From positions 1-53,039 of the forward strand of contig CALWDJ010000015.1 of NCBI GenBank assembly GCA_944376655.1: 53,039 nucleotides of DNA, in the 5' to 3' direction. Positions 1 through 53,039 of the stretch are shown here, one piece after another; positions within the stretch are counted from its first letter, which is position 1, and each line of letters opens with the position of its first letter. The translations under genes and the position numbers were made by a program. This DNA is from an uncultured Clostridia bacterium. GTDB lineage: Bacteria; Bacillota; Clostridia; Oscillospirales; Acutalibacteraceae. Below the pieces are notes generated by a model that saw nothing but the letters and a program-made list of their open reading frames with translations, ran no database searches and was not told the DNA's origin.

Positions 1-71
1 CCCTTTTAGGGGTCAAGCCAGTAATCACCCCTTATAGGGGTGGAGCAAACCACCGGTTGAACCGGTGGTTT
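1..71. repeat. Cluster of small hairpins, possible IS200/IS605-like element end
   Basis: Three short inverted repeats lie in 71 bases: CCC/GGG at 1-11, CACCCC/GGGGTG at 26-42, and an 11-bp perfect stem AAACCACCGGT/ACCGGTGGTTT at 47-71. The first two are similar in sequence. Closely packed subterminal hairpins are typical of IS200/IS605-type or REP-like elements, but no transposase is in the window. The hairpins run through the last codons and stop of the TetR gene, so they may have replaced its native 3' end. The identity of the element is inference. Confidence 0.4.
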
Positions 72-627
72 TGATTAAACAAATTTTTTTTCCGGCAGTA
101 GGCGGGATACCCTCCGTAAGCAAGCGGTAAACCGTATGTACTATCTGATCCAGCTGCTCGGTATCCTGCTCGTTCCATTCCTGAAGCAAAGCAAAAATCG
201 CCAGGCTGTGATACCGCAGTATAATTTTCGCCTCAGCCGCGCTGCATTGTCCGTAAAGGTTCTGCTTTTCTGCAATAGCCGCGAAAAAATACTGAATGTT
301 CTGGCGTGATATTCGCTCGAATTCTTCCCCGTAATTGCTTTCCATTCCGCGCTTCGCGTACGGAAGGGCATTTATTGCCATAACAAAAAAGCTGCGCAGA
401 CCGTCTTCGGTATTTCCCTTGGACAGCGCCTCCCAAAAAATACTGTTTGTATATTCCCTTATCATCCAGCGGAAAAGATCCGGAATATCCTCAAAATGAT
501 AATAAAATGTCTGTCTCGTAATATTGCACCGCTCAACAATATCTTTGACGGTCAGCTTTTTCAGCCTGCGTTCCGTCAAAAGCGCACGCGTTGCCTCGGC
601 GATTATCTGTTTCATATCTTCCGGCAT
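25..627 (-). CDS. TetR/AcrR-family transcriptional regulator
   Basis: This 200-residue protein has an N-terminal TetR helix-turn-helix at about residues 26-45 (TVKDIVERCN then TRQTFYYHF), the most conserved part of the family, followed by a variable helical ligand-binding region. The sequence resembles DhaS-type TetR proteins. AGGAGG nine bases before the ATG at 627 supports the start. It lies 70 bp downstream of the alcohol dehydrogenase on the same strand and is probably co-transcribed with it, so it may control that gene and itself. The last ~18 residues (KTTGSTGGLLHPYKG) are encoded by the hairpin cluster at 1-71 and look foreign, so the native C-terminus may have been altered. The effector is unknown. 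Confidence 0.85.
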   Translation of the reverse strand: MPEDMKQIIAEATRALLTERRLKKLTVKDIVERCNITRQTFYYHFEDIPDLFRWMIREYTNSIFWEALSKGNTEDGLRSFFVMAINALPYAKRGMESNYGEEFERISRQNIQYFFAAIAEKQNLYGQCSAAEAKIILRYHSLAIFALLQEWNEQDTEQLDQIVHTVYRLLTEGIPPTAGKKICLIKTTGSTGGLLHPYKG

Positions 628-697
628 ATGTACCCGCCTCCTCGCACTGCTTTACTGATAAAAAATAACAATACCGATAAGAAAATCAGCTGCTTAT

Positions 698-1885
698 TCA
701 AAGCATAAGACGGTATATTTCTTCCACGTCCTTCTGCGTAAGCGCGGTAAAGCCGCTGATCGTGCCGTTTGCACCAGCGCCGCCAAAGCAGCATGTATGC
801 GCCAGCTTTTCAATGTCTTCCTCTTTGGCGCCGAGCTCCGAAAAGTTTTTCGGCATTCCTATCGAAATCAAGAATCTGCGCAGCGCCTCGATTCCCGCCG
901 CCGCGGTCCGCTCTGGATGCTCAAAATCCATACCGCAGCCCCAGACTCTTACCGCCGCTTTGGCGAATCGTGTAATGTCATGCTTCATGGTGTACCTGAA
1001 AACCGCAGGCATAACAACCGCCAGTCCGGCGCCGTGGGCGCAGTCATACAGCGCGGAAAGCTCATGCTCTAACTTATGGCTTGTCCAGTCCTGCGTTCTT
1101 CCTACGCCGCAGGAATTATTGTGCGCCATCATTCCTGCCCACATAATATTGGCTCTCGCGTCGTAATCGTCAGGATTCTCAATAACCTTCGGAGCCTCAT
1201 TGATCATTGCGAGCATAAGAGCTTCTATCATCCGGTCGGTGGTTTCCACATTTTTCGTGTTTGTCAGGTATCTTTCATAAAGATGCGCGATAATATCCGT
1301 GATTCCGCAGGCAGTCTGATATGGCGGCAGCGTCTGTGTAAGCGCCGGATTGAGAACGGAAAATTTCGGACGGTACGCCTCTCCGCTCGCGCCGCGTTTA
1401 ATCATTCCGTCTTCCTTGGTTATAACCGAATCGGGCGAGCCTTCCGAACCCGCGGCGGCAATGGTAAGAACCGTACCGATCGGCAGCGCCTCAGCTACCG
1501 GCCTGCCCTCATAAAAATCCCAGAAATCCCCGTCGTAAAGCGTTCCGGCCGCGATAGCCTTCGCCGAATCAATAGTGCTTCCTCCGCCGACCGCGAGGAC
1601 AAAATCTATCTTTTCCTTCCGGCAGAGCGAAATACCCTCGTACACAAGCCCGCTTCGCGGGTTGGGCTTTACCCCGCCGAGCTCAACATACGTAATTGCC
1701 TCTTTTTCCAAAGACGCTTTAACCCTTTCGAAAAGTCCGGAGCGTACAACGCTTCCTCCGCCGTAATGGATCAGAACTCTGCTTCCGCCGAAGCGTTTCA
1801 CAAGGCTTCCGGTTTTGGTTTCCGCATCTTTTCCGAATGAAAAATATGTCGGCGCATAGAAATTAAAATTATTCACAAAAGCCAT
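698..1885 (-). CDS. Iron-containing alcohol dehydrogenase (butanol dehydrogenase/YqhD type)
   Basis: A 395-residue group III alcohol dehydrogenase that should interconvert aldehydes and alcohols with NAD(P)H in the cytoplasm, a typical fermentation step. GGGS at 100-103 in the GGGSTIDSAK block is the cofactor-binding signature. Metal ligands fit D197 and H201 (GITDIIAH), H270 (SHKLEHE) and H284 (CAHGAG). Length matches YqhD/BdhA proteins. It is the first gene of a two-gene unit with the TetR regulator and has a strong promoter at 1997-2025, leaving a leader of about 105 nt in which I see no known riboswitch. The substrate cannot be fixed from sequence. Confidence 0.92.
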   Translation of the reverse strand: MAFVNNFNFYAPTYFSFGKDAETKTGSLVKRFGGSRVLIHYGGGSVVRSGLFERVKASLEKEAITYVELGGVKPNPRSGLVYEGISLCRKEKIDFVLAVGGGSTIDSAKAIAAGTLYDGDFWDFYEGRPVAEALPIGTVLTIAAAGSEGSPDSVITKEDGMIKRGASGEAYRPKFSVLNPALTQTLPPYQTACGITDIIAHLYERYLTNTKNVETTDRMIEALMLAMINEAPKVIENPDDYDARANIMWAGMMAHNNSCGVGRTQDWTSHKLEHELSALYDCAHGAGLAVVMPAVFRYTMKHDITRFAKAAVRVWGCGMDFEHPERTAAAGIEALRRFLISIGMPKNFSELGAKEEDIEKLAHTCCFGGAGANGTISGFTALTQKDVEEIYRLML

Positions 1886-1996
1886 CTCCTTTACCGATAA
1901 TCAATTATTTTCCTTTAATATATGCTGTATCCGCCGCAAAAAAAAGCACGAGGTTTTCTTTTAAACTTCCAATTCGCATAATTACAGTATAACTAC

Positions 1997-2025
1997 ATTC
2001 TATTATATAACTGAACCGTTGTCAA
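1997..2025 (-). promoter_or_regulatory. Sigma-A promoter of the alcohol dehydrogenase unit
   Basis: Read on the minus strand: TTGACA (2025-2020), 17-bp spacer, TAGAAT (2002-1997). It is near consensus and faces the dehydrogenase start at 1885. Confidence 0.75.
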
Positions 2026-2052
2026 TTCCGGTCTTACGCACAATATAATAAC

Positions 2053-2120
2053 CTGTTTTTGAAATGTGCCGCTTCAACGGCATATCAAAAACAGACTCCG
2101 CTAAACAGCAGAGTCTGTTT
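2053..2120 (-). terminator. Tandem hairpins, terminator after htrA
   Basis: Immediately after the htrA stop at 2125, a 10-bp stem AAACAGACTC/GAGTCTGTTT (2089-2120) is followed on the minus strand by a short T run. A second, longer imperfect hairpin (about 2053-2091, GTTTTTGA...TCAAAAAC with an inner TGCCG/CGGCA) overlaps its end. At least the first is a plausible intrinsic terminator, and the pair could work in both directions. Confidence 0.7.
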
Positions 2121-2124
2121 ACTA

Positions 2125-3630
2125 TCAGCTTACAGAATTGTTCGAGCCGACCGTTATTGTGGTTGTGTAATAACGTCCGCTCCTGTAAATTTTAACATTT
2201 ACCTGCTCACCCGGCGTGCATTCCTCGATCAGATCCTCGAGAACCGTGTATTCGGTTATTTCGGTGCCGCCGAACTCGGTTATTATATCGCCTTTGGCGA
2301 GCTTCGCGTTTTCAGCCGGACTTCCCTCGGCTACGCTCAACACTACGGCGCCTGTTGGATATCCGTAATATCTCAGCACATCTGCCGTATATTTTTCGCT
2401 TATCGTTATTCCGACATACGGTTCAGGATCATTTTCTTTTTCTATTATCTTCTTGCATATTTCCGCAACGGTATTTGACGGAATGGCAAAGCCCATTCCC
2501 TCATATTCCTCGGAAACAATTTTGGAGCTGTTTATGCCTACAAGCTCACCTTTGGTATTTACAAGCGCGCCGCCAGAATTTCCGGGATTGATTGCGGCGT
2601 CGGTCTGTATCAGCTTTACATCGGAGCTTGTTGATACCACACGGTCAAGTCCGCTTATAACACCGTAGGTAACGCTGTCCATAAACTCAAGGCCCCCAGG
2701 GTTGCCGACGGTTATCACATACTGTCCTACCTTTAAGTCCGATGAATCGGCAAATTCAACCGGAGTAAGACCGGTGGCGTCAATTTTAATAACAGCAAGG
2801 TCTGACGCGATGTTATATCCCACGACTGTGGCTGAATAGGGGTCTGAATCAAGCGATTCAATAAAAACCTCTATTTTTGAGCCTGATTTGTTGGAAAGCG
2901 CGTCGGAAACAACGTGATAGTTGGTGATAATATATCCGTCTGACGAATATACGACACCGCTGCCTTCTCCGGTAGCCTCACTGCTGCCGCCGAAAAAGCT
3001 CATGACCGATGTTGTCGTCCTTATTCCGACAACGCTCGGTGTTACCTTCTGCGCTACCGCCTCAACGACCGATTCTGCTGTCTCGTCTATATTGATATTG
3101 ACGTTGCTGCCCGACACAGTTGAGGGTGTAAGCGACGAAGTGTTCTTCTCCGATGTGAATTTTACCGCCGCTATGCCGCTCGCCGCGCCGATAACCGCTG
3201 CCAGAAGCGCCGCCACGGCGACAATGCCCGCGCCGTATTTTTTATTGCGCGGCTTTTTTTCCTTTTTGGGCTTCGAAGGCTTATAACCGTAAACCGGCTG
3301 AGTGTTCTGCCCCTGATATGCGCCGTACTGGTTTGTCTGGTACTGATTGGAATATGCCGAGTACTCGCCGTTCGGGAAAAAGCTGCCAGGGGCACGTCCG
3401 CTGTTCTGCTGCGGCTGTTCATTGGCAGGCGCCTGCTGCTGTGCGTTGTTCTCAGGCACGGCGGAATAAGCTGTGCTGTTTACCGTCTCGTCCTGAATTA
3501 TATCCTCGCGGCTTTTTGTATAAAAACCTCCGTCGGGCGTTACGGTATATCCGCTCTCCTGTGTTTCGTTTTCATTTACCGAATCGAACCCGTTAAGTTC
3601 ACCGTTTGTTTTTTTATCAAAACCGTCCAT
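2125..3630 (-). CDS. htrA: HtrA-like membrane-anchored serine protease with PDZ domain
   Basis: A 501-residue HtrA/DegP-family protease for extracytoplasmic protein quality control. A long polar N-terminal region rich in Gln, Asn and Tyr (about 1-130) probably faces the cytoplasm. One membrane segment follows at about 133-156, then the trypsin-like domain with catalytic triad H239 (TNYHVV), D277 (ASDLAV) and S352 (NPGNSGGA), and a single PDZ domain at about 405-495. This order matches the HtrA/HtrB/YyxA family of Bacillota, although the N-terminal tail is longer than usual. AAAGGAGG before the ATG at 3630 supports the start. It appears monocistronic, with its own promoter and terminator. Confidence 0.93.
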   Translation of the reverse strand: MDGFDKKTNGELNGFDSVNENETQESGYTVTPDGGFYTKSREDIIQDETVNSTAYSAVPENNAQQQAPANEQPQQNSGRAPGSFFPNGEYSAYSNQYQTNQYGAYQGQNTQPVYGYKPSKPKKEKKPRNKKYGAGIVAVAALLAAVIGAASGIAAVKFTSEKNTSSLTPSTVSGSNVNINIDETAESVVEAVAQKVTPSVVGIRTTTSVMSFFGGSSEATGEGSGVVYSSDGYIITNYHVVSDALSNKSGSKIEVFIESLDSDPYSATVVGYNIASDLAVIKIDATGLTPVEFADSSDLKVGQYVITVGNPGGLEFMDSVTYGVISGLDRVVSTSSDVKLIQTDAAINPGNSGGALVNTKGELVGINSSKIVSEEYEGMGFAIPSNTVAEICKKIIEKENDPEPYVGITISEKYTADVLRYYGYPTGAVVLSVAEGSPAENAKLAKGDIITEFGGTEITEYTVLEDLIEECTPGEQVNVKIYRSGRYYTTTITVGSNNSVS

Positions 3631-3657
3631 AAAACGTTCCTCCTTTGATTTGTCCTT

Positions 3658-3686
3658 ATTATATTCCCGTTTTGTTGCATCTGTAA
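3658..3686 (-). promoter_or_regulatory. Sigma-A promoter of htrA
   Basis: Minus strand: TTACAG (3686-3681), 17-bp spacer, TATAAT (3663-3658), about 30 bases upstream of the htrA start. Confidence 0.65.
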
Positions 3687-3755
3687 TTCAAATATATGAA
3701 TTTTCGGTAAATAAAAACGCGCAAAATACAAAAAAATGACAAAAATTTGTTATTT

Positions 3756-5147
3756 TTATTTTGCCGGATATCTTATAAACAGTTCAGTAAAGGCTTTCAG
3801 GTTGAACGGCACTAAAGGATACAGATAATTTCTGCCTGACAGTGTTTTTATATTCAGCATACAGACAAAAATCAGAAGCGTTCCGCCGGCTATGCCCCAT
3901 ATGCCGAAAAGCTGTGTCAGTACAAGCAGCAGCAAACGCTCAAACTTCATAGCGTACCCCATTTCAAAGCTCGGCAGAGAAAATCCGGCTATTGTTATAA
4001 ACGCGGTAAGCAGTACGGTTTCCGGCACGAACCAGCCGGCGTTTATAGCGAACTCCGAAAGCAGCAGACCGCCCACTATGCCGAGAGGATTTGACAGCAC
4101 ATCGGGAGTATTGAGCGACGCGAGCCTGAGCCCGTCCACCAGAAGCTCCAGCAGCAGAAGCTGTAAAAACAGCGGCATATCGCCCGACTTTTCGGGCAGT
4201 ATGAATTTAAGGCATTCAGGTAAAAAATCCGGAAATTTCGCGAACAGCAGGTACAGCGGCGTCGCGAAGATATTCGCCATAGACACTATCATACGGATTA
4301 TGCGCGTATAGCTTGCCACAACCGGCAGAAAATAGTAATCGTCGGTTTCCCTGAAAAAATCGCTCAGCGATATCGGTATTATCATAACCGACGGTGAGTT
4401 ATCCATAATAAGCACTATCCTGCCGTCAAAAATACAGCCCGAAGCGTAATCGGGGCGTTCGGTTGTCTTGAATTTCGGAAAAGGATTGAAAAACGCCGTT
4501 TTCTGGAGCTTTTCCGCTATCGCCTGCTGGGTCATAGATATACCCCTTATATCAAGCCCTTTCAGCTTTTTGCGGACGATCTCAAGCACCCTGCCGTCGG
4601 CAACGCCGTCAAGATACGCGAGCGCTATATCGAGCTTTGTATCGCTGCCTATCTGCATATATTCCATACGAAGACGGCTGTCGCGGATTCTGCGGCGTAT
4701 CATAGCGGTATTCATAACAAGCGTTTCAACAAAGCCGTCTCTCGAGCCGCGCAACGACTTGTCCTTCTGCGGCTCCTCAATACTCCTCGCCGGATAGGTC
4801 CTTGTATCGGCGATAAGCGCGCCGTTTATCCCGTCTATCAGAAGCACCGAGGGACCGGACAAAATCATAGTTTTTACAAATTCCACATCGTAAGAGCACT
4901 GTACCTCGACATAAGGCATTTTAAGACGCGAAAAATCCTTCATATCCCTTATACCTGAAATATCATCGGGAGTCTGGGAATAAAGAAACTCAAGTATTTT
5001 TTCGTATACCTCGTCCTTGATAAAGCCGTCGATAAAATAGAGTATCGCCCGCTTTCCGCCGATTTCAAGCTCTCTTTTGATAATATCAAAGCTCTTTTCC
5101 GGCATAAGCCCGTTATCGATTTCTTTTATCCATTCATCGTAAAGCAT
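3756..5147 (-). CDS. GerA-family spore germination protein (GerAA/SpoVAF-like)
   Basis: A 463-residue membrane protein of the GerA family, which forms germinant receptors or SpoVAF-type proteins in the inner spore membrane. The family signature (GSRDGFVETL then NTAMIRRR, about residues 134-155) is clear, followed by several hydrophobic segments over roughly 270-450. A TTG at 5165 would extend the frame by six residues, but its first codons are the AAAGGCGG ribosome binding site seven bases before the ATG at 5147, so 5147 is the better start. No GerB or GerC partner lies next to it, so it is an orphan. The ribosome binding site is in the 3' arm of a long hairpin directly after mnmG (see 5148-5201). 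No sporulation sigma promoter is obvious. Confidence 0.88.
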   Translation of the reverse strand: MLYDEWIKEIDNGLMPEKSFDIIKRELEIGGKRAILYFIDGFIKDEVYEKILEFLYSQTPDDISGIRDMKDFSRLKMPYVEVQCSYDVEFVKTMILSGPSVLLIDGINGALIADTRTYPARSIEEPQKDKSLRGSRDGFVETLVMNTAMIRRRIRDSRLRMEYMQIGSDTKLDIALAYLDGVADGRVLEIVRKKLKGLDIRGISMTQQAIAEKLQKTAFFNPFPKFKTTERPDYASGCIFDGRIVLIMDNSPSVMIIPISLSDFFRETDDYYFLPVVASYTRIIRMIVSMANIFATPLYLLFAKFPDFLPECLKFILPEKSGDMPLFLQLLLLELLVDGLRLASLNTPDVLSNPLGIVGGLLLSEFAINAGWFVPETVLLTAFITIAGFSLPSFEMGYAMKFERLLLLVLTQLFGIWGIAGGTLLIFVCMLNIKTLSGRNYLYPLVPFNLKAFTELFIRYPAK

Positions 5148-5201
5148 AATAAAACCGCCTTTCAAACAGGAATATTCTTCCCGTTAAAAAGGCGGTTTAT
5201 T
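5148..5201 (-). promoter_or_regulatory. Long hairpin between mnmG and the gerA-like gene that contains the ribosome binding site
   Basis: On the minus strand AATAAACCGCCTTT pairs with AAAGGCGGTTTTATT, and the interval holds an inner stem AACGGGAA/TTCCTGTT with one G-T pair. The 5' arm starts at the mnmG stop codon. The 3' arm carries the AAAGGCGG ribosome binding site of the gerA-like gene, whose ATG follows at once. It could act as a partial terminator or hide the ribosome binding site. The function is inference. Confidence 0.6.
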
Positions 5202-7068
5202 ACTTTGAAAGATAAATAAGCAGCACCGAAACGTCCGCCGGACTGACTCCTGATATTCTCGAAGCCTGACCGATATTCGCGGGTCTTATTTTTGACAGCT
5301 TTTCCGCCGCCTCAAGCCGTAACCCGTAAATCCTTGAATAATCCGTATCCTCCGGTATCTTTTTGCCCTCAAGCCGCAGCATTTCGTTCACCTGCGCCTG
5401 CTGGCGCGATATATAGCCCTCGTACTTTATCTCGGTTTCAACCTTTTCCCTTACGCTGTAAGGAAGCTCGGGGCGTTCTCTGTCAAACGGAGCCAGCATA
5501 TCATATGAAAGCTGCGGACGCTTTACAAGGTCGGAAAGTCTCATTCCCGTGGTCATCGGCGCTGTTCCTGCCTCCTCAAGCAGCCGGTTAAGCTCATCGG
5601 AGGGTCCGACAAATGAATTTTTAAGCCGCTCTGTTTCCCTTTCCTTAAGCTCTTTCCTTTCAAGAAAACGTGAATAGGTTTTCTCATCTATAAGCCCCAG
5701 TCTGTGACCTGTCGGCATAAGTCTTTCGTCTGCGTTATCCTGCCTTAAAAGCAGGCGGTACTCGCTCCTCGAGGTCATCATACGGTAGGGGTCTGAGCAG
5801 CCTTTTGTCACAAGGTCGTCTATCAGAGTGCCTATATATGACGACGCGCGTGAGAGGACAAGCGGCTCCTTACCCTGAACCTTGAGCGCGGCGTTTATGC
5901 CCGCAACAAGCCCCTGCGCCGCAGCCTCCTCATAGCCGGACGAGCCGTTGAACTGACCCGCGCCGTAAAGTCCCGGAAAGTCCTTCATCTCAAGTGTGGC
6001 GTACATAGCGGCAGGGTCCACGCAGTCGTACTCTATCGCGTAGGCGTTGCGTATTATCTTTAAATTTTTAAGGCAGTCTATTGTCTTGTAAAGCTCAAGC
6101 TGAACCTCCTCGGGCAGTGAGGACGAGAGTCCCTGCAAATACATTTCCTCCGTATTTTCTCCGCACGGCTCTATAAAAAACTGGTGCCGCTTCTTATCCG
6201 AGAAGCGGACGATTTTATCCTCTATGCTCGGACAGTAGCGCGGTCCCACGCCCTCTATGTCCCCCGCGTAAAGCGGCGAACGGTCTATATTTTCAAGGAT
6301 TACACGCTTTGTTTCATCGTTCGTGTAGGAAATATGGCAGACCACTTTATTTTCAGGCGGCACCTCGGTCGAAAAGCTGAACGGCACCACCCGGCTGTCG
6401 CCCTCCTGCACCTCAAGCTGTGAAAAATCTATACTGTCCCTCGCGACGCGCGCCGGAGTACCTGTTTTAAAGCGCCTTAGCGGCAGTCCGAGTTTTTTAA
6501 GAGAAGCCGCAAGCTCGGTCGCCGGAAAATTCCCGTCAGGTCCCGAGGGGTAGTTTACCTCGCCCACATACACTCTTCCGCCCAAAAAGGTTCCGGTCGC
6601 TATTACCACGCTTTTGCAGGTAAAATCCGCTCCCAGCTTTGATATGCAGTGCCATTCCCCGTTTTCGGTATAAATATCGGTTATTTCGCACTGCTTTACG
6701 TCAAGCCCCTTTTGCAGCTCCACCGCGTGCTTCATATAACCGCTGTACGCTCTTCTGTCTATCTGCGCGCGCAGCGAATGAACCGCCGGCCCTTTTCCTA
6801 AATTGAGCATACGGCTCTGAAGCGTATTTTTATCCGCCGCCTTGCCCATCTCACCGCCAAGCGCGTCAATTTCCCTTACAAGATGACCCTTCGCGGTGCC
6901 CCCGATGGACGGATTGCAGGGCATATTCCCTATCCAGTCGGCGCTTATCGTGAACATTATTGTGGCGCACCCGAGTCTCGCAGCCGCGAGCGCCGCCTCA
7001 ATGCCGGCGTGTCCGCCGCCTATAACCGCTACGTCGTATCTGCCGGCGTCATACTTCTTTATGTCCAA
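5200..7068 (-). CDS. mnmG: tRNA uridine-5-carboxymethylaminomethyl modification enzyme MnmG
   Basis: A 622-residue FAD enzyme that, with MnmE, modifies the wobble uridine (U34) of several tRNAs. GGGHAG at residues 17-22 is the FAD-binding motif, and conserved blocks such as NPSIGG, GTFLGG, YCPSIEDK and SRSEYRLLLRQDNAD identify GidA/MnmG. Full family length. It is usually near mnmE and rsmG, but here it is the third gene after dnaD and dnaI, five bases after dnaI, with no mnmE in the window. The start at 7068 gives the usual distance to the FAD motif. Confidence 0.97.
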   Translation of the reverse strand: MDIKKYDAGRYDVAVIGGGHAGIEAALAAARLGCATIMFTISADWIGNMPCNPSIGGTAKGHLVREIDALGGEMGKAADKNTLQSRMLNLGKGPAVHSLRAQIDRRAYSGYMKHAVELQKGLDVKQCEITDIYTENGEWHCISKLGADFTCKSVVIATGTFLGGRVYVGEVNYPSGPDGNFPATELAASLKKLGLPLRRFKTGTPARVARDSIDFSQLEVQEGDSRVVPFSFSTEVPPENKVVCHISYTNDETKRVILENIDRSPLYAGDIEGVGPRYCPSIEDKIVRFSDKKRHQFFIEPCGENTEEMYLQGLSSSLPEEVQLELYKTIDCLKNLKIIRNAYAIEYDCVDPAAMYATLEMKDFPGLYGAGQFNGSSGYEEAAAQGLVAGINAALKVQGKEPLVLSRASSYIGTLIDDLVTKGCSDPYRMMTSRSEYRLLLRQDNADERLMPTGHRLGLIDEKTYSRFLERKELKERETERLKNSFVGPSDELNRLLEEAGTAPMTTGMRLSDLVKRPQLSYDMLAPFDRERPELPYSVREKVETEIKYEGYISRQQAQVNEMLRLEGKKIPEDTDYSRIYGLRLEAAEKLSKIRPANIGQASRISGVSPADVSVLLIYLSK

Positions 7069-7073
7069 AAAAA

Positions 7074-8045
7074 TTACTCCTTAGTCCTTGCGCGTTCTAC
7101 CGCTTTCTGCTGTCTTATATCGTCACCCAAAAATCTGTACGCGTCATAGTTTCCTATAAGCCTTGATGAAATACGCGGGGTGTAGCGCGTTTCTATCTCC
7201 TTCATAGACAGATTGGTGTTTATAATAGTCGGCCTTCCGGACAGCATACGGGTATTTATAAGATTGTAAAGCGCCGATTTTGAGAAAGAAGTCACCATTT
7301 CAGCGCCCAAATCGTCTATTACAAGCAAATCGCAGCCTGTCATCATATCATATGCGCCGCTGTTTTCCGAAGAAAATTTCTCCTTTTCAAGCTGCAAAAA
7401 GAGATTCTCCGCCGAGCCGTACACCGGCACAAAGCCTTTTTCCGCGACACCCGCAACCACAGCGAGTGTAAGATGTGTCTTTCCGAGACCGGCGCTTCCC
7501 ATAAAAAGAAGATTAGGCGATTTATGCGGGTCAAAGTGAAGCACATACTCCTTGCAGGTTTTTAAAATGGCAGTCATTCTGCGGCGCGGATTGCCTTCCC
7601 TTGTATCCGTATCCTTATAGTATTTAAGGTCAAAATTATCAAAGCGCGAGCTTAAAATCGGCATTTCCTTTGAAAGCTCGGCAATCATTATCCCTGCCGC
7701 CGCTTTCTTTACACAGTCGCATATTTTTCCCGAAACATAGCCTGTGTCCCTGCACATCTGACAGTCGTAAACAATGTTCTCTACGCCCGCTTTTTCAAGC
7801 AGCAGCTTTTTTTCCGCCGTAATTGCCTTAAGGTGTTCCCTGAGCGCCGCTGCACGCTCATTGTCAGACAAAGAGGCAAGCACAAGCTCCGCCCCGACAG
7901 ACGCCTGCTCATTCTCAAGCTCCTTTATACGGGGATTTTCCGCGTAAGCGGAGTCAAGCATCATATTATAGCGGCGCTCCTTTTCCTTGAGCGCCTTTTT
8001 TTTGATTTCAAACGCCTTGCTGTAAGTTTCTTCCCTTGTAACCAT
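7074..8045 (-). CDS. dnaI: DnaI/DnaC-like helicase loader ATPase
   Basis: A 323-residue AAA+ ATPase expected to load the replicative helicase at origins. The N-terminal half is helical and charged, followed by a Cys cluster (C95, C98, C109, C111; DCQMC then CDC) typical of the DnaI zinc-binding domain. The ATPase domain has Walker A GSAGLGKTH at about 183-191 and Walker B LLVIDDLGAE at about 240-249. The frame opens upstream to 8102, but the ATG at 8045 follows the dnaD stop by 13 bases with GGGTGA before it. The neighbours dnaD and mnmG are typical for Clostridia. Confidence 0.9.
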   Translation of the reverse strand: MVTREETYSKAFEIKKKALKEKERRYNMMLDSAYAENPRIKELENEQASVGAELVLASLSDNERAAALREHLKAITAEKKLLLEKAGVENIVYDCQMCRDTGYVSGKICDCVKKAAAGIMIAELSKEMPILSSRFDNFDLKYYKDTDTREGNPRRRMTAILKTCKEYVLHFDPHKSPNLLFMGSAGLGKTHLTLAVVAGVAEKGFVPVYGSAENLFLQLEKEKFSSENSGAYDMMTGCDLLVIDDLGAEMVTSFSKSALYNLINTRMLSGRPTIINTNLSMKEIETRYTPRISSRLIGNYDAYRFLGDDIRQQKAVERARTKE

Positions 8046-8058
8046 ATGTTTCACCCGT

Positions 8059-8976
8059 TCAGTCTTTTTTGTTGAGCATTTCCTCAAAAAGCTCAAGGTC
8101 ATAAGCGGCGTAGCCGGTATCTTCTCCGGCGCCTGCCGTGCCTGTGCGTTTTTCTATATCCTCCGGTTTTTTGTAGCCCTTTTCGTTCCAGCTCTCAATT
8201 ATTTTGGCGACATACGCAAAGGAAAATTTCGATTTCGCGTCAACACAGGCGTCATACGCCGCCTCAAGCATTTCCTTTGAGATTTTCCATTCATTTATCC
8301 ATTTGAGTGACAGCTCGGTTTCCTTTTTGCTCGGCTTTCTCCGCTCAAGTCCGAAAACAGCGCTCACAATCCGCCACGCTTCCTCGCCCATGGCTATTTT
8401 GCGGAGCTCCTCGTCTGCCGCCGACACAGTATCTATACCGCGGTCAAGCCAGTCAACGGCGGTAGACTCAATAAACCTCATATTTGCCTTATTATGCGCC
8501 GCGGCGTACTGTACTATCATAAGGATAAGGGAAACGTCCATTCCCTGATCGTCATAAAGCCATACAAGCGTGCTTGTCTCATTGCTTTTGAGATTTCTGC
8601 CGAACCGCATCTGGGTTTCCTGAAGAAGATATTTGATTTTCCCGTCTTCCGCTCCGCGCCGCGCGACATCTCCTCTTGCCGGCTTTTCCTGCTTTTTTAC
8701 AGCCGCCGGCTTTATCTTATCGGCGGCAGGCTGCGGATTATCGGGCATAAGAATACCGGCGTCCGCCCAGTAAAGCAGCGCCTCTTTCGCTTCATATTCC
8801 GTTATTCCGCACTTATCCGCCAAAACAGCGGCGTCAATGCCGGACGACATATTTCTCATTATATAAAGCAGAGCCTTTATATGCCCGCCCTTTGCCAGCT
8901 TCAGGTGCCTGTCCGCCACCTCGGCGGGCACTGTAAAAACCGCGGAGAATGCCGCCGGATTTATGTAATACCCCAT
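8059..8976 (-). CDS. DnaD/DnaB-family replication initiation protein
   Basis: A 305-residue protein with an N-terminal winged-helix-like region (about 1-80, including a helix-turn-helix-like LADKCGITEYEAKEAL), a basic linker, and one or two DnaD (DnaB_2) domains: about 105-170 and about 205-270, the latter with the conserved IVSAVFGLERRKP to SFAYVAKIIESW stretch. DnaD-like proteins remodel DNA at the origin or at PriA-bound forks and recruit the helicase loader, which fits dnaI following 13 bases downstream. First gene of the operon, with AAGAGG before the ATG at 8976 and a promoter at 9005-9033. Confidence 0.85.
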   Translation of the reverse strand: MGYYINPAAFSAVFTVPAEVADRHLKLAKGGHIKALLYIMRNMSSGIDAAVLADKCGITEYEAKEALLYWADAGILMPDNPQPAADKIKPAAVKKQEKPARGDVARRGAEDGKIKYLLQETQMRFGRNLKSNETSTLVWLYDDQGMDVSLILMIVQYAAAHNKANMRFIESTAVDWLDRGIDTVSAADEELRKIAMGEEAWRIVSAVFGLERRKPSKKETELSLKWINEWKISKEMLEAAYDACVDAKSKFSFAYVAKIIESWNEKGYKKPEDIEKRTGTAGAGEDTGYAAYDLELFEEMLNKKD

Positions 8977-9004
8977 TATTCTACCTCTTTTTCATACTAT
9001 GCTT

Positions 9005-9033
9005 ATTATAACAATTTTCAAATCCTTTGTAAA
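9005..9033 (-). promoter_or_regulatory. Sigma-A promoter of the dnaD-dnaI-mnmG operon
   Basis: Minus strand: TTTACA (9033-9028), 17-bp spacer, TATAAT (9010-9005), about 30 bases from the start of dnaD. Confidence 0.7.
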
Positions 9034-9053
9034 TAGGCATAATAATACAAAAA

Positions 9054-9081
9054 CGGCGGCGCAATCAAATTTGCGCCGCCG
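9054..9081 (-). terminator. Intrinsic terminator of gdhA
   Basis: An 11-bp GC-rich stem CGGCGGCGCAA/TTGCGCCGCCG is followed on the minus strand by TTTTTG, about 40 bases after the gdhA stop. Confidence 0.9.
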
Positions 9082-9122
9082 CACCGCGATTTTTGCAGCT
9101 ACTCAATATTACGGGTTGCCGC

Positions 9123-10475
<1,353 letters not shown>

Positions 10476-10505
10476 TCATACCCTCCATACTTTTTTCTGC
10501 ATTTT

Positions 10506-10534
10506 AGAATACTACTAAATCGGCTTTCAGTCAA
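10506..10534 (-). promoter_or_regulatory. Sigma-A promoter of gdhA
   Basis: Minus strand: TTGACT (10534-10529), 17-bp spacer, TATTCT (10511-10506), giving a short 5' leader. Confidence 0.7.
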
Positions 10535-10604
10535 TAATAAATTCTCAAAATTTATAATTTTTTTGCTTTAAATTCAAATTTCCGCCGTATTTTAAAGCAT
10601 AAAA

Positions 10605-10637
10605 ATCCGGTCGCCGGAAGTATTCCGGCGACCGGAT
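10605..10637 (-). terminator. Intrinsic terminator of the mgl operon
   Basis: A 15-bp perfect stem ATCCGGTCGCCGGAA with a three-base loop, followed by TTTTTA on the minus strand, directly after the InlB-repeat gene. Confidence 0.93.
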
Positions 10638-10642
10638 AATGC

Positions 10643-11029
10643 TTATTCTTCTTTTTCCCAGCCAGCGTATAAGGTCATACTGCCCGTCACCGGATCTTCC
10701 TCGATGTCAAAGCTATCGGTGCAGTCAGGGTCGGTGTACCAGCCTGTAAATTCCCAGCCCTCTTTAACGGGTTCTTCGGTTACAGGTACGGTTTCCGAAT
10801 ACATAACCTTTACGCTATCTATACGCGAACCGCCGTCGGTATCGAACTCAACGGTGAAGCCGTTATGATTCACTATATATACCGTAACGATTATCATTGC
10901 CGCTATAAGCACCGTAACAAGGATATTCGCCGTTTTGACCGACATATTTACCCTCGCGTACAGTCCGCCCTTTCTGCGGGGAACGGCCTTGCTTTCCTCT
11001 GCGGCAGGGGTATTTTTGTTCTCTTCCAC
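10643..11029 (-). CDS. Small membrane-anchored protein with one InlB B-repeat (Flg_new) domain
   Basis: A 128-residue protein read from GTG at 11029 with GGCGGTGA before it. A charged N-terminus (1-33) is followed by one membrane segment (about 35-53) and a single Listeria/Bacteroides-type InlB B-repeat: FDTDGGSRI, then GWEFTGWYTDPDC, ending in MTLYAGWEKEE. The repeat should lie outside the membrane. Such repeats normally occur in large surface proteins, often in tandem, so a single copy on a tiny anchor is odd. It is the last gene of the mgl unit, 39 bp after mglC and just before the terminator, so it should be made with the transporter. The role is unknown. Confidence 0.75.
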   Translation of the reverse strand: MEENKNTPAAEESKAVPRRKGGLYARVNMSVKTANILVTVLIAAMIIVTVYIVNHNGFTVEFDTDGGSRIDSVKVMYSETVPVTEEPVKEGWEFTGWYTDPDCTDSFDIEEDPVTGSMTLYAGWEKEE

Positions 11030-11068
11030 GGTTTCACCGCCTTTATTCTGTATTTTGCCGCCCGCTTA

Positions 11069-12151
11069 TTATTTGCGCGCGAGGTACTTACGCATATCGA
11101 TAGCGCAGGCAACCAGTATTATCATACCTTTGATAACATAAAGAAGGTTCTGGTCAACCGAAAGGAAGTTGAGTCCTACGAATATTATCTGAAGAAGGAA
11201 TACGCCTATTACTATTCCGCTGATTTTACCGGTACCGCCTACGAAAGACACGCCGCCGATAACGCAGGCCGCGATGGCGTCGGATTCGTAGTTAAGACCT
11301 GTATTGGCTGAGCAGGAAGCGATACGCGCGCCCTCTATAAAACCGGTTATACCGTACATGGCGCCGGCTATTACGAAAACTATAACTATTGTCCAGAAAA
11401 CGTTTACGCCTGAAACATTTGCGGCTTCCTCGTTGGAGCCCACCGCAAACATATTCTTGCCGAACTTGGTCTTATTCCATACAAGCCACATAAGCGCTGT
11501 CAATATGATCGCGTAAAGCACATATTTCGGAACGGCTACTCCGTCTATTCGGAACAGAGTGCCTTTTACGAAATTCGTATACGATTCGTCAAGTCCCGAA
11601 AGTGTCTGACCGTTGTTGCTGCCTATCATAAGGAACATAAGAATAAGTCCGTACACGATAAGCTGTGTCGAAAGGGTAACTATGAACGGATGGAGCTTGA
11701 ACTTCGCGACGAAAAATCCGTTTACGAGTCCGACCGCCGCACCGACGGCGATAACTATAAGAAGCACTATCCAGAGCGGCATAACCTCAAGCTCCGGAAA
11801 AATCTTATTCGCGTAGTTTGTCATCTGTAAAAGCGCCGCCGAAATACAGGCGGTAAGTCCTACGCATCGGCCTGCCGAAATATCCGTTCCGGTAAGTACT
11901 ATCGCTCCGCCTATTCCGAGCGCTATCGGCAGCTTTGCGGCAGTAAGCGAAATTATATTTACGATTGAAGATGTGGACAAAAACGCCGGAACCTGAATCG
12001 CTATATATATTATGGCAATCACGATGATAATATACATCGCGTTATTGAAAAGCAGGTCCACAATAGCTCTGCGCTTATCCGCTCCGGATTTTGCCTTGAA
12101 CTCCTCAAGTCTGGCGGAAAGGCGTCCTTTTCTTTTTATTGCAGCTGACAT
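11069..12151 (-). CDS. mglC: Galactose/methyl-galactoside ABC transporter permease
   Basis: A 360-residue BPD_transp_2-type permease with about eight to ten membrane segments. The blocks GIGGAIVLTGTDISAGR and VIGGVSFVGGTGKISG are typical of MglC/RbsC sugar permeases. It would form the homodimeric channel for the two-cassette ATPase encoded just upstream, moving glucose or galactose delivered by MglB. AGGGGG before the ATG at 12151 supports the start. The gap to the ATPase gene is 21 bp. Confidence 0.92.
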   Translation of the reverse strand: MSAAIKRKGRLSARLEEFKAKSGADKRRAIVDLLFNNAMYIIIVIAIIYIAIQVPAFLSTSSIVNIISLTAAKLPIALGIGGAIVLTGTDISAGRCVGLTACISAALLQMTNYANKIFPELEVMPLWIVLLIVIAVGAAVGLVNGFFVAKFKLHPFIVTLSTQLIVYGLILMFLMIGSNNGQTLSGLDESYTNFVKGTLFRIDGVAVPKYVLYAIILTALMWLVWNKTKFGKNMFAVGSNEEAANVSGVNVFWTIVIVFVIAGAMYGITGFIEGARIASCSANTGLNYESDAIAACVIGGVSFVGGTGKISGIVIGVFLLQIIFVGLNFLSVDQNLLYVIKGMIILVACAIDMRKYLARK

Positions 12152-12172
12152 ATGTATATTCCCCCTGTACTT

Positions 12173-13717
12173 TTAAGCGTATTTGGCGGCAAGCGCCATT
12201 ATTTCTTCCTGAGTAGTATCAGCGGCGTTGACCTCGCCCGCCAGTCTGCCTCCGGACATTACAAGTATCCTGTCGCACACGCCGAGCAGTTCAGGCATTT
12301 CCGATGAAACCATTATTACCGTCTTGCCTTTCGCCGCAAGATCTATTATAAGCTCGTATATCTCATACTTGGCGCCTACGTCTATACCTCTTGTAGGCTC
12401 GTCAAGCAGAAGCACGGTCGGCTCTGTCAGAAGCCAGCGGCCTAATATTACCTTCTGCTGGTTTCCGCCTGACAGCGAGCGTATTTTTGTCTCCTGTGAC
12501 GGTGTTTTGATACGCATTGAGTCGATGCACCAATCAGTGCTCTTTTTCAGCTTCTTTTTGCTGAGCAGCGGTCCCGACCTGCATTTTCCGAGGCTTGATA
12601 TAGTCGCGTTTTCACGTATGTTCAGAATACTGAAGATACCAGTGGCGCGCCTTTCCTCGGTAAGCAGCGCAAATCCGTTTTTAATCGAGTCCCTTGAGTT
12701 CCGGTTACGTATCGGTTTGCCGTCAAGTGTCAGCTTACCGCTTTTTCTCGTTGCTACTCCGAATATGTTTTCAAGCAGTTCAGTTCTTCCCGAACCGTCA
12801 AGTCCCGCGACTCCGAGAATTTCGCCCTTGCGCGCCGAAAAACTGACATCGCTCAGCTTTGAATACATCGCCGAAAGATCCTTTACGTCAAGCAGTACAT
12901 CACCTATCTCGTTGGTTTTTGGAGGATAAAGGTTCGTAAGCTCTCTTCCGACCATCAGCTTTATTATTTCGTCGGTGGTAAGACCCTTCGCGTCTTTTGT
13001 GGCTATCCATTTACCGTCGCGCATTATGGTGACTTCATCGGATATACGAAGTATCTCCGCCATTTTATGGGAAATATATATTATTCCGCAGCCCTGGTCA
13101 CGCAGCATATTTATGATTCTGAAAAGGTGCTCAACCTCTTCCTCTGTAAGCGACGATGTAGGCTCGTCGAAAACTATTACCTTTGAATTATATGAAACGG
13201 CTTTCGCAATCTCAACCATCTGCCGCTGGGATACCGGCATACGGCTCATAACCGTCTTGGGATCAACATTTATTTCAAGTTTATCGAAAACTTCCTTTGT
13301 CGCCTTGTACATCTTTTTCTCACTGGTAATCGGCACTCCTTTGGCGACCTTCGGGAAACGCCCCAGCCACATATTGTCCATTACATTGCGCTTTAAGGCC
13401 TGATTCAGTTCCTGATGAACCATCGCCACTCCGTTTTCAAGCGCTTCCTTGGAGTTTTTGAAATTGATTTCTTTTCCCTCAAGATATATTTTCCCGCCGT
13501 CCTTGCTGTAAACTCCGAAAAGACATTTCATAAGCGTGGATTTTCCGGCGCCATTCTCACCCATAAGGGCGTGAACCGTTCCCGCTTTTACCGTGAGGTT
13601 GACCTTGTCGAGCGCTTTTACGCCCGGAAAGGCTTTTTCGATATTTTCCATTCGCAGAAGAACCGGTTTTTCATTCTCTTGCCGGACATTATCAATATTT
13701 TTTTCTTTCTCACTCAT
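12173..13717 (-). CDS. mglA: Sugar ABC transporter ATP-binding protein (MglA type)
   Basis: A 514-residue protein with two fused ATPase cassettes, as in MglA/RbsA. The first cassette has Walker A GENGAGKS at 53-60, signature [10 protein letters not shown] and Walker [12 protein letters not shown]. The second has a degenerate Walker A (GLDGSGRTE), signature LSGGNQQKV and [15 protein letters not shown] degenerate second Walker A is normal in this family. It powers uptake through the permease encoded next. It is separated from mglB by a stable hairpin (13759-13789). Confidence 0.95.
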
Positions 13718-13758
13718 AAGATACCGTCCCCTGTCCGTTATTGCTTGTTTCCGATAGG

Positions 13759-13789
13759 AGGGCAGCCCTCCTTGCGGTGCGGCTGCCCT
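13759..13789 (-). promoter_or_regulatory. Intercistronic hairpin between mglB and mglA
   Basis: A 9-bp perfect stem AGGGCAGCC/GGCTGCCCT with no T run after it on the minus strand, so it is unlikely to be a full terminator. Hairpins at this place in binding-protein operons commonly protect the upstream mRNA and allow more binding protein than ATPase. Confidence 0.55.
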
Positions 13790-13804
13790 GCCTTTGTGTA
13801 AAAA

Positions 13805-14860
13805 TTATTCGCCTGTGTATACGCTGTAAGGAATATTAACTCTCCAAGTGCCCACGATATTGTCTTCCTCTATGCCGTCAAAGGTTTCTTTTCCGTCAAG
13901 GAAGTTCTGGCATATTGTAGTTATAGCGGATGCCATACCGTTAGCGTCCTGCTTGATGCTTCCTACCATTTTGCCTTCCTTAATCATTGTCTGTGCAGCG
14001 TCGGTAACGTCAACACCGAATACCGGTATTGTCTTGCCTGTGCCGTTATTGTATCCGGCACCCTGAAGTGCGGATATAGCGCCCAGCGCCATATCGTCAT
14101 TGTTGGCTATAACAAGCTCAACCATATTCTTGTTGGCTTCGCTGTACTGGCTGAGAATTGTATTCATATAATCGGTAGCAGCCGATGATGACCAGTTACC
14201 TGACTGGTCAACAAGGTATTTGTTGGAGTTCTGCGCGTCATAGAATACAAGCTCGGGCTTGCCGGCTTCGGTAAGCACCTTGTTCGCGTCCTCAACACCG
14301 TACTGGGTACGGGCGATAGCCTCCGCGTTGCCCTCCTGACCCTTGAACATAACATAGCTTATCTTGCCGTCGCCGTTAAGGTCAACCTTGTCATAATTCT
14401 CAACGAGATATTTGCCTATCATTTCACCCTGCATATGACCTGCCATCTCATAGTCGGTTCCTACGAAAACGCACTTGTCATAGCTGCTTACAACGGACTC
14501 GTCAACCGAGCGGTTGAAGAATATTACCGGAACATCCTTTTCTTTCGCAAGGTTTACAATATTCTGCGCCGCGTCATTTGAGCCGGTGTCAACTACGTTT
14601 ACTATAAGCAGTCTCGAGCCCTTGGCGAGAGCAGTGGTAACCTGCTCGGTCTGGGTTGTCTGGTTGCCGTTGCCGTCGTAATTGTTGTAGTTGAGTCCGG
14701 CGTCTTCAAAAATCTTATCCATCGCGGAACGGACGCTTGAAATATATGTATCACCGAAATTGTAATAGAAAACAGATATTTCTCCGTCCGAATTGCCTCC
14801 GCAGGCTGTAAGTCCGAAGACGAACGCGATTGCCAGAATGGTTGCGAGTAGCTTTTTCAT
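13805..14860 (-). CDS. mglB: Galactose/glucose-binding lipoprotein (MglB type)
   Basis: A 351-residue periplasmic-binding-protein-fold lipoprotein. The signal peptide ends in a lipobox LTAC with Cys at about residue 20. A calcium-binding loop DLNGDGKIS followed by YVMFKGQEGNAEAIART matches the MglB class rather than ribose- or xylose-binding proteins. It should capture glucose or galactose outside the cell and deliver it to MglC/MglA. It is the first gene of the operon, with AAGGAGG before the ATG. A TATAAT lies at 14909-14914 but lacks a good -35 box, which suggests activator-dependent control. Confidence 0.93.
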   Translation of the reverse strand: MKKLLATILAIAFVFGLTACGGNSDGEISVFYYNFGDTYISSVRSAMDKIFEDAGLNYNNYDGNGNQTTQTEQVTTALAKGSRLLIVNVVDTGSNDAAQNIVNLAKEKDVPVIFFNRSVDESVVSSYDKCVFVGTDYEMAGHMQGEMIGKYLVENYDKVDLNGDGKISYVMFKGQEGNAEAIARTQYGVEDANKVLTEAGKPELVFYDAQNSNKYLVDQSGNWSSSAATDYMNTILSQYSEANKNMVELVIANNDDMALGAISALQGAGYNNGTGKTIPVFGVDVTDAAQTMIKEGKMVGSIKQDANGMASAITTICQNFLDGKETFDGIEEDNIVGTWRVNIPYSVYTGE

Positions 14861-14969
14861 TTTAATTACCTCCTTGTTTTCACGACTTGATTTCCTGTCG
14901 TCGTTATTATTATATTTGTCCGGAAGGAAAATTAAAATGGATTTTCTTATTTAAAATGTATAAAAAATT

Positions 14970-15012
14970 ATCGTATGGTTGATTTTTAATGTTTAAAAAT
15001 TTACCATACGAT
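14970..15012. terminator. Long AT-rich inverted repeat between mgtC-like gene and mglB
   Basis: ATCGTATGGT (14970-14979) pairs with ACCATACGAT (15003-15012), and the interval holds a second inner stem ATTTTTAA/TTAAAAAT, giving 18 nearly continuous pairs. On the minus strand it is followed by AATTTTTTAT, so it may terminate the mgtC-like transcript. A paired operator for mglB is the alternative. Confidence 0.55.
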
Positions 15013-15096
15013 TTTAGTATACCTTTATATTTTAAATCCGTGACGGAAAATAAGGCGCGGATTTATTGCATTATTTTTCTTTTTTGCTTAAAACAT

Positions 15097-15813
15097 TTAT
15101 GTATTTATATCGGAAGCTATTATCACCACTCCGCCGTGCGACGATATACTGCCTTCGATTTCCTTAAAATGCTTTTCTCCGTTAAGTATGCAGGTTATCC
15201 CCACATTGCCCGAATAACCGCTTTTTGGCGGCATTATATCATATGATATAAGTGCTTCGTCAAGGGTTTTGAAAATCTTTACGATATCTCCTACTTCTGT
15301 TATATCGCGTACTTCCACATATACGCTGATATTGTTCTTTCTCTTGCGCTCAAACCGGCTTAAAACCGTTACGCTGAATATTCCTATAAGTGTGGCGATA
15401 ACCGCTCCGGAGTAAAATCCGTATCCCACAGCAACGCCTATCGCGGCGGTAGCCCACATTCCGGCGGCTGTGGTAAGCCCCGTTATAACCGAGCTGTTGC
15501 GTATCAGTATTGTGCCTGCTCCGAGAAAGCCTATACCGGATATTACCTGAGCGGAAATTCTCGCGACATCGCCGTTAAAGCCGAGCGCTTCCGAAAGATA
15601 CATACTTGTAAGGGAAGTCATCGCCGCTCCGACACAGACGAGGATATGCGTCCGCAGACCTGCCGCCCGACCGTGACGGCCCCTCTCTGAGCCGATAAGA
15701 CCGCCCATAAGCGCCGCCGCAAATAGCCGTATTATTACCGTAAGCAGACTGAAATCAAGTGAAAGTGAAAGTGAAAGCGAAAATAAGTTATTCATTTCTT
15801 TCTCCATAATCAA
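15097..15813 (-). CDS. MgtC/SapB-family membrane protein
   Basis: A 238-residue protein with about four or five N-terminal membrane segments carrying the MgtC/SapB signature (GGLIGSERGRHGRAAGLRTH, then GIGFLGAGTI) and a small ACT-like C-terminal domain (about 155-238). The family is linked to magnesium homeostasis and regulation of P-type or F-type ATPases, but its exact role in Bacillota is not settled. The region before the first membrane segment contains an SLSLSLSL stretch encoded by a 6-bp tandem repeat (about 15755-15780). No M-box-sized leader precedes it. Confidence 0.85.
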   Translation of the reverse strand: MIMEKEMNNLFSLSLSLSLDFSLLTVIIRLFAAALMGGLIGSERGRHGRAAGLRTHILVCVGAAMTSLTSMYLSEALGFNGDVARISAQVISGIGFLGAGTILIRNSSVITGLTTAAGMWATAAIGVAVGYGFYSGAVIATLIGIFSVTVLSRFERKRKNNISVYVEVRDITEVGDIVKIFKTLDEALISYDIMPPKSGYSGNVGITCILNGEKHFKEIEGSISSHGGVVIIASDINT

Positions 15814-15915
15814 TATTTATTACAATAACATAATGCATACAAAAAATCAAGTGAATGAGAGTTGTTTTTGATTATTTTGTTGAATCAGATTAAATTGTTT
15901 TATCAGAAAAATTTA

Positions 15916-15944
15916 TTGAATTTCAACCGGCGCTGCAATATAAT
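15916..15944 (+). promoter_or_regulatory. Sigma-A promoter of the glycosidase-like gene
   Basis: TTGAAT (15916-15921), 17-bp spacer, TATAAT (15939-15944), about 50 bases before the ATG. Confidence 0.65.
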
Positions 15945-15995
15945 ATTTATCGGTTATATTGTTATAAGCACAATTAAAAATATTAGGTGATTCAT

Positions 15996-17483
15996 ATGGA
16001 AAACAAAGATTTTATAAACCTTATTCCTTCCCGTAAAAATCCCTCTCCTGATTACTACTGCACATGGCAGACACAGCTTTACGCCACAAGCGGAGGAACG
16101 CCCGCCGAACAGCGCAGAATAATAAATGAGCATTATATTTTCAATACGGATTTTCCCTGCGGCTGGGCATATTTCTACGAAAAGGCTCGTGATGACCTTT
16201 ATTTTGTTATGGACGACAGCTGGGACGTTCCCGAAACCGATTACCAAAAATACTACGGCTGTCTTTTTCCTGATTCCGGAAAGTTTCCCGAAGCGACCCG
16301 CGGAAACGACAGCACCGAGGCTCTCGCCAGTCTCACAGAGCGAATAAAATCCATCGGCTGGAAAGGTCTCGGCGGCTGGGTATGCGCACAGGAGTCCGAA
16401 ATTTTTAAAACCGGAAGCACGGAAGATTACTGGATTTCAAGACTCAAAGCCGCGCAAAAGGCCGGTTTTTCCTACTGGAAGGTTGACTGGGGAAAAAAAG
16501 CAAGCGACGCTGAATTCAGAAAAGCTCTGTCAAGGCTTGCCCGTATTTACGCTCCTGAACTCACACTGGAGAACGCAATGCTCGAAGAGGTAATTCCTTA
16601 TTCAGACGCCTTCCGTACATATGATGTGCCGGCGCTTATGTCGATACCTATGACAATGGAAAAAATACAGTTTTACGCCGGAGCCGTAAGAGAGCGCGGC
16701 GATTTCAAATCGCTGCTCAACTGTGAGGACGAGGCGTATATAGCCGCGGCGGGCGGCTTCACAATGGGAATAATGCGTCATCCGTTTACCGGAGCGTTTC
16801 CGGACGGCAGACCCGACCGCTCTTTTCCGGAAATACACCGCAATATTAAATCAAAGCTCACCGAAGTCACAAGAGCGGTCCGCTGGCACAGAATAGCGCC
16901 CGCCTACGCTCTTGACGGAAACGAATTTCTGTTCGCCGGAAGCGAGCTTCAGGACAGCTGGAAGTTTGAAAACATCAAAGACGAAATAGAACAGTGGTGG
17001 CTTTCGGCAGGAACGGTAAAGGACTTTATTTCAGACGGCGTGCTTACAAAATCCGCTGTTTCGGGTATTGCAAGGCGCTGCTCACTTCCGTCGGTAATTC
17101 CCGACAGAAACGGAGATATCCCGTTTACCGTGTCATCGCTCAATCCAGGCGGAGCTTATTCCATCGTCACCGCCGGAAGGACAAGAGCGAGAGAATATTT
17201 TACTCCCCTTTGCGATATAACGGCAGACGCGGAAGCCAGCACGGTTTTCGGAGTATTCGGATATTACGGTTCGCTTACCCTGCTTTCTTCCGGCATAAAA
17301 AAGGGCATGAGAGTGCTGGCGCAGGATCTTGCCGACGACCGCGCGGCGGATATTACCGGACTTGTAAGTATAAAGAACGGAAGCCTTACCGTGCCGGGCA
17401 GACTGATTTCAGAAATCGGCAGGACCGCGCAGCCCGCGGAAGACACCTCCGAACCCGGAATAGTAATAACTGTAAAGCCCTGA
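15996..17483 (+). CDS. Putative glycoside hydrolase, clan GH-D-like (alpha-galactosidase-related)
   Basis: A 495-residue cytoplasmic protein with no signal peptide. Two motifs resemble GH27/GH36/GH31-type TIM barrels: MDDSWD at about 72-77 (compare DDGW) and YWKVDWG at about 160-166, in which D164 would be the nucleophile (compare KYDF/KVDW). A later NCEDEAY...GGFTMGIMRHP block could supply the acid/base but is not a known signature. A beta-sandwich-like C-terminus follows. ATG at 15996 with AGGTGA five bases before it is preferred over the in-frame GTG at 15987. It is monocistronic, convergent with an AraC regulator, and near mglBAC, so it may release galactose-like sugars. The family assignment is by motif only. 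Confidence 0.6.
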   Translation: MENKDFINLIPSRKNPSPDYYCTWQTQLYATSGGTPAEQRRIINEHYIFNTDFPCGWAYFYEKARDDLYFVMDDSWDVPETDYQKYYGCLFPDSGKFPEATRGNDSTEALASLTERIKSIGWKGLGGWVCAQESEIFKTGSTEDYWISRLKAAQKAGFSYWKVDWGKKASDAEFRKALSRLARIYAPELTLENAMLEEVIPYSDAFRTYDVPALMSIPMTMEKIQFYAGAVRERGDFKSLLNCEDEAYIAAAGGFTMGIMRHPFTGAFPDGRPDRSFPEIHRNIKSKLTEVTRAVRWHRIAPAYALDGNEFLFAGSELQDSWKFENIKDEIEQWWLSAGTVKDFISDGVLTKSAVSGIARRCSLPSVIPDRNGDIPFTVSSLNPGGAYSIVTAGRTRAREYFTPLCDITADAEASTVFGVFGYYGSLTLLSSGIKKGMRVLAQDLADDRAADITGLVSIKNGSLTVPGRLISEIGRTAQPAEDTSEPGIVITVKP

Positions 17484-17492
17484 TACGTAAAA

Positions 17493-17522
17493 TGCCGCAG
17501 GTGATTTCACTCACCTGCGGCA
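17493..17522. terminator. Bidirectional terminator between the glycosidase-like gene and araC
   Basis: A 12-bp perfect stem TGCCGCAGGTGA/TCACCTGCGGCA with a six-base loop, followed by ATTTTTAT on the plus strand and ATTTTA on the minus strand, between two convergent genes. Confidence 0.9.
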
Positions 17523-17527
17523 GATTT

Positions 17528-18337
17528 TTATCTGTTTTTATATATATTTCTGAATTCCGTAGGAGAAATTCCCGTCTCCTGCCTGAATTCGCGGCTGAAA
17601 TTACTGTGGTCGCTGAAACCGCAGGACGCTACAATACGGCTTACCGGCATATCGGACGAAGCCAGCAGCTTTTTCGCCGCCGTAATCCTGCATAGCCGCA
17701 GATAGTTCATAACCGACGTTCCGGTTATTTTCCTGAAGGAATGCGCGAGATAAGACGGGCTCAGGCTGTATTGTGCCGCAATACCCTCAAGGGTATAGTC
17801 CGCTGAATAATTGCAGAAAAAAACTTTTTTGATTTCCCTGACGATTTCCGAAAGTCCTTTCTCATATTCGGAGAAAAGCTCCGGACGGTACCTGTAAAGC
17901 AGCGCGAGCAGGCGGTACAAAAGCAATTCAAGCACATATCCGCTTAATTTTCCGCCCTCGGAATACTCCTTTTCCATATTGTTCAGAACAGCCGTATATT
18001 CCACGGCGCAGGGCGATACATCAATTACACTGCGAAAACTCGCCGGTCTGTTCACAAGCACCGACAGCAGCATTTCGTCTGTTTCCTTAAGCGAGACAGG
18101 CGACGGTGAAATACGCAGGATATACCGTTCGTAATTTTCGGTTTCCGCAGTTATCGAATGTCGTTCAAAGCGGTTTGTTATAACAAGCGAACCGGCGCAC
18201 GCCTTAAAGCGTTCCCCGTTTACCGTAACGCATGCCGCCCCGCTTTTTACAAACAGAAGCTGATTGCAGTCGTGAAAGTGCGTGCTTGTAGCCGCGCTGT
18301 CGCTCGAATGTTTTACCGACAAAACCAAATCTGACAT
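17528..18337 (-). CDS. AraC-family transcriptional regulator, divergent from the redox operon
   Basis: A 269-residue regulator with an N-terminal cupin sensor domain (HFHDCNQLLFV at about 20-30, then GSLVITNRFERH) and a C-terminal pair of AraC helix-turn-helices (LEGIAAQYSLSPSYLAHSFRK, then RIVASCGFSDHSNFSREFRQ). The frame opens to 18454, but GGGAGGCGG directly before the ATG at 18337, and a promoter at 18356-18384, show that 18337 is the start. It is divergent from the five-gene oxidoreductase operon beginning at 18481 and is its likely activator, sensing a sugar or aromatic substrate. The operon promoter lacks a good -35 box, as expected for AraC activation. Confidence 0.88.
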   Translation of the reverse strand: MSDLVLSVKHSSDSAATSTHFHDCNQLLFVKSGAACVTVNGERFKACAGSLVITNRFERHSITAETENYERYILRISPSPVSLKETDEMLLSVLVNRPASFRSVIDVSPCAVEYTAVLNNMEKEYSEGGKLSGYVLELLLYRLLALLYRYRPELFSEYEKGLSEIVREIKKVFFCNYSADYTLEGIAAQYSLSPSYLAHSFRKITGTSVMNYLRLCRITAAKKLLASSDMPVSRIVASCGFSDHSNFSREFRQETGISPTEFRNIYKNR

Positions 18338-18355
18338 TTTTCCGCCTCCCTTGAT

Positions 18356-18384
18356 ATTATAATGCCCATAGCGCAAAAAAGCAA
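18356..18384 (-). promoter_or_regulatory. Sigma-A promoter of the araC regulator
   Basis: Minus strand: TTGCTT (18384-18379), 17-bp spacer, TATAAT (18361-18356). It leaves a very short leader before the ATG at 18337. Confidence 0.65.
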
Positions 18385-18441
18385 TATTTACATAATTAAG
18401 AGCATTTATAATATAGAAAAAACTTATCGGCAGCTTTACAA

Positions 18442-18447
18442 TATAAT
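18442..18447 (+). promoter_or_regulatory. Probable -10 element of the oxidoreductase operon
   Basis: TATAAT at 18442-18447 with no recognisable -35 box at 17 bases. This suggests activator-dependent initiation by the divergent AraC protein, with binding sites expected in 18385-18425. Confidence 0.45.
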
Positions 18448-18480
18448 AAAACAACTGTACAGAAAACAGGACGGTGTGAA

Positions 18481-19803
18481 ATGAGCAAGGTATACACAGA
18501 CAAAAACAGCTTTCTGAATGAAAATTCCGCTCTGAATACAGGGCTTCCCTACACTGACGACATTTCGGTACTCGGGGAGGAACTGACTGTCGGCGGCACA
18601 GTATTTAAAAACAGGCTTGCCTGTCAGGCTATGGAAGGGTGCGACGGTACAGCCGACGGACGTCCCGACGGGCTTACAAGGCGCCGTTACGGGCGTTTTG
18701 CGAAGGGCGGCGCCGGAACCATATGGTTTGAAGCCACCGCGGTTATGAAAGAGGGACGGGCAAACCCGCGCCAGCTTTACATAAATGAGAACAGCCTTGA
18801 TTCCTTTAAGCGGCAGGTAGAGGAAATTAAAAAAACCGGAATGAGGGAAAACGGCTTTGAGCCGGTTGTAATAATGCAGGCTACCCATTCGGGCAGGTAC
18901 AGCAGGCCCGACGGGACTCCGAAACCGCTTATCGCCTACAACAACCCGATATTTGAAAAGGAGTCCCCGATACCCGAAAGCGCGGTAGTGACCGATGAAT
19001 ACCTCGACCGTGTGGGTGAGGCGCTTATCGGCGGCGCGCGGCTTGCCGAAAAAGCCGGTTTTGACGGTGTTGATATAAAGTGCTGTCACAGATACCTTAA
19101 TTCCGAGCTGCTTTCGGCTTACACGAGAAAGGGCAGATACGGCGGCAGTCTTGAGAACCGCACACGGCTTTTACGGGAAAGCATAAAAGGTGCAAAGGAG
19201 ATATGCTCAGACAAATTCATAGTATCCTCACGCCTTAACGTATATGACGGCTTCCCCTATCCCTACGGCTTCGGCGTAGCTCCTGACGGCGGTACGGAAT
19301 TCGCCCCGAGCGAACCGGCATGGCTTATAGGTGAGCTTTATAAGGCAGGGGTAAGAATACTCAACATAACAATGGGCAATCCCTATTTCAATCCTCACGT
19401 GAACCGCCCGTTCGCGGCGGGTCCCTACACGGCTCCCGAAGAGCCTCTTAAGGGTGTGGCGAGGGTGCTTAACGGCACGGCTGAGCTTAAAAAGGCTGTT
19501 CCGGATATGAAGCTCATCTGCTCCGCCGTTACCTATCTCGGCACGGCGGCGCCGAATGTCACGGCGGCGTTTATAAAAAACGGCGGGTTTGATATAGCGG
19601 GCTTCGGCAGAACCGCCTTCGCTTACCCTGATTTTGCTAACGACATACTTAAAAAAGGCGGTATGCAAGCCTCGAAAATATGTATCGCATGCTCAAAATG
19701 CACGGAAATTATGCGCTCCGGCGGAACGCCCGGCTGCGTTATACGGGATTCGGAAACGTATATGCCCTTATATAAAAAATACTGCGGAGGTGCTGTAAAA
19801 TGA
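18481..19803 (+). CDS. Old Yellow Enzyme-type NADH:flavin oxidoreductase with C-terminal Cys cluster
   Basis: A 440-residue FMN-binding TIM-barrel oxidoreductase of the OYE/2,4-dienoyl-CoA reductase family, which usually reduces alpha,beta-unsaturated carbonyls. Recognisable are RLACQAMEGCDG, THSGRYS, the CHRYLNSELLS block and YGGSLENRTRLL. Near the C-terminus C401, C404, C407 and C419 form a CX2CX2CX11C cluster like the 4Fe-4S site of dienoyl-CoA reductases (usually CX2CX3CX11C). The FAD/NADH half that normally follows (total ~640 residues) is absent, so another flavoprotein may supply electrons, perhaps the one encoded two genes downstream. First gene of the operon; its stop overlaps the next start (ATGA). 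Confidence 0.82.
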   Translation: MSKVYTDKNSFLNENSALNTGLPYTDDISVLGEELTVGGTVFKNRLACQAMEGCDGTADGRPDGLTRRRYGRFAKGGAGTIWFEATAVMKEGRANPRQLYINENSLDSFKRQVEEIKKTGMRENGFEPVVIMQATHSGRYSRPDGTPKPLIAYNNPIFEKESPIPESAVVTDEYLDRVGEALIGGARLAEKAGFDGVDIKCCHRYLNSELLSAYTRKGRYGGSLENRTRLLRESIKGAKEICSDKFIVSSRLNVYDGFPYPYGFGVAPDGGTEFAPSEPAWLIGELYKAGVRILNITMGNPYFNPHVNRPFAAGPYTAPEEPLKGVARVLNGTAELKKAVPDMKLICSAVTYLGTAAPNVTAAFIKNGGFDIAGFGRTAFAYPDFANDILKKGGMQASKICIACSKCTEIMRSGGTPGCVIRDSETYMPLYKKYCGGAVK

Positions 19804-20540
19804 ATAAATCAGCGATAGTTACGGGAGTTGCCGGAGGAATAGGCTACGCCACAGCCGCGAAGCTGCTTGACAACGGTTTTTCGGTCACGGGTATGGACAT
19901 CGCTCCGGAAACGGGCAGGGAATTAAAAGGGGATTTCACCTATTTCAGCGGTGATTTAAGCCACGCCGACGACCGGAAAGCGCTTATAGACGCCGCTATT
20001 GCCCACTGCGGCAGGATAGACGCGCTTGTAAATGTCGCGGGAGTCGCTCCGAAGGTAAGAGCCGACCTGCTCCAGATGACCGAGGAAAGCTATGATTTTG
20101 TTATGAACATAAACACCAAGGGCACGCTTTTCCTTACTCAGGCGGCGGCAAAGGAAATGATTAAAAACGACGGAGAAAATAAAGGCTGTATAGTTAATAT
20201 CTCATCAATGTCCGCTTACACAAGCTCGGTGAGCCGCGGCGAATACTGCATTTCAAAGGCGGGAGTAAGCATGATAACCGCCCTGTTTGCCGACAGACTG
20301 GCGGAATACGGAATTGCCGTAAACGAGATACGTCCCGGTATAATCGCTACCGGAATGACCGAAACCGTAAAGCAGAAATACGACAACCTGATTTTCAACG
20401 AGGGCATACTTCCGATAAAGCGCTGGGGACAGCCTGACGATATCGCTTCCGCGGTGCTGGCGCTTTGCAGCGGCTCTCTGCCCTATGTAACGGGACAGTC
20501 GATAGATGTTGACGGCGGCTTTCACATACGCCGTCTGTAA
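19800..20540 (+). CDS. Short-chain dehydrogenase/reductase (SDR)
   Basis: A 246-residue classical SDR with cofactor motif TGVAGGIG at 8-15, NVAG at 78-81 and catalytic S136, Y149 and K153 (YCISK). The closest well-known relatives by sequence style are FabG and sugar or steroid dehydrogenases. It should oxidise or reduce a hydroxyl/keto pair with NAD(P)H. It overlaps the upstream gene by four bases and has GGAGGTG before its ATG, so the two are translationally coupled. The substrate is unknown and must be read with the neighbours. Confidence 0.9.
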   Translation: MNKSAIVTGVAGGIGYATAAKLLDNGFSVTGMDIAPETGRELKGDFTYFSGDLSHADDRKALIDAAIAHCGRIDALVNVAGVAPKVRADLLQMTEESYDFVMNINTKGTLFLTQAAAKEMIKNDGENKGCIVNISSMSAYTSSVSRGEYCISKAGVSMITALFADRLAEYGIAVNEIRPGIIATGMTETVKQKYDNLIFNEGILPIKRWGQPDDIASAVLALCSGSLPYVTGQSIDVDGGFHIRRL

Positions 20541-20549
20541 GGTGGACAT

Positions 20550-22460
20550 ATGGAATATAAAAAATATTTTTATGAGGCGGTAGTGGTAGGCAGCGGAGCG
20601 GCAGGCTACAACGCAATATGCCGCTTAAACGGCGAAGGCGGCAAAAAAGCGGCGCTTGTGACCGAGGGACGTCTCTGCGGAACCTCGCGCAATACCGGCA
20701 GCGACAAGCAGACCTACTACAAGTTAGGTCTCGGCGGCGAATTTCCGGACAGTGTTGCAAAAATGGCTCACGACCTTTTCTCCTGCGGCTCGGTGGACGG
20801 CGACAACGCTCTCTGCGAGGCGGCGCTTTCCGCGCGCTGTTTTATGAATCTGTGCGAGTTAGGCGTTGAGTTTCCGGTAAACCGTTACGGTGAGTACATA
20901 GGCTACAAAACCGACCACGACCCGTATGAAAGAGCCACCTCTGCGGGGCCGCTGACCTCAAAATATATGACCGAGGCGCTTGAAAGGCAGGCGCTTAAAA
21001 GCGGCGCCGAAATATTTGACAATATGCTGGCGGTGGAAATCCTCAAATATAACGGAAGCGTATGCGGACTGCTCTGTCTTGAAAAGGAATCCGGAGACTT
21101 CGCTGTATTTTTCTGCACCGATATTATACTCGCCACCGGAGGCCCCGCCGGAATATACGCCGACAGCGTTTATCCCCACGGTCATACCGGCTCTACCGGA
21201 CTTGCACTCGAGGCGGGCGCGGCGCTCCAGAATATGACCGAATGGCAGTACGGTTTAGCGTCGCTCAACCCGCGCTGGAATGTTTCGGGAACATATATGC
21301 AGGTGCTTCCTGCCATAATATCAGTGGACGCGGATGGCACCGAGCGGGAATTTACCGGCGATTATTACGGGGACATTTATACCGCCCTTTCCGCCGAGTT
21401 TTTCAAAGGCTATCAGTGGCCGTTTGACAACCGCAGGGCGGCGGACGGCTCGTCGGTAATCGACCTGCTCGTATACAGGGAAACGGTGCTTTCGGGCAGA
21501 AGGGTTTATCTTGATTACACAAAAAATCCGTTCGGACTTGAAAACATTGAATTTGACAGGCTCTCTGTTGAGGCTTACACTTATCTTGAGAAAGCCGGCG
21601 CCTGCTTCGGCACTCCTTATGAAAGGCTTATGAAAATGAACGCCCCCGCCGTGGAGCTATACAGAAGCAAAGGCGTTGACCTTTCGCGCGAGCGGCTTGA
21701 AATAGCCCTCTGCGCGCAGCACAACAACGGCGGCATAGCGGTCGATATGTGGTGGCAGACCTGTGTACCCGGGCTTTTCGCCGCCGGCGAATGCGCCGGA
21801 ACCCACGGGATTTCAAGGCCCGGCGGCAGCGCACTTAACGCCGGTCAGGCAGGGTCGCTCAGAGCCGCGCAGTATATATGCGCGCATAATCGTACTCTGC
21901 CGGACAGAAATACACTTGAAGAAACAGCGGAAAAGGCGCTTGAAAAACATTTAAAGTACCGCGAAAAGACGCTTGAAAACACCGGGGATTCCGACACGCT
22001 GATAAAAAAAGCCGCCCGCCGCATGAGCGACAGGGGCGGGGCAATCCGCACAAAAGCCGATATGGACGCGGCGCTTCGCGGGATACTTGATGAGCTTGCC
22101 GCTCTTGAAGCTACGGCAGGGGTAAAGGACTTAAAAAATCTGTATAAATATTACAAGCTGAAAGACATTCTGACCGTTCAGGCGGCGGTGCTTACGGCAA
22201 TGTCCGATTTCGCGGAAAAAGTGCCGTTCACGCGCGGCTCGGCGCTTTACTTCTCGCCCGACGGCGTCAAGGCCCGGCAGCTTCCCGAATGCTTCCGCTT
22301 TGTGCCGGACAACGGCGGCTCCGCCGGAAAAATTCAGGAGGTTTCGCTTAAGGACGGAAAGTTCGCCACGCTCTGGCGGGACGTCCGCCCCATTCCCGAA
22401 AACAGAGACTTCTTTGAGAATGTCTGGCGGCAGTACCGTGAAAACAAAAATATATACTGA
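20550..22460 (+). CDS. FAD-dependent fumarate reductase/succinate dehydrogenase-like flavoprotein
   Basis: A 636-residue soluble flavoprotein with an N-terminal FAD-binding motif (VVVGSGAAG, GSGAAG at 14-19), the second FAD segment LATGGPAGIYADS, the capping-domain HTGSTGLALEAGA, and a final PGLFAAGECAG...RPGGSALN block seen in FrdA/SdhA/NadB relatives. A helical C-terminus resembles the SdhA tail. No signal peptide, heme domain or adjacent iron-sulfur subunit is present, so it is probably not a respiratory fumarate reductase. Such stand-alone proteins reduce diverse unsaturated organic compounds in gut anaerobes. It is third in the operon, 9 bp after the SDR, with AAGGTGG before its ATG. Confidence 0.85.
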   Translation: MEYKKYFYEAVVVGSGAAGYNAICRLNGEGGKKAALVTEGRLCGTSRNTGSDKQTYYKLGLGGEFPDSVAKMAHDLFSCGSVDGDNALCEAALSARCFMNLCELGVEFPVNRYGEYIGYKTDHDPYERATSAGPLTSKYMTEALERQALKSGAEIFDNMLAVEILKYNGSVCGLLCLEKESGDFAVFFCTDIILATGGPAGIYADSVYPHGHTGSTGLALEAGAALQNMTEWQYGLASLNPRWNVSGTYMQVLPAIISVDADGTEREFTGDYYGDIYTALSAEFFKGYQWPFDNRRAADGSSVIDLLVYRETVLSGRRVYLDYTKNPFGLENIEFDRLSVEAYTYLEKAGACFGTPYERLMKMNAPAVELYRSKGVDLSRERLEIALCAQHNNGGIAVDMWWQTCVPGLFAAGECAGTHGISRPGGSALNAGQAGSLRAAQYICAHNRTLPDRNTLEETAEKALEKHLKYREKTLENTGDSDTLIKKAARRMSDRGGAIRTKADMDAALRGILDELAALEATAGVKDLKNLYKYYKLKDILTVQAAVLTAMSDFAEKVPFTRGSALYFSPDGVKARQLPECFRFVPDNGGSAGKIQEVSLKDGKFATLWRDVRPIPENRDFFENVWRQYRENKNIY

Positions 22461-22471
22461 GGGTGAAATTT

Positions 22472-23215
22472 ATGTTCAGGACGGGACTTGTATCGGTATC
22501 TTTCAGGGATAAAACTCCCCCGGAAATAATAAAAGCGGCGGCAGGCGCGGGACTTTCCTGCATCGAATGGGGAAGCGACGTTCACGCGCCCTTTTCCGAC
22601 ACGAAAAAGCTCGCGGAAATAAAAAAAGAGTGCGGGGCAAACGGTATTGCCTGCTGCTCCTACGGGACATATTACAGAATAGGTCAGAATACCGACAGTG
22701 AGCTTATGCCCTACATTGAGGCGGCAAAAATCCTCGGGACAGACGTTTTAAGGCTCTGGTGCGGCACAAAAGGCGCCGCAGAATACACTCAAGCCGAGAA
22801 AAAAGAGCTGTATGAGCAGTGCGTAAGGCTTGCTGAGACAGCCGAAAAGGAAAACGTAAAGCTCTGCCTTGAATGTCACAACAACACGCTGACAGATACA
22901 GCCGACGAGACCGTAAAGCTGATGAAGACGGTAAATTCTCCTTATTTTAAAATGTACTGGCAGCCGAACCAGTACAAAACCGAAAAAGAAAATCTTGATT
23001 ACGCGAAAAAGATTTCCGGCATCACAGAAATAATTCACGCATTCAACTGGGAAGGAGACAGCAAATATCCGCTGGGCAGTGCAAAGGAAATCTGGCGTAA
23101 ATATCTCGGCGTGTTCGGCAACGGTACGGTGCTGCTCGAATTTATGCCGGACGGGAAAATCGAAAGTCTCGCCGGAGAAGCGGCGGCGCTTAAGAAAATT
23201 ACGGAGGTATTCTGA
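22472..23215 (+). CDS. Sugar phosphate isomerase/epimerase-like TIM-barrel protein
   Basis: A 247-residue xylose-isomerase-like (AP endonuclease 2 superfamily) barrel. ATG at 22472 with GAGGGTGA before it is preferred over the in-frame GTG at 22463. Visible landmarks are LSCIEWGSDVHAP, LRLWCGTKGA, the metal-ligand-type LCLECHNNT, and HAFNW with a final LLEFMPDG Glu. The usual D.GH metal motif is replaced by YWQPNQ, a form I associate with a subgroup of this family but whose effect on metal binding is unclear. Members isomerise or epimerise sugars, inososes or keto acids, and some take part in C-glycoside cleavage. Fourth in the redox operon. Confidence 0.82.
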   Translation: MFRTGLVSVSFRDKTPPEIIKAAAGAGLSCIEWGSDVHAPFSDTKKLAEIKKECGANGIACCSYGTYYRIGQNTDSELMPYIEAAKILGTDVLRLWCGTKGAAEYTQAEKKELYEQCVRLAETAEKENVKLCLECHNNTLTDTADETVKLMKTVNSPYFKMYWQPNQYKTEKENLDYAKKISGITEIIHAFNWEGDSKYPLGSAKEIWRKYLGVFGNGTVLLEFMPDGKIESLAGEAAALKKITEVF

Positions 23216-24217
23216 TGAAATCGGTATTTTTGTGTGAAAACGCTGACGCGGTAAAAAACGTTTATTCGGAAGACACGGTTTCTCTGCTCAAAAAAACCGC
23301 TGGAATCGATAAAAAAGTATACTCAAAAAACGATATTCTCTCCTCGCCGGACAGCTTCGGAAATACGGAATACATATTTTCCACATGGGGTATGTCACAG
23401 CTTTCAGCCGAGGAAATAAAGAAATTTCTGCCCTCGCTTAAATGCGTTTTTTACGCGGCGGGCACGGTACAGTATTTCGCGAGACCGTTTCTTGACTGCG
23501 GCGTAAAGGTTTTCAGCGCCTGGGCGGCAAACGCCGTACCCGTAGCCGAATACACCGCGGCGCAGATAATCCTCGCTAATAAAGGCTTTTTCAAGGCGCA
23601 GCAGAAAATGAGCGCCGGAAAAGTAAAAGAGGCAAAGGAAATCTTTTCTCATTACAAAGGCAATTACGGAGCGAAAGTCGGAATAATAGGCGCCGGAATG
23701 ATAGGTAAGCTTGTAATAAAGGCGCTTAAAGCCCACCGGCTCAGTGTTCTTGTTTTCGACCCGTTCCTGCCTGACAGTGCGGCCAAAGTGCTCGGAGTTA
23801 AAAAATGCGGACTTGAAGAGCTGTTTTCCTCCTGTTCAGTAGTATCCAACCACCTTGCCAACAACGAGCAGACAAAGGGCATGCTGACAGGAAGCCTTTT
23901 TTTCCTCAATGCCGCCATACAGCGTATTCCTCAATACCGGCAGAGGAGCGCAGGTGGTTGAAAGCGAGCTTGCCGACGTGCTTGAGGCGCATCCCGACCT
24001 TACGGCGATACTTGATGTTACAGAGCCGGAGCCGCCACTGCCCGACAGCAGGTTTTACACCCTTGAAAACTGTATCCTCACTCCGCATATTGCCGGAAGC
24101 AGCGGAAATGAGGTACACCGCATGGCGGAATATATGGCGGAGGAATTTTCACTTTACATAAGCGGCGCAAAAACCAAGTATGAGGTAACTCATAAAATGC
24201 TTGAAACAATGGCTTAA
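23215..24217 (+). pseudogene. D-isomer-specific 2-hydroxyacid dehydrogenase, split by a +1 frameshift
   Basis: Two overlapping frames (23215-23961 and 23909-24217) together make a complete 2-hydroxyacid dehydrogenase of about 333 residues, the normal family length. The first part has the NAD motif VGIIGAGMIG. The second has the catalytic set Arg (NTGRG), Glu (DVTEPEPP) and His (TPHIAG). The break is in a run of seven T at 23897-23903; removing one T restores LFSSMPPYSVFLNTGRG. As it stands the protein would lose its active site. This may be a sequencing or assembly error, slippage, or real inactivation. The start overlaps the previous stop (TGATG) with GGAGG before it. Last gene of the operon. 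Confidence 0.85.
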
Positions 24218-24236
24218 AGCAATATGTGAAAATTAT

Positions 24237-24284
24237 AAAAAATACGCGTCCCGAAAGCATTTGCTCTCAGGACGCGTATTTTTT
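24237..24284. terminator. Bidirectional terminator between the redox operon and DUF134-nifX
   Basis: A 15-bp perfect stem AAAAAATACGCGTCC/GGACGCGTATTTTTT between two convergent genes. The A and T runs serve as U tracts in both directions. Confidence 0.93.
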
Positions 24285-24295
24285 AAGCTGTCGCT

Positions 24296-25048
24296 CTATT
24301 TGCCGCATCCGTGCGCTCCGCAGGAATGCTCTTCCCCGTGACCGCATTCGTGATGATTGCAGTTTACTTCCGAGCTGTATTTAAGCTCGCCCGACAAAAG
24401 CGATTCGACCGCTTTATCGGTATCGCCGCTCACTCCGGCGTAAACCCTTATACCCGCCTTAGCGAGTGCCGCCATCGCGCCGGCGCCTATACCGCCGCAG
24501 ATAAGCGCGTCCGCGTTTTTGCTTTTTAAGAAATCCGCGAGCGCTCCGTGACCGTGACCGTTTGTATCAACAATCACGCTGTTTACAATACGGTTCTCCT
24601 CCACATCGTAAATTTTGAACTGTTCCGTATGTCCGAAGTGACCGAACACCATACCGTCTTCATATGTTACCGCTATTTTCATAACCGTTTTTCCTTCTTT
24701 CTTCGCTTTATATGCCTGCTTTTTTACGCAGCTTTTTTCTCCGCAGATGCTGTTGACGCCGTCGCAGAGACTGACATCTCCTCCCGAAATTTTAAGAGGA
24801 AGCCCCTCTGTAAGCGCTTCGGCAATCTTTTTTCTCGCCGAATCGTAAATTTTCTGCACGGTCGTTCTGCCGACACGCAGATACCCGCAGCATTGTTCCT
24901 GTGATAGACCCTCCCTGTCAATCAGCCGGATTGTCTCAAACTCGTCGTATGACAGTATTACCTGCTTATCCTCCCTGCCATTCAGCGGAGAGAACTCTTT
25001 TATACAGGGAAACCGGCATATCCTTCTGCATTTGACCGGCCGCGCCAT
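24296..25048 (-). CDS. DUF134 (HTH) - NifX/NifB-type iron-molybdenum-cofactor-domain fusion with His/Cys-rich tail
   Basis: A 250-residue protein. The first ~95 residues are a DUF134 sigma-70-region-4-like DNA-binding domain (MARPVKCRRI start; SQEQCCGYLRVGRTTVQKIY as the helix-turn-helix). About 120-225 is a dinitrogenase iron-molybdenum cofactor (NifX-like) domain (KIAVTYEDGMVFGHFGHTEQF, then ICGGIGAGA). The C-terminal tail (NCNHHECGHGEEHSCGAHGCGK) is rich in His and Cys and should bind metal. The frame opens to 25096, but the promoter at 25068-25096 and GGAGG place the start at the ATG at 25048. Divergent from a ZIP transporter, it may be a metal- or Fe-S-responsive regulator. Confidence 0.82.
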   Translation of the reverse strand: MARPVKCRRICRFPCIKEFSPLNGREDKQVILSYDEFETIRLIDREGLSQEQCCGYLRVGRTTVQKIYDSARKKIAEALTEGLPLKISGGDVSLCDGVNSICGEKSCVKKQAYKAKKEGKTVMKIAVTYEDGMVFGHFGHTEQFKIYDVEENRIVNSVIVDTNGHGHGALADFLKSKNADALICGGIGAGAMAALAKAGIRVYAGVSGDTDKAVESLLSGELKYSSEVNCNHHECGHGEEHSCGAHGCGK

Positions 25049-25067
25049 CTTCATCGCCTCCGGATTT

Positions 25068-25096
25068 ATTTTAGCACCGTTTATGACATATGTCAA
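25068..25096 (-). promoter_or_regulatory. Sigma-A promoter of DUF134-nifX gene with overlapping palindrome
   Basis: Minus strand: TTGACA (25096-25091), 17-bp spacer, TAAAAT (25073-25068). A perfect 12-bp palindrome TGACATATGTCA (25084-25095) overlaps the -35 box and lies 10 bases from the divergent promoter, so it is a candidate operator. Confidence 0.65.
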
Positions 25097-25104
25097 TAAC
25101 CTCG

Positions 25105-25133
25105 TTGACTTGCGGAGACGGTTATGATATACT
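25105..25133 (+). promoter_or_regulatory. Sigma-A promoter of the ZIP transporter gene
   Basis: TTGACT (25105-25110), 17-bp spacer, TATACT (25128-25133), facing the start at 25196. Confidence 0.65.
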
Positions 25134-25195
25134 TAAACCGCAAAAAAATAAAAAAATAAAACTTATTTTATTCTTATTACTTAACGGAGAAATGT

Positions 25196-25948
25196 ATGGA
25201 AATTGTTTTGCTGACTTCGCTCGGCGTCGGCGGTGCGACTGTTGTCGGAGCCGTTGCCGGTCTTTTATTCAAACGCATATCGCACAGATTTTCGGATATT
25301 GTGCTTTCTTTCGCGGCGGGAATAATGCTCGCCGCCGCTATACTTGGGCTCGTTTTGCCCTCGCTTGAGTACGGCGGCAAATACGGTTTAGCCGTAACAG
25401 TTGCCGGCATATTTGCCGGAGCGTTATGTCTTAACCTTATCGACCGCCTTGTTCCCCATCTTCACAGGCTTATGGGCACGGATACTGAACCGCACTCAAA
25501 CGCTGATTTAAACAAGGTCCTCCTTTTCGTACTGGCGATAGCTATTCACAATCTGCCTGAGGGAATTGCGGCCGGCGTAGGCTTCGGCTCAGGCGACAAT
25601 GCGGGCGCGCTCGTTATAGCCGGCGGTATAGCTCTCCAGAACATACCGGAGGGTATGGTTATAATAGCTCCCATGCTTGCCGCCGGAGTTTCGCCGCGCA
25701 AGACCTTTATCTGCGCCGTTTTTACAGGTCTTATAGAGGTTATAGGCACCCTTGCCGGATATTTTGCGGTAAGCATATCATCGGCTGTTCTGCCCTTTGC
25801 GCTTGCTTTCGCCGGAGGCACAATGCTTTACGTGATAAGCGACGAGATGATACCCGAAACCCACGCCCACGGAAGTGAGCGCGGCGCGACCTACGCCCTG
25901 CTTGTCGGTTTCGCGGTTATGCTTGTGACCGATACTTTGCTCGGATAA
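25196..25948 (+). CDS. ZIP-family divalent metal transporter
   Basis: A 250-residue membrane protein with about eight membrane segments that should import zinc, iron or manganese. The two metal-binding signatures are HNLPEG at 118-123 (TM4) and QNIPEG at 148-153 (TM5), where Gln replaces the more usual His. The cytoplasmic loop before TM4 carries His residues (PHLHRLMGTDTEPHSN). ZupT-like length. It is divergent from the DUF134-NifX gene with a shared 147-bp control region, so metal-dependent co-regulation is plausible. A terminator follows directly. Confidence 0.9.
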   Translation: MEIVLLTSLGVGGATVVGAVAGLLFKRISHRFSDIVLSFAAGIMLAAAILGLVLPSLEYGGKYGLAVTVAGIFAGALCLNLIDRLVPHLHRLMGTDTEPHSNADLNKVLLFVLAIAIHNLPEGIAAGVGFGSGDNAGALVIAGGIALQNIPEGMVIIAPMLAAGVSPRKTFICAVFTGLIEVIGTLAGYFAVSISSAVLPFALAFAGGTMLYVISDEMIPETHAHGSERGATYALLVGFAVMLVTDTLLG

Positions 25949-25957
25949 TTAAAAAAT

Positions 25958-25995
25958 AAAAGTCTTCTGATTTCAAAAAAATCAGGAGACTTTTT
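25958..25995 (+). terminator. Intrinsic terminator of the ZIP transporter gene
   Basis: Stem AAAAGTCTTCTGAT/ATCAGGAGACTTTT with one wobble pair, followed by a T run on the plus strand, 10 bases after the stop codon. Confidence 0.85.
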
Positions 25996-26034
25996 AAGTT
26001 TACACAGTCGCAGTATTCGACTCTGTCGGTTCGG

Positions 26035-26072
26035 TTTTCTCAAATCAAAGATATTTCTTTGATTTGAGAAAA
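26035..26072. repeat. Perfect 16-bp inverted repeat across the SGNH hydrolase stop codon
   Basis: TTTTCTCAAATCAAAG (26035-26050) and CTTTGATTTGAGAAAA (26057-26072) are exact reverse complements around a six-base loop. The right arm encodes the end of the SGNH hydrolase, and its stop codon sits at the inner edge of the stem. No T run follows on either strand, so it is not a standard terminator; it may be an mRNA 3'-end stabiliser. Confidence 0.7.
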
Positions 26073-26644
26073 TTATAAATGTACCCGGCCATTGTCCTGT
26101 ATCCTGCGGCGCTGAAGTGCAGGCCGTCGTTAGGCTGCATTACCGATTCGTTTTCCGCGGTAAAAAGTCCGCTTTCTGCTAAATCGATAATGTCAACTCC
26201 TAAATCCGCAGCCGTTTTTCTTACAAAGGACGCGGCTTTTTTTACCCTTTCGGCGTATCCGTAATTTGACATACGCGGATTTTCGGTTGCGTGAGGCGGC
26301 GTGCAAAGCATAACCCGCGCTCCCGGCGCATCATTTATACAGCGTTTTACAAGCTCGGTATAATCACGGTTCCCCTTCGTGTCGCAGTCAGGCTCCATTA
26401 CTCCGTTTGTTCCAAGCATTATAATTATAATACCGGCTTCTGTGACATTAACCGCTCCCGAATTATAATAATCAAGGTATGCAGACGCGTCAAAACCGCA
26501 CTTTCCGTAGTTTCTCACTTCCGCTCCGCTCAAAAGCGATAGGAAATGGGGATAGTTTTCGCTTTTTACATTCGCAATACAGCGTTTACCGTATATTCCG
26601 TAATCGCCTTCTGTAAGACTGTCGCCCAAACAGCAAATAACCAT
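26045..26644 (-). CDS. SGNH/GDSL-family hydrolase
   Basis: A 199-residue cytoplasmic esterase/lipase-type hydrolase. Block I is GDSLTEG with catalytic S9, the second oxyanion-hole Gly is in NYGKCGFDAS, block III Asn is in MLGTNG, and block V is DGLHF with D173 and H176 completing the triad. No signal peptide. Substrates of such small enzymes include acyl esters and acetylated sugars and cannot be inferred here. It follows mscS by 29 bp and appears to be the last gene of the long translation operon. AGAGGA before the ATG supports the start. Confidence 0.88.
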   Translation of the reverse strand: MVICCLGDSLTEGDYGIYGKRCIANVKSENYPHFLSLLSGAEVRNYGKCGFDASAYLDYYNSGAVNVTEAGIIIIMLGTNGVMEPDCDTKGNRDYTELVKRCINDAPGARVMLCTPPHATENPRMSNYGYAERVKKAASFVRKTAADLGVDIIDLAESGLFTAENESVMQPNDGLHFSAAGYRTMAGYIYNFLKSKKYL

Positions 26645-26673
26645 AACATTGTCCTCTGTTTTTTCTTCAGCAA

Positions 26674-27486
26674 TCAGTTGCTTGAAACATGAACGTCAAG
26701 CTGATTGTACGGAATGGAAATCCCGTTTTCGTCAAACGCCTTCTTTATCTGCTCAAGAAGGTCAAATTTAAGCTGCCAGTAATTCGCGGTCTCGCACCAT
26801 ACCCTTAATGTTATATCGACCGAGCTTGCCGCGTATTCGGTTACTCTCGCAAACGGGGCGTCCGGCTCGCTGAGCGCCATTGGGTGCGCCTTGACGGTTT
26901 CAAGAATAAGCTCCTTTGCCTTTTCGGCGTCGTCGCCGTAGCCTATCTGGAAAACAATATCAAGTCGGCGTTCCTTTTCACGTGAGTAATCAACTATACG
27001 GCTGTTTACCGCCGTGCCGTTCGGAATAACAACATGCCTGTTATCGGCGGTTTTAAGGGTTGTATGCATAAGGTCAACCTGCACAACGGTGCCGCTCTCG
27101 CCGTCCATTTCAATAAAATCTCCGGTTTCAAAGCGGTGGGTGAGCAGAATGATTATTCCTCCCGCGACGCTTCCGAGAGAATCCTTGAGCGCCAGCGCTA
27201 TCGCCACGACAGCGCCCGAAAGCGCCGCAAGAAGTCCGGTAGTCGAAATACCGAGCGCATTGAGCGCCGAAAGGATAACAATTATATGCAGTCCTATATT
27301 TACCGCTTTGATAAAAAACTTCTCGAGTGAAAGGTCGATTTTTACCTTTTTAAAGGATTTTGTCATTATCTTAAGAATAAAGACAATTATATAATGACCT
27401 ATCAGAAGTATAAGTCCCGCCTTAATAATGGTAAGCAGGACGCCGATTACCGTACTCCATTTCAACGAATCAAAAAAGCTCTGCAT
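26674..27486 (-). CDS. mscS: MscS-family small-conductance mechanosensitive channel
   Basis: A 270-residue channel that releases solutes on hypo-osmotic shock. Three membrane segments occupy about 1-110. The pore-lining TM3 is the Ala/Gly-rich GAVVAIALALKDSLGSVAGG. The beta domain (TGDFIEMDGESGTV, then VVIPNG) and the alpha/beta C-terminal domain follow, as in E. coli MscS. It lies 12 bp after ribF with AAAGGAG before the ATG, so it is probably co-transcribed with the truB-ribF end of the operon, an association without an obvious functional reason. Confidence 0.93.
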   Translation of the reverse strand: MQSFFDSLKWSTVIGVLLTIIKAGLILLIGHYIIVFILKIMTKSFKKVKIDLSLEKFFIKAVNIGLHIIVILSALNALGISTTGLLAALSGAVVAIALALKDSLGSVAGGIIILLTHRFETGDFIEMDGESGTVVQVDLMHTTLKTADNRHVVIPNGTAVNSRIVDYSREKERRLDIVFQIGYGDDAEKAKELILETVKAHPMALSEPDAPFARVTEYAASSVDITLRVWCETANYWQLKFDLLEQIKKAFDENGISIPYNQLDVHVSSN

Positions 27487-27498
27487 AAAAATTCTCCT

Positions 27499-28332
27499 TT
27501 ACGCTTCCATATCTGACTGTATCTGTTTTTTAAGTTCCTCCGCCGAGGAAAACACAACCTCTCCCCTGACGAACTTAAGCGGCATCACCGTAACCGTTTT
27601 TCCGTAAACATCAGACGAAAAGTCCTTTATGAATGTTTCGCTTATAATATAATCGGTCTGCCAGGTAGGACGTATGCCTATATTTGTAATGCCGTCGTAC
27701 ATATCTCCGCCTAAAATCACTTTTGATTTGTATACCCCGAACCTTACCGGCAGGAGCTCATCAGGGTATTTCTGGTTTATGGTCGGAAAACCTATAGTTC
27801 TGCCCCGCCTGTCTCCGGTTATTACTTCCGCAGTATAAGAAAACGGCACGGCCGTAAGTCTGTTTGCTCCGGCTATATCGCCTTTTTCGAGCAAACCGCG
27901 TATGCGGGTAGAAGAAACAGGCTCTCCGTCCGCGCAGACAGGCTCACAGCAATTCAGAAATATTCCGTTTTCATCGCAGAATTTCCGGAGCAAAGCAGTG
28001 TCTCCGGCGGCGTCCCTGCCGAAACGGTAGTTGAAACCGCAGGATATATATTCGGGCGAGAATTTTTCTTTAAGAAACGAAAGAAAATCTTCCGCCGGCA
28101 TATCCTTTATTTCGGCGAAATTAAGCGGAAAAATCTCATCTATGCCTAAAGATTTTATGACCCTGAATTTATCCTCAGCAGTCATTATCGACTGCGGTTT
28201 TCCGCTTAAAACCGATTTAGGCGGAAGTATAAACACTACCGCCGTCTTTTTATAACCGGACGGCAGTGAAAGCACCGCCCTGTGCCCCTTATGCACCCCG
28301 TCAAAGGTGCCGAGAGCCAATGCAGTTTTCAT
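27499..28332 (-). CDS. ribF: Bifunctional riboflavin kinase/FAD synthetase
   Basis: A 277-residue enzyme that phosphorylates riboflavin to FMN and adenylylates it to FAD. The N-terminal nucleotidyltransferase domain has GTFDGVHKGH (about 8-17) and a later SSTRIRGLLEKGD block. The C-terminal kinase domain carries GDRRGRTIGFPT and a GITNIGIRPT segment. It is slightly shorter than typical RibF (about 305-315). The frame opens to 28365, but GGAGGG before the ATG at 28332 and the four-base ATGA overlap with the truB stop indicate coupled translation from 28332. Confidence 0.94.
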   Translation of the reverse strand: MKTALALGTFDGVHKGHRAVLSLPSGYKKTAVVFILPPKSVLSGKPQSIMTAEDKFRVIKSLGIDEIFPLNFAEIKDMPAEDFLSFLKEKFSPEYISCGFNYRFGRDAAGDTALLRKFCDENGIFLNCCEPVCADGEPVSSTRIRGLLEKGDIAGANRLTAVPFSYTAEVITGDRRGRTIGFPTINQKYPDELLPVRFGVYKSKVILGGDMYDGITNIGIRPTWQTDYIISETFIKDFSSDVYGKTVTVMPLKFVRGEVVFSSAEELKKQIQSDMEA

Positions 28333-29231
28333 TTTTCTGTACCCTCCGGATAGTTTATAACACATTTTACCGCGAGCTGGGACCTTTCAGAATCCGCCCG
28401 TCCTATTCCCAGAAATACACCGCCGCATTTTACTCTGAACAGCTCGCCGTCAGTAATTTTCTCAATCTTCAGCCTTTCAAAATCAAGCTGTCCCCCGTTG
28501 CAGAAACGCGCCGCCTGCTTTGGCGTCACCGTCACCCCGCGAAGATGTCTGACAGCCTCTTCCTCGCTTTTTATAAACATACCGACATTATCCGTATTGA
28601 GTTCATCGGGATTTACGCAGTCCTCAAGCGAAAAGCCTCCCGCATATGTCCTCGCAAGAGAATAAAGGCAGGCTCCGCAGCCGAGATATTCGCCTATATC
28701 GCGGGCAAGCGAGCGTATATACGTTCCCTTTGAAACATGCGCGTCAACCGTAAACACATTGTCCCTGTCAGGCGCTGAAACAAGTGAAAGCGAAAAAATC
28801 TCCACCTCCCTGCACCTGAGTTCCGGAGCCTCGCCGCGTCTCGCAAGCTCGTAAAGCCTTACTCCGTCCTTTTTCAGAGCACTGTACACCGGCGGACGCT
28901 GCGATATTTTTCCTGTAAATGCTTTAAGTGCGGCTTCAGTTTCCTCATCGGTTACCGTAACGGGCTTTTCGGAAACAATACTGCCGGTTATGTCTTCGGT
29001 ATCGGTCGCAACGCCGAGCTTTATTCCGGCGGTATAACGCTTATCCGCGTCAAGCATAAGCCCCGACAGCGCCGTTGCCCTGCCTAAAAGCACCGGCAGC
29101 ACTCCTGTCGCCATCGGGTCAAGCGTTCCGGTATGCCCGACACGCTTTTCCCCGGTAATTCGCCTGATACGCGCAACTGCTCCCGCGGAAGTGATACCTG
29201 CCGGCTTATTCAGCAGTATCAGACCCTGCAT
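28329..29231 (-). CDS. truB: tRNA pseudouridine(55) synthase TruB
   Basis: A 300-residue enzyme that makes pseudouridine at position 55 in the T loop of tRNAs. Motif II GHTGTLDPMATG contains catalytic D38. The N-terminal LLNKPAGITS and the KGTYIRSLARDIG block are diagnostic, and a PUA-like RNA-binding domain ends the protein. The start overlaps the end of nrnA by 26 bases with GGAGG before the ATG, and the stop overlaps ribF. This position in the nusA-infB operon is standard in Bacillota. Confidence 0.96.
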   Translation of the reverse strand: MQGLILLNKPAGITSAGAVARIRRITGEKRVGHTGTLDPMATGVLPVLLGRATALSGLMLDADKRYTAGIKLGVATDTEDITGSIVSEKPVTVTDEETEAALKAFTGKISQRPPVYSALKKDGVRLYELARRGEAPELRCREVEIFSLSLVSAPDRDNVFTVDAHVSKGTYIRSLARDIGEYLGCGACLYSLARTYAGGFSLEDCVNPDELNTDNVGMFIKSEEEAVRHLRGVTVTPKQAARFCNGGQLDFERLKIEKITDGELFRVKCGGVFLGIGRADSERSQLAVKCVINYPEGTEK

Positions 29232-30210
29232 ACACTTCCTCCATAACGGTTTTTACGGCATCAAGCACTGTTTTCTTTACTTCTTCAAGCGTTCCTTTAA
29301 CTGTGGCTCCCGCTGCTCCCCTGTGGCCGCCGCCGCCTATCAGTTTGCATATTTTTGAAGCGTCAAGCGGCTCATATGTGCGTAAAGAGACCTTGAATTC
29401 ATTGTCATCAGTCTGCTTGAGCGTAACGCCGGCTACCACTCCCTCAACGCTTCTTGATATTACCGCAATGCCCTCAAGCTCGGTTCCGCTGCAGCCGGTT
29501 TCGCGCTGCATCTGCGCGGTAACCGGAAGAATAATGCATTTTCCGCCGAAATGAAATTCTGACGCGTCAAGCACCATTCTCTCAAGCTCCAGCAGCTTTC
29601 TTGACTTCGTGTCGAACATTATACGGTTTATTTCGGGCGCGTCTATATTGAAATCGTAAAGCTGCGCCGTTATCATATGAGTTTTCGCGGTCACGTTTGA
29701 ATACTTGAAGCAGCCTGTATCGGTAACTATGCCGGTATAAAGCGCCTTGGCGGTTATATCGTTCATATTGACCTTCATAATCGTAAGCAGCTCGTAAATA
29801 CATTGTGCAGTAGCCGCCGCGTCAGAGTCAAGATAAAGATTCCTCGCAAATTTCATATTTGAAACATGATGGTCGATGTTAAGATCAACAATATCCCCGA
29901 ACTCCTCCGCAAGGCTTCCGAGCAGACACTTATCCGCCACGTCCACCGCTACGACGGTAGCTCCCTCGCGCGGTACGTGGTCGGTCTTTCTCGCAAAATA
30001 GCCGTACTTTTCGGGTATTACGTCCGGACAAATCACACACGCCGCCTTGCCTATTTCATTCAGACCGTAATAAAGAGCGTAAGCGGAACCGAGAGTATCC
30101 CCGTCCGGTGACGAATGAGTCAGAATGATATAGTTATCGTGCTGCTTTAAAAATCTCGCCGTCTGGCGCAGGGTGATTTCCCTGCAGCCGTCATTTCTTT
30201 TCCTGCTCAT
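29206..30210 (-). CDS. nrnA: DHH/DHHA1 phosphoesterase, NrnA-like oligoribonuclease/pAp phosphatase
   Basis: A 334-residue phosphoesterase that should degrade nanoRNAs and dephosphorylate pAp. Manganese-binding motifs are visible: THSSPDGDTLGSA (about 37-49), VAVDVAD, and the DHH motif NIDHHVSN. The C-terminal DHHA1 domain has GGGGHRGAAGATVKG. It takes over oligoribonuclease function in organisms without Orn. The start at 30210 has GAGGG before it and overlaps the 3' end of rbfA by 20 bases. rbfA-nrnA-truB is the usual clostridial order. Confidence 0.94.
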   Translation of the reverse strand: MSRKRNDGCREITLRQTARFLKQHDNYIILTHSSPDGDTLGSAYALYYGLNEIGKAACVICPDVIPEKYGYFARKTDHVPREGATVVAVDVADKCLLGSLAEEFGDIVDLNIDHHVSNMKFARNLYLDSDAAATAQCIYELLTIMKVNMNDITAKALYTGIVTDTGCFKYSNVTAKTHMITAQLYDFNIDAPEINRIMFDTKSRKLLELERMVLDASEFHFGGKCIILPVTAQMQRETGCSGTELEGIAVISRSVEGVVAGVTLKQTDDNEFKVSLRTYEPLDASKICKLIGGGGHRGAAGATVKGTLEEVKKTVLDAVKTVMEEVYAGSDTAE

Positions 30211-30559
30211 TTTCTTTTCCCTCGTTCAAGGATTGTATAATCCGAGAAATATTAGCGCTCTGCCCGATTGAATCGTCGGCGATAAAGCGCAGCTCCGGCA
30301 CCTTGCGAAGCGACATTCTGGCGCCCAGCTCGCGGCGGATAAATCCCGCCGCGCCCTTAAGCGCCTTTACCGAGCTCACGGTTTCTGCATATCCCTCAAT
30401 GGCGCTGACATAAACCGCGGCATAGGAAAGGTCGTTTGAAACATCGACCTTTACTATGCTCAGCATTTTGCTGACCCTCGGGTCCTTTACGTCCTTGAGA
30501 ATTTCCGAAAGGCACAGTTTGATATCAGATGTTATTCTGTTTATTTTATAACCTGCCAT
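30191..30559 (-). CDS. rbfA: 30S ribosome-binding factor RbfA
   Basis: A 122-residue KH-like protein needed for late 30S subunit maturation and 16S rRNA 5'-end processing. The MAGYKINRI start, DPRVSKMLSIVKVDVSNDL and LRKVPELRFIADDSI are typical. The start overlaps the infB stop by one base (TGATG), so translation is coupled to IF-2. Confidence 0.96.
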   Translation of the reverse strand: MAGYKINRITSDIKLCLSEILKDVKDPRVSKMLSIVKVDVSNDLSYAAVYVSAIEGYAETVSSVKALKGAAGFIRRELGARMSLRKVPELRFIADDSIGQSANISRIIQSLNEGKENEQEKK

Positions 30560-33207
30560 CAGTCTCTGTACTCCTCCATAACAAAGGCTTCAAATATGTC
30601 GCCTTCCTTGATATCGGAAAATTTTTCAAGTCCGATACCGCACTCATAGCCCTGCGCTACTTCCTTGACATCGTCCTTGAAACGGCGCAGAGAATCGATT
30701 TTATCTTCGGATATTACTATACCGTCACGCACAACCCTTATTTGGCAGGAGCGTGAAACCTTTCCGTTTGTTATATAGCAGCCGGCAATAGTTCCGACTC
30801 CCGAAATCTTGTAGACATTGCGGACTTCTGCGGTTCCAAGCTGATTTTCACGGAATTTCGGAGCAAGCATACCCTTCATAGCGGATTTGATTTCCTCTAT
30901 GCAGTCGTATATTACGCGGTACATACGCATATCAACGCCGTCACGCTCAGCAGCCGCCTTAGCCACACCGTCAGGACGTACATTGAAGCCTACAATTATA
31001 GCTCCCGATGTCTGTGCGAGCATAACGTCTGACTCGTTGATAGCACCAACGCCGCCGTGGATAACATTTACCCTTACCTCATCGTTGGAGAGCTTAACAA
31101 GGCTGTCCCGAACCGCCTCAACGCTGCCCTGAACATCTGCTTTCACAATTATATTAAGCTCCTTAAGGTCTCCCTCGCTTAACTGGTCAAACAGATTGTC
31201 AAGAGTCACCTTCTGCTTGGCGTTGAAAAGTTCTTCTTTGGCTTTTTGTTTTCTCTGCTCAACAAGCTCACGTGCGAGACGCTCGTCTGAAACAGCGTCG
31301 AACACGTCTCCGGCGTTCGGAGTCTCCGCGAGTCCGGTTATCTCAACCGGTACCGACGGGCCTGCAGCCTTAAGCTCCTTACCGTTTTCATTTGTCATCA
31401 CGCGGACACGGCCTACCGCTGTACCGGCGACTATTATATCGCCTGTCCTGAGCGTACCGTTCTGAACAAGGAGCGAAGCCACCGGGCCTCTGCCCTTATC
31501 AAGGCGTGCCTCTATTACTATACCCTTGGCGCGTCTGTCCGGATTTGCCTTAAGCTCCATCATTTCGGCGACAAGCAGTATGCTTTCGAGCAGGTTGTCA
31601 ATACCCTCGTGGGTTTTCGCGGAAACCGGAACGCATATTACGTCGCCGCCCCATTTTTCAGGCACGAGCTCATGCTCCGTGAGCTGCTGGAGCACCCTGT
31701 CAGGATTGGCTTCCGGCTTATCCATCTTGTTTATGGCTACTATTATCTGAACATTCGCTGCTTTCGCGTGGCTTATAGCCTCGATTGTCTGCGGCATAAT
31801 ACCGTCGTCCGCCGCAACAACAAGGACGGCAATATCAGTTGCCATAGCGCCGCGCTTGCGCATTGAGGTGAACGCCGCGTGTCCCGGAGTGTCAAGGAAG
31901 GTTATATCCTGTCCCTTGCAGTTTACTCTGTAAGCGCCTATATGCTGGGTTATTCCGCCCGCCTCGGTATCGGTAACGGCAGTATGCCTTATAGCGTCAA
32001 GCAGTGAGGTCTTTCCGTGGTCAACGTGACCCATTACAACAACGACAGGGCTTCTCGGCTTCAGGTTCTCGGCGTTGTCCTCAGTGTCGTCCATAATCTG
32101 CTCCTCTATGGTGACAACTACCTGCTTCTCGATTTTCGCGCCCATTTCGCTTACCACTATCTCGGCGGTATCATAATCGATAACCTGATTAACAGTCGCC
32201 ATCATTCCAAGCTTCATGAGCACCTTTATAACCTCCGCCGCGGTCTTTTTAAGTCCTGCGGCAAGCTCGCCTACGGTAATCTCGTCACCCACGGTTACGG
32301 TTACCGGCGTCTTCTTTATGCGCTCAAGCTGCATACGCCTGATCTTATCCGCCTCGGTCTCACGCTTCGCTCCCTGCGGGCGGCGGTAATCCTGCGATTT
32401 CTGCTTGATTTTCTGCTTTCTCGAATAATTGTCCTTCATTGTGTTGGCGGGGGCAATTATTTCGTATTTTTCGTTATATTTATCTATATTGACATTCGAT
32501 GTCCTTGTATCGACCCTGCGTATTTCGGCTGGTCCGCGTTTCGGCGCCTCGCCCGGCTTTTTATCCGCCTTTCTTGAAACAAACGGCTGAGGATCGGAAA
32601 TCCCGTGCTTCTTTTCGGGCTTTTCCTCTTTTTCAGGCTGCTTTTCGTGCTTCTTTTCAGGCTTCTGCGCCGCGGATTCCTGCGGCTTATTCTCTTTTTT
32701 AGCGTCGGTATTTACCTCCGGCTTTGATTCCGGTTTTGCTTTCTTCTCAGGCTGCTTTTCCTTTACCGCTTCTTTTACCGCGGGCTTTTCGGCGGCCTCT
32801 GTCTTTTCCGGCTCAGGTTTCTTCTTTACCTCTGTCTTGGGCTTTTCCTTCTTTTCAGCCGGCTCTTCTTTTTTCACCTGAGGCTTATTTTCACCGGCCG
32901 CTCCCGCCGCGGCTGCTTTAAGCTGCTCAAGTATTGCCATCTGCTCGGCGAGCTTTTTATTCTTTTCCGCCTCTCTCGCCTTTTTCGCCGCCTCGCGCGA
33001 TTCGGCTCCTGTCGCGAAATACTCATCAAAGCTCTTTACCTCGTTATCGTTAATGAGCGTGCTGAAAACCACTGAAATTTCAGCCTCGTTGAGAACCGCT
33101 CCGCTTTTTTTGGCAGCTCCGGTTTTTTCGGTCACAATATCTATTATATCCTTTGAGCTGACGCCAAAGTCTTTAGCGAGCTCGCTTATTTTATATTTAT
33201 TCGTCAT
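30559..33207 (-). CDS. infB: Translation initiation factor IF-2
   Basis: An 882-residue GTPase that places initiator tRNA in the ribosomal P site. After a small N-terminal IF2-N domain ([13 protein letters not shown]) comes a long low-complexity linker rich in Lys, Glu, Pro and Ala (about 75-260), then a second IF2-N domain, the G domain with GHVDHGKT at about 392-399, DTPGHAAF and NKMDKP, and the C-terminal barrels. A TTG extension to 33225 is unlikely, because AAGGAGG lies eight bases before the ATG at 33207. The start overlaps ylxQ by 11 bases. Confidence 0.97.
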
Positions 33208-33526
33208 TAGCATTTCCTCCTTCAATATACGCCTTTAAAAAAGCGCCGGCAAATCCGCTGTCATTGACAGACATTATACCGCACCTGCGACCGACAGCGT
33301 CCGACACGGTCTTTATATCAAGCCTTTCAAGCACGAGAAATTTTACCGAATATTTCTGCGCGAAAAAGGCGATTTCCTTCCGACTTTTATCAGATACATC
33401 ATATGCTGCAACGGTGAGAAAGGCTTTCCCGCTTTTTAAAGTTTTGACCGCCGCGTCCATTCCGAAGCTCAGCTTTCCCGCTTTTGCCGCAAAGCCCAAA
33501 AGCGTGAGCGCCTTACAGTCAGGCAT
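33197..33526 (-). CDS. ylxQ: L7Ae-family ribosomal protein YlxQ
   Basis: A 109-residue L7Ae/L30e-type RNA-binding protein ([18 protein letters not shown] start; [15 protein letters not shown]). YlxQ proteins bind K-turn RNA. The open frame extends far upstream to 33709, but that part overlaps ylxR and is only a shadow. The ATG at 33526 lies inside the last codons of ylxR (8-base overlap), and the sequence from there matches the family start. Always found between ylxR and infB in this operon type. Confidence 0.9.
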
Positions 33527-33785
33527 CTCCGAGCTCCTTTTCAAGCTGCACGAACACCTCGTCCGGCACCTGCGTCTCAAACGCCCTTGAAAGAGCGCCG
33601 GATTTCTGCACCTTTTTAAGGCATTCCGCAGATTTGCACACATACGCTCCCCTGCCGTTGAGCTTTCCCGTTCTGTCAAGCCTGATTTCACCCTCCGGAG
33701 TCTTAACAATCCGGATAAGCGCGCCTTTAGGCTTCATCTCACGGCAGCCTGTACACATACGCATCGGTATTTTTTTTGTACCCAT
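33519..33785 (-). CDS. ylxR: YlxR family RNA-binding protein (DUF448)
   Basis: An 88-residue DUF448 protein with the signature RMCTGCREMKPKGALIRIV and GRGAYVCKSAECL. YlxR proteins are nucleic-acid-binding; regulatory roles, including RNase P interaction, have been proposed in Bacillota. It lies 40 bp after nusA and overlaps ylxQ. Confidence 0.94.
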   Translation of the reverse strand: MGTKKIPMRMCTGCREMKPKGALIRIVKTPEGEIRLDRTGKLNGRGAYVCKSAECLKKVQKSGALSRAFETQVPDEVFVQLEKELGDA

Positions 33786-33825
33786 AGTCAGAAGTTCCTT
33801 TCGTTTATCGGCCTATATTTAAAGG

Positions 33826-34911
33826 TTATTCACCGAAAAATCCGCTTTCGGGATGTATATCTATCTTCCAGCCCGTAAGCTTAGCGGCAAGTCTTACATT
33901 CTGTCCCTTATTTCCTATCGCGAGAGAAAGCTGCGCCTCCGGCACGCTCGCCTTGCAGACCTTCGGGTCCTCGCTCTCGATTTCAACCGATGTAACCTTC
34001 GCCGGAGAAAGCGCCTCGGCAACAAATATCTTCGGGTCCTCGCTGTATTTTACAATATCTATCTTCTCACCGGCAAGCTCCTCAACTATTTTGTTGACTC
34101 TGGCGCCCTTAGGACCTATGCAGGCTCCGACCGGATCAATCTCGCTGTTGGCTGACCACACCGCGATTTTTGTACGCGAGCCCGCCTGGCGCGATACTGA
34201 TTTTATTTCTATCGTTCCGTCAAATATTTCCGGCACCTCGGTTTCAAAAAGCCTTTTAACAAGACCCGGATGAGTGCGCGAAAGCATTATTTTCGCGCCC
34301 TTTTCGGTCTCTTTCACATCAACAACATATACCTTGATATGGTCGCCCTCGTGCAGCTCCTCGTCCGGCACCTGCTCGAGCTTCGGAAGGGTAGCCTCGC
34401 TGTGGCCGATAGTGAGTATCGCGTTTCCGGTTTTTGGGTCGATTCGCTGAACCACCGCGGTAACAAGCTCACGGTTGCGGCTCTGGAACTCTGCGAGCAC
34501 CTGTCCCCTCTCGGCTTCCCTTACGCCCTGACGGAAATTGTTCTTTGAATTCTGGGCGACAACGCGGCCGAATTTCTTGGGGTCAAGCTTTATATCAACA
34601 AAGCCGTTCTCAACCGACTTCGGGTCAACCGCCGCAGCGTCTTCCTTTGAAATCTCAGTATACGGGTCGGTCACCTCGTCCACAATGGTCTTGCGCGCAG
34701 TTATGCTGAAAACCTCGTTTTCGGTATCGATTACACATGAAACTATATCGTTTCCGCCGTAATCCTTTCTCGCCGCAACAACAATAGCATCGGCTATTTT
34801 TTCGGCTATAAACTCCTTCGGTATTCCTCTTTCCTCTTCCATAAGCCTCAGGGCCTCAAAAAACTCCTTACTGTCATTCTTAGCCTTTGAGGCTTTTTTT
34901 GCACTTGCCAT
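33826..34911 (-). CDS. nusA: Transcription termination/antitermination factor NusA
   Basis: A 361-residue RNA polymerase-associated factor controlling pausing, termination and antitermination. The order is the N-terminal polymerase-binding domain, S1 domain, then KH1 and KH2 (DPVGACIGPKGARVNKIVEEL; LSLAIGNKGQNVRLAAKLTGW). It lacks the C-terminal acidic repeats of E. coli NusA, as is normal in Bacillota. A TTG at 34929 would read through the GGAGG site, so the ATG at 34911 is the start. It lies 30 bp after rimP. Confidence 0.97.
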   Translation of the reverse strand: MASAKKASKAKNDSKEFFEALRLMEEERGIPKEFIAEKIADAIVVAARKDYGGNDIVSCVIDTENEVFSITARKTIVDEVTDPYTEISKEDAAAVDPKSVENGFVDIKLDPKKFGRVVAQNSKNNFRQGVREAERGQVLAEFQSRNRELVTAVVQRIDPKTGNAILTIGHSEATLPKLEQVPDEELHEGDHIKVYVVDVKETEKGAKIMLSRTHPGLVKRLFETEVPEIFDGTIEIKSVSRQAGSRTKIAVWSANSEIDPVGACIGPKGARVNKIVEELAGEKIDIVKYSEDPKIFVAEALSPAKVTSVEIESEDPKVCKASVPEAQLSLAIGNKGQNVRLAAKLTGWKIDIHPESGFFGE

Positions 34912-34941
34912 TTTTCTCAATTCCTCCAAACAAAGGTTTAT

Positions 34942-35394
34942 TTATTCAAAATCACACAGATTGGCTTTTGATATATCCTTGAAATCAAACTCATATATCT
35001 TTCCGCCGCTCTCAATTACTGCTTTTCCGTCCGCCGGCTGAAGCACTCCGGTAAATTCCCTTATCCCGTCCACCGGTCGGTAAAGCTTTATTTTTACCTT
35101 TTCGCCCTCACAAGCCGTGTAATGCTGCGGTCTTGTAAGCTCCCTTTCTACTCCGGGAGAACATACCTCAAGATAATAAGACATATCAATCGGGTCAGCC
35201 TCATCAATTATAGGCTCAACCGCGTGGGAAACATTGGTGCAGTCGTCAATGCTTATACCCTCCGGCTTGTCTATAAATATTCTCAGATACCATGAGGCGC
35301 CCTCCTTTACAAGCCTGACGTCCCAGAGATTTACTCCCTGCGCCTCGACCGCATCGCCTATAAGTCTGAAAACCTTTTCGGCCGCATTCGCCAT
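34942..35394 (-). CDS. rimP: Ribosome maturation factor RimP
   Basis: A 150-residue protein for 30S subunit assembly. Conserved blocks are WYLRIFIDKPEGISIDDC and DMSYYLEVCSPGVERELTRPQHY. The frame opens to 35445, but GGAGG before the ATG at 35394 and the leader hairpin at 35428-35449 rule out the longer form. First gene of the nusA-infB operon. Confidence 0.95.
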   Translation of the reverse strand: MANAAEKVFRLIGDAVEAQGVNLWDVRLVKEGASWYLRIFIDKPEGISIDDCTNVSHAVEPIIDEADPIDMSYYLEVCSPGVERELTRPQHYTACEGEKVKIKLYRPVDGIREFTGVLQPADGKAVIESGGKIYEFDFKDISKANLCDFE

Positions 35395-35427
35395 AAAACT
35401 TACCTCCGTGTACAGCGCATAATAAAA

Positions 35428-35449
35428 GTGAGCGGGTTGCCCCACTCAC
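35428..35449 (-). terminator. Leader hairpin with T run upstream of rimP (possible NusA-responsive attenuator)
   Basis: On the minus strand GTGAGTGGGGCAACCCGCTCAC forms a stem followed by TTTTATT. It lies between the rimP promoter (35472-35500) and the rimP start. Bacillus subtilis autoregulates nusA through a NusA-dependent terminator before ylxS/rimP, and this hairpin is in the equivalent place. The regulatory role here is inference. Confidence 0.6.
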
Positions 35450-35471
35450 CTTTCCGTCACATGATAAAAAT

Positions 35472-35500
35472 ATATTACCACACCGTATTAAAAAAATCAA
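35472..35500 (-). promoter_or_regulatory. Sigma-A promoter of the rimP-nusA-infB operon
   Basis: Minus strand: TTGATT (35500-35495), 17-bp spacer, TAATAT (35477-35472), giving a leader of about 70 nt. Confidence 0.68.
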
Positions 35501-35558
35501 GTATTATTTTATATAAAATAAAGAAGTTTCCTGGTTGTCTTTTTTTTAACATAAACTA

Positions 35559-35587
35559 TTGTCTTTTCGGCAAGGCTTTGTTATAAT
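35559..35587 (+). promoter_or_regulatory. Sigma-A promoter of the scaffold/GGGtGRT unit
   Basis: TTGTCT (35559-35564), 17-bp spacer, perfect TATAAT (35582-35587), about 70 bases before the first start codon at 35662. Confidence 0.72.
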
Positions 35588-35661
35588 ATATGTGTATGGT
35601 CGAATTTTGTAAATGCGACTAAACCGGCGCGGTTTTCCGTGCCACCGAAAGGAGTACATAT

Positions 35662-36354
35662 ATGAACTATTCAAAAGAAGTAGAAAACATGTGTCCCCTC
35701 ATCAAGGGAGCCTATCACGGCCCCGCTCCGATTCCGGAGGAGGGCAAATGGGTACAGGCGAAGGAAATAAAGGATATTTCCGGTCTTACTCACGGTGTAG
35801 GCTGGTGCGCTCCCCAGCAGGGCGCCTGCAAGCTGACCCTCAATGTAAAGGACGGTATAATCGAAGAGGCTCTTGTTGAGACTCTCGGCTGCTCGGGAAT
35901 GACCCATTCAGCTGCTATGGCCTCGGAAATACTCGTAGGCAAAACCATTCTTGAAGCGCTCAATACAGACCTTGTATGCGACGCTATCAATACCGCTATG
36001 CGCGAGCTGTTCCTCCAGATAGTATACGGCCGCACACAGACCGCTTTCTCTGAGGGCGGACTGCCGATCGGCGCGGGACTTGAGGACCTCGGAAAGGGTC
36101 TTCGCTCACAGGTAGGTACAACATACGCCACAAAGCTCAAAGGACCCCGCTATCTTGAGCTTGCTGAAGGCTATGTCACCCACATTGCCGTTGACGAAGA
36201 GGGAGCTATTATCGGCTACAAGTTTGTTCATCTCGGCAAAATGATGGATATGATCAAAAAAGGTATGGACGCTAACGAAGCCATGAAAAAGGCAAGCGGC
36301 CAGTACGGACGTGTTGATGACGCTGCCAGGCTTATCGACCCGCGCGAAGAATAA
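35662..36354 (+). CDS. IscU/SufU-like iron-sulfur scaffold family protein
   Basis: A 230-residue protein whose middle part (about 44-130) matches the NifU/IscU N-terminal scaffold fold: THGVGWCAPQQGACKLTL with C49 and C56, VETLGCSGMTHS with C77, then C106. These could be cluster ligands. Flanking N- and C-terminal extensions (about 40 and 100 residues) make it much longer than SufU (~145), so it is a distinct subfamily. AAAGGAG precedes the ATG at 35662. It has a strong promoter and is followed 18 bp later by a GGGtGRT-family gene, with no cysteine desulfurase nearby. Cluster binding is inference. Confidence 0.75.
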   Translation: MNYSKEVENMCPLIKGAYHGPAPIPEEGKWVQAKEIKDISGLTHGVGWCAPQQGACKLTLNVKDGIIEEALVETLGCSGMTHSAAMASEILVGKTILEALNTDLVCDAINTAMRELFLQIVYGRTQTAFSEGGLPIGAGLEDLGKGLRSQVGTTYATKLKGPRYLELAEGYVTHIAVDEEGAIIGYKFVHLGKMMDMIKKGMDANEAMKKASGQYGRVDDAARLIDPREE

Positions 36355-36372
36355 GAGGGAGGTAAACTTATA

Positions 36373-37374
36373 ATGGCTTTATTTGAAAGTTATGAAAGAA
36401 GAATAAATCAGATCAACGCCGAGCTTAGCAAGCACGGTATTTCCTCTATCGAAGATGCGAAGGAAATCTGCGACAAGGCCGGAGTTGACGCTTACGGCAT
36501 AGTAAAGGGCATTCAGCCTATCTGCTTTGAGAATGCCGCATGGGCTTATATTGTCGGATGCGCCATCGCTCTTAAGGACGGCGTAAAGAGCGCCGCCGAG
36601 GCTGCAGAGAAAATCGGTCTCGGACTTCAGTCCTTCTGCATTCCCGGCTCTGTTGCCGACGACAGAAAGGTCGGTCTCGGTCACGGAAACCTCGGCGCAA
36701 TGCTTCTGCGCGATGAGACAAAGTGCTTTGCGTTCCTCGCCGGTCACGAATCATTTGCCGCTGCGGAGGGCGCTATCGGTCTTGCGAAGAGCGCCAACAA
36801 AGCCCGTAAAGAGCCGCTGCGCGTAATACTCAACGGTCTCGGAAAGGACGCCGCCAAAATTATTTCGAGAATAAACGGCTTTACCTATGTTCAGACCAAG
36901 TTTGACTATTACACCGGAAAGCTCTCAATAGTTGAGGAAATTGCTTACTCAAAGGGCGAGCGCGCAAAGGTTCGCTGCTACGGCGCGGACGATGTCCGTG
37001 AGGGCGTCGCTATAATGCACCACGAGGGCGTTGACGTTTCCATCACCGGAAACTCAACCAACCCGACCCGTTTCCAGCACCCGGTTGCCGGCACCTACAA
37101 GAAAGAGTGCATTGAGATGGGCAAAAAGTACTTCTCGGTGGCTTCGGGCGGCGGCACAGGCCGTACACTCCACCCCGACAATATGGCGGCAGGCCCTGCT
37201 TCCTACGGTATGACCGATACAATGGGACGTATGCATTCCGACGCTCAGTTCGCCGGCTCCTCCTCTGTTCCGGCTCACGTTGAGATGATGGGACTTATAG
37301 GCGCCGGAAACAACCCGATGGTCGGTATGACCGTTGCCTGCGCGGTTGCGGTAAACGAAGCGCTTAATAAGTAA
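36373..37374 (+). CDS. GGGtGRT-family protein of unknown function
   Basis: A 333-residue protein carrying the name-giving motif GGGTGRT at 259-265 (followed by LHPDNMAAGPASYGMTDT and then AGSSSVPAHVEMMGL), which identifies the conserved but uncharacterised GGGtGRT family. An earlier SVADDRKVGLGHGNLGAML block and GLGKDAAKIISRINGF are also strongly conserved in style. It has no membrane segment or signal peptide. It is encoded 18 bp after the IscU-like scaffold with GGGAGG before the ATG, and the two are ended by one strong terminator. The biochemical role is unknown; the partner suggests Fe-S or sulfur handling. Confidence 0.85.
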   Translation: MALFESYERRINQINAELSKHGISSIEDAKEICDKAGVDAYGIVKGIQPICFENAAWAYIVGCAIALKDGVKSAAEAAEKIGLGLQSFCIPGSVADDRKVGLGHGNLGAMLLRDETKCFAFLAGHESFAAAEGAIGLAKSANKARKEPLRVILNGLGKDAAKIISRINGFTYVQTKFDYYTGKLSIVEEIAYSKGERAKVRCYGADDVREGVAIMHHEGVDVSITGNSTNPTRFQHPVAGTYKKECIEMGKKYFSVASGGGTGRTLHPDNMAAGPASYGMTDTMGRMHSDAQFAGSSSVPAHVEMMGLIGAGNNPMVGMTVACAVAVNEALNK

Positions 37375-37390
37375 TTCTTAAGGCTTAATT

Positions 37391-37436
37391 AAAAAACGGA
37401 CGCATTTTGAGACATGCTCAATAATGTGTCCGTTTT
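37391..37436 (+). terminator. Intrinsic terminator of the scaffold/GGGtGRT unit
   Basis: A long stem (ACGGACGCATT/AATGTGTCCGT with one wobble, plus an inner TTGAG/CTCAA) followed by TTTTTATTTTT on the plus strand. Confidence 0.9.
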
Positions 37437-37463
37437 TATTTTTATTCAAAATGAAAATCCGGC

Positions 37464-38687
37464 TTAATTTTCTGCTGAATCACCGGCAAGGCTCAGCGCC
37501 CATTTTCCTTTTGTGAAATCCGGTATGTGCATAACCTCACCGCCGTGTGCGACCGACTGCTCCGACAAAGCGGTTACAGCCATCCAGCTTGCTGCGTCGT
37601 ATACGTCTACCGGCATAGGCTCATCGTTCTCAAGGCAGTCAAAAAATGTCTTGAACTCAAGCCAGTCCATACCGTCATGCGTGCCCTGCACACCGCTCTT
37701 TATATACTCCCGCCAGACCGGATGCTCATACTCCTCGGCATAGCTTTCGGCGTTTCCGTTACAGCTTTTCCGCCAGTCCATATCGTGTTTTATATCCTCC
37801 GCGCGGTCGAGAAATACCGAATCGGTGCACTCCTCGTACATTCCGGCTGTTCCACGCACCGTAAACCCGCGTGAGTAATATCTCGGAAGCGTGGTATCAA
37901 GGGTCAGAACTACCGTTTCCCCGCCGGCGCATTTAATTACAGTGGTAATAATATCCCCCTGTGCGAAGACGGAATTTTTTAAAAAATCATCATCAGGTCT
38001 GTTTTTCAGGATATATTCGTGCAGTCCTGCAGCCTTAGAGGCGGTTGATGAAAGCGTAAGCATTCTGTTGCCGTGATTTATGTTGAGTATACGGGCAATC
38101 GGACCGAGGTCATGCGTGGGGTAATTCTCACAGTTTCTCGAGAGATAGTTTCTCAGCCTGTAATGACGGTTTTCTCTTCCCGAGGAAATTTCCGTCCTCA
38201 AATCGTGCTGATAACCGCCGGAGCAGTGCACCACCGTCCCGAAAAGACCTTTTTTGACCATATTAAGCGCCATCATTTCACGTCTGCCGAAGCAGCAGTT
38301 CTCAAGGAACATAAACGGCACCTCTGCGCTTTCATACGTTTCAACAAGCTCCCAGCATTCCTTAACGGTGTACGCTCCTCCGACCTCCATCGCAACAGCC
38401 TTTCCCGCTCTCATCGCCTTTACGGCTATTTCGGTATGTACTTCCCATGCGGCGGCTATAACAACCGTATTAACGTTTTCGTCATTCAAAAGCGCATTGT
38501 AATCGGTGTATACCGCAGGAGCGGCATTGCCGGATGAAACAACAGCATCGGCAGCCGCCTTGGCCCTGTCCTCGTAAATATCGCACACAGCCGTAATTTT
38601 TGCCCTGCCCATGGGCAGAACAACGCTTTTGAGTAAAGAATACCCCCTTTGTCCGAGACCAATAAAGCCTATGCTTATGTTTTTCAT
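37464..38687 (-). CDS. Gfo/Idh/MocA-family oxidoreductase, GH109-like
   Basis: A 407-residue protein with an N-terminal NAD-binding fold (IGFIGLGQRG, GLGQRG at 9-14; VCDIYEDRA) and a Gfo/Idh/MocA C-terminal domain. The blocks GGYQHDLR and NYPTHDLGPIARILNINHGNRM resemble GH109 glycosidases (alpha-N-acetylgalactosaminidases), which use NAD in catalysis, so it may be a glycosidase rather than a dehydrogenase. No signal peptide, so any substrate would be imported first. It is divergent from an AraC regulator 129 bp away that probably controls it. Confidence 0.82.
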   Translation of the reverse strand: MKNISIGFIGLGQRGYSLLKSVVLPMGRAKITAVCDIYEDRAKAAADAVVSSGNAAPAVYTDYNALLNDENVNTVVIAAAWEVHTEIAVKAMRAGKAVAMEVGGAYTVKECWELVETYESAEVPFMFLENCCFGRREMMALNMVKKGLFGTVVHCSGGYQHDLRTEISSGRENRHYRLRNYLSRNCENYPTHDLGPIARILNINHGNRMLTLSSTASKAAGLHEYILKNRPDDDFLKNSVFAQGDIITTVIKCAGGETVVLTLDTTLPRYYSRGFTVRGTAGMYEECTDSVFLDRAEDIKHDMDWRKSCNGNAESYAEEYEHPVWREYIKSGVQGTHDGMDWLEFKTFFDCLENDEPMPVDVYDAASWMAVTALSEQSVAHGGEVMHIPDFTKGKWALSLAGDSAEN

Positions 38688-38816
38688 TCATAACGCTCCA
38701 TTCAAGTTTTTCTTTACTTTCGGTAATAACTTTATTATTATTAAATCATACTGATAATCATATAACAATACCAAAAAAGCCATTAAATATTAGATTTTAG
38801 TTCAGGAGGCAATATT

Positions 38817-39686
38817 ATGTGGCATTCATATAAAGTTCGTGAGAAAATACATATAACTGAAATGTACTCACTTTTTGAGGCTGAATATGAAAGCGGCTTT
38901 TCGTTTGCGGGAGAAAGCCACAACTTCTGGGAGTGTGTTTACGTTATAAGCGGTTCTCTGCGTGTTTCGTCAAACAGACGCATATATGAAATGACTGCCG
39001 GCAATCTTATTTTTCACAAGCCGCTTGAAATACATAAATTTGACGTTACCTCAACCTCAACGACATCTCTCCTTATTTTCTCGTTTTCAATGAAATCGGA
39101 TATATCCGATTTTTTCAAAAATAAAATGTTCCTGCTTGACAACGTCCAGCAAGGCTATATGAACGATTTTACGGATTTTTTGAGAAAAGAAAACTCCGAT
39201 ACAGGCGGCCGTGAAAAAAACTATATTCTTTTATTTGAACAATCGGATTCCTACTCACAGATGGCAGTTTCATATATATACCGGATTTTTCTTTCGCTGT
39301 GTGAGCGAAATATTGCGTCTGTTATTTCAGAAAGTCCGGATGCCGCCGTTTTTTCTGACGCGGTAAATTTTATGAACGGGAATCTCGATAAGGAATTGTC
39401 GGTAAACGATATCGCCTGTTGCTGTTCGGTCAGCGTTTCCCTTCTCAAACGTACCTTTCTGAAATATTCCGGAATGGGAGTACACAAATATTTTCTTAAA
39501 ATGAAGATAAATACCGCCTCGAGCCTTCTTGAAAACGGCAACAGCGTATCTGAAACAGCGGAAAAGCTCGGATTTTCCTCACAGCCGTATTTCTCATATG
39601 TTTTCAAAAGAGAAACCGGAACATCTCCGTCTGTTTACAGATACAGAACGGAACAAAAACTTTTTGAAAAAAACAAGCAAGTATAA
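38817..39686 (+). CDS. AraC-family transcriptional regulator
   Basis: A 289-residue regulator with an N-terminal cupin-like sensor (FWECVYVISGSLRV, then GNLIFHKPLEIHKF) and the C-terminal double helix-turn-helix (VNDIACCCSVSVSLLKRTF; AEKLGFSSQPYFSYVFKRE). CAGGAGG before the ATG at 38817 supports the start. It is divergent from the GH109-like gene and likely activates it in response to a sugar. Unlike the AraC at 17528 it is more AT-rich, which may point to separate acquisition. Confidence 0.88.
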   Translation: MWHSYKVREKIHITEMYSLFEAEYESGFSFAGESHNFWECVYVISGSLRVSSNRRIYEMTAGNLIFHKPLEIHKFDVTSTSTTSLLIFSFSMKSDISDFFKNKMFLLDNVQQGYMNDFTDFLRKENSDTGGREKNYILLFEQSDSYSQMAVSYIYRIFLSLCERNIASVISESPDAAVFSDAVNFMNGNLDKELSVNDIACCCSVSVSLLKRTFLKYSGMGVHKYFLKMKINTASSLLENGNSVSETAEKLGFSSQPYFSYVFKRETGTSPSVYRYRTEQKLFEKNKQV

Positions 39687-39690
39687 ACTA

Positions 39691-39718
39691 TTGAATAAAT
39701 GTACAAAAATGATATAAT
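39691..39718 (+). promoter_or_regulatory. Sigma-A promoter of the metallo-hydrolase gene
   Basis: TTGAAT (39691-39696), 16-bp spacer, TATAAT (39713-39718), 30 bases before the start. The hydrolase is therefore probably not dependent on araC transcription. Confidence 0.6.
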
Positions 39719-39747
39719 AATAGAAAATTGAAAAGACGGTGATTACA

Positions 39748-40581
39748 ATGAAACTGCAATATCTCGGAACAGCTGCCGCCGAAGGTTTTCCCGGTATTTT
39801 CTGTGCCTGCAAAGCATGTGAAAACGCGAGAAAAAAAGGCGGAAAAAACATCCGCACACGCTCTCAGGCAATAATAAACGACGAGCTGCTTATCGACTTT
39901 CCTGCCGATACATACTTCCACGTTCTGACATACGGTCTTGATTTCAAAAAAATACGCCACTGCATTATCACCCATCCGCACAGCGACCATTTTTATCCCG
40001 CTGATTTTGAAATGCGTGAAGCCGCTTATGCAGTTGTGACCGATAATATTCCTTTGACCATATACGGCACCGAAACCGTAAAAAAGGAAACAGACAAAAT
40101 GATAAATGAATACAATCTGTCCAACGAGGCCAGAATTGAATCTGTTCTTGTAAAACCATTTTCAGAGTTTACGGCGGGAAAATACAGAATCACTCCCCTG
40201 CCTGCCAACCACGCGGCAGAGCTTCAGCCTGTGGTTTATATTATTTCTGACGGAATCTCGACTATGCTGTATGCTCATGATACGGGAATTTTTGAGGATA
40301 ACGTCTGGAGCTGGCTTTCAGAAAGCGGCATTAAATTTAATTTTGTATCGGTAGATTGTACAGGGGGTATGCTCACAGGCTGGCGCAGCGGACATTTAGG
40401 TCTTGATACGTGCCGTGAATTCCGTGATATGCTTGAAAATACGGGAACCGCTGACAGCGGAACTGTATTTTGCTTAAATCACTTTTCGCACAACGGTATT
40501 GCCGATTATGACAAAATGCTTACCGAAGCCGCCAAATACGGTTTTGACGTTTCATATGACGGAAAAACGGTACACTTCTGA
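39748..40581 (+). CDS. Metallo-beta-lactamase-fold hydrolase (PhnP/cyclic phosphodiesterase-like)
   Basis: A 277-residue hydrolase with the zinc motif HPHSDH at 76-81, a later NHAAELQP His and AHDTG Asp, and a final NHFSHNG. The N-terminus (LGTAAAEGFPGIFCACKACENARKKGG...TRSQAII) carries Cys residues and looks like the PhnP/RNase Z-type branch that cleaves cyclic phosphodiesters. GTG at 39739 also opens the frame, but the ATG at 39748 with GACGGTG before it fits better. The neighbouring GH109-like gene and AraC suggest a role in sugar (phosphate) metabolism, but this is inference. Confidence 0.82.
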   Translation: MKLQYLGTAAAEGFPGIFCACKACENARKKGGKNIRTRSQAIINDELLIDFPADTYFHVLTYGLDFKKIRHCIITHPHSDHFYPADFEMREAAYAVVTDNIPLTIYGTETVKKETDKMINEYNLSNEARIESVLVKPFSEFTAGKYRITPLPANHAAELQPVVYIISDGISTMLYAHDTGIFEDNVWSWLSESGIKFNFVSVDCTGGMLTGWRSGHLGLDTCREFRDMLENTGTADSGTVFCLNHFSHNGIADYDKMLTEAAKYGFDVSYDGKTVHF

Positions 40582-40619
40582 TTAAAGTAAAAATTAAGCC
40601 GAAAAAAATTCATATATTC

Positions 40620-40658
40620 AAAAAGCAGCCGGACGGTAATAACCGTACAGCTGCTTTT
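40620..40658. terminator. Bidirectional terminator between the hydrolase and pnp
   Basis: AAAAGCAGC/GCTGCTTTT with an inner ACGGT/ACCGT stem and T runs on both sides, between two convergent genes. Confidence 0.85.
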
Positions 40659-40707
40659 GCGTTTTACAGTTTAATATTTTCGTTGAGGGCGGTTGCGCAC
40701 AAAAAAA

Positions 40708-42915
40708 TCAGTCGTGCTTTTTAAAGCCCTTGCGCTCTCTGCCGCGTCCCTCGCGCTTCTGGTTCTTTGGCTGCGGAACATCGTCTGCGTCAGGCTCTAC
40801 AACCGCGCCGTTGACCTCAACCAGCGCGTCCCTGCGGGAGAGATTGATTCTGCCCTGATCGTCTATCTCGATGACCTTTACTATTACCTGGTCTCCTACG
40901 TTTACAACGTCCTCAACCTTATCCACTCTCTTGACATCGAGCTTTGATATATGGACGAGTCCCTCTTTTCCGGGAGCGATTTCGACAAACGCTCCGAAGC
41001 TCATAAGTCTTGTAACCTTACCGCTGTAAATCGCGCCGATTTCAGGGTCGTTGGCGATAAGCTCTACTATTGAAACAGCCTGCTTCGCCTTTTCAATATC
41101 AAGCCCGGAAACATAAACATGACCGTCTTCCTCAATGTTGATAGTGCAGTCGCACTGCTCCTGAATGGACTGAATAACCTTGCCCTGCTTACCGATAACA
41201 TCGCCGATCTTGTCGGGGCTGATCTGGGTGGTGACCATCTTAGGAGCGTACTTTGAAAGCTCCTTACGGGGCTCGGGGATACACTTGAGCATTACCTCGT
41301 CAAGTATATAGTCGCGCGCCTTATGGGTCTTTGCAAACGCTTCCTTTATTATGGCGGGAGTAAGTCCGTGTACCTTAAGGTCCATCTGGATAGCGGTTAT
41401 TCCCTTATGAGTTCCGGCAACCTTGAAGTCCATATCGCCGTAGAAATCCTCAAGTCCCTGAATGTCGACCATAGTCATAAAGTCGCCGTATACACCGTCG
41501 TCCCCTGTGATAAGTCCGCAGGAAATTCCGGCAACGGGAGCCTTAATCGGCACGCCGGCAGCCATAAGCGCCAAGGTAGAGCCGCAGATAGATCCCTGTG
41601 AGGTGGAGCCGTTTGATGAAAGCACCTCAGACACGACACGGATAGCGTACGGGAACTCGTCAACGCTCGGGATAACCGGAACAAGAGCCTTTTCGGCAAG
41701 CGCTCCGTGACCTATCTCTCGGCGTCCCGGACCTCTTGACGGCTTGGTCTCGCCGACAGAGTAGGACGGGAAATTATAATGATGGATATATCTCTTTGAA
41801 ACCTCTTCGTCAAGACCGTCGAGCTTCTGAGCGTCGCTTACGGGAGCCAGAGTAGCAACCGAAAGCACCTGGGTCTGTCCTCTTGTGAACATACCCGAGC
41901 CGTGCGCGCGCGGAAGCAGGTCAATCTGGGCGTTGAGCGGACGTATCTCATCTATTCCTCTTCCGTCAACACGCTTTTTCTCGTTTTTGAGCCAGTCTCT
42001 TACGACATGCTTCTGAACAAGGTAAAGAATTTCCTCTATCTTGCCCTCGCAGCCCTCAAACCTCTCATCAAACTTCTCGTGAACCGCGTTGTATATCGGA
42101 AGAAGCGCGGCGTCTCTGACATTCTTGTCATCGGTGTCAAGCGCTTTCTTGACGTCTTCTATGCAGAAATCCTCAATTTCCTTAAGGATTTCCGGATCGG
42201 GATCGTTTGATTCAAACTCAAACTTCGGCTTACCTATTTCAGCTACTATTCCGTTTATAAACTTTACTATTTCCTTATTAGCCTCGTGACCTGCCATAAT
42301 GCAGTCAAACATAAGCTCGTCTGATACCTCATTGGCTCCGGCTTCGATCATAGCCACAAGATCCTCGGTGGAAGAAACGGTAAGATTGAGGTCTGATACG
42401 GCGCGCTGCTCAAGAGTTGGGTTGATGATTATTTCACCGTCAACCAGTCCGACATTTACGCTTGAAATCGGGCCCGCCCACGGGATATCGGAAATAGCGA
42501 TAGCTGCGGATACACCGATAGCCGCCGCAACCTCCGGCGAGCAGTCCGGGTCAACCGACATTACGGTAGCCACAACCGAGCAGTCGTTTCTCATATCCTT
42601 CGGGAAAAGCGGACGGATAGGGCGGTCTATGCAGCGGGAAGCGAGTATGGCTTTTTCGCTTGCTCTTCCCTCACGTCTTGTAAAAGAGCCGGGAAGACGG
42701 CCGACAGCGTACATTTTTTCCTCGTAATCAACCGAAAGCGGGAAGAAATCAACTCCCTCGCGCGGCTTTGCGGAGGCGGTAACGGTGCAGAGCACCTTGG
42801 TCTCGCCGTAGCTTGCCATTATGGCAGCGTTGGCGAGCTGCGCCATCATACCGGTTTCGAGCTTAAGCGGTCTGCCCGCAAGCTCTGTTTCGTAAACCTT
42901 GTAGTTTTCAAACAT
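40708..42915 (-). CDS. pnp: Polyribonucleotide nucleotidyltransferase (PNPase)
   Basis: A 735-residue phosphorolytic 3'-5' exoribonuclease of the RNA degradation machinery. Two RNase PH domains (SFTRREGRASEKAILASRCIDRP; TRGQTQVLSVATL and GDMDFKVAGTHKGITAIQMD) are followed by KH (DKIGDVIGKQGKVIQSI) and S1 (AIYSGKVTRLMSFGAFVEI) domains and a basic, charged tail. Full length for the family. It lies downstream of rpsO as in most bacteria, with a long hairpin between them. GGAG sits before the ATG at 42915. Confidence 0.97.
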   Translation of the reverse strand: MFENYKVYETELAGRPLKLETGMMAQLANAAIMASYGETKVLCTVTASAKPREGVDFFPLSVDYEEKMYAVGRLPGSFTRREGRASEKAILASRCIDRPIRPLFPKDMRNDCSVVATVMSVDPDCSPEVAAAIGVSAAIAISDIPWAGPISSVNVGLVDGEIIINPTLEQRAVSDLNLTVSSTEDLVAMIEAGANEVSDELMFDCIMAGHEANKEIVKFINGIVAEIGKPKFEFESNDPDPEILKEIEDFCIEDVKKALDTDDKNVRDAALLPIYNAVHEKFDERFEGCEGKIEEILYLVQKHVVRDWLKNEKKRVDGRGIDEIRPLNAQIDLLPRAHGSGMFTRGQTQVLSVATLAPVSDAQKLDGLDEEVSKRYIHHYNFPSYSVGETKPSRGPGRREIGHGALAEKALVPVIPSVDEFPYAIRVVSEVLSSNGSTSQGSICGSTLALMAAGVPIKAPVAGISCGLITGDDGVYGDFMTMVDIQGLEDFYGDMDFKVAGTHKGITAIQMDLKVHGLTPAIIKEAFAKTHKARDYILDEVMLKCIPEPRKELSKYAPKMVTTQISPDKIGDVIGKQGKVIQSIQEQCDCTINIEEDGHVYVSGLDIEKAKQAVSIVELIANDPEIGAIYSGKVTRLMSFGAFVEIAPGKEGLVHISKLDVKRVDKVEDVVNVGDQVIVKVIEIDDQGRINLSRRDALVEVNGAVVEPDADDVPQPKNQKREGRGRERKGFKKHD

Positions 42916-42939
42916 TTTTGAAATCTCCTTTCGATTTTT

Positions 42940-43020
42940 AAGAGACTTCCGGTTAGCAATAAATCCGGCGTCCGACCGATTTCAGGCGCCCGATTTACCG
43001 CTAAACCGCGAAAATCTCTT
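42940..43020 (-). promoter_or_regulatory. Long imperfect hairpin in the rpsO-pnp intercistronic region
   Basis: On the minus strand the 5' arm (AAGAGATTTTCGCGGTTTAG then CGGTAAATC) pairs with the 3' arm (GATTTATTGCTAACCG...TCTCTT) over about 25 pairs with wobbles, with a further weak stem inside. It lies 25 bases before pnp. In E. coli a similar pnp leader stem is cut by RNase III and then degraded by PNPase to autoregulate pnp. Equivalent control here is inference from position and shape. Confidence 0.6.
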
Positions 43021-43034
43021 TTTAATATTACAAT

Positions 43035-43067
43035 AAGGCAGACCGAATGAAAACACCGGTCTGCCTT
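43035..43067 (-). terminator. Hairpin directly after rpsO (partial terminator or mRNA stabiliser)
   Basis: An 11-bp perfect stem AAGGCAGACCG/CGGTCTGCCTT 12 bases after the rpsO stop. Only TTATTG follows on the minus strand, so termination would be weak and readthrough into pnp likely. Confidence 0.6.
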
Positions 43068-43078
43068 TAATGTACGGA

Positions 43079-43342
43079 TTACTTACGGATTCCGAGCTTT
43101 TTGATGATAGCACGGTATCTTTCAATATCGTTTTTCTGCAGATAAGCCAGAAGGTTTCTTCTGTGACCTACCATTTTAAGAAGGCCGCGGTAAGAATGGC
43201 GATCCTTCGGGTGAACCTTAAGGTGAGCGTTAAGCTCGTTGATTCTGGTGGTGAGAAGAGCTATCTGCACCTCCGGAGAACCGGTGTCTCCCTCATGAAC
43301 GGCATAATCGGTAATAATCTGCTGCTTCTGATCTTTTGTCAT
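43079..43342 (-). CDS. rpsO: 30S ribosomal protein S15
   Basis: An 87-residue primary rRNA-binding protein of the 30S subunit. [40 protein letters not shown] and [10 protein letters not shown] are diagnostic. The frame opens to 43372, but AAAAGGAG before the ATG at 43342 and the exact family length mark the start. Upstream is a ~90-nt structured leader. Confidence 0.97.
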
Positions 43343-43436
43343 TTTTTCACTCCTTTTACATATTCCCCGCAAACCGGGCGTAAGGTCACAGTGAATCCCT
43401 TTCGGGCAGACGCCTTATGCGCAGTATACGGAAGCC
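43343..43436 (-). promoter_or_regulatory. Structured rpsO leader, candidate S15 autoregulatory RNA
   Basis: Between the promoter (43442-43470) and the rpsO start the transcript can form an outer stem GGCGT/ACGCC enclosing a CCC-GAAA-GGG hairpin and a possible TCAC/GTGA element, like a small junction. S15 is known to repress its own mRNA through structurally varied leader RNAs that contain junctions or GU/GC motifs. No alignment was run, so assignment is tentative. Confidence 0.45.
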
Positions 43437-43441
43437 TTATT

Positions 43442-43470
43442 ATTATATCACGGCAATACAAAATTGTAAA
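43442..43470 (-). promoter_or_regulatory. Sigma-A promoter of rpsO
   Basis: Minus strand: TTTACA (43470-43465), 17-bp spacer, TATAAT (43447-43442). Confidence 0.72.
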
Positions 43471-43514
43471 GCATTTTTTTCAGCTTATATTCAGGTTCTT
43501 TTATACCGTGCCTG

Positions 43515-44930
43515 CTACTCTGCGGCGGCTTTCCGTGTCCTCATCAGCTTTCTGCGCACAACAATGCAGCATATGAAGTGCATGGCGGCGGTAAGTCCCC
43601 ACGAAACCGGATATGAAACGTATATGACGATAAGCGTCGGTACGGCGGCAAAAACCGTATAAATCCATATAATCCTGAATATGCAGGAGCCGACAAGGCT
43701 TACAAGTGTAGATGTTGCGGATCTTCCGAGTCCGCGCAGTACTCCGGAGCCGACTTCCATAAAAGCAAGGAGGAAATAGAGCGGGAAAATGCACATTATA
43801 CGCGTTACGGCCGAGTCATATGCTATTGCCTCGCCCGAGCCTGCCGCTCCGTTGACAACGCCGTACAGCGACAAAAGCGGATTCTTGCAGAATATCAGAA
43901 GTCCGGCGGCTACCACGGCTATGCAGAAGGTGATAAAATAGCAGTTTCTCATAACCGACGCCACTCTTTTAAACTTCCCGGCGCCGACATTCTGACCCGT
44001 AAAGGTTATTGACGCCTGATAAACCGAGTTTGTTGCGGTATAAGCGAAGTTTTCAAGGTTCGCCGCGGCCGAGTTGCCCTTTACGACCGGCTCATAGTCA
44101 AGACCCGCCGGTGTCAGCATACTGTTCACCTTTATGATTGATGACTGGATAATCATATTGGAAAGCGAGAAAAGGGCGCCCTGCACGCCGGCCGGAAGTC
44201 CGATATAAATTATACTTTTAAACGACGCAAAATCCATTCTGAGCTTTTTAAAGGAAAAACGGCACATACCCTTATCCTTTGACAGATAAATCAGAAGTAT
44301 TGCCGCCGACGCAGCGTTTGAGATCGTTGTGGCAAGCGCCACGCCGTCCACCGACATTCCGACAACAATGACAAAGAACAGATTAAGTATAACGTTGAGT
44401 ATACCCGTACCCGACATTATAAACAGAGAGGTTTTTGTGTCTCCCTCCGCTCTCAGAATAGCCACGATATAGTTTGTAAGGGAAAGGAAAGGGGTCCCGA
44501 TAAAATATATTGTGGTATATACCATTGAAAGCTCAAGCAGCTTTCCGCTGTTTCCCATTAAAAAAAGTATCGGACGCTGGCATATTATTCCCACTATACC
44601 GCCCGCAAAGCCGAATATCAGACTTACGAGAATCGATGTATGAACCGCCTTTTCCGCCCTTTCGGGATTCTTCGCGCCTATGTGTCTTGCCACCACAACA
44701 TTGGCGCCTACCGAAAAGCCTATAAATATATTCACGAAAAGATTTATAAGTGCCGATGTGACTCCTATCGCCCCGACGGCGTCAGGCTCGTCGGAAAGGC
44801 TTACTACTATCATATCCGCCGCATTGTATAGAACCTGAAGTATGTTTGTCACCATAAGCGGCAGCACAAATTTGAGTATCTTTCCCAAAAGCGGGCCTTC
44901 GGTCATATTTATTGTTTTTGCTGTACTCAT
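43515..44930 (-). CDS. MATE-family multidrug/sodium efflux transporter
   Basis: A 471-residue membrane protein with about twelve hydrophobic segments in two MatE halves (LPLMVTNILQVLYNAADMIVV at the start; QASITFTGQNVGAGKFKR in the second half). It should export cationic drugs or metabolites using a Na+ or H+ gradient. It follows the yhaN-like gene by 55 bp on the same strand with GGGGAG before the ATG and is probably co-transcribed with it. The substrate cannot be inferred. Confidence 0.92.
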   Translation of the reverse strand: MSTAKTINMTEGPLLGKILKFVLPLMVTNILQVLYNAADMIVVSLSDEPDAVGAIGVTSALINLFVNIFIGFSVGANVVVARHIGAKNPERAEKAVHTSILVSLIFGFAGGIVGIICQRPILFLMGNSGKLLELSMVYTTIYFIGTPFLSLTNYIVAILRAEGDTKTSLFIMSGTGILNVILNLFFVIVVGMSVDGVALATTISNAASAAILLIYLSKDKGMCRFSFKKLRMDFASFKSIIYIGLPAGVQGALFSLSNMIIQSSIIKVNSMLTPAGLDYEPVVKGNSAAANLENFAYTATNSVYQASITFTGQNVGAGKFKRVASVMRNCYFITFCIAVVAAGLLIFCKNPLLSLYGVVNGAAGSGEAIAYDSAVTRIMCIFPLYFLLAFMEVGSGVLRGLGRSATSTLVSLVGSCIFRIIWIYTVFAAVPTLIVIYVSYPVSWGLTAAMHFICCIVVRRKLMRTRKAAAE

Positions 44931-44985
44931 TTCTGCATCTCCCCGGAATTTAACTCCCGACGTTTATATTTTTGAATTTAAGATA

Positions 44986-47343
44986 TCAGAGCCGGCGGCA
45001 GGCGGCACCGGCCTTGCCCGCGGCCTCGAAAACCGAGTCGCGGCAGGTGAACATAACGGTCTGCCCGTTAGCGGAATATTCGGAAAGATATCTGACAGCG
45101 GTTTCCATGCGCCGGTCATCATACTGTATAAGTACATCGTCCATAATTACCGGAAGTCTCTCCGCTCCCTCAAACATCAGCTCGGAAAGGGCAAGTCTTA
45201 AGCTCAAGTAAGCCTGATCCGCCGTGCCGCTGCTTAAATACGCGACCTCTTTTTCGCCGAATTCGTCCTTTTTCTCGACCGAAATATCAAATGAATTTGA
45301 GATTCTCATACCCGTATATTTACCGCCGGTAAGGCCGCCGAAAACCGATCCCGCCCTTTTTTCAAGCTCCGAGCCGTAATCCCGCCGAAGTTCCGTAAAG
45401 CTCTCAAGCAAAACCTCAAGTGCCTTTTCCGCCGTGCGGCAGAATTTATCCTGTTCCTCCGCTTTAGTCTGAAGCTCTTTTATTCTGTCTGATACGGCAT
45501 CGGGATTTTCCGTGTTTTCAAGCTGTGTGCGTGCCTTGGTCTCCGCCGAAATAAGCTCTTCCCTTTCGGCGGTTATTTTGTCGCAAAGCTCCGCGTATTC
45601 GGCTTTGAGCGCCTCAAAATCGGTATCGTCCGTTTCTGTCACGCTCATTTCAGACAGCTTTTGCCGGGCAGCCTCATACGAAATATTGCCGATATCCTTG
45701 GCGATATAATTAAGCTGCTGTTTTATCTGTTTTTGCTTATTTGCTTTTTCCGATATTTTTTCAAGGGCGGCTTTGATTTCCTCAATACTGTCAGCATCGG
45801 CGTAACGTCCGAAAATGCCTTTTAAGGTATTTAGTTCAGAGTCCGCCAGTACTTTAAGCTCGTTTTCTTCCCTTTTGAGCGCCTCCAGATTCAGCGCCTG
45901 CTGCTTCGCGTACGATTTTCCCGCCTCTGCTGCCGCTTTCAGTTCGGCAAGTATGCGGGTTTTTTCGGAAAATTCACGTTCTGCGGCTTCTTTTTGGTTT
46001 TTCAACTCCATGTTTTCATTTCTCAGGCTTTCAAGCTCTGACCTGAATTTACCGATTTTTTCCTTGTTCTCAGGGCGCAGCAAAAAGCCTGCGACAGCGA
46101 AGACGGCCGCCGCGGCAGCGAGAATGACCGCTGCGGGAATAATGCTTATCACGCCGAAAACGGCAGAGGCGGCGGCGAAAACAACCGCCGCGGCAATCAG
46201 CGGTACATTTACCGCCTTGCGTATACTTTCCGTCTTTTCCGCTTCCGACTCCTTAAGCGCGATTTCACGCTCCGATTTCGCAATCGCTTCGTCGATGCGT
46301 TCCCTTTCAGCTTTAAGCGACTCGGTTTCCCTGTCGAGCGCTTTTATTTTTTCGGGTGTATCCCCGTTATCGGCGGTTTCGGCGGTTTCGATAATATCCT
46401 TAAGCCGGCTTACTTCTCTGCCTTTTTCCGCAAGCCGGCTGTCAGCGCTTTCAAATTTGCCGATACAGAAATTAACTTTTTTTACAAAGCTTTCGTCCGC
46501 GCACTGACCGTCCGAAAGCACAAGCTCACGGTTAAGCTCGTCAAGCTCTGACTTTTTATCAAGATATTCGCGCAGCTTGGCGGCATTTCTTATATCCTGC
46601 TGTTTATCAAGCCGCTGCTTTATCCCGGCGGCCTTTTTAAGCTCTTCCGCTATTTCAGCCCGCCGCCTGTCGGCTTTTGCTTTAAAGCCGTCATATTCCG
46701 CGTAAAGAGCCGCCGCGCGCCCGTACTGCTCTTTAAGCTCCCCGATTCGCTTTATATTTTTATCGTACCCGCCTATTCTTCCGCTTCTTGATTTAAGAGC
46801 GTCTCTCGCTTTCTCAAGTCTCGACTTTACCGTCTCATACGAAACGCTTTCATCGCCGGTTGAAACCATATTGGAGAGCTTGGCGTTTATTTCCCCGTTA
46901 GCCGCCTGAAGATTTTCAGCCGCACCGGTCTGGCCTATATAAACGCTGCGCTCAAACGCCGCCGAGCTTATCCCGAAAAGTTTCTCGCCCACAGAGCCGT
47001 CGGCAGGCTTTGATACACCGAGGTCAAGGTCTATAAGATTTACCTTATCGGTACTGTTTGAAGACTTGAAAATGCGCTCAAGCCTGTAATTTTTTCCGTC
47101 AAGGACAAAATCAACGCTGCCCGCCATCTGCTTTCCGCTCCACGGCGTATATTTTTTCCTTATATCCTTTGAAATCTGCGCGGAGCCCCTGACAGTACCG
47201 TAAAACATCATTTTAATGAAATTCATAACGGTGGTTTTGCCCTTTTCGTTCTCACCGTAGAAAACATTTAAGCCGTCCGTAAAATCTATTCTTTTATCCT
47301 CAAGTCCCCCGAACGCGGAGATATAAACGCTTTTAATCTTCAC
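44986..47343 (-). CDS. yhaN: YhaN/SbcC-like SMC-type ATPase with membrane hairpin
   Basis: A 785-residue ABC/SMC-type ATPase. Walker A GENEKGKTT is at 30-38 and the Walker B region LPVIMDDVLIQYDD is near the C-terminus after LSSGTADQAYLSLRLAL. Two long coiled coils flank a strongly hydrophobic stretch (about 379-423) that forms two membrane segments, where SbcC/Rad50 would have a zinc hook; this is the layout of Bacillus YhaN. The best start is GTG at 47343, overlapping yhaO by 11 bases; the part further upstream is a shadow. With YhaO it should form a membrane-tethered DNA-end-processing nuclease complex. Confidence 0.82.
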   Translation of the reverse strand: MKIKSVYISAFGGLEDKRIDFTDGLNVFYGENEKGKTTVMNFIKMMFYGTVRGSAQISKDIRKKYTPWSGKQMAGSVDFVLDGKNYRLERIFKSSNSTDKVNLIDLDLGVSKPADGSVGEKLFGISSAAFERSVYIGQTGAAENLQAANGEINAKLSNMVSTGDESVSYETVKSRLEKARDALKSRSGRIGGYDKNIKRIGELKEQYGRAAALYAEYDGFKAKADRRRAEIAEELKKAAGIKQRLDKQQDIRNAAKLREYLDKKSELDELNRELVLSDGQCADESFVKKVNFCIGKFESADSRLAEKGREVSRLKDIIETAETADNGDTPEKIKALDRETESLKAERERIDEAIAKSEREIALKESEAEKTESIRKAVNVPLIAAAVVFAAASAVFGVISIIPAAVILAAAAAVFAVAGFLLRPENKEKIGKFRSELESLRNENMELKNQKEAAEREFSEKTRILAELKAAAEAGKSYAKQQALNLEALKREENELKVLADSELNTLKGIFGRYADADSIEEIKAALEKISEKANKQKQIKQQLNYIAKDIGNISYEAARQKLSEMSVTETDDTDFEALKAEYAELCDKITAEREELISAETKARTQLENTENPDAVSDRIKELQTKAEEQDKFCRTAEKALEVLLESFTELRRDYGSELEKRAGSVFGGLTGGKYTGMRISNSFDISVEKKDEFGEKEVAYLSSGTADQAYLSLRLALSELMFEGAERLPVIMDDVLIQYDDRRMETAVRYLSEYSANGQTVMFTCRDSVFEAAGKAGAACRRL

Positions 47344-48466
47344 TGTAAGCCACCTCTGAATCAAAGGCTTTAAGACCGAGCCGCAGCGCCGCCGCAAGCT
47401 CCTCTTTTTCGTCCTTCGAAGCGTTTTCCATACGGGAAAGCATATTTTTCACAAAAAGACCTTTAAGCGATATTTCAGACGCGAGCTGCTCTATATCAAG
47501 CGCCGGAACGGTACTGTCCTTCACCTTCGCGTAATACACGGTATCTGAAATTCTCGCTATAATTTCTGCTGTATTGACGTCAATACCTTCCTTCACGCCG
47601 CCTGCAAGCTCAATTTTATAAAGATTTTCCTCCCAGCCGCTTCCTGCCGTATTCTTTATATCCTCTGCAATTTTATTTACTATTTCCGCCTGCGAGGCAA
47701 GTCCGATCACATCGGTTTTAATATGGAAATGGCGACGCTTGGCGAGCGGTATAAACTCAAGCGCGCAAAGGGATTTCCCTACCGTTCCGACATAAACGCC
47801 CTTTTCCCCCGTCTCGTCAAAGCCCTGTCCCTCAGGGCAGCCGCAGTAGGCATAATAAGTATTTCCTGATTTCTGCGGCTCGGTACGCTTATGTATATGA
47901 CCGAGAGCGATATAATCCATTCCGGAATTTTTTATAAATTCAGCGGTCACCGCGTTGTACTGCGACGAAAGGTCACCGGTAAGCTCGCCGTGGAGCACCA
48001 TAAGATTCACATATTCATCGTCAGGAGGGGTAATGCCGAATGACTGCTCGCCCTGCATATAAACATTGCCGAACGACCTGCCGTAAGCCCGCAGCTTTAT
48101 ATCGTCAAAAGTAAAGCAGTGGTCGTGCTCCGGAAAAACATAAAGATTTCCGGGATTTTTATTTTTCAAAAAAGGAGACGAAGATAAAAGCGGGTCGTGA
48201 TTGCCCGCCGCAAATAATACTTTAATATCGGGAACAGAGGCAATTTTTTCAAGCACCGGTCTGTAAAGCCTCGCGTCCGCCGTGTTCGAGTCAAAAAGAT
48301 CGCCCGCCACCGCGACGACGTCAACACCGGCATTTACAGCGGTATCGATTATTCTCTCAAACGTAAGCACGGTCTCGTACCGTCTCGAATCCGCCCTTGC
48401 GCCCAAAAAGCTCTCCGCGGCGCCTATATGTATATCCGCGCAGTGCAGTATTTTTACACTGTTCAT
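47333..48466 (-). CDS. yhaO: YhaO/SbcD-like DNA repair exonuclease (metallophosphoesterase)
   Basis: A 377-residue calcineurin-like phosphoesterase of the Mre11/SbcD type. Metal-binding motifs are CADIHIG (about 9-15), AGDLFDS, AAGNHDP, LHGEL and GHIHKR. It should supply the nuclease of a YhaO-YhaN pair. GGAG eight bases before the ATG at 48466 is preferred over the upstream in-frame start at 48484. First gene of the yhaO-yhaN-MATE unit, with a good promoter at 48501-48529. Confidence 0.88.
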   Translation of the reverse strand: MNSVKILHCADIHIGAAESFLGARADSRRYETVLTFERIIDTAVNAGVDVVAVAGDLFDSNTADARLYRPVLEKIASVPDIKVLFAAGNHDPLLSSSPFLKNKNPGNLYVFPEHDHCFTFDDIKLRAYGRSFGNVYMQGEQSFGITPPDDEYVNLMVLHGELTGDLSSQYNAVTAEFIKNSGMDYIALGHIHKRTEPQKSGNTYYAYCGCPEGQGFDETGEKGVYVGTVGKSLCALEFIPLAKRRHFHIKTDVIGLASQAEIVNKIAEDIKNTAGSGWEENLYKIELAGGVKEGIDVNTAEIIARISDTVYYAKVKDSTVPALDIEQLASEISLKGLFVKNMLSRMENASKDEKEELAAALRLGLKAFDSEVAYSED

Positions 48467-48500
48467 CTTTCCATCTCCCCCCACATTTTAAGCCAAATTG

Positions 48501-48529
48501 ATTTTAACATTTTCCGACAATTTATTCAA
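48501..48529 (-). promoter_or_regulatory. Sigma-A promoter of the yhaO-yhaN unit
   Basis: Minus strand: TTGAAT (48529-48524), 17-bp spacer, TAAAAT (48506-48501). Confidence 0.65.
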
Positions 48530-48565
48530 GTGTGAAAAACGCCGAATTATCCCCCTTTATACAGT

Positions 48566-48594
48566 TTGACTTTATCTCTCTTATGTGTTAGAAT
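48566..48594 (+). promoter_or_regulatory. Sigma-A promoter of the methyltransferase-hslO unit
   Basis: TTGACT (48566-48571), 17-bp spacer, TAGAAT (48589-48594), 40 bases before the start at 48634. Confidence 0.72.
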
Positions 48595-48633
48595 GTCAGG
48601 GAAAATATACGCGTTTGTGAGGGAGAAAATCAG

Positions 48634-49395
48634 ATGGGCAGCTACACGAGTTTCGCGGAAGTATATGACCGGCTTATGAGCGATGTGGATTACCGTTCAA
48701 GAACCTCAAGGCTGATAAAGCTGTTTGAGAAATACGACAGGCGCCCCACCCTGCTGCTTGATGTCGCCTGCGGCACAGGCGGCTTCTCAAACCAGTTCGC
48801 GCTTAAAGGCTTTGAAGTAATAGGAGTGGATATGTCTGAGGAAATGCTGGAAACAGCGCGTGCTAATTCTTCCGCACTCGGCACAGACGTGCTTTTCCTC
48901 TGCCAGAAAGCTGAAAAGCTCGACCTTTACGGTACTGTGGACGGCGCCGTATGCTGTATGGACAGTCTTAACCATATTACCGATTACAAAACCCTTTGCC
49001 GGGCAATTTCCCGCGTCACGCTTTTTCTTGAGACCGGCAGACTTTTTATTTTTGATGTAAATACGGTTTTCAAGCATAAAAACATACTTGCTGACAATAC
49101 ATTTATTATAGAAGAGGATAATATTTTCTGCACATGGCGAAACTCGACCGATGAAAAAAGCCTTGTCACAGATATTTATCTTGACTTTTTTGTAGAAGAA
49201 AACGGAACTTACAAAAGAAGCAGCGAGGATTTTTCCGAACGCGCCTATACGCCTGAAGAGCTTGACACGGCGATTAAAGCCGCCGGACTTGAAACTGTGG
49301 CGGTTCTCGACGATATGAGCGATGAGCCGGCAGCCGAAAGAACCGAGCGCGCTCTTTACATAACAAGGAAAGTAAAGGAAACAAAAAATGGGTAA
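48634..49395 (+). CDS. Class I SAM-dependent methyltransferase
   Basis: A 253-residue methyltransferase with SAM motif I LLLDVACGTGGFS (about 40-52), acidic motif II VIGVDMSEEML and a motif IV-like VCCMDSLNHI. Related Bacillota proteins (YqeM/CypM-like) act on small molecules or tRNA, and the target is not known here. AGGGAG precedes the ATG. The gene overlaps hslO by eight bases, so the two are translationally coupled, a linkage without an obvious reason. Confidence 0.88.
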   Translation: MGSYTSFAEVYDRLMSDVDYRSRTSRLIKLFEKYDRRPTLLLDVACGTGGFSNQFALKGFEVIGVDMSEEMLETARANSSALGTDVLFLCQKAEKLDLYGTVDGAVCCMDSLNHITDYKTLCRAISRVTLFLETGRLFIFDVNTVFKHKNILADNTFIIEEDNIFCTWRNSTDEKSLVTDIYLDFFVEENGTYKRSSEDFSERAYTPEELDTAIKAAGLETVAVLDDMSDEPAAERTERALYITRKVKETKNG

Positions 49396-50272
49396 GCTGA
49401 TAAGATGTATAACAAGCGACGGCGCGGTAATGGCGTCGGCAATAGACAGTACCGATATAGCGGCAAAAGCCGAGCAGCTCCACAAGACCTCGGCGGTCGT
49501 CACCGCAGCCCTCGGAAGACTGCTGACAGCCGCTTCGATGATGGGAAATATGCTTAAAGGAAAGGACGACACTATAACCGTAAAGATTGACGGAGGCGGT
49601 CCCGCGGGAGCGCTTACGGCTTCCGCCGATTCGTCAGGCAATGTCAGGGGCTGTGTCGGCAATCCGGTTGTCGAAATTCCGCTCAGGGCGGACGGCAAGC
49701 TCAACGTGGGCGGCGCTGTCGGAAAAGACGGAAATGTTTTTGTTATGAAGGACCTCGGAATGAAAGAGCCTTACAACGGCTTTGTACCGATTGTATCCGG
49801 CGAAATTGCTGAGGACATAACCTCGTATTACGCTGTAAGTGAACAGATACCGACTGTATGCGCCCTCGGCGTGCTTGTAAGTCCCGACCTTACAGTAAAA
49901 AAAGCCGGCGGTTATATAATCCAGCTGCTTCCGGCGGCGGACGAAGACACAATAAGCCGGCTTGAGGAAAATCTCAAAAACGCCCCGCCGGTAACAGAAC
50001 AGCTCGATTCGGGAAAAAGCATCGGGGAAATCGTAAAGGGCGTGCTTTCAGGATTCGATGTGGAAATTCTTTACACCGAAGAACCGGTATACAAATGCCG
50101 TTGTTCAAGAAAGCGCACCGAAAAGGTTCTCGCTTCCCTTTCGACCGATGACCTTAATGAAATGGCGTCTGCGCAGGAGAACACTGAAGTAAGATGCGAC
50201 TTCTGCGGCAAGAAATATACCTTTACAAAAGATGAGATACAAAATCTAATAAAAAGTAAAAAAAGTACTTGA
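49388..50272 (+). CDS. hslO: Hsp33 redox-regulated chaperone
   Basis: A 294-residue holdase activated by oxidative unfolding. The C-terminal zinc/redox switch is complete: KCRCSRKR (CXC) and CDFCGKKY (CXXC), four Cys that bind zinc when reduced. The N-terminal domain has TAALGRLLTAASMMG and VKIDGGGPAGAL. Typical length. Its TGA stop overlaps the -35 box of the tRNA promoter. Confidence 0.95.
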   Translation: MGKLIRCITSDGAVMASAIDSTDIAAKAEQLHKTSAVVTAALGRLLTAASMMGNMLKGKDDTITVKIDGGGPAGALTASADSSGNVRGCVGNPVVEIPLRADGKLNVGGAVGKDGNVFVMKDLGMKEPYNGFVPIVSGEIAEDITSYYAVSEQIPTVCALGVLVSPDLTVKKAGGYIIQLLPAADEDTISRLEENLKNAPPVTEQLDSGKSIGEIVKGVLSGFDVEILYTEEPVYKCRCSRKRTEKVLASLSTDDLNEMASAQENTEVRCDFCGKKYTFTKDEIQNLIKSKKST

Positions 50273-50297
50273 CAAAATAAATGTCTTATGGTAATAT
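50269..50297 (+). promoter_or_regulatory. Consensus promoter of the tRNA cluster, overlapping the hslO stop
   Basis: Perfect TTGACA (50269-50274), 17-bp spacer, TAATAT (50292-50297). The TGA stop of hslO (50270-50272) lies within the -35 box. Confidence 0.8.
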
Positions 50298-50345
50298 ATT
50301 GCTTGTCGCCGGTGAGTGGTACAGCAAACCGGGCGGTACACAATC

Positions 50346-50421
50346 GGGAGCATAGCTCAGCTGGGAGAGCATCTGCCTTACAAGCAGAGGGTCACAGGTT
50401 CGAGCCCTGTTGTTCCCACCA
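50346..50421 (+). tRNA. tRNA-Val (UAC)
   Basis: A 76-nt cloverleaf: acceptor GGGAGCA/TGTTCCC, anticodon loop CTTACAA with TAC, TTCGAGC T loop and encoded CCA. First gene of the cluster. Confidence 0.97.
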
Positions 50422-50425
50422 TTGT

Positions 50426-50502
50426 GGCCTGGTAGTTCAGTTGGTTAGAACGCTAGCCTGTCACGCTAGAGGTCGTGGGTTCGAGCCCCATCCAGGTCGC
50501 CA
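50426..50502 (+). tRNA. tRNA-Asp (GUC)
   Basis: A 77-nt cloverleaf: acceptor GGCCTGG/CCAGGTC, anticodon loop CTGTCAC with GTC, discriminator G as expected for Asp, encoded CCA. Confidence 0.97.
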
Positions 50503-50512
50503 TTGCCCATTT

Positions 50513-50588
50513 GCCTCTGTAGCTCAGTCGGTAGAGCAGGGGACTGAAAATCCCCGTGTCGTTGGTTCGATTCCGACCGGAGGCACCA
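50513..50588 (+). tRNA. tRNA-Phe (GAA)
   Basis: A 76-nt cloverleaf: acceptor GCCTCTG/CGGAGGC, anticodon stem GGGGA/TCCCC with loop CTGAAAA (GAA), encoded CCA. Confidence 0.97.
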
Positions 50589-50591
50589 TAT

Positions 50592-50667
50592 GCGGATTTA
50601 GCTCATCTGGTAGAGCGCCACCTTGCCAAGGTGGAGGTAGCGAGTTCGAGCCTCGTAATCCGCTCCA
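50592..50667 (+). tRNA. tRNA-Gly (GCC)
   Basis: A 76-nt cloverleaf: acceptor GCGGATT/AATCCGC, anticodon loop TTGCCAA (GCC), encoded CCA. Confidence 0.97.
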
Positions 50668-50668
50668 C

Positions 50669-50702
50669 AGGACGCTTAAAATCACTTAAGCGTCCTTTTT
50701 TT
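50669..50702 (+). terminator. Intrinsic terminator inside the tRNA cluster
   Basis: An 11-bp perfect stem AGGACGCTTAA/TTAAGCGTCCT followed by eight T, directly after tRNA-Gly and before tRNA-Cys. Confidence 0.92.
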
Positions 50703-50714
50703 AAGAAAATACAC

Positions 50715-50788
<74 letters not shown>

Positions 50789-50789
<1 letters not shown>

Positions 50790-50819
50790 AAAGTCCCGTT
50801 TTAAAACGGGACTTTTTTT
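50789..50819 (+). terminator. Intrinsic terminator after tRNA-Cys
   Basis: A perfect palindromic stem AAAAGTCCCGTTTT/AAAACGGGACTTTT with a T run, starting at the CCA end of tRNA-Cys. The stretch 50820-50988 beyond it holds no gene I can support. Confidence 0.92.
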
Positions 50820-50988
50820 GTTTCATTATTACGGCGGTCTCTCCCCCGCTTCCGGTACAGTCGTTCGGGAAAACGCTGTGTCGGATCATAATTTCCCTTG
50901 CCTGTAACAGTGATGAAATTTTAAAAAGGGATTTATTTCGCAGTAACGCTGATTCAGGTGACCGCCGCGGTTATAGGCAAAAAAAGCA

Positions 50989-51552
50989 TTAGCTATCATG
51001 CCATTCTTTTTTTAATATGGCATACTGATATGTATTTTCATAGCGCGGTGTTCCGTCGGGATTATTCACAAAGGAAACAAATTCCTTAAACAGCCCTTCT
51101 TTTCTCATACCGAGCTTTTCGCACAAGTGCTGACTCGGCAGATTATAATCCTCTGTATACGCGTAAATGCGCCTTGCCCCTTTCTCCTTAAAAAGGTAAT
51201 CAAAGAAAGCGTGCGCCGCCTCAAACGCATAGCCTTTTCCCTGATACTCCGCGTTCAGCATCCAGCAGGGACTGAATGTATCTTTAACTGCATTAACGTC
51301 CGAATGCGGTTCCCCGCTTTCCGGATATGCTTCTATCTCTCCGATTACTTTTCCTGATTCCTTCAGGATTATTGCAAAATAATACTCTGTTTCACCAACA
51401 CGCCTTTTCATCTCTTGTACAGCTTCCTTTAACGAGCTGAGCTTCATACAAGCGAAGCAGTTAACCTCGGGTGATTTCAAATACTCATACACATCTTCCG
51501 CGTCATTTTCCGTAAACGGCCGCAGAATAAGTCTTTCAGTTTCAATTATCAT
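50989..51552 (-). CDS. GNAT-family N-acetyltransferase (RimJ/RimL-like)
   Basis: A 187-residue acetyltransferase of the RimJ/RimL type (ERLILRPFTENDAEDVYEYL start, then GKVIGEIEAYPE). The acetyl-CoA pyrophosphate loop is represented by LNAEYQGKGYAFEAAHA. Such proteins acetylate amino groups of ribosomal proteins, antibiotics or other small molecules; the target here is unknown. AAAGGAG lies upstream of the ATG at 51552, with a promoter at 51587-51615. The stop codon is followed by seven T, suggesting a short terminator. Confidence 0.88.
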   Translation of the reverse strand: MIIETERLILRPFTENDAEDVYEYLKSPEVNCFACMKLSSLKEAVQEMKRRVGETEYYFAIILKESGKVIGEIEAYPESGEPHSDVNAVKDTFSPCWMLNAEYQGKGYAFEAAHAFFDYLFKEKGARRIYAYTEDYNLPSQHLCEKLGMRKEGLFKEFVSFVNNPDGTPRYENTYQYAILKKEWHDS

Positions 51553-51586
51553 TATTGTTTATTCTCCTTTTTTAATTGCAGATGAT

Positions 51587-51615
51587 ATTTTATCATAATT
51601 TTTTCAGTACATCAA
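51587..51615 (-). promoter_or_regulatory. Sigma-A promoter of the RimJ-like acetyltransferase gene
   Basis: Minus strand: TTGATG (51615-51610), 17-bp spacer, TAAAAT (51592-51587). Confidence 0.6.
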
Positions 51616-51782
51616 GACAGAGAACCGTCCCGTGTCTATTCGATGTCATCATTCTCTTCCCTGCCCGCCTTTTCAAATATTTTCTCTGCTTCGGATTTAC
51701 GGGCAAACCACGTAACTGATGTTTACGGTTCTTTTCTCTGAGTTGTCAGTGCTTTTACTTTTAAATTGTAAAAAGCCGTCCA

Positions 51783-51800
51783 AAAAGGAAATATCCTTTT
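51783..51800 (-). terminator. Weak terminator after the Xre regulator gene
   Basis: A 7-bp stem AAAAGGA/TCCTTTT with a TATT loop on the minus strand, 30 bases after the xre stop. The rest of 51616-51782 shows no gene I can support. Confidence 0.45.
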
Positions 51801-51830
51801 CAGACGACCAGTAAACTCCGCTGTAATTAT

Positions 51831-52340
51831 TCACTTTTTCTCTCGTGTCAAAACAGCCCCGATAACTGAGCCAATCAGGAAAATAGGTGCTAATCTTACG
51901 AACAGCCATTCCAATGCGTGAAAGCCTACTCCCATAACCTCGGTTTCGGGCTTACTGTAATCCCAATCCAAATACGGACTGTTCAGCACGAATAGAACCG
52001 CAAAAGCAATTACGGTAAGCGTACACAATGAGATAAAACCCCAATGAAATATCTTTCGTCTCGCCTCTTTCCTTTTGGCAAACTGAAGATTTATAACCTC
52101 CAGCTTTTCGGAAATCACTTTTAAATCATCCGGCTTTGGCTCATCAAACGTTTCTCCAAGCAAAGTGCTTACGGGAGTTTCCAACACTTCCGATAGGGAA
52201 ATGAGCATATCGGAATCAGGAACAGACAAGCCTTTTTCCCATTTAGAAATTGTCTGCCGCACTACATTTAGTTTGATAGCAAGTTCCTCCTGCGAAAGTC
52301 CCTTTGACTTTCTTAATGATTTAATATTTTCATTCAGCAT
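51831..52340 (-). CDS. Xre-family HTH regulator with two C-terminal membrane segments
   Basis: A 169-residue protein. The Xre/Cro helix-turn-helix is at about 5-60 (IKSLRKSKGLSQEELAIKLNVVRQTISKWEKG), followed by a short charged linker and two membrane segments (about 100-120 and 145-165). Membrane-tethered Xre proteins with this start (VVRQTISKWEKGLSVPDSDML) are common in Clostridia, but their targets are mostly unknown. It lies between two acetyltransferase genes and may regulate them. The start at 52340 has a promoter 36 bases upstream. Confidence 0.88.
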   Translation of the reverse strand: MLNENIKSLRKSKGLSQEELAIKLNVVRQTISKWEKGLSVPDSDMLISLSEVLETPVSTLLGETFDEPKPDDLKVISEKLEVINLQFAKRKEARRKIFHWGFISLCTLTVIAFAVLFVLNSPYLDWDYSKPETEVMGVGFHALEWLFVRLAPIFLIGSVIGAVLTREKK

Positions 52341-52375
52341 TATGGATAACCACCTTTCTTTCAGTCGTTACCATT

Positions 52376-52404
52376 ATTGTATTCCGAACAAGACGTTGCT
52401 GCAA
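52376..52404 (-). promoter_or_regulatory. Sigma-A promoter of the Xre regulator gene
   Basis: Minus strand: TTGCAG (52404-52399), 17-bp spacer, TACAAT (52381-52376). Confidence 0.6.
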
Positions 52405-52429
52405 GCAACGCATATTAACATTGGATATG

Positions 52430-52891
52430 TTAGTCACAACCTTGTTCCAATAAATATTTTCGCAGGTAAACCATATCTGTCAGCTTCACACCGCCATCAT
52501 AAATCGGGTGGTCATAATTATCAGTAAAGAAGTTCTTAATAATATGAGAACGGGTAAAACCGCACTTTTCATAAAATGGAATTGTTGATGGGCTGTCACC
52601 CGTTCCGACCTGCAATATCGAATAATCGCCCTGATATTTGTTGATAATAAACTCAATCAATGCTTTACCGTAGCCCTTGCCGTGAAACTGTGGATCTGTG
52701 GCAATGTTTTTTATTTCAAGCACTCCGCCACCGACATCTAACACAACACATTCTGCCTTGACTCCGTCATCCTCTAAAACATACATTGTCCCATTTGTAA
52801 GATATCGGTCTATCATATTTTCCTGTTCATCTGCCAATAATAGCAAATTAAGATATTGCTTTTTACCTTCTTTTACCTCTTTAATATTCAT
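52430..52891 (-). CDS. GNAT-family N-acetyltransferase
   Basis: A 153-residue acetyltransferase with the acetyl-CoA-binding motif A (LEIKNIATDPQFHGKGYGKALIEFI) and a typical FYEKCGF motif B. It resembles uncharacterised small-molecule or antibiotic-type acetyltransferases. ATG at 52891 with AAGTGAG before it fits better than the in-frame GTG at 52900. It follows by ten bases the stop of a partial frame entering from the window edge, suggesting an operon. Confidence 0.86.
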   Translation of the reverse strand: MNIKEVKEGKKQYLNLLLLADEQENMIDRYLTNGTMYVLEDDGVKAECVVLDVGGGVLEIKNIATDPQFHGKGYGKALIEFIINKYQGDYSILQVGTGDSPSTIPFYEKCGFTRSHIIKNFFTDNYDHPIYDGGVKLTDMVYLRKYLLEQGCD

Positions 52892-52901
52892 AGTTCTCAC
52901 T

Positions 52902-53039
52902 TCATATAATATTGTTTTCTTTTATTTGAAAATGGGCAATCCCGATATCCTCAAAACAAAAACCAACTTCTCGAACACAACGGATAGCAGAAGGTAAGCT
53001 GAGTGCTATCTCACGAAATTTTCTGCGCAGGCCGTATAC
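52902..53039 (-). CDS. Partial C-terminal reading frame cut by the window edge
   Basis: On the minus strand the frame is open from the last base of the window for 45 codons to TGA at 52904-52902 (begins VYGLRRKFREIALSLP, ends AHFQIKENNII). The stop is ten bases before the next gene's ATG, as in an operon. A chance open frame of this length is possible, and I do not recognise the protein. Confidence 0.4.
   Translation of the reverse strand, partial: VYGLRRKFREIALSLPSAIRCVREVGFCFEDIGIAHFQIKENNII

Follow-up and report, generated by a model that had tools for sequence, protein, structure and literature searches.

An AraC-controlled operon pairing an old yellow enzyme homolog with a FrdA-like flavoprotein in gut Clostridia and its possible role in uronic-acid catabolism

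Introduction

Gut glycans of plant and host origin consist to a large extent of uronic acids, for which a few textbook routes into metabolism are generally assumed. The proteins considered here resemble enzymes known from other contexts. Class III old yellow enzymes (OYEs) include YqjM (1z41), 3gr7 and 3kru, the last of which we take to be TOYE. In the Fe-S OYEs, such as 2,4-dienoyl-CoA reductase (DCR), BaiCD, BilR and trimethylamine dehydrogenase, the barrel is followed by a four-Cys motif, which is a feature of this family. Members of the SdhA/FrdA fold pass electrons to an Fe-S partner.

Here, we describe an operon that encodes an OYE-family enzyme together with an FrdA-like flavoprotein. 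It is located on a 53,039-nucleotide stretch of contig CALWDJ010000015.1 of an uncultured Clostridia bacterium, hereafter referred to as the window. A preliminary description had assigned its genes to five enzyme families preceded by a divergent AraC gene, and positions and families were confirmed by the coordinates of the open reading frames and by Pfam and NCBIfam matches (Table 1). It had also called the pathway uncharacterised; in agreement with this, the OYE, the flavoprotein, the barrel and the dehydrogenase passed no NCBIfam cut-off among the matches listed, and no description was found among the literature listed.

Operon organisation and regulation

As had been noted, the genes are tightly packed, with overlaps or gaps of 1 to 9 bp: the OYE and SDR genes overlap by 4 bp, a 9-bp gap separates the SDR from the FrdA-like gene, the latter is followed after 2 bp by the barrel gene, and the barrel and dehydrogenase genes overlap by 1 bp. 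A hairpin sits between the 3' end of the operon and a convergent gene (24296-25096); it likely serves the plus-strand operon as terminator, a use on this strand that we infer. The 498-aa protein encoded next to the AraC gene was labelled, among 114 OYE regions, solely in L056, the nearest relative.

A divergent AraC gene (>100 bits, at most 400 bp away) is located ahead of the OYE gene in 20 named loci. The 15-mer GCAATATTTACATAA was found with at most two mismatches in 16 of the 21 AraC-OYE gaps formed by these loci and the window, and within the own genome an exact match occurs just once, in the gap of the window. When up to two mismatches were allowed, the operator pattern had 22 matches in this genome vs 18 for the reversed pattern, and the sole single-mismatch match lies inside a coding frame; a wider AraC regulon was therefore rejected and no further operator targets are claimed.

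Table 1. Features of the operon and its surroundings in the window
Feature	Position	Strand	Evidence
Adjoining 498-aa protein, glycosidase-like by eye only	15987..17483	+	No match in Pfam, NCBIfam or PDB
AraC-family regulator	17528..18337	-	HTH_18 86 bits, AraC_binding 26.3 bits; divergent from operon
Operon promoter region, sigma-70-like matches 18331-18360 and 18387-18414	18331..18480	+	Consensus scan only
Putative AraC operator GCAATATTTACATAA	18381..18395	+	Recurring 15-mer in AraC-OYE gaps
OYE-family enzyme, 440 aa	18481..19803	+	PF00724 68.7 bits; four-Cys motif; E52/K200/H203/Y205
SDR, PRK12745-type	19800..20540	+	NF009386 286 bits, cut-off 250
FrdA/SdhA-like FAD flavoprotein	20550..22460	+	FAD_binding_2 85.5 bits; best Foldseek match SdhA/FrdA
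Xylose-isomerase-like TIM barrel (AP_endonuc_2), GTG start	22463..23215	+	PF01261 64 bits
D-2-hydroxyacid dehydrogenase, fragment 1 (frameshifted)	23215..23961	+	2-Hacid_dh_C profile positions 3-112
D-2-hydroxyacid dehydrogenase, fragment 2, other frame	23909..24217	+	2-Hacid_dh_C profile positions 117-178
Strong hairpin, 20-bp stem, likely terminator	24237..24284	.	Scan places hairpin on minus strand

The two flavoenzymes

The PF00724 score of the OYE-family protein exceeds the profile threshold of 27 bits, and its AlphaFold model (pLDDT 91.6) has alternating strands and helices, which places it in the OYE superfamily with a predicted FMN barrel. It shares with the class III OYEs the PF00724 barrel (106-110 bits for the latter by profile) as well as the second active-site His and the Tyr; however, it differs by Glu for Cys, Lys for the first His and an extra C-terminal four-Cys motif. 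The Cys near the flavin is replaced by Glu in three of four alignments, with the 3gr7 alignment shifting at this place, and the first His by Lys in all four, so that the protein falls outside class III. Across 105 members (>350 aa, >200 bits, window included), the active site contains conserved E52 and K200, with H203 and Y205, and the four Cys of the predicted [4Fe-4S] motif CxxCxxC-x11-C are kept in all 105. An OYE subclass with an active-site Glu and Lys would, as far as we know, be new to flavin enzymology.

The chain ends soon after this motif, and the preliminary description was right in recognising a Cys cluster and a missing FAD/NADH half. The four-Cys motif is shared with the Fe-S OYEs; however, these possess a C-terminal FAD/NAD(P)H half, and the window protein reached 60-73 bits against their NCBIfam cut-offs of 425-825, which separates it from the DCR, BaiCD, BilR and 2-enoate reductase type by both domain content and curated score. 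In the distant relatives L035/L143 and L045/L151, the OYE frame is long and extends to 918 and 885 aa, the one in L035 running on into a GltD-like half, and no FrdA-like gene is found within 4 kb of them. A strict exclusion between fused OYEs and the FrdA-like gene was considered and rejected: the gene is absent from both fused loci, yet from 13 further loci as well (15 in total), and mutual exclusion is therefore only suggestive.

The model of the flavoprotein (pLDDT 92.1) retrieved SdhA and FrdA as best Foldseek matches (E down to 4.1e-32), and the 20 best matches cover the whole chain with TMq 0.66-0.72, which assigns the protein to this fold. The whole-chain fold is common to SdhA, FrdA, L-aspartate oxidase and the alpha subunit of APS reductase, whereas sequence identity in the 20 best matches is just 17-19%. 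Among 68 flavoproteins (>560 aa, >300 bits, window included; 12 more are of a second type), the Arg of a GxxRPGG motif is present in all 68, and the position aligned to the catalytic Arg of SdhA holds Arg in 36, the window protein being one of these. All 25 NCBIfam matches listed of 31 scored under the cut-off; neither an invariant catalytic Arg nor a curated score was thus found. No gene for an Fe-S or membrane subunit was recognised beside the flavoprotein gene, and the sole cluster motif recognised is that of the OYE. The flavoprotein is probably the partner of the OYE Fe-S cluster, and both proteins perhaps form one enzyme.

The SDR, the barrel and the dehydrogenase

For the SDR, only PRK12745 (NF009386) was above its cut-off among the 25 NCBIfam matches listed of 220; against KduD it reached 158 bits at a cut-off of 339, a score too low for a KduD or DEH reductase. 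The barrel has AsbF as its nearest solved sequence (E 1.1e-8). The metal site of AP_endonuc_2 proteins is Glu-Asp-His-Glu. E137, H192 and E226 of the barrel are conserved in at least 85% of 36 sequences, and a conserved YWQPN stands where the metal Asp would be expected, the ligand places being our own reading of the AsbF alignment and of what is known of the family.

The dehydrogenase had been described as one gene but is in fact split into two overlapping frames, each matching a different part of a single Pfam profile. A frameshift close to a run of T at about 23900 accounts for the split, and an intact protein of 333 aa is encoded in L056. Differences from L056 at codon positions 1/2/3 amount to 12/9/51 in fragment 1 and 2/5/26 in fragment 2; because the codon-position bias is kept in both, the break is either recent or an assembly error.

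Conservation of the gene set

The named loci are the best 80 of 591 relatives. Among the 57 of them with at least 6 kb of downstream flank, all fetched by the OYE alone, an SDR gene follows in 55, a flavoprotein gene in 55 and both in 53. The co-occurrence check proposed earlier thus had a positive outcome: the set is kept together in near relatives, so the objection that it might not be conserved in any other genome does not hold. Silent codon changes predominate in the operon (silent/other: OYE 115/40, SDR 60/16, flavoprotein 139/65, barrel 47/29, dehydrogenase fragment 1 45/19), and with its recurrence in relatives retrieved solely through the OYE, the gene set is more than a chance assembly. 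It is real and widely shared among gut bacteria; record titles name a ruminant for 35 of the best 80 of 591 relatives.

Among 76 loci with 4 kb on either side (repeats L164/L061 and L166/L079 included), an FrdA-like gene lies within 4 kb of the OYE gene in 61 and is missing from this interval in 15; in L152, it is situated slightly beyond. Where none of the three genes was broken (48 loci), distance matrices correlated with r=0.922 for OYE and flavoprotein, 0.724 for OYE and SDR and 0.767 for SDR and flavoprotein (permutations at most 0.30). Judged by sequence, OYE, SDR and flavoprotein form a co-inherited core with additions that vary by genome. The assumption that relatives always carry the barrel and the dehydrogenase proved false, as these were found in 36 and 35 of the best 80 of 591 relatives. 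The core is thinner in a second set of 34 regions, same-genus to same-phylum and again including the repeats L164/L061 and L166/L079: SDR in 10, flavoprotein in 19, barrel in three and dehydrogenase in six. The cultured Butyricicoccus pullicaecorum DSM 23266 (L090) carries the full trio next to a divergent AraC gene, and in Caldicoprobacter oshimai the OYE and the flavoprotein are joined by a zinc-type alcohol dehydrogenase replacing the SDR. In L169, the OYE gene adjoins genes that look CooC- and CODH-like by sequence, and a 350-aa gene on its other side had no Pfam match.

Uronate and KDG genes at homologous loci

Genes of the uronate/2-keto-3-deoxygluconate (KDG) set were found in 24/80 named and 8/34 second-set regions vs 1/36 controls, the controls being few (27 drawn at random, nine hand-placed in the own genome) and the loci related. 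The sole control match, L201, has UxaA- and UxaB-like genes, and in 56 of the 80 named loci the flank examined contained no gene of the set. Counted alone, aldolase and kinase genes were not significantly enriched in the named loci (6/80 vs 0/36, p=0.17); the distant set gave 5/34 (p=0.023). Three operons (L064, L073, L112) include a KDPG aldolase above cut-off and a KDG-kinase-like gene; the kinase-like proteins match the kinase half of NF041633 with 580-622 bits, yet stay below the KDG-kinase cut-offs. The pair is on the same strand in L146, L152, L158 and L163 and nearby in L162. PL33-like lyase genes occur in 16 of the best 80 of 591 relatives, 15 of them inside the operon, and score 416-436 bits by profile against solved PL33 lyases; many of these loci (L085-L098) look like a single lineage. 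For the PL33 family, an excerpt of PMC11848413 describes a GlcA-specific +1 subsite.

Genes for tagaturonate reductase, a galactarate/altronate-dehydratase-like protein, uronate isomerase and a beta-glucuronidase-like protein adjoin the operon in L166 (= L079). The OYE gene of L157 is lined up with tagaturonate reductase, glucuronate isomerase and dehydratase-like genes; this locus, one of two with a uronate isomerase, is among the 15 without a flavoprotein within 4 kb. The earlier guess of a sugar acid is thus strengthened by KDG-kinase-like, KDPG-aldolase, PL33-like lyase and uronate isomerase genes at homologous loci, while there is little evidence for an inositol-like substrate. The window's own operon contains no lyase, KDG or uronate gene. 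Elsewhere in its genome, contig C16 carries a KDG kinase/KDPG aldolase pair (kinase 70%, aldolase 69% identical), and C4 carries glucuronate isomerase, mannonate dehydratase and mannonate oxidoreductase genes; a whole-genome PL33 search returned no match, an empty result that shows nothing, as it had no positive control. Among five trio genomes, with a completeness of 57% for G005 and 87% for G022, GH88/105 was found in one and UxaC in all five.

The OYE is accompanied by Gfo/Idh-like proteins at 6/80 named and 10/34 second-set loci, some of which also have the barrel. URO-D, rhamnose and Gfo/Idh genes nearby could point to another substrate. A link to an ulvan dehydratase, which presumed the oligosaccharide dehydratase P29_PDnc to be heparinase-like, was dropped because an excerpt of PMC8511951 places such dehydratases, by prediction, with the PL37 family.

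Discussion

That sugar-acid genes accompany a pair of unusual flavin enzymes makes a role in uronic-acid sugar breakdown probable. We tentatively propose, with a confidence that falls somewhat short of even, that the operon serves the AraC-controlled catabolism of a uronic-acid saccharide in gut Clostridia, most likely of glucuronate type and often made unsaturated by a lyase. A lyase or transporter would deliver the (Delta4,5-)glucuronyl sugar, which the NAD-linked dehydrogenase and the barrel would oxidise, isomerise or eliminate. The OYE, receiving electrons via its own Fe-S cluster and probably partnered by the flavoprotein, would then hydrogenate or shift a C=C bond of the intermediate, and the product would enter as hexuronate or KDG, leading via KDPG to pyruvate and glyceraldehyde-3-phosphate. 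Substrate and steps are read from gene neighbours, and the exact chemistry is a guess; no published description of such a route was found among the literature matches listed.

It is conceivable, but unlikely, that both flavoproteins are subunits of one new flavoenzyme that cleaves glucuronides by redox chemistry rather than hydrolysis. An SdhA-type FAD subunit would have the OYE as Fe-S partner, and electrons would pass between two substrate sites from FAD via the [4Fe-4S] cluster to FMN. Oxidation would be followed by elimination of the aglycone, reduction of the C=C and C=O bonds and ring opening to KDG; for a Delta4,5-glucuronide, elimination might proceed via a 4-pyranone-carboxylate such as comenate. 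A net gain of 2 H from the unsaturated uronate balances on paper. If true, the SdhA-OYE pairing would, as far as we know, be new to flavin enzymology.

Other substrates were weighed against the uronic-acid proposal. The operon might act on O-methylated sugar acids, chiefly 4-O-methylglucuronate from xylan and arabinogalactan, with the redox trio removing or bypassing the 4-methoxy group that blocks dehydration to KDG; the carbon that bears the methoxy group corresponds to the deoxygenated one of KDG. URO-D (MtaA/CmuA-like) genes occur in eight loci (L112, L135, L138, L139, L140, L148, L153, L159) vs 0/36 controls, and Pfam URO-D was confirmed in all three tested (L112, L140, L148). However, only two of the 80 named loci have such a gene, that of L135 lies far from the OYE, and URO-D proteins also have other roles, which leaves this reading rather improbable. 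The preliminary description had drawn an analogy to the stepwise reduction of plant polyphenols or steroids, in which the OYE would reduce a C=C bond, the SDR a ketone and the FrdA-like protein would remove a hydroxyl group, as in equol formation, with the sugar genes handling a released sugar. The analogy did not carry beyond the enzyme classes: the trio resembles the equol enzymes in class, and the neighbourhoods scanned are those of carbohydrate metabolism. Distant matches of the OYE to BilR (66 bits, cut-off 750) and BaiCD (60 bits, cut-off 825) and LIV-type ABC or TRAP-like transporters at some loci, labelled by likeness of sequence, are in line with it. Against it stand the KDPG aldolase, PL33-like lyase and uronate genes at homologous loci and the absence from the window OYE of the second half of BilR and BaiCD; moreover, the neighbours scanned, without a dedicated search, included no recognisable aromatic-pathway gene. 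We regard an equol-like role as improbable.

That the operon degrades a cyclitol or a carbocycle of the quinate type, with the barrel as IolE/AsbF-like dehydratase and the OYE and flavoprotein acting on cyclohexenones, is very improbable in our view. The AsbF match of the barrel, the common use of cyclohexenone as an OYE substrate and an AroE-like gene in L146 (by the look of its sequence, with a likeness in L141) agree with such a role, but the barrel has YWQPN at the expected metal Asp by our own reading, the neighbours scanned, again without a dedicated search, included no recognisable inositol gene set, and KDG genes are not known to belong to the usual inositol route. Equally little credence is given to an electron sink or detoxification system, in which the trio would reduce reactive enones or dicarbonyls derived from uronic acids for fermentation balance rather than carbon entry. 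A redox core with variable partners and the acceptance of many enones by OYEs fit this idea; however, the divergent AraC gene with a single exact operator in the genome and the fact that some operons include lyase or KDG genes give the system a catabolic look.

If a conserved core of flavoenzymes is linked to lyases and KDG genes, as the uronic-acid proposal has it, this would imply an unrecognised route in many uncultured gut Clostridia, and the loci provide a defined test set for genes that bear merely generic flavoenzyme names. Among known systems, the levoglucosan and 3-keto-glycoside pathways proceed through oxidation, elimination, hydration and reduction. The opening of the abstract of PMC7676230 names no OYE or flavoprotein. 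These pathways share Gfo/Idh-like proteins with some OYE loci, whereas the window's operon has none. The established routes from a lyase via KduI/KduD and KdgK to Eda have no place for an OYE or a flavoprotein; since we know of no uronate route that needs either an OYE or an FrdA-like enzyme, the step of both enzymes is left unexplained by them. What the homologous loci have in common with these routes are the PL33-like lyase, an SDR distantly related to KduD, and the KDG-kinase-like and KDPG-aldolase genes.

Organisation and integrity of the operon

The AraC gene and the divergent, closely packed genes for an old yellow enzyme family protein (OYE), a short-chain dehydrogenase (SDR), a FrdA/SdhA-like flavoprotein, a xylose-isomerase-like barrel and a D-2-hydroxyacid dehydrogenase, as claimed in the preliminary description, are all present in the window (see table). 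The fifth gene is of the family and in the place claimed, but it is interrupted: a frameshift, close to a run of T at about 23900, splits it into two ORFs sharing one Pfam profile. In the first dehydrogenase fragment and the four intact genes, codon differences from the nearest relative, locus L056, are more often silent than not, and the second fragment retains third-position bias, which indicates that the gene set has been under selection. Since the codon-position bias is kept in both fragments, the break is, as judged from the sequence, a recent event or an assembly error.

Features of the operon and its surroundings in the window
Feature	Position	Strand	Remark
498-aa protein	15987-17483		upstream of the AraC gene
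AraC gene	17528-18337	minus	divergent from the five-gene set
15-mer copy	18381-18395		AraC-OYE gap
OYE	18481-19803	+	first of five closely packed genes
SDR	19800-20540	+	
FrdA-like flavoprotein	20550-22460	+	
AP_endonuc_2 barrel	22463-23215	+	
D-2-hydroxyacid dehydrogenase	from 23215	+	split by frameshift
strong hairpin	24237-24284		3' of the last operon gene
DUF134-like protein	24296-25096		convergent with the operon

A second strong hairpin is located between the AraC gene and the upstream 498-aa gene. The 498-aa protein, encoded near a sugar ABC transporter (11069-14860), gave no match in Pfam, NCBIfam and PDB searches and, among 114 OYE regions, is kept only in L056. Judged by sequence appearance, the protein convergent with the operon is DUF134-like, with a metal-cofactor domain resembling NifX/NifB and a tail rich in His and Cys.

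A recurrent 15-mer, GCAAGATTTACATAA, is found with at most two mismatches in 16/21 AraC-OYE gaps, and a 9-mer taken from it occurs in 12/21 gaps versus at most 4 across 30 shuffles. In eight gaps, a weaker second copy (up to five mismatches) follows exactly 21 bp on; the window gap has none at this spacing within five mismatches. The window copy is the sole exact pattern match in its own genome.

Conservation and spread

The OYE alignment was scanned against 84,980 species with one genome each, and the best 80 of 591 loci were kept, 57 of which cover at least 6 kb downstream. Among these 57, the OYE is followed on its own strand, within 4.5 kb, by an SDR at 55 loci and by a flavoprotein at 55, and both are present anywhere in the locus at 53. 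The barrel is found in 36 and the dehydrogenase in 35 of the best 80 loci. A ruminant is named in 35 of the 80 record titles; two titles belong to species in culture, Butyricicoccus pullicaecorum and Caldicoprobacter oshimai. In a second set of 34 wider regions (same genus to same phylum, L164 and L166 repeating L061 and L079), the core is sparser (SDR 10, flavoprotein 19, barrel 3, dehydrogenase 6). With both sets combined, 61/76 loci have a flavoprotein, of one type or the other, no more than 4 kb from the OYE. Over 48 loci, the sequence distances agree with r=0.922 for OYE-flavoprotein, 0.724 for OYE-SDR and 0.767 for SDR-flavoprotein; permuted correlations reach at most 0.30. The OYE was detected at E<=1e-60 in 29/398 genomes drawn evenly from the phylum and at E<=1e-3 in 15/40 relatives (own genome included in both); eight of the latter reach E<=1e-100, and the remainder are about 30% identical, mostly in longer frames.

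The flavin enzymes and the barrel

The OYE is a member of a subclass whose proteins measure about 440 aa. In all four profile alignments to solved class III sequences, the first active-site His is replaced by Lys, and in three the Cys near the flavin is replaced by Glu, the 3gr7 alignment being shifted there. All 105 members compared share E52, D55, K200, Y205 and four Cys, and 104 share H203. Two distant relatives (L035/L143 and L045/L151) have long natural frames of 918 and 885 aa; the extension in L035 resembles a GltD-type FAD/NAD(P)H half, and a FrdA-like gene is absent within 4 kb at both loci. At L169:3837-10584, a subclass member of 45% identity lies beside genes that look CooC-like and CODH-like by sequence appearance and a 350-aa protein with no Pfam match, which may indicate a link to carbon-monoxide or methyl metabolism.

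The flavoprotein model (pLDDT 92.1) matches SdhA and FrdA, with TMq 0.66-0.72 and 17-19% identity among the 20 best matches. All 68 flavoproteins compared carry the GxxRPGG Arg; the site aligned to the catalytic Arg of SdhA holds Arg in only 36/68, window included, and plain fumarate reduction is therefore not expected for this family. SdhA-type subunits pass electrons to an Fe-S subunit. No gene for such a subunit was recognised at the window operon, where the only recognised Fe-S cluster motif is in the OYE; we infer that OYE and flavoprotein are partners. The barrel retains E137, H192, E226 and a YWQPN motif.

Uronate-related neighbours

At least one gene of the uronate/KDG (2-keto-3-deoxygluconate) set described in this section, PL33-like lyases included, occurs at 24 of the best 80 of 591 loci versus 1/36 control regions (Fisher p 0.0005), and at 8/34 of the second set versus 1/36 (p 0.012), values that are optimistic because the loci are related. 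Against a general link, 56/80 show no such gene in the flank covered. Aldolase or kinase alone is weakly significant in the second set (5/34, p 0.023) and not significant among the best 80 (6/80 versus 0/36, p 0.17). In L064, L073 and L112, a KDPG aldolase above its cut-off and a kinase lie inside the operon itself. Scored against NF041633, a family of fusions between a KHG/KDPG aldolase and a sugar kinase, this kinase reaches 580-622 bits over the kinase half; it stays below KDG-kinase cut-offs and is here termed KDG-kinase-like. The pair is on the same strand in L146, L152, L158 and L163 and nearby in L162. The same-genus locus L163 reads OYE, SDR, flavoprotein, 562-aa protein, barrel, dehydrogenase, aldolase and kinase start before the contig ends. 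Beside the operon, L166 (= L079) carries a tagaturonate reductase and a uronate isomerase and, both under cut-off, galactarate/altronate-dehydratase-like and beta-glucuronidase-like proteins. In L157, the OYE stands in one line with a tagaturonate reductase, a glucuronate isomerase, a dehydratase-like gene and one unassigned gene, with no flavoprotein nearby.

Heparinase-like proteins, found in 16 of the best 80 loci, lie between OYE and SDR in L058, L062 and L081; many others (L085-L098) resemble one lineage. Their profile scores 416-436 bits to solved PL33 lyases, with PL35 and alginate lyases weaker. The PL33 +1 subsite is reportedly GlcA-specific and highly conserved (PMC11848413). A family of 551-566 aa proteins (L163:6109-7797, L069:13793-15448, L074:17775-19475) sits beside the flavoprotein or the barrel, close to the position that the PL33-like lyase occupies elsewhere; a Pfam search of those from L163 and L069 gave no match.

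In the window's own genome, kinase and aldolase are adjacent on contig C16, and L190:8371-15599 on contig C4 carries a row of genes that starts with glucuronate isomerase, mannonate dehydratase and mannonate oxidoreductase. The row continues with two barrel-like and two Gfo/Idh-like proteins, these four labelled by sequence appearance, and looks like a second uronate unit resembling an oxidation-elimination glycoside module. A PL33 search of this genome, run without a positive control, was empty. Among the five trio genomes, two of which are 57% (G005) and 87% (G022) complete, UxaC is present in all and GH88/GH105 in one.

Proposed function

We tentatively propose, a little short of calling it probable, a catabolic module that would degrade a glucuronate-type saccharide to a hexuronate or KDG; its two flavin enzymes would act on a C=C bond arising during cleavage. 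A possible route would pass through a 3-keto-Delta4,5-glucuronide and then a pyranone, its balance holding on paper only. As a less likely alternative, the module may serve 4-O-methylglucuronate: URO-D (MtaA/CmuA-like) genes in the OYE region of eight loci hint at O-methyl substrates. Such genes recur in L112, L138, L139, L140, L148, L153 and L159, and in L135 far from the OYE. Speaking against the main proposal, rhamnose kinase-like genes (2 of the best 80 of 591 loci and 4/34), a rhamnose isomerase in L112, Gfo/Idh genes (6/80 and 10/34) and glycosidases (GH2, GH3, GH30, GH53-like, GH9, rhamnosidase), together with URO-D, point to a mixed glycan setting in which side chains of arabinogalactan or xylan may be the source.

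Among the papers listed by full-text searches of open PubMed Central, we found no description of an old yellow enzyme linked to gene clusters for uronate or PL33. The proposed glucuronate module would use both flavin enzymes; a further point against it is that, to our knowledge, the known uronate routes need neither an OYE nor a FrdA-like enzyme.
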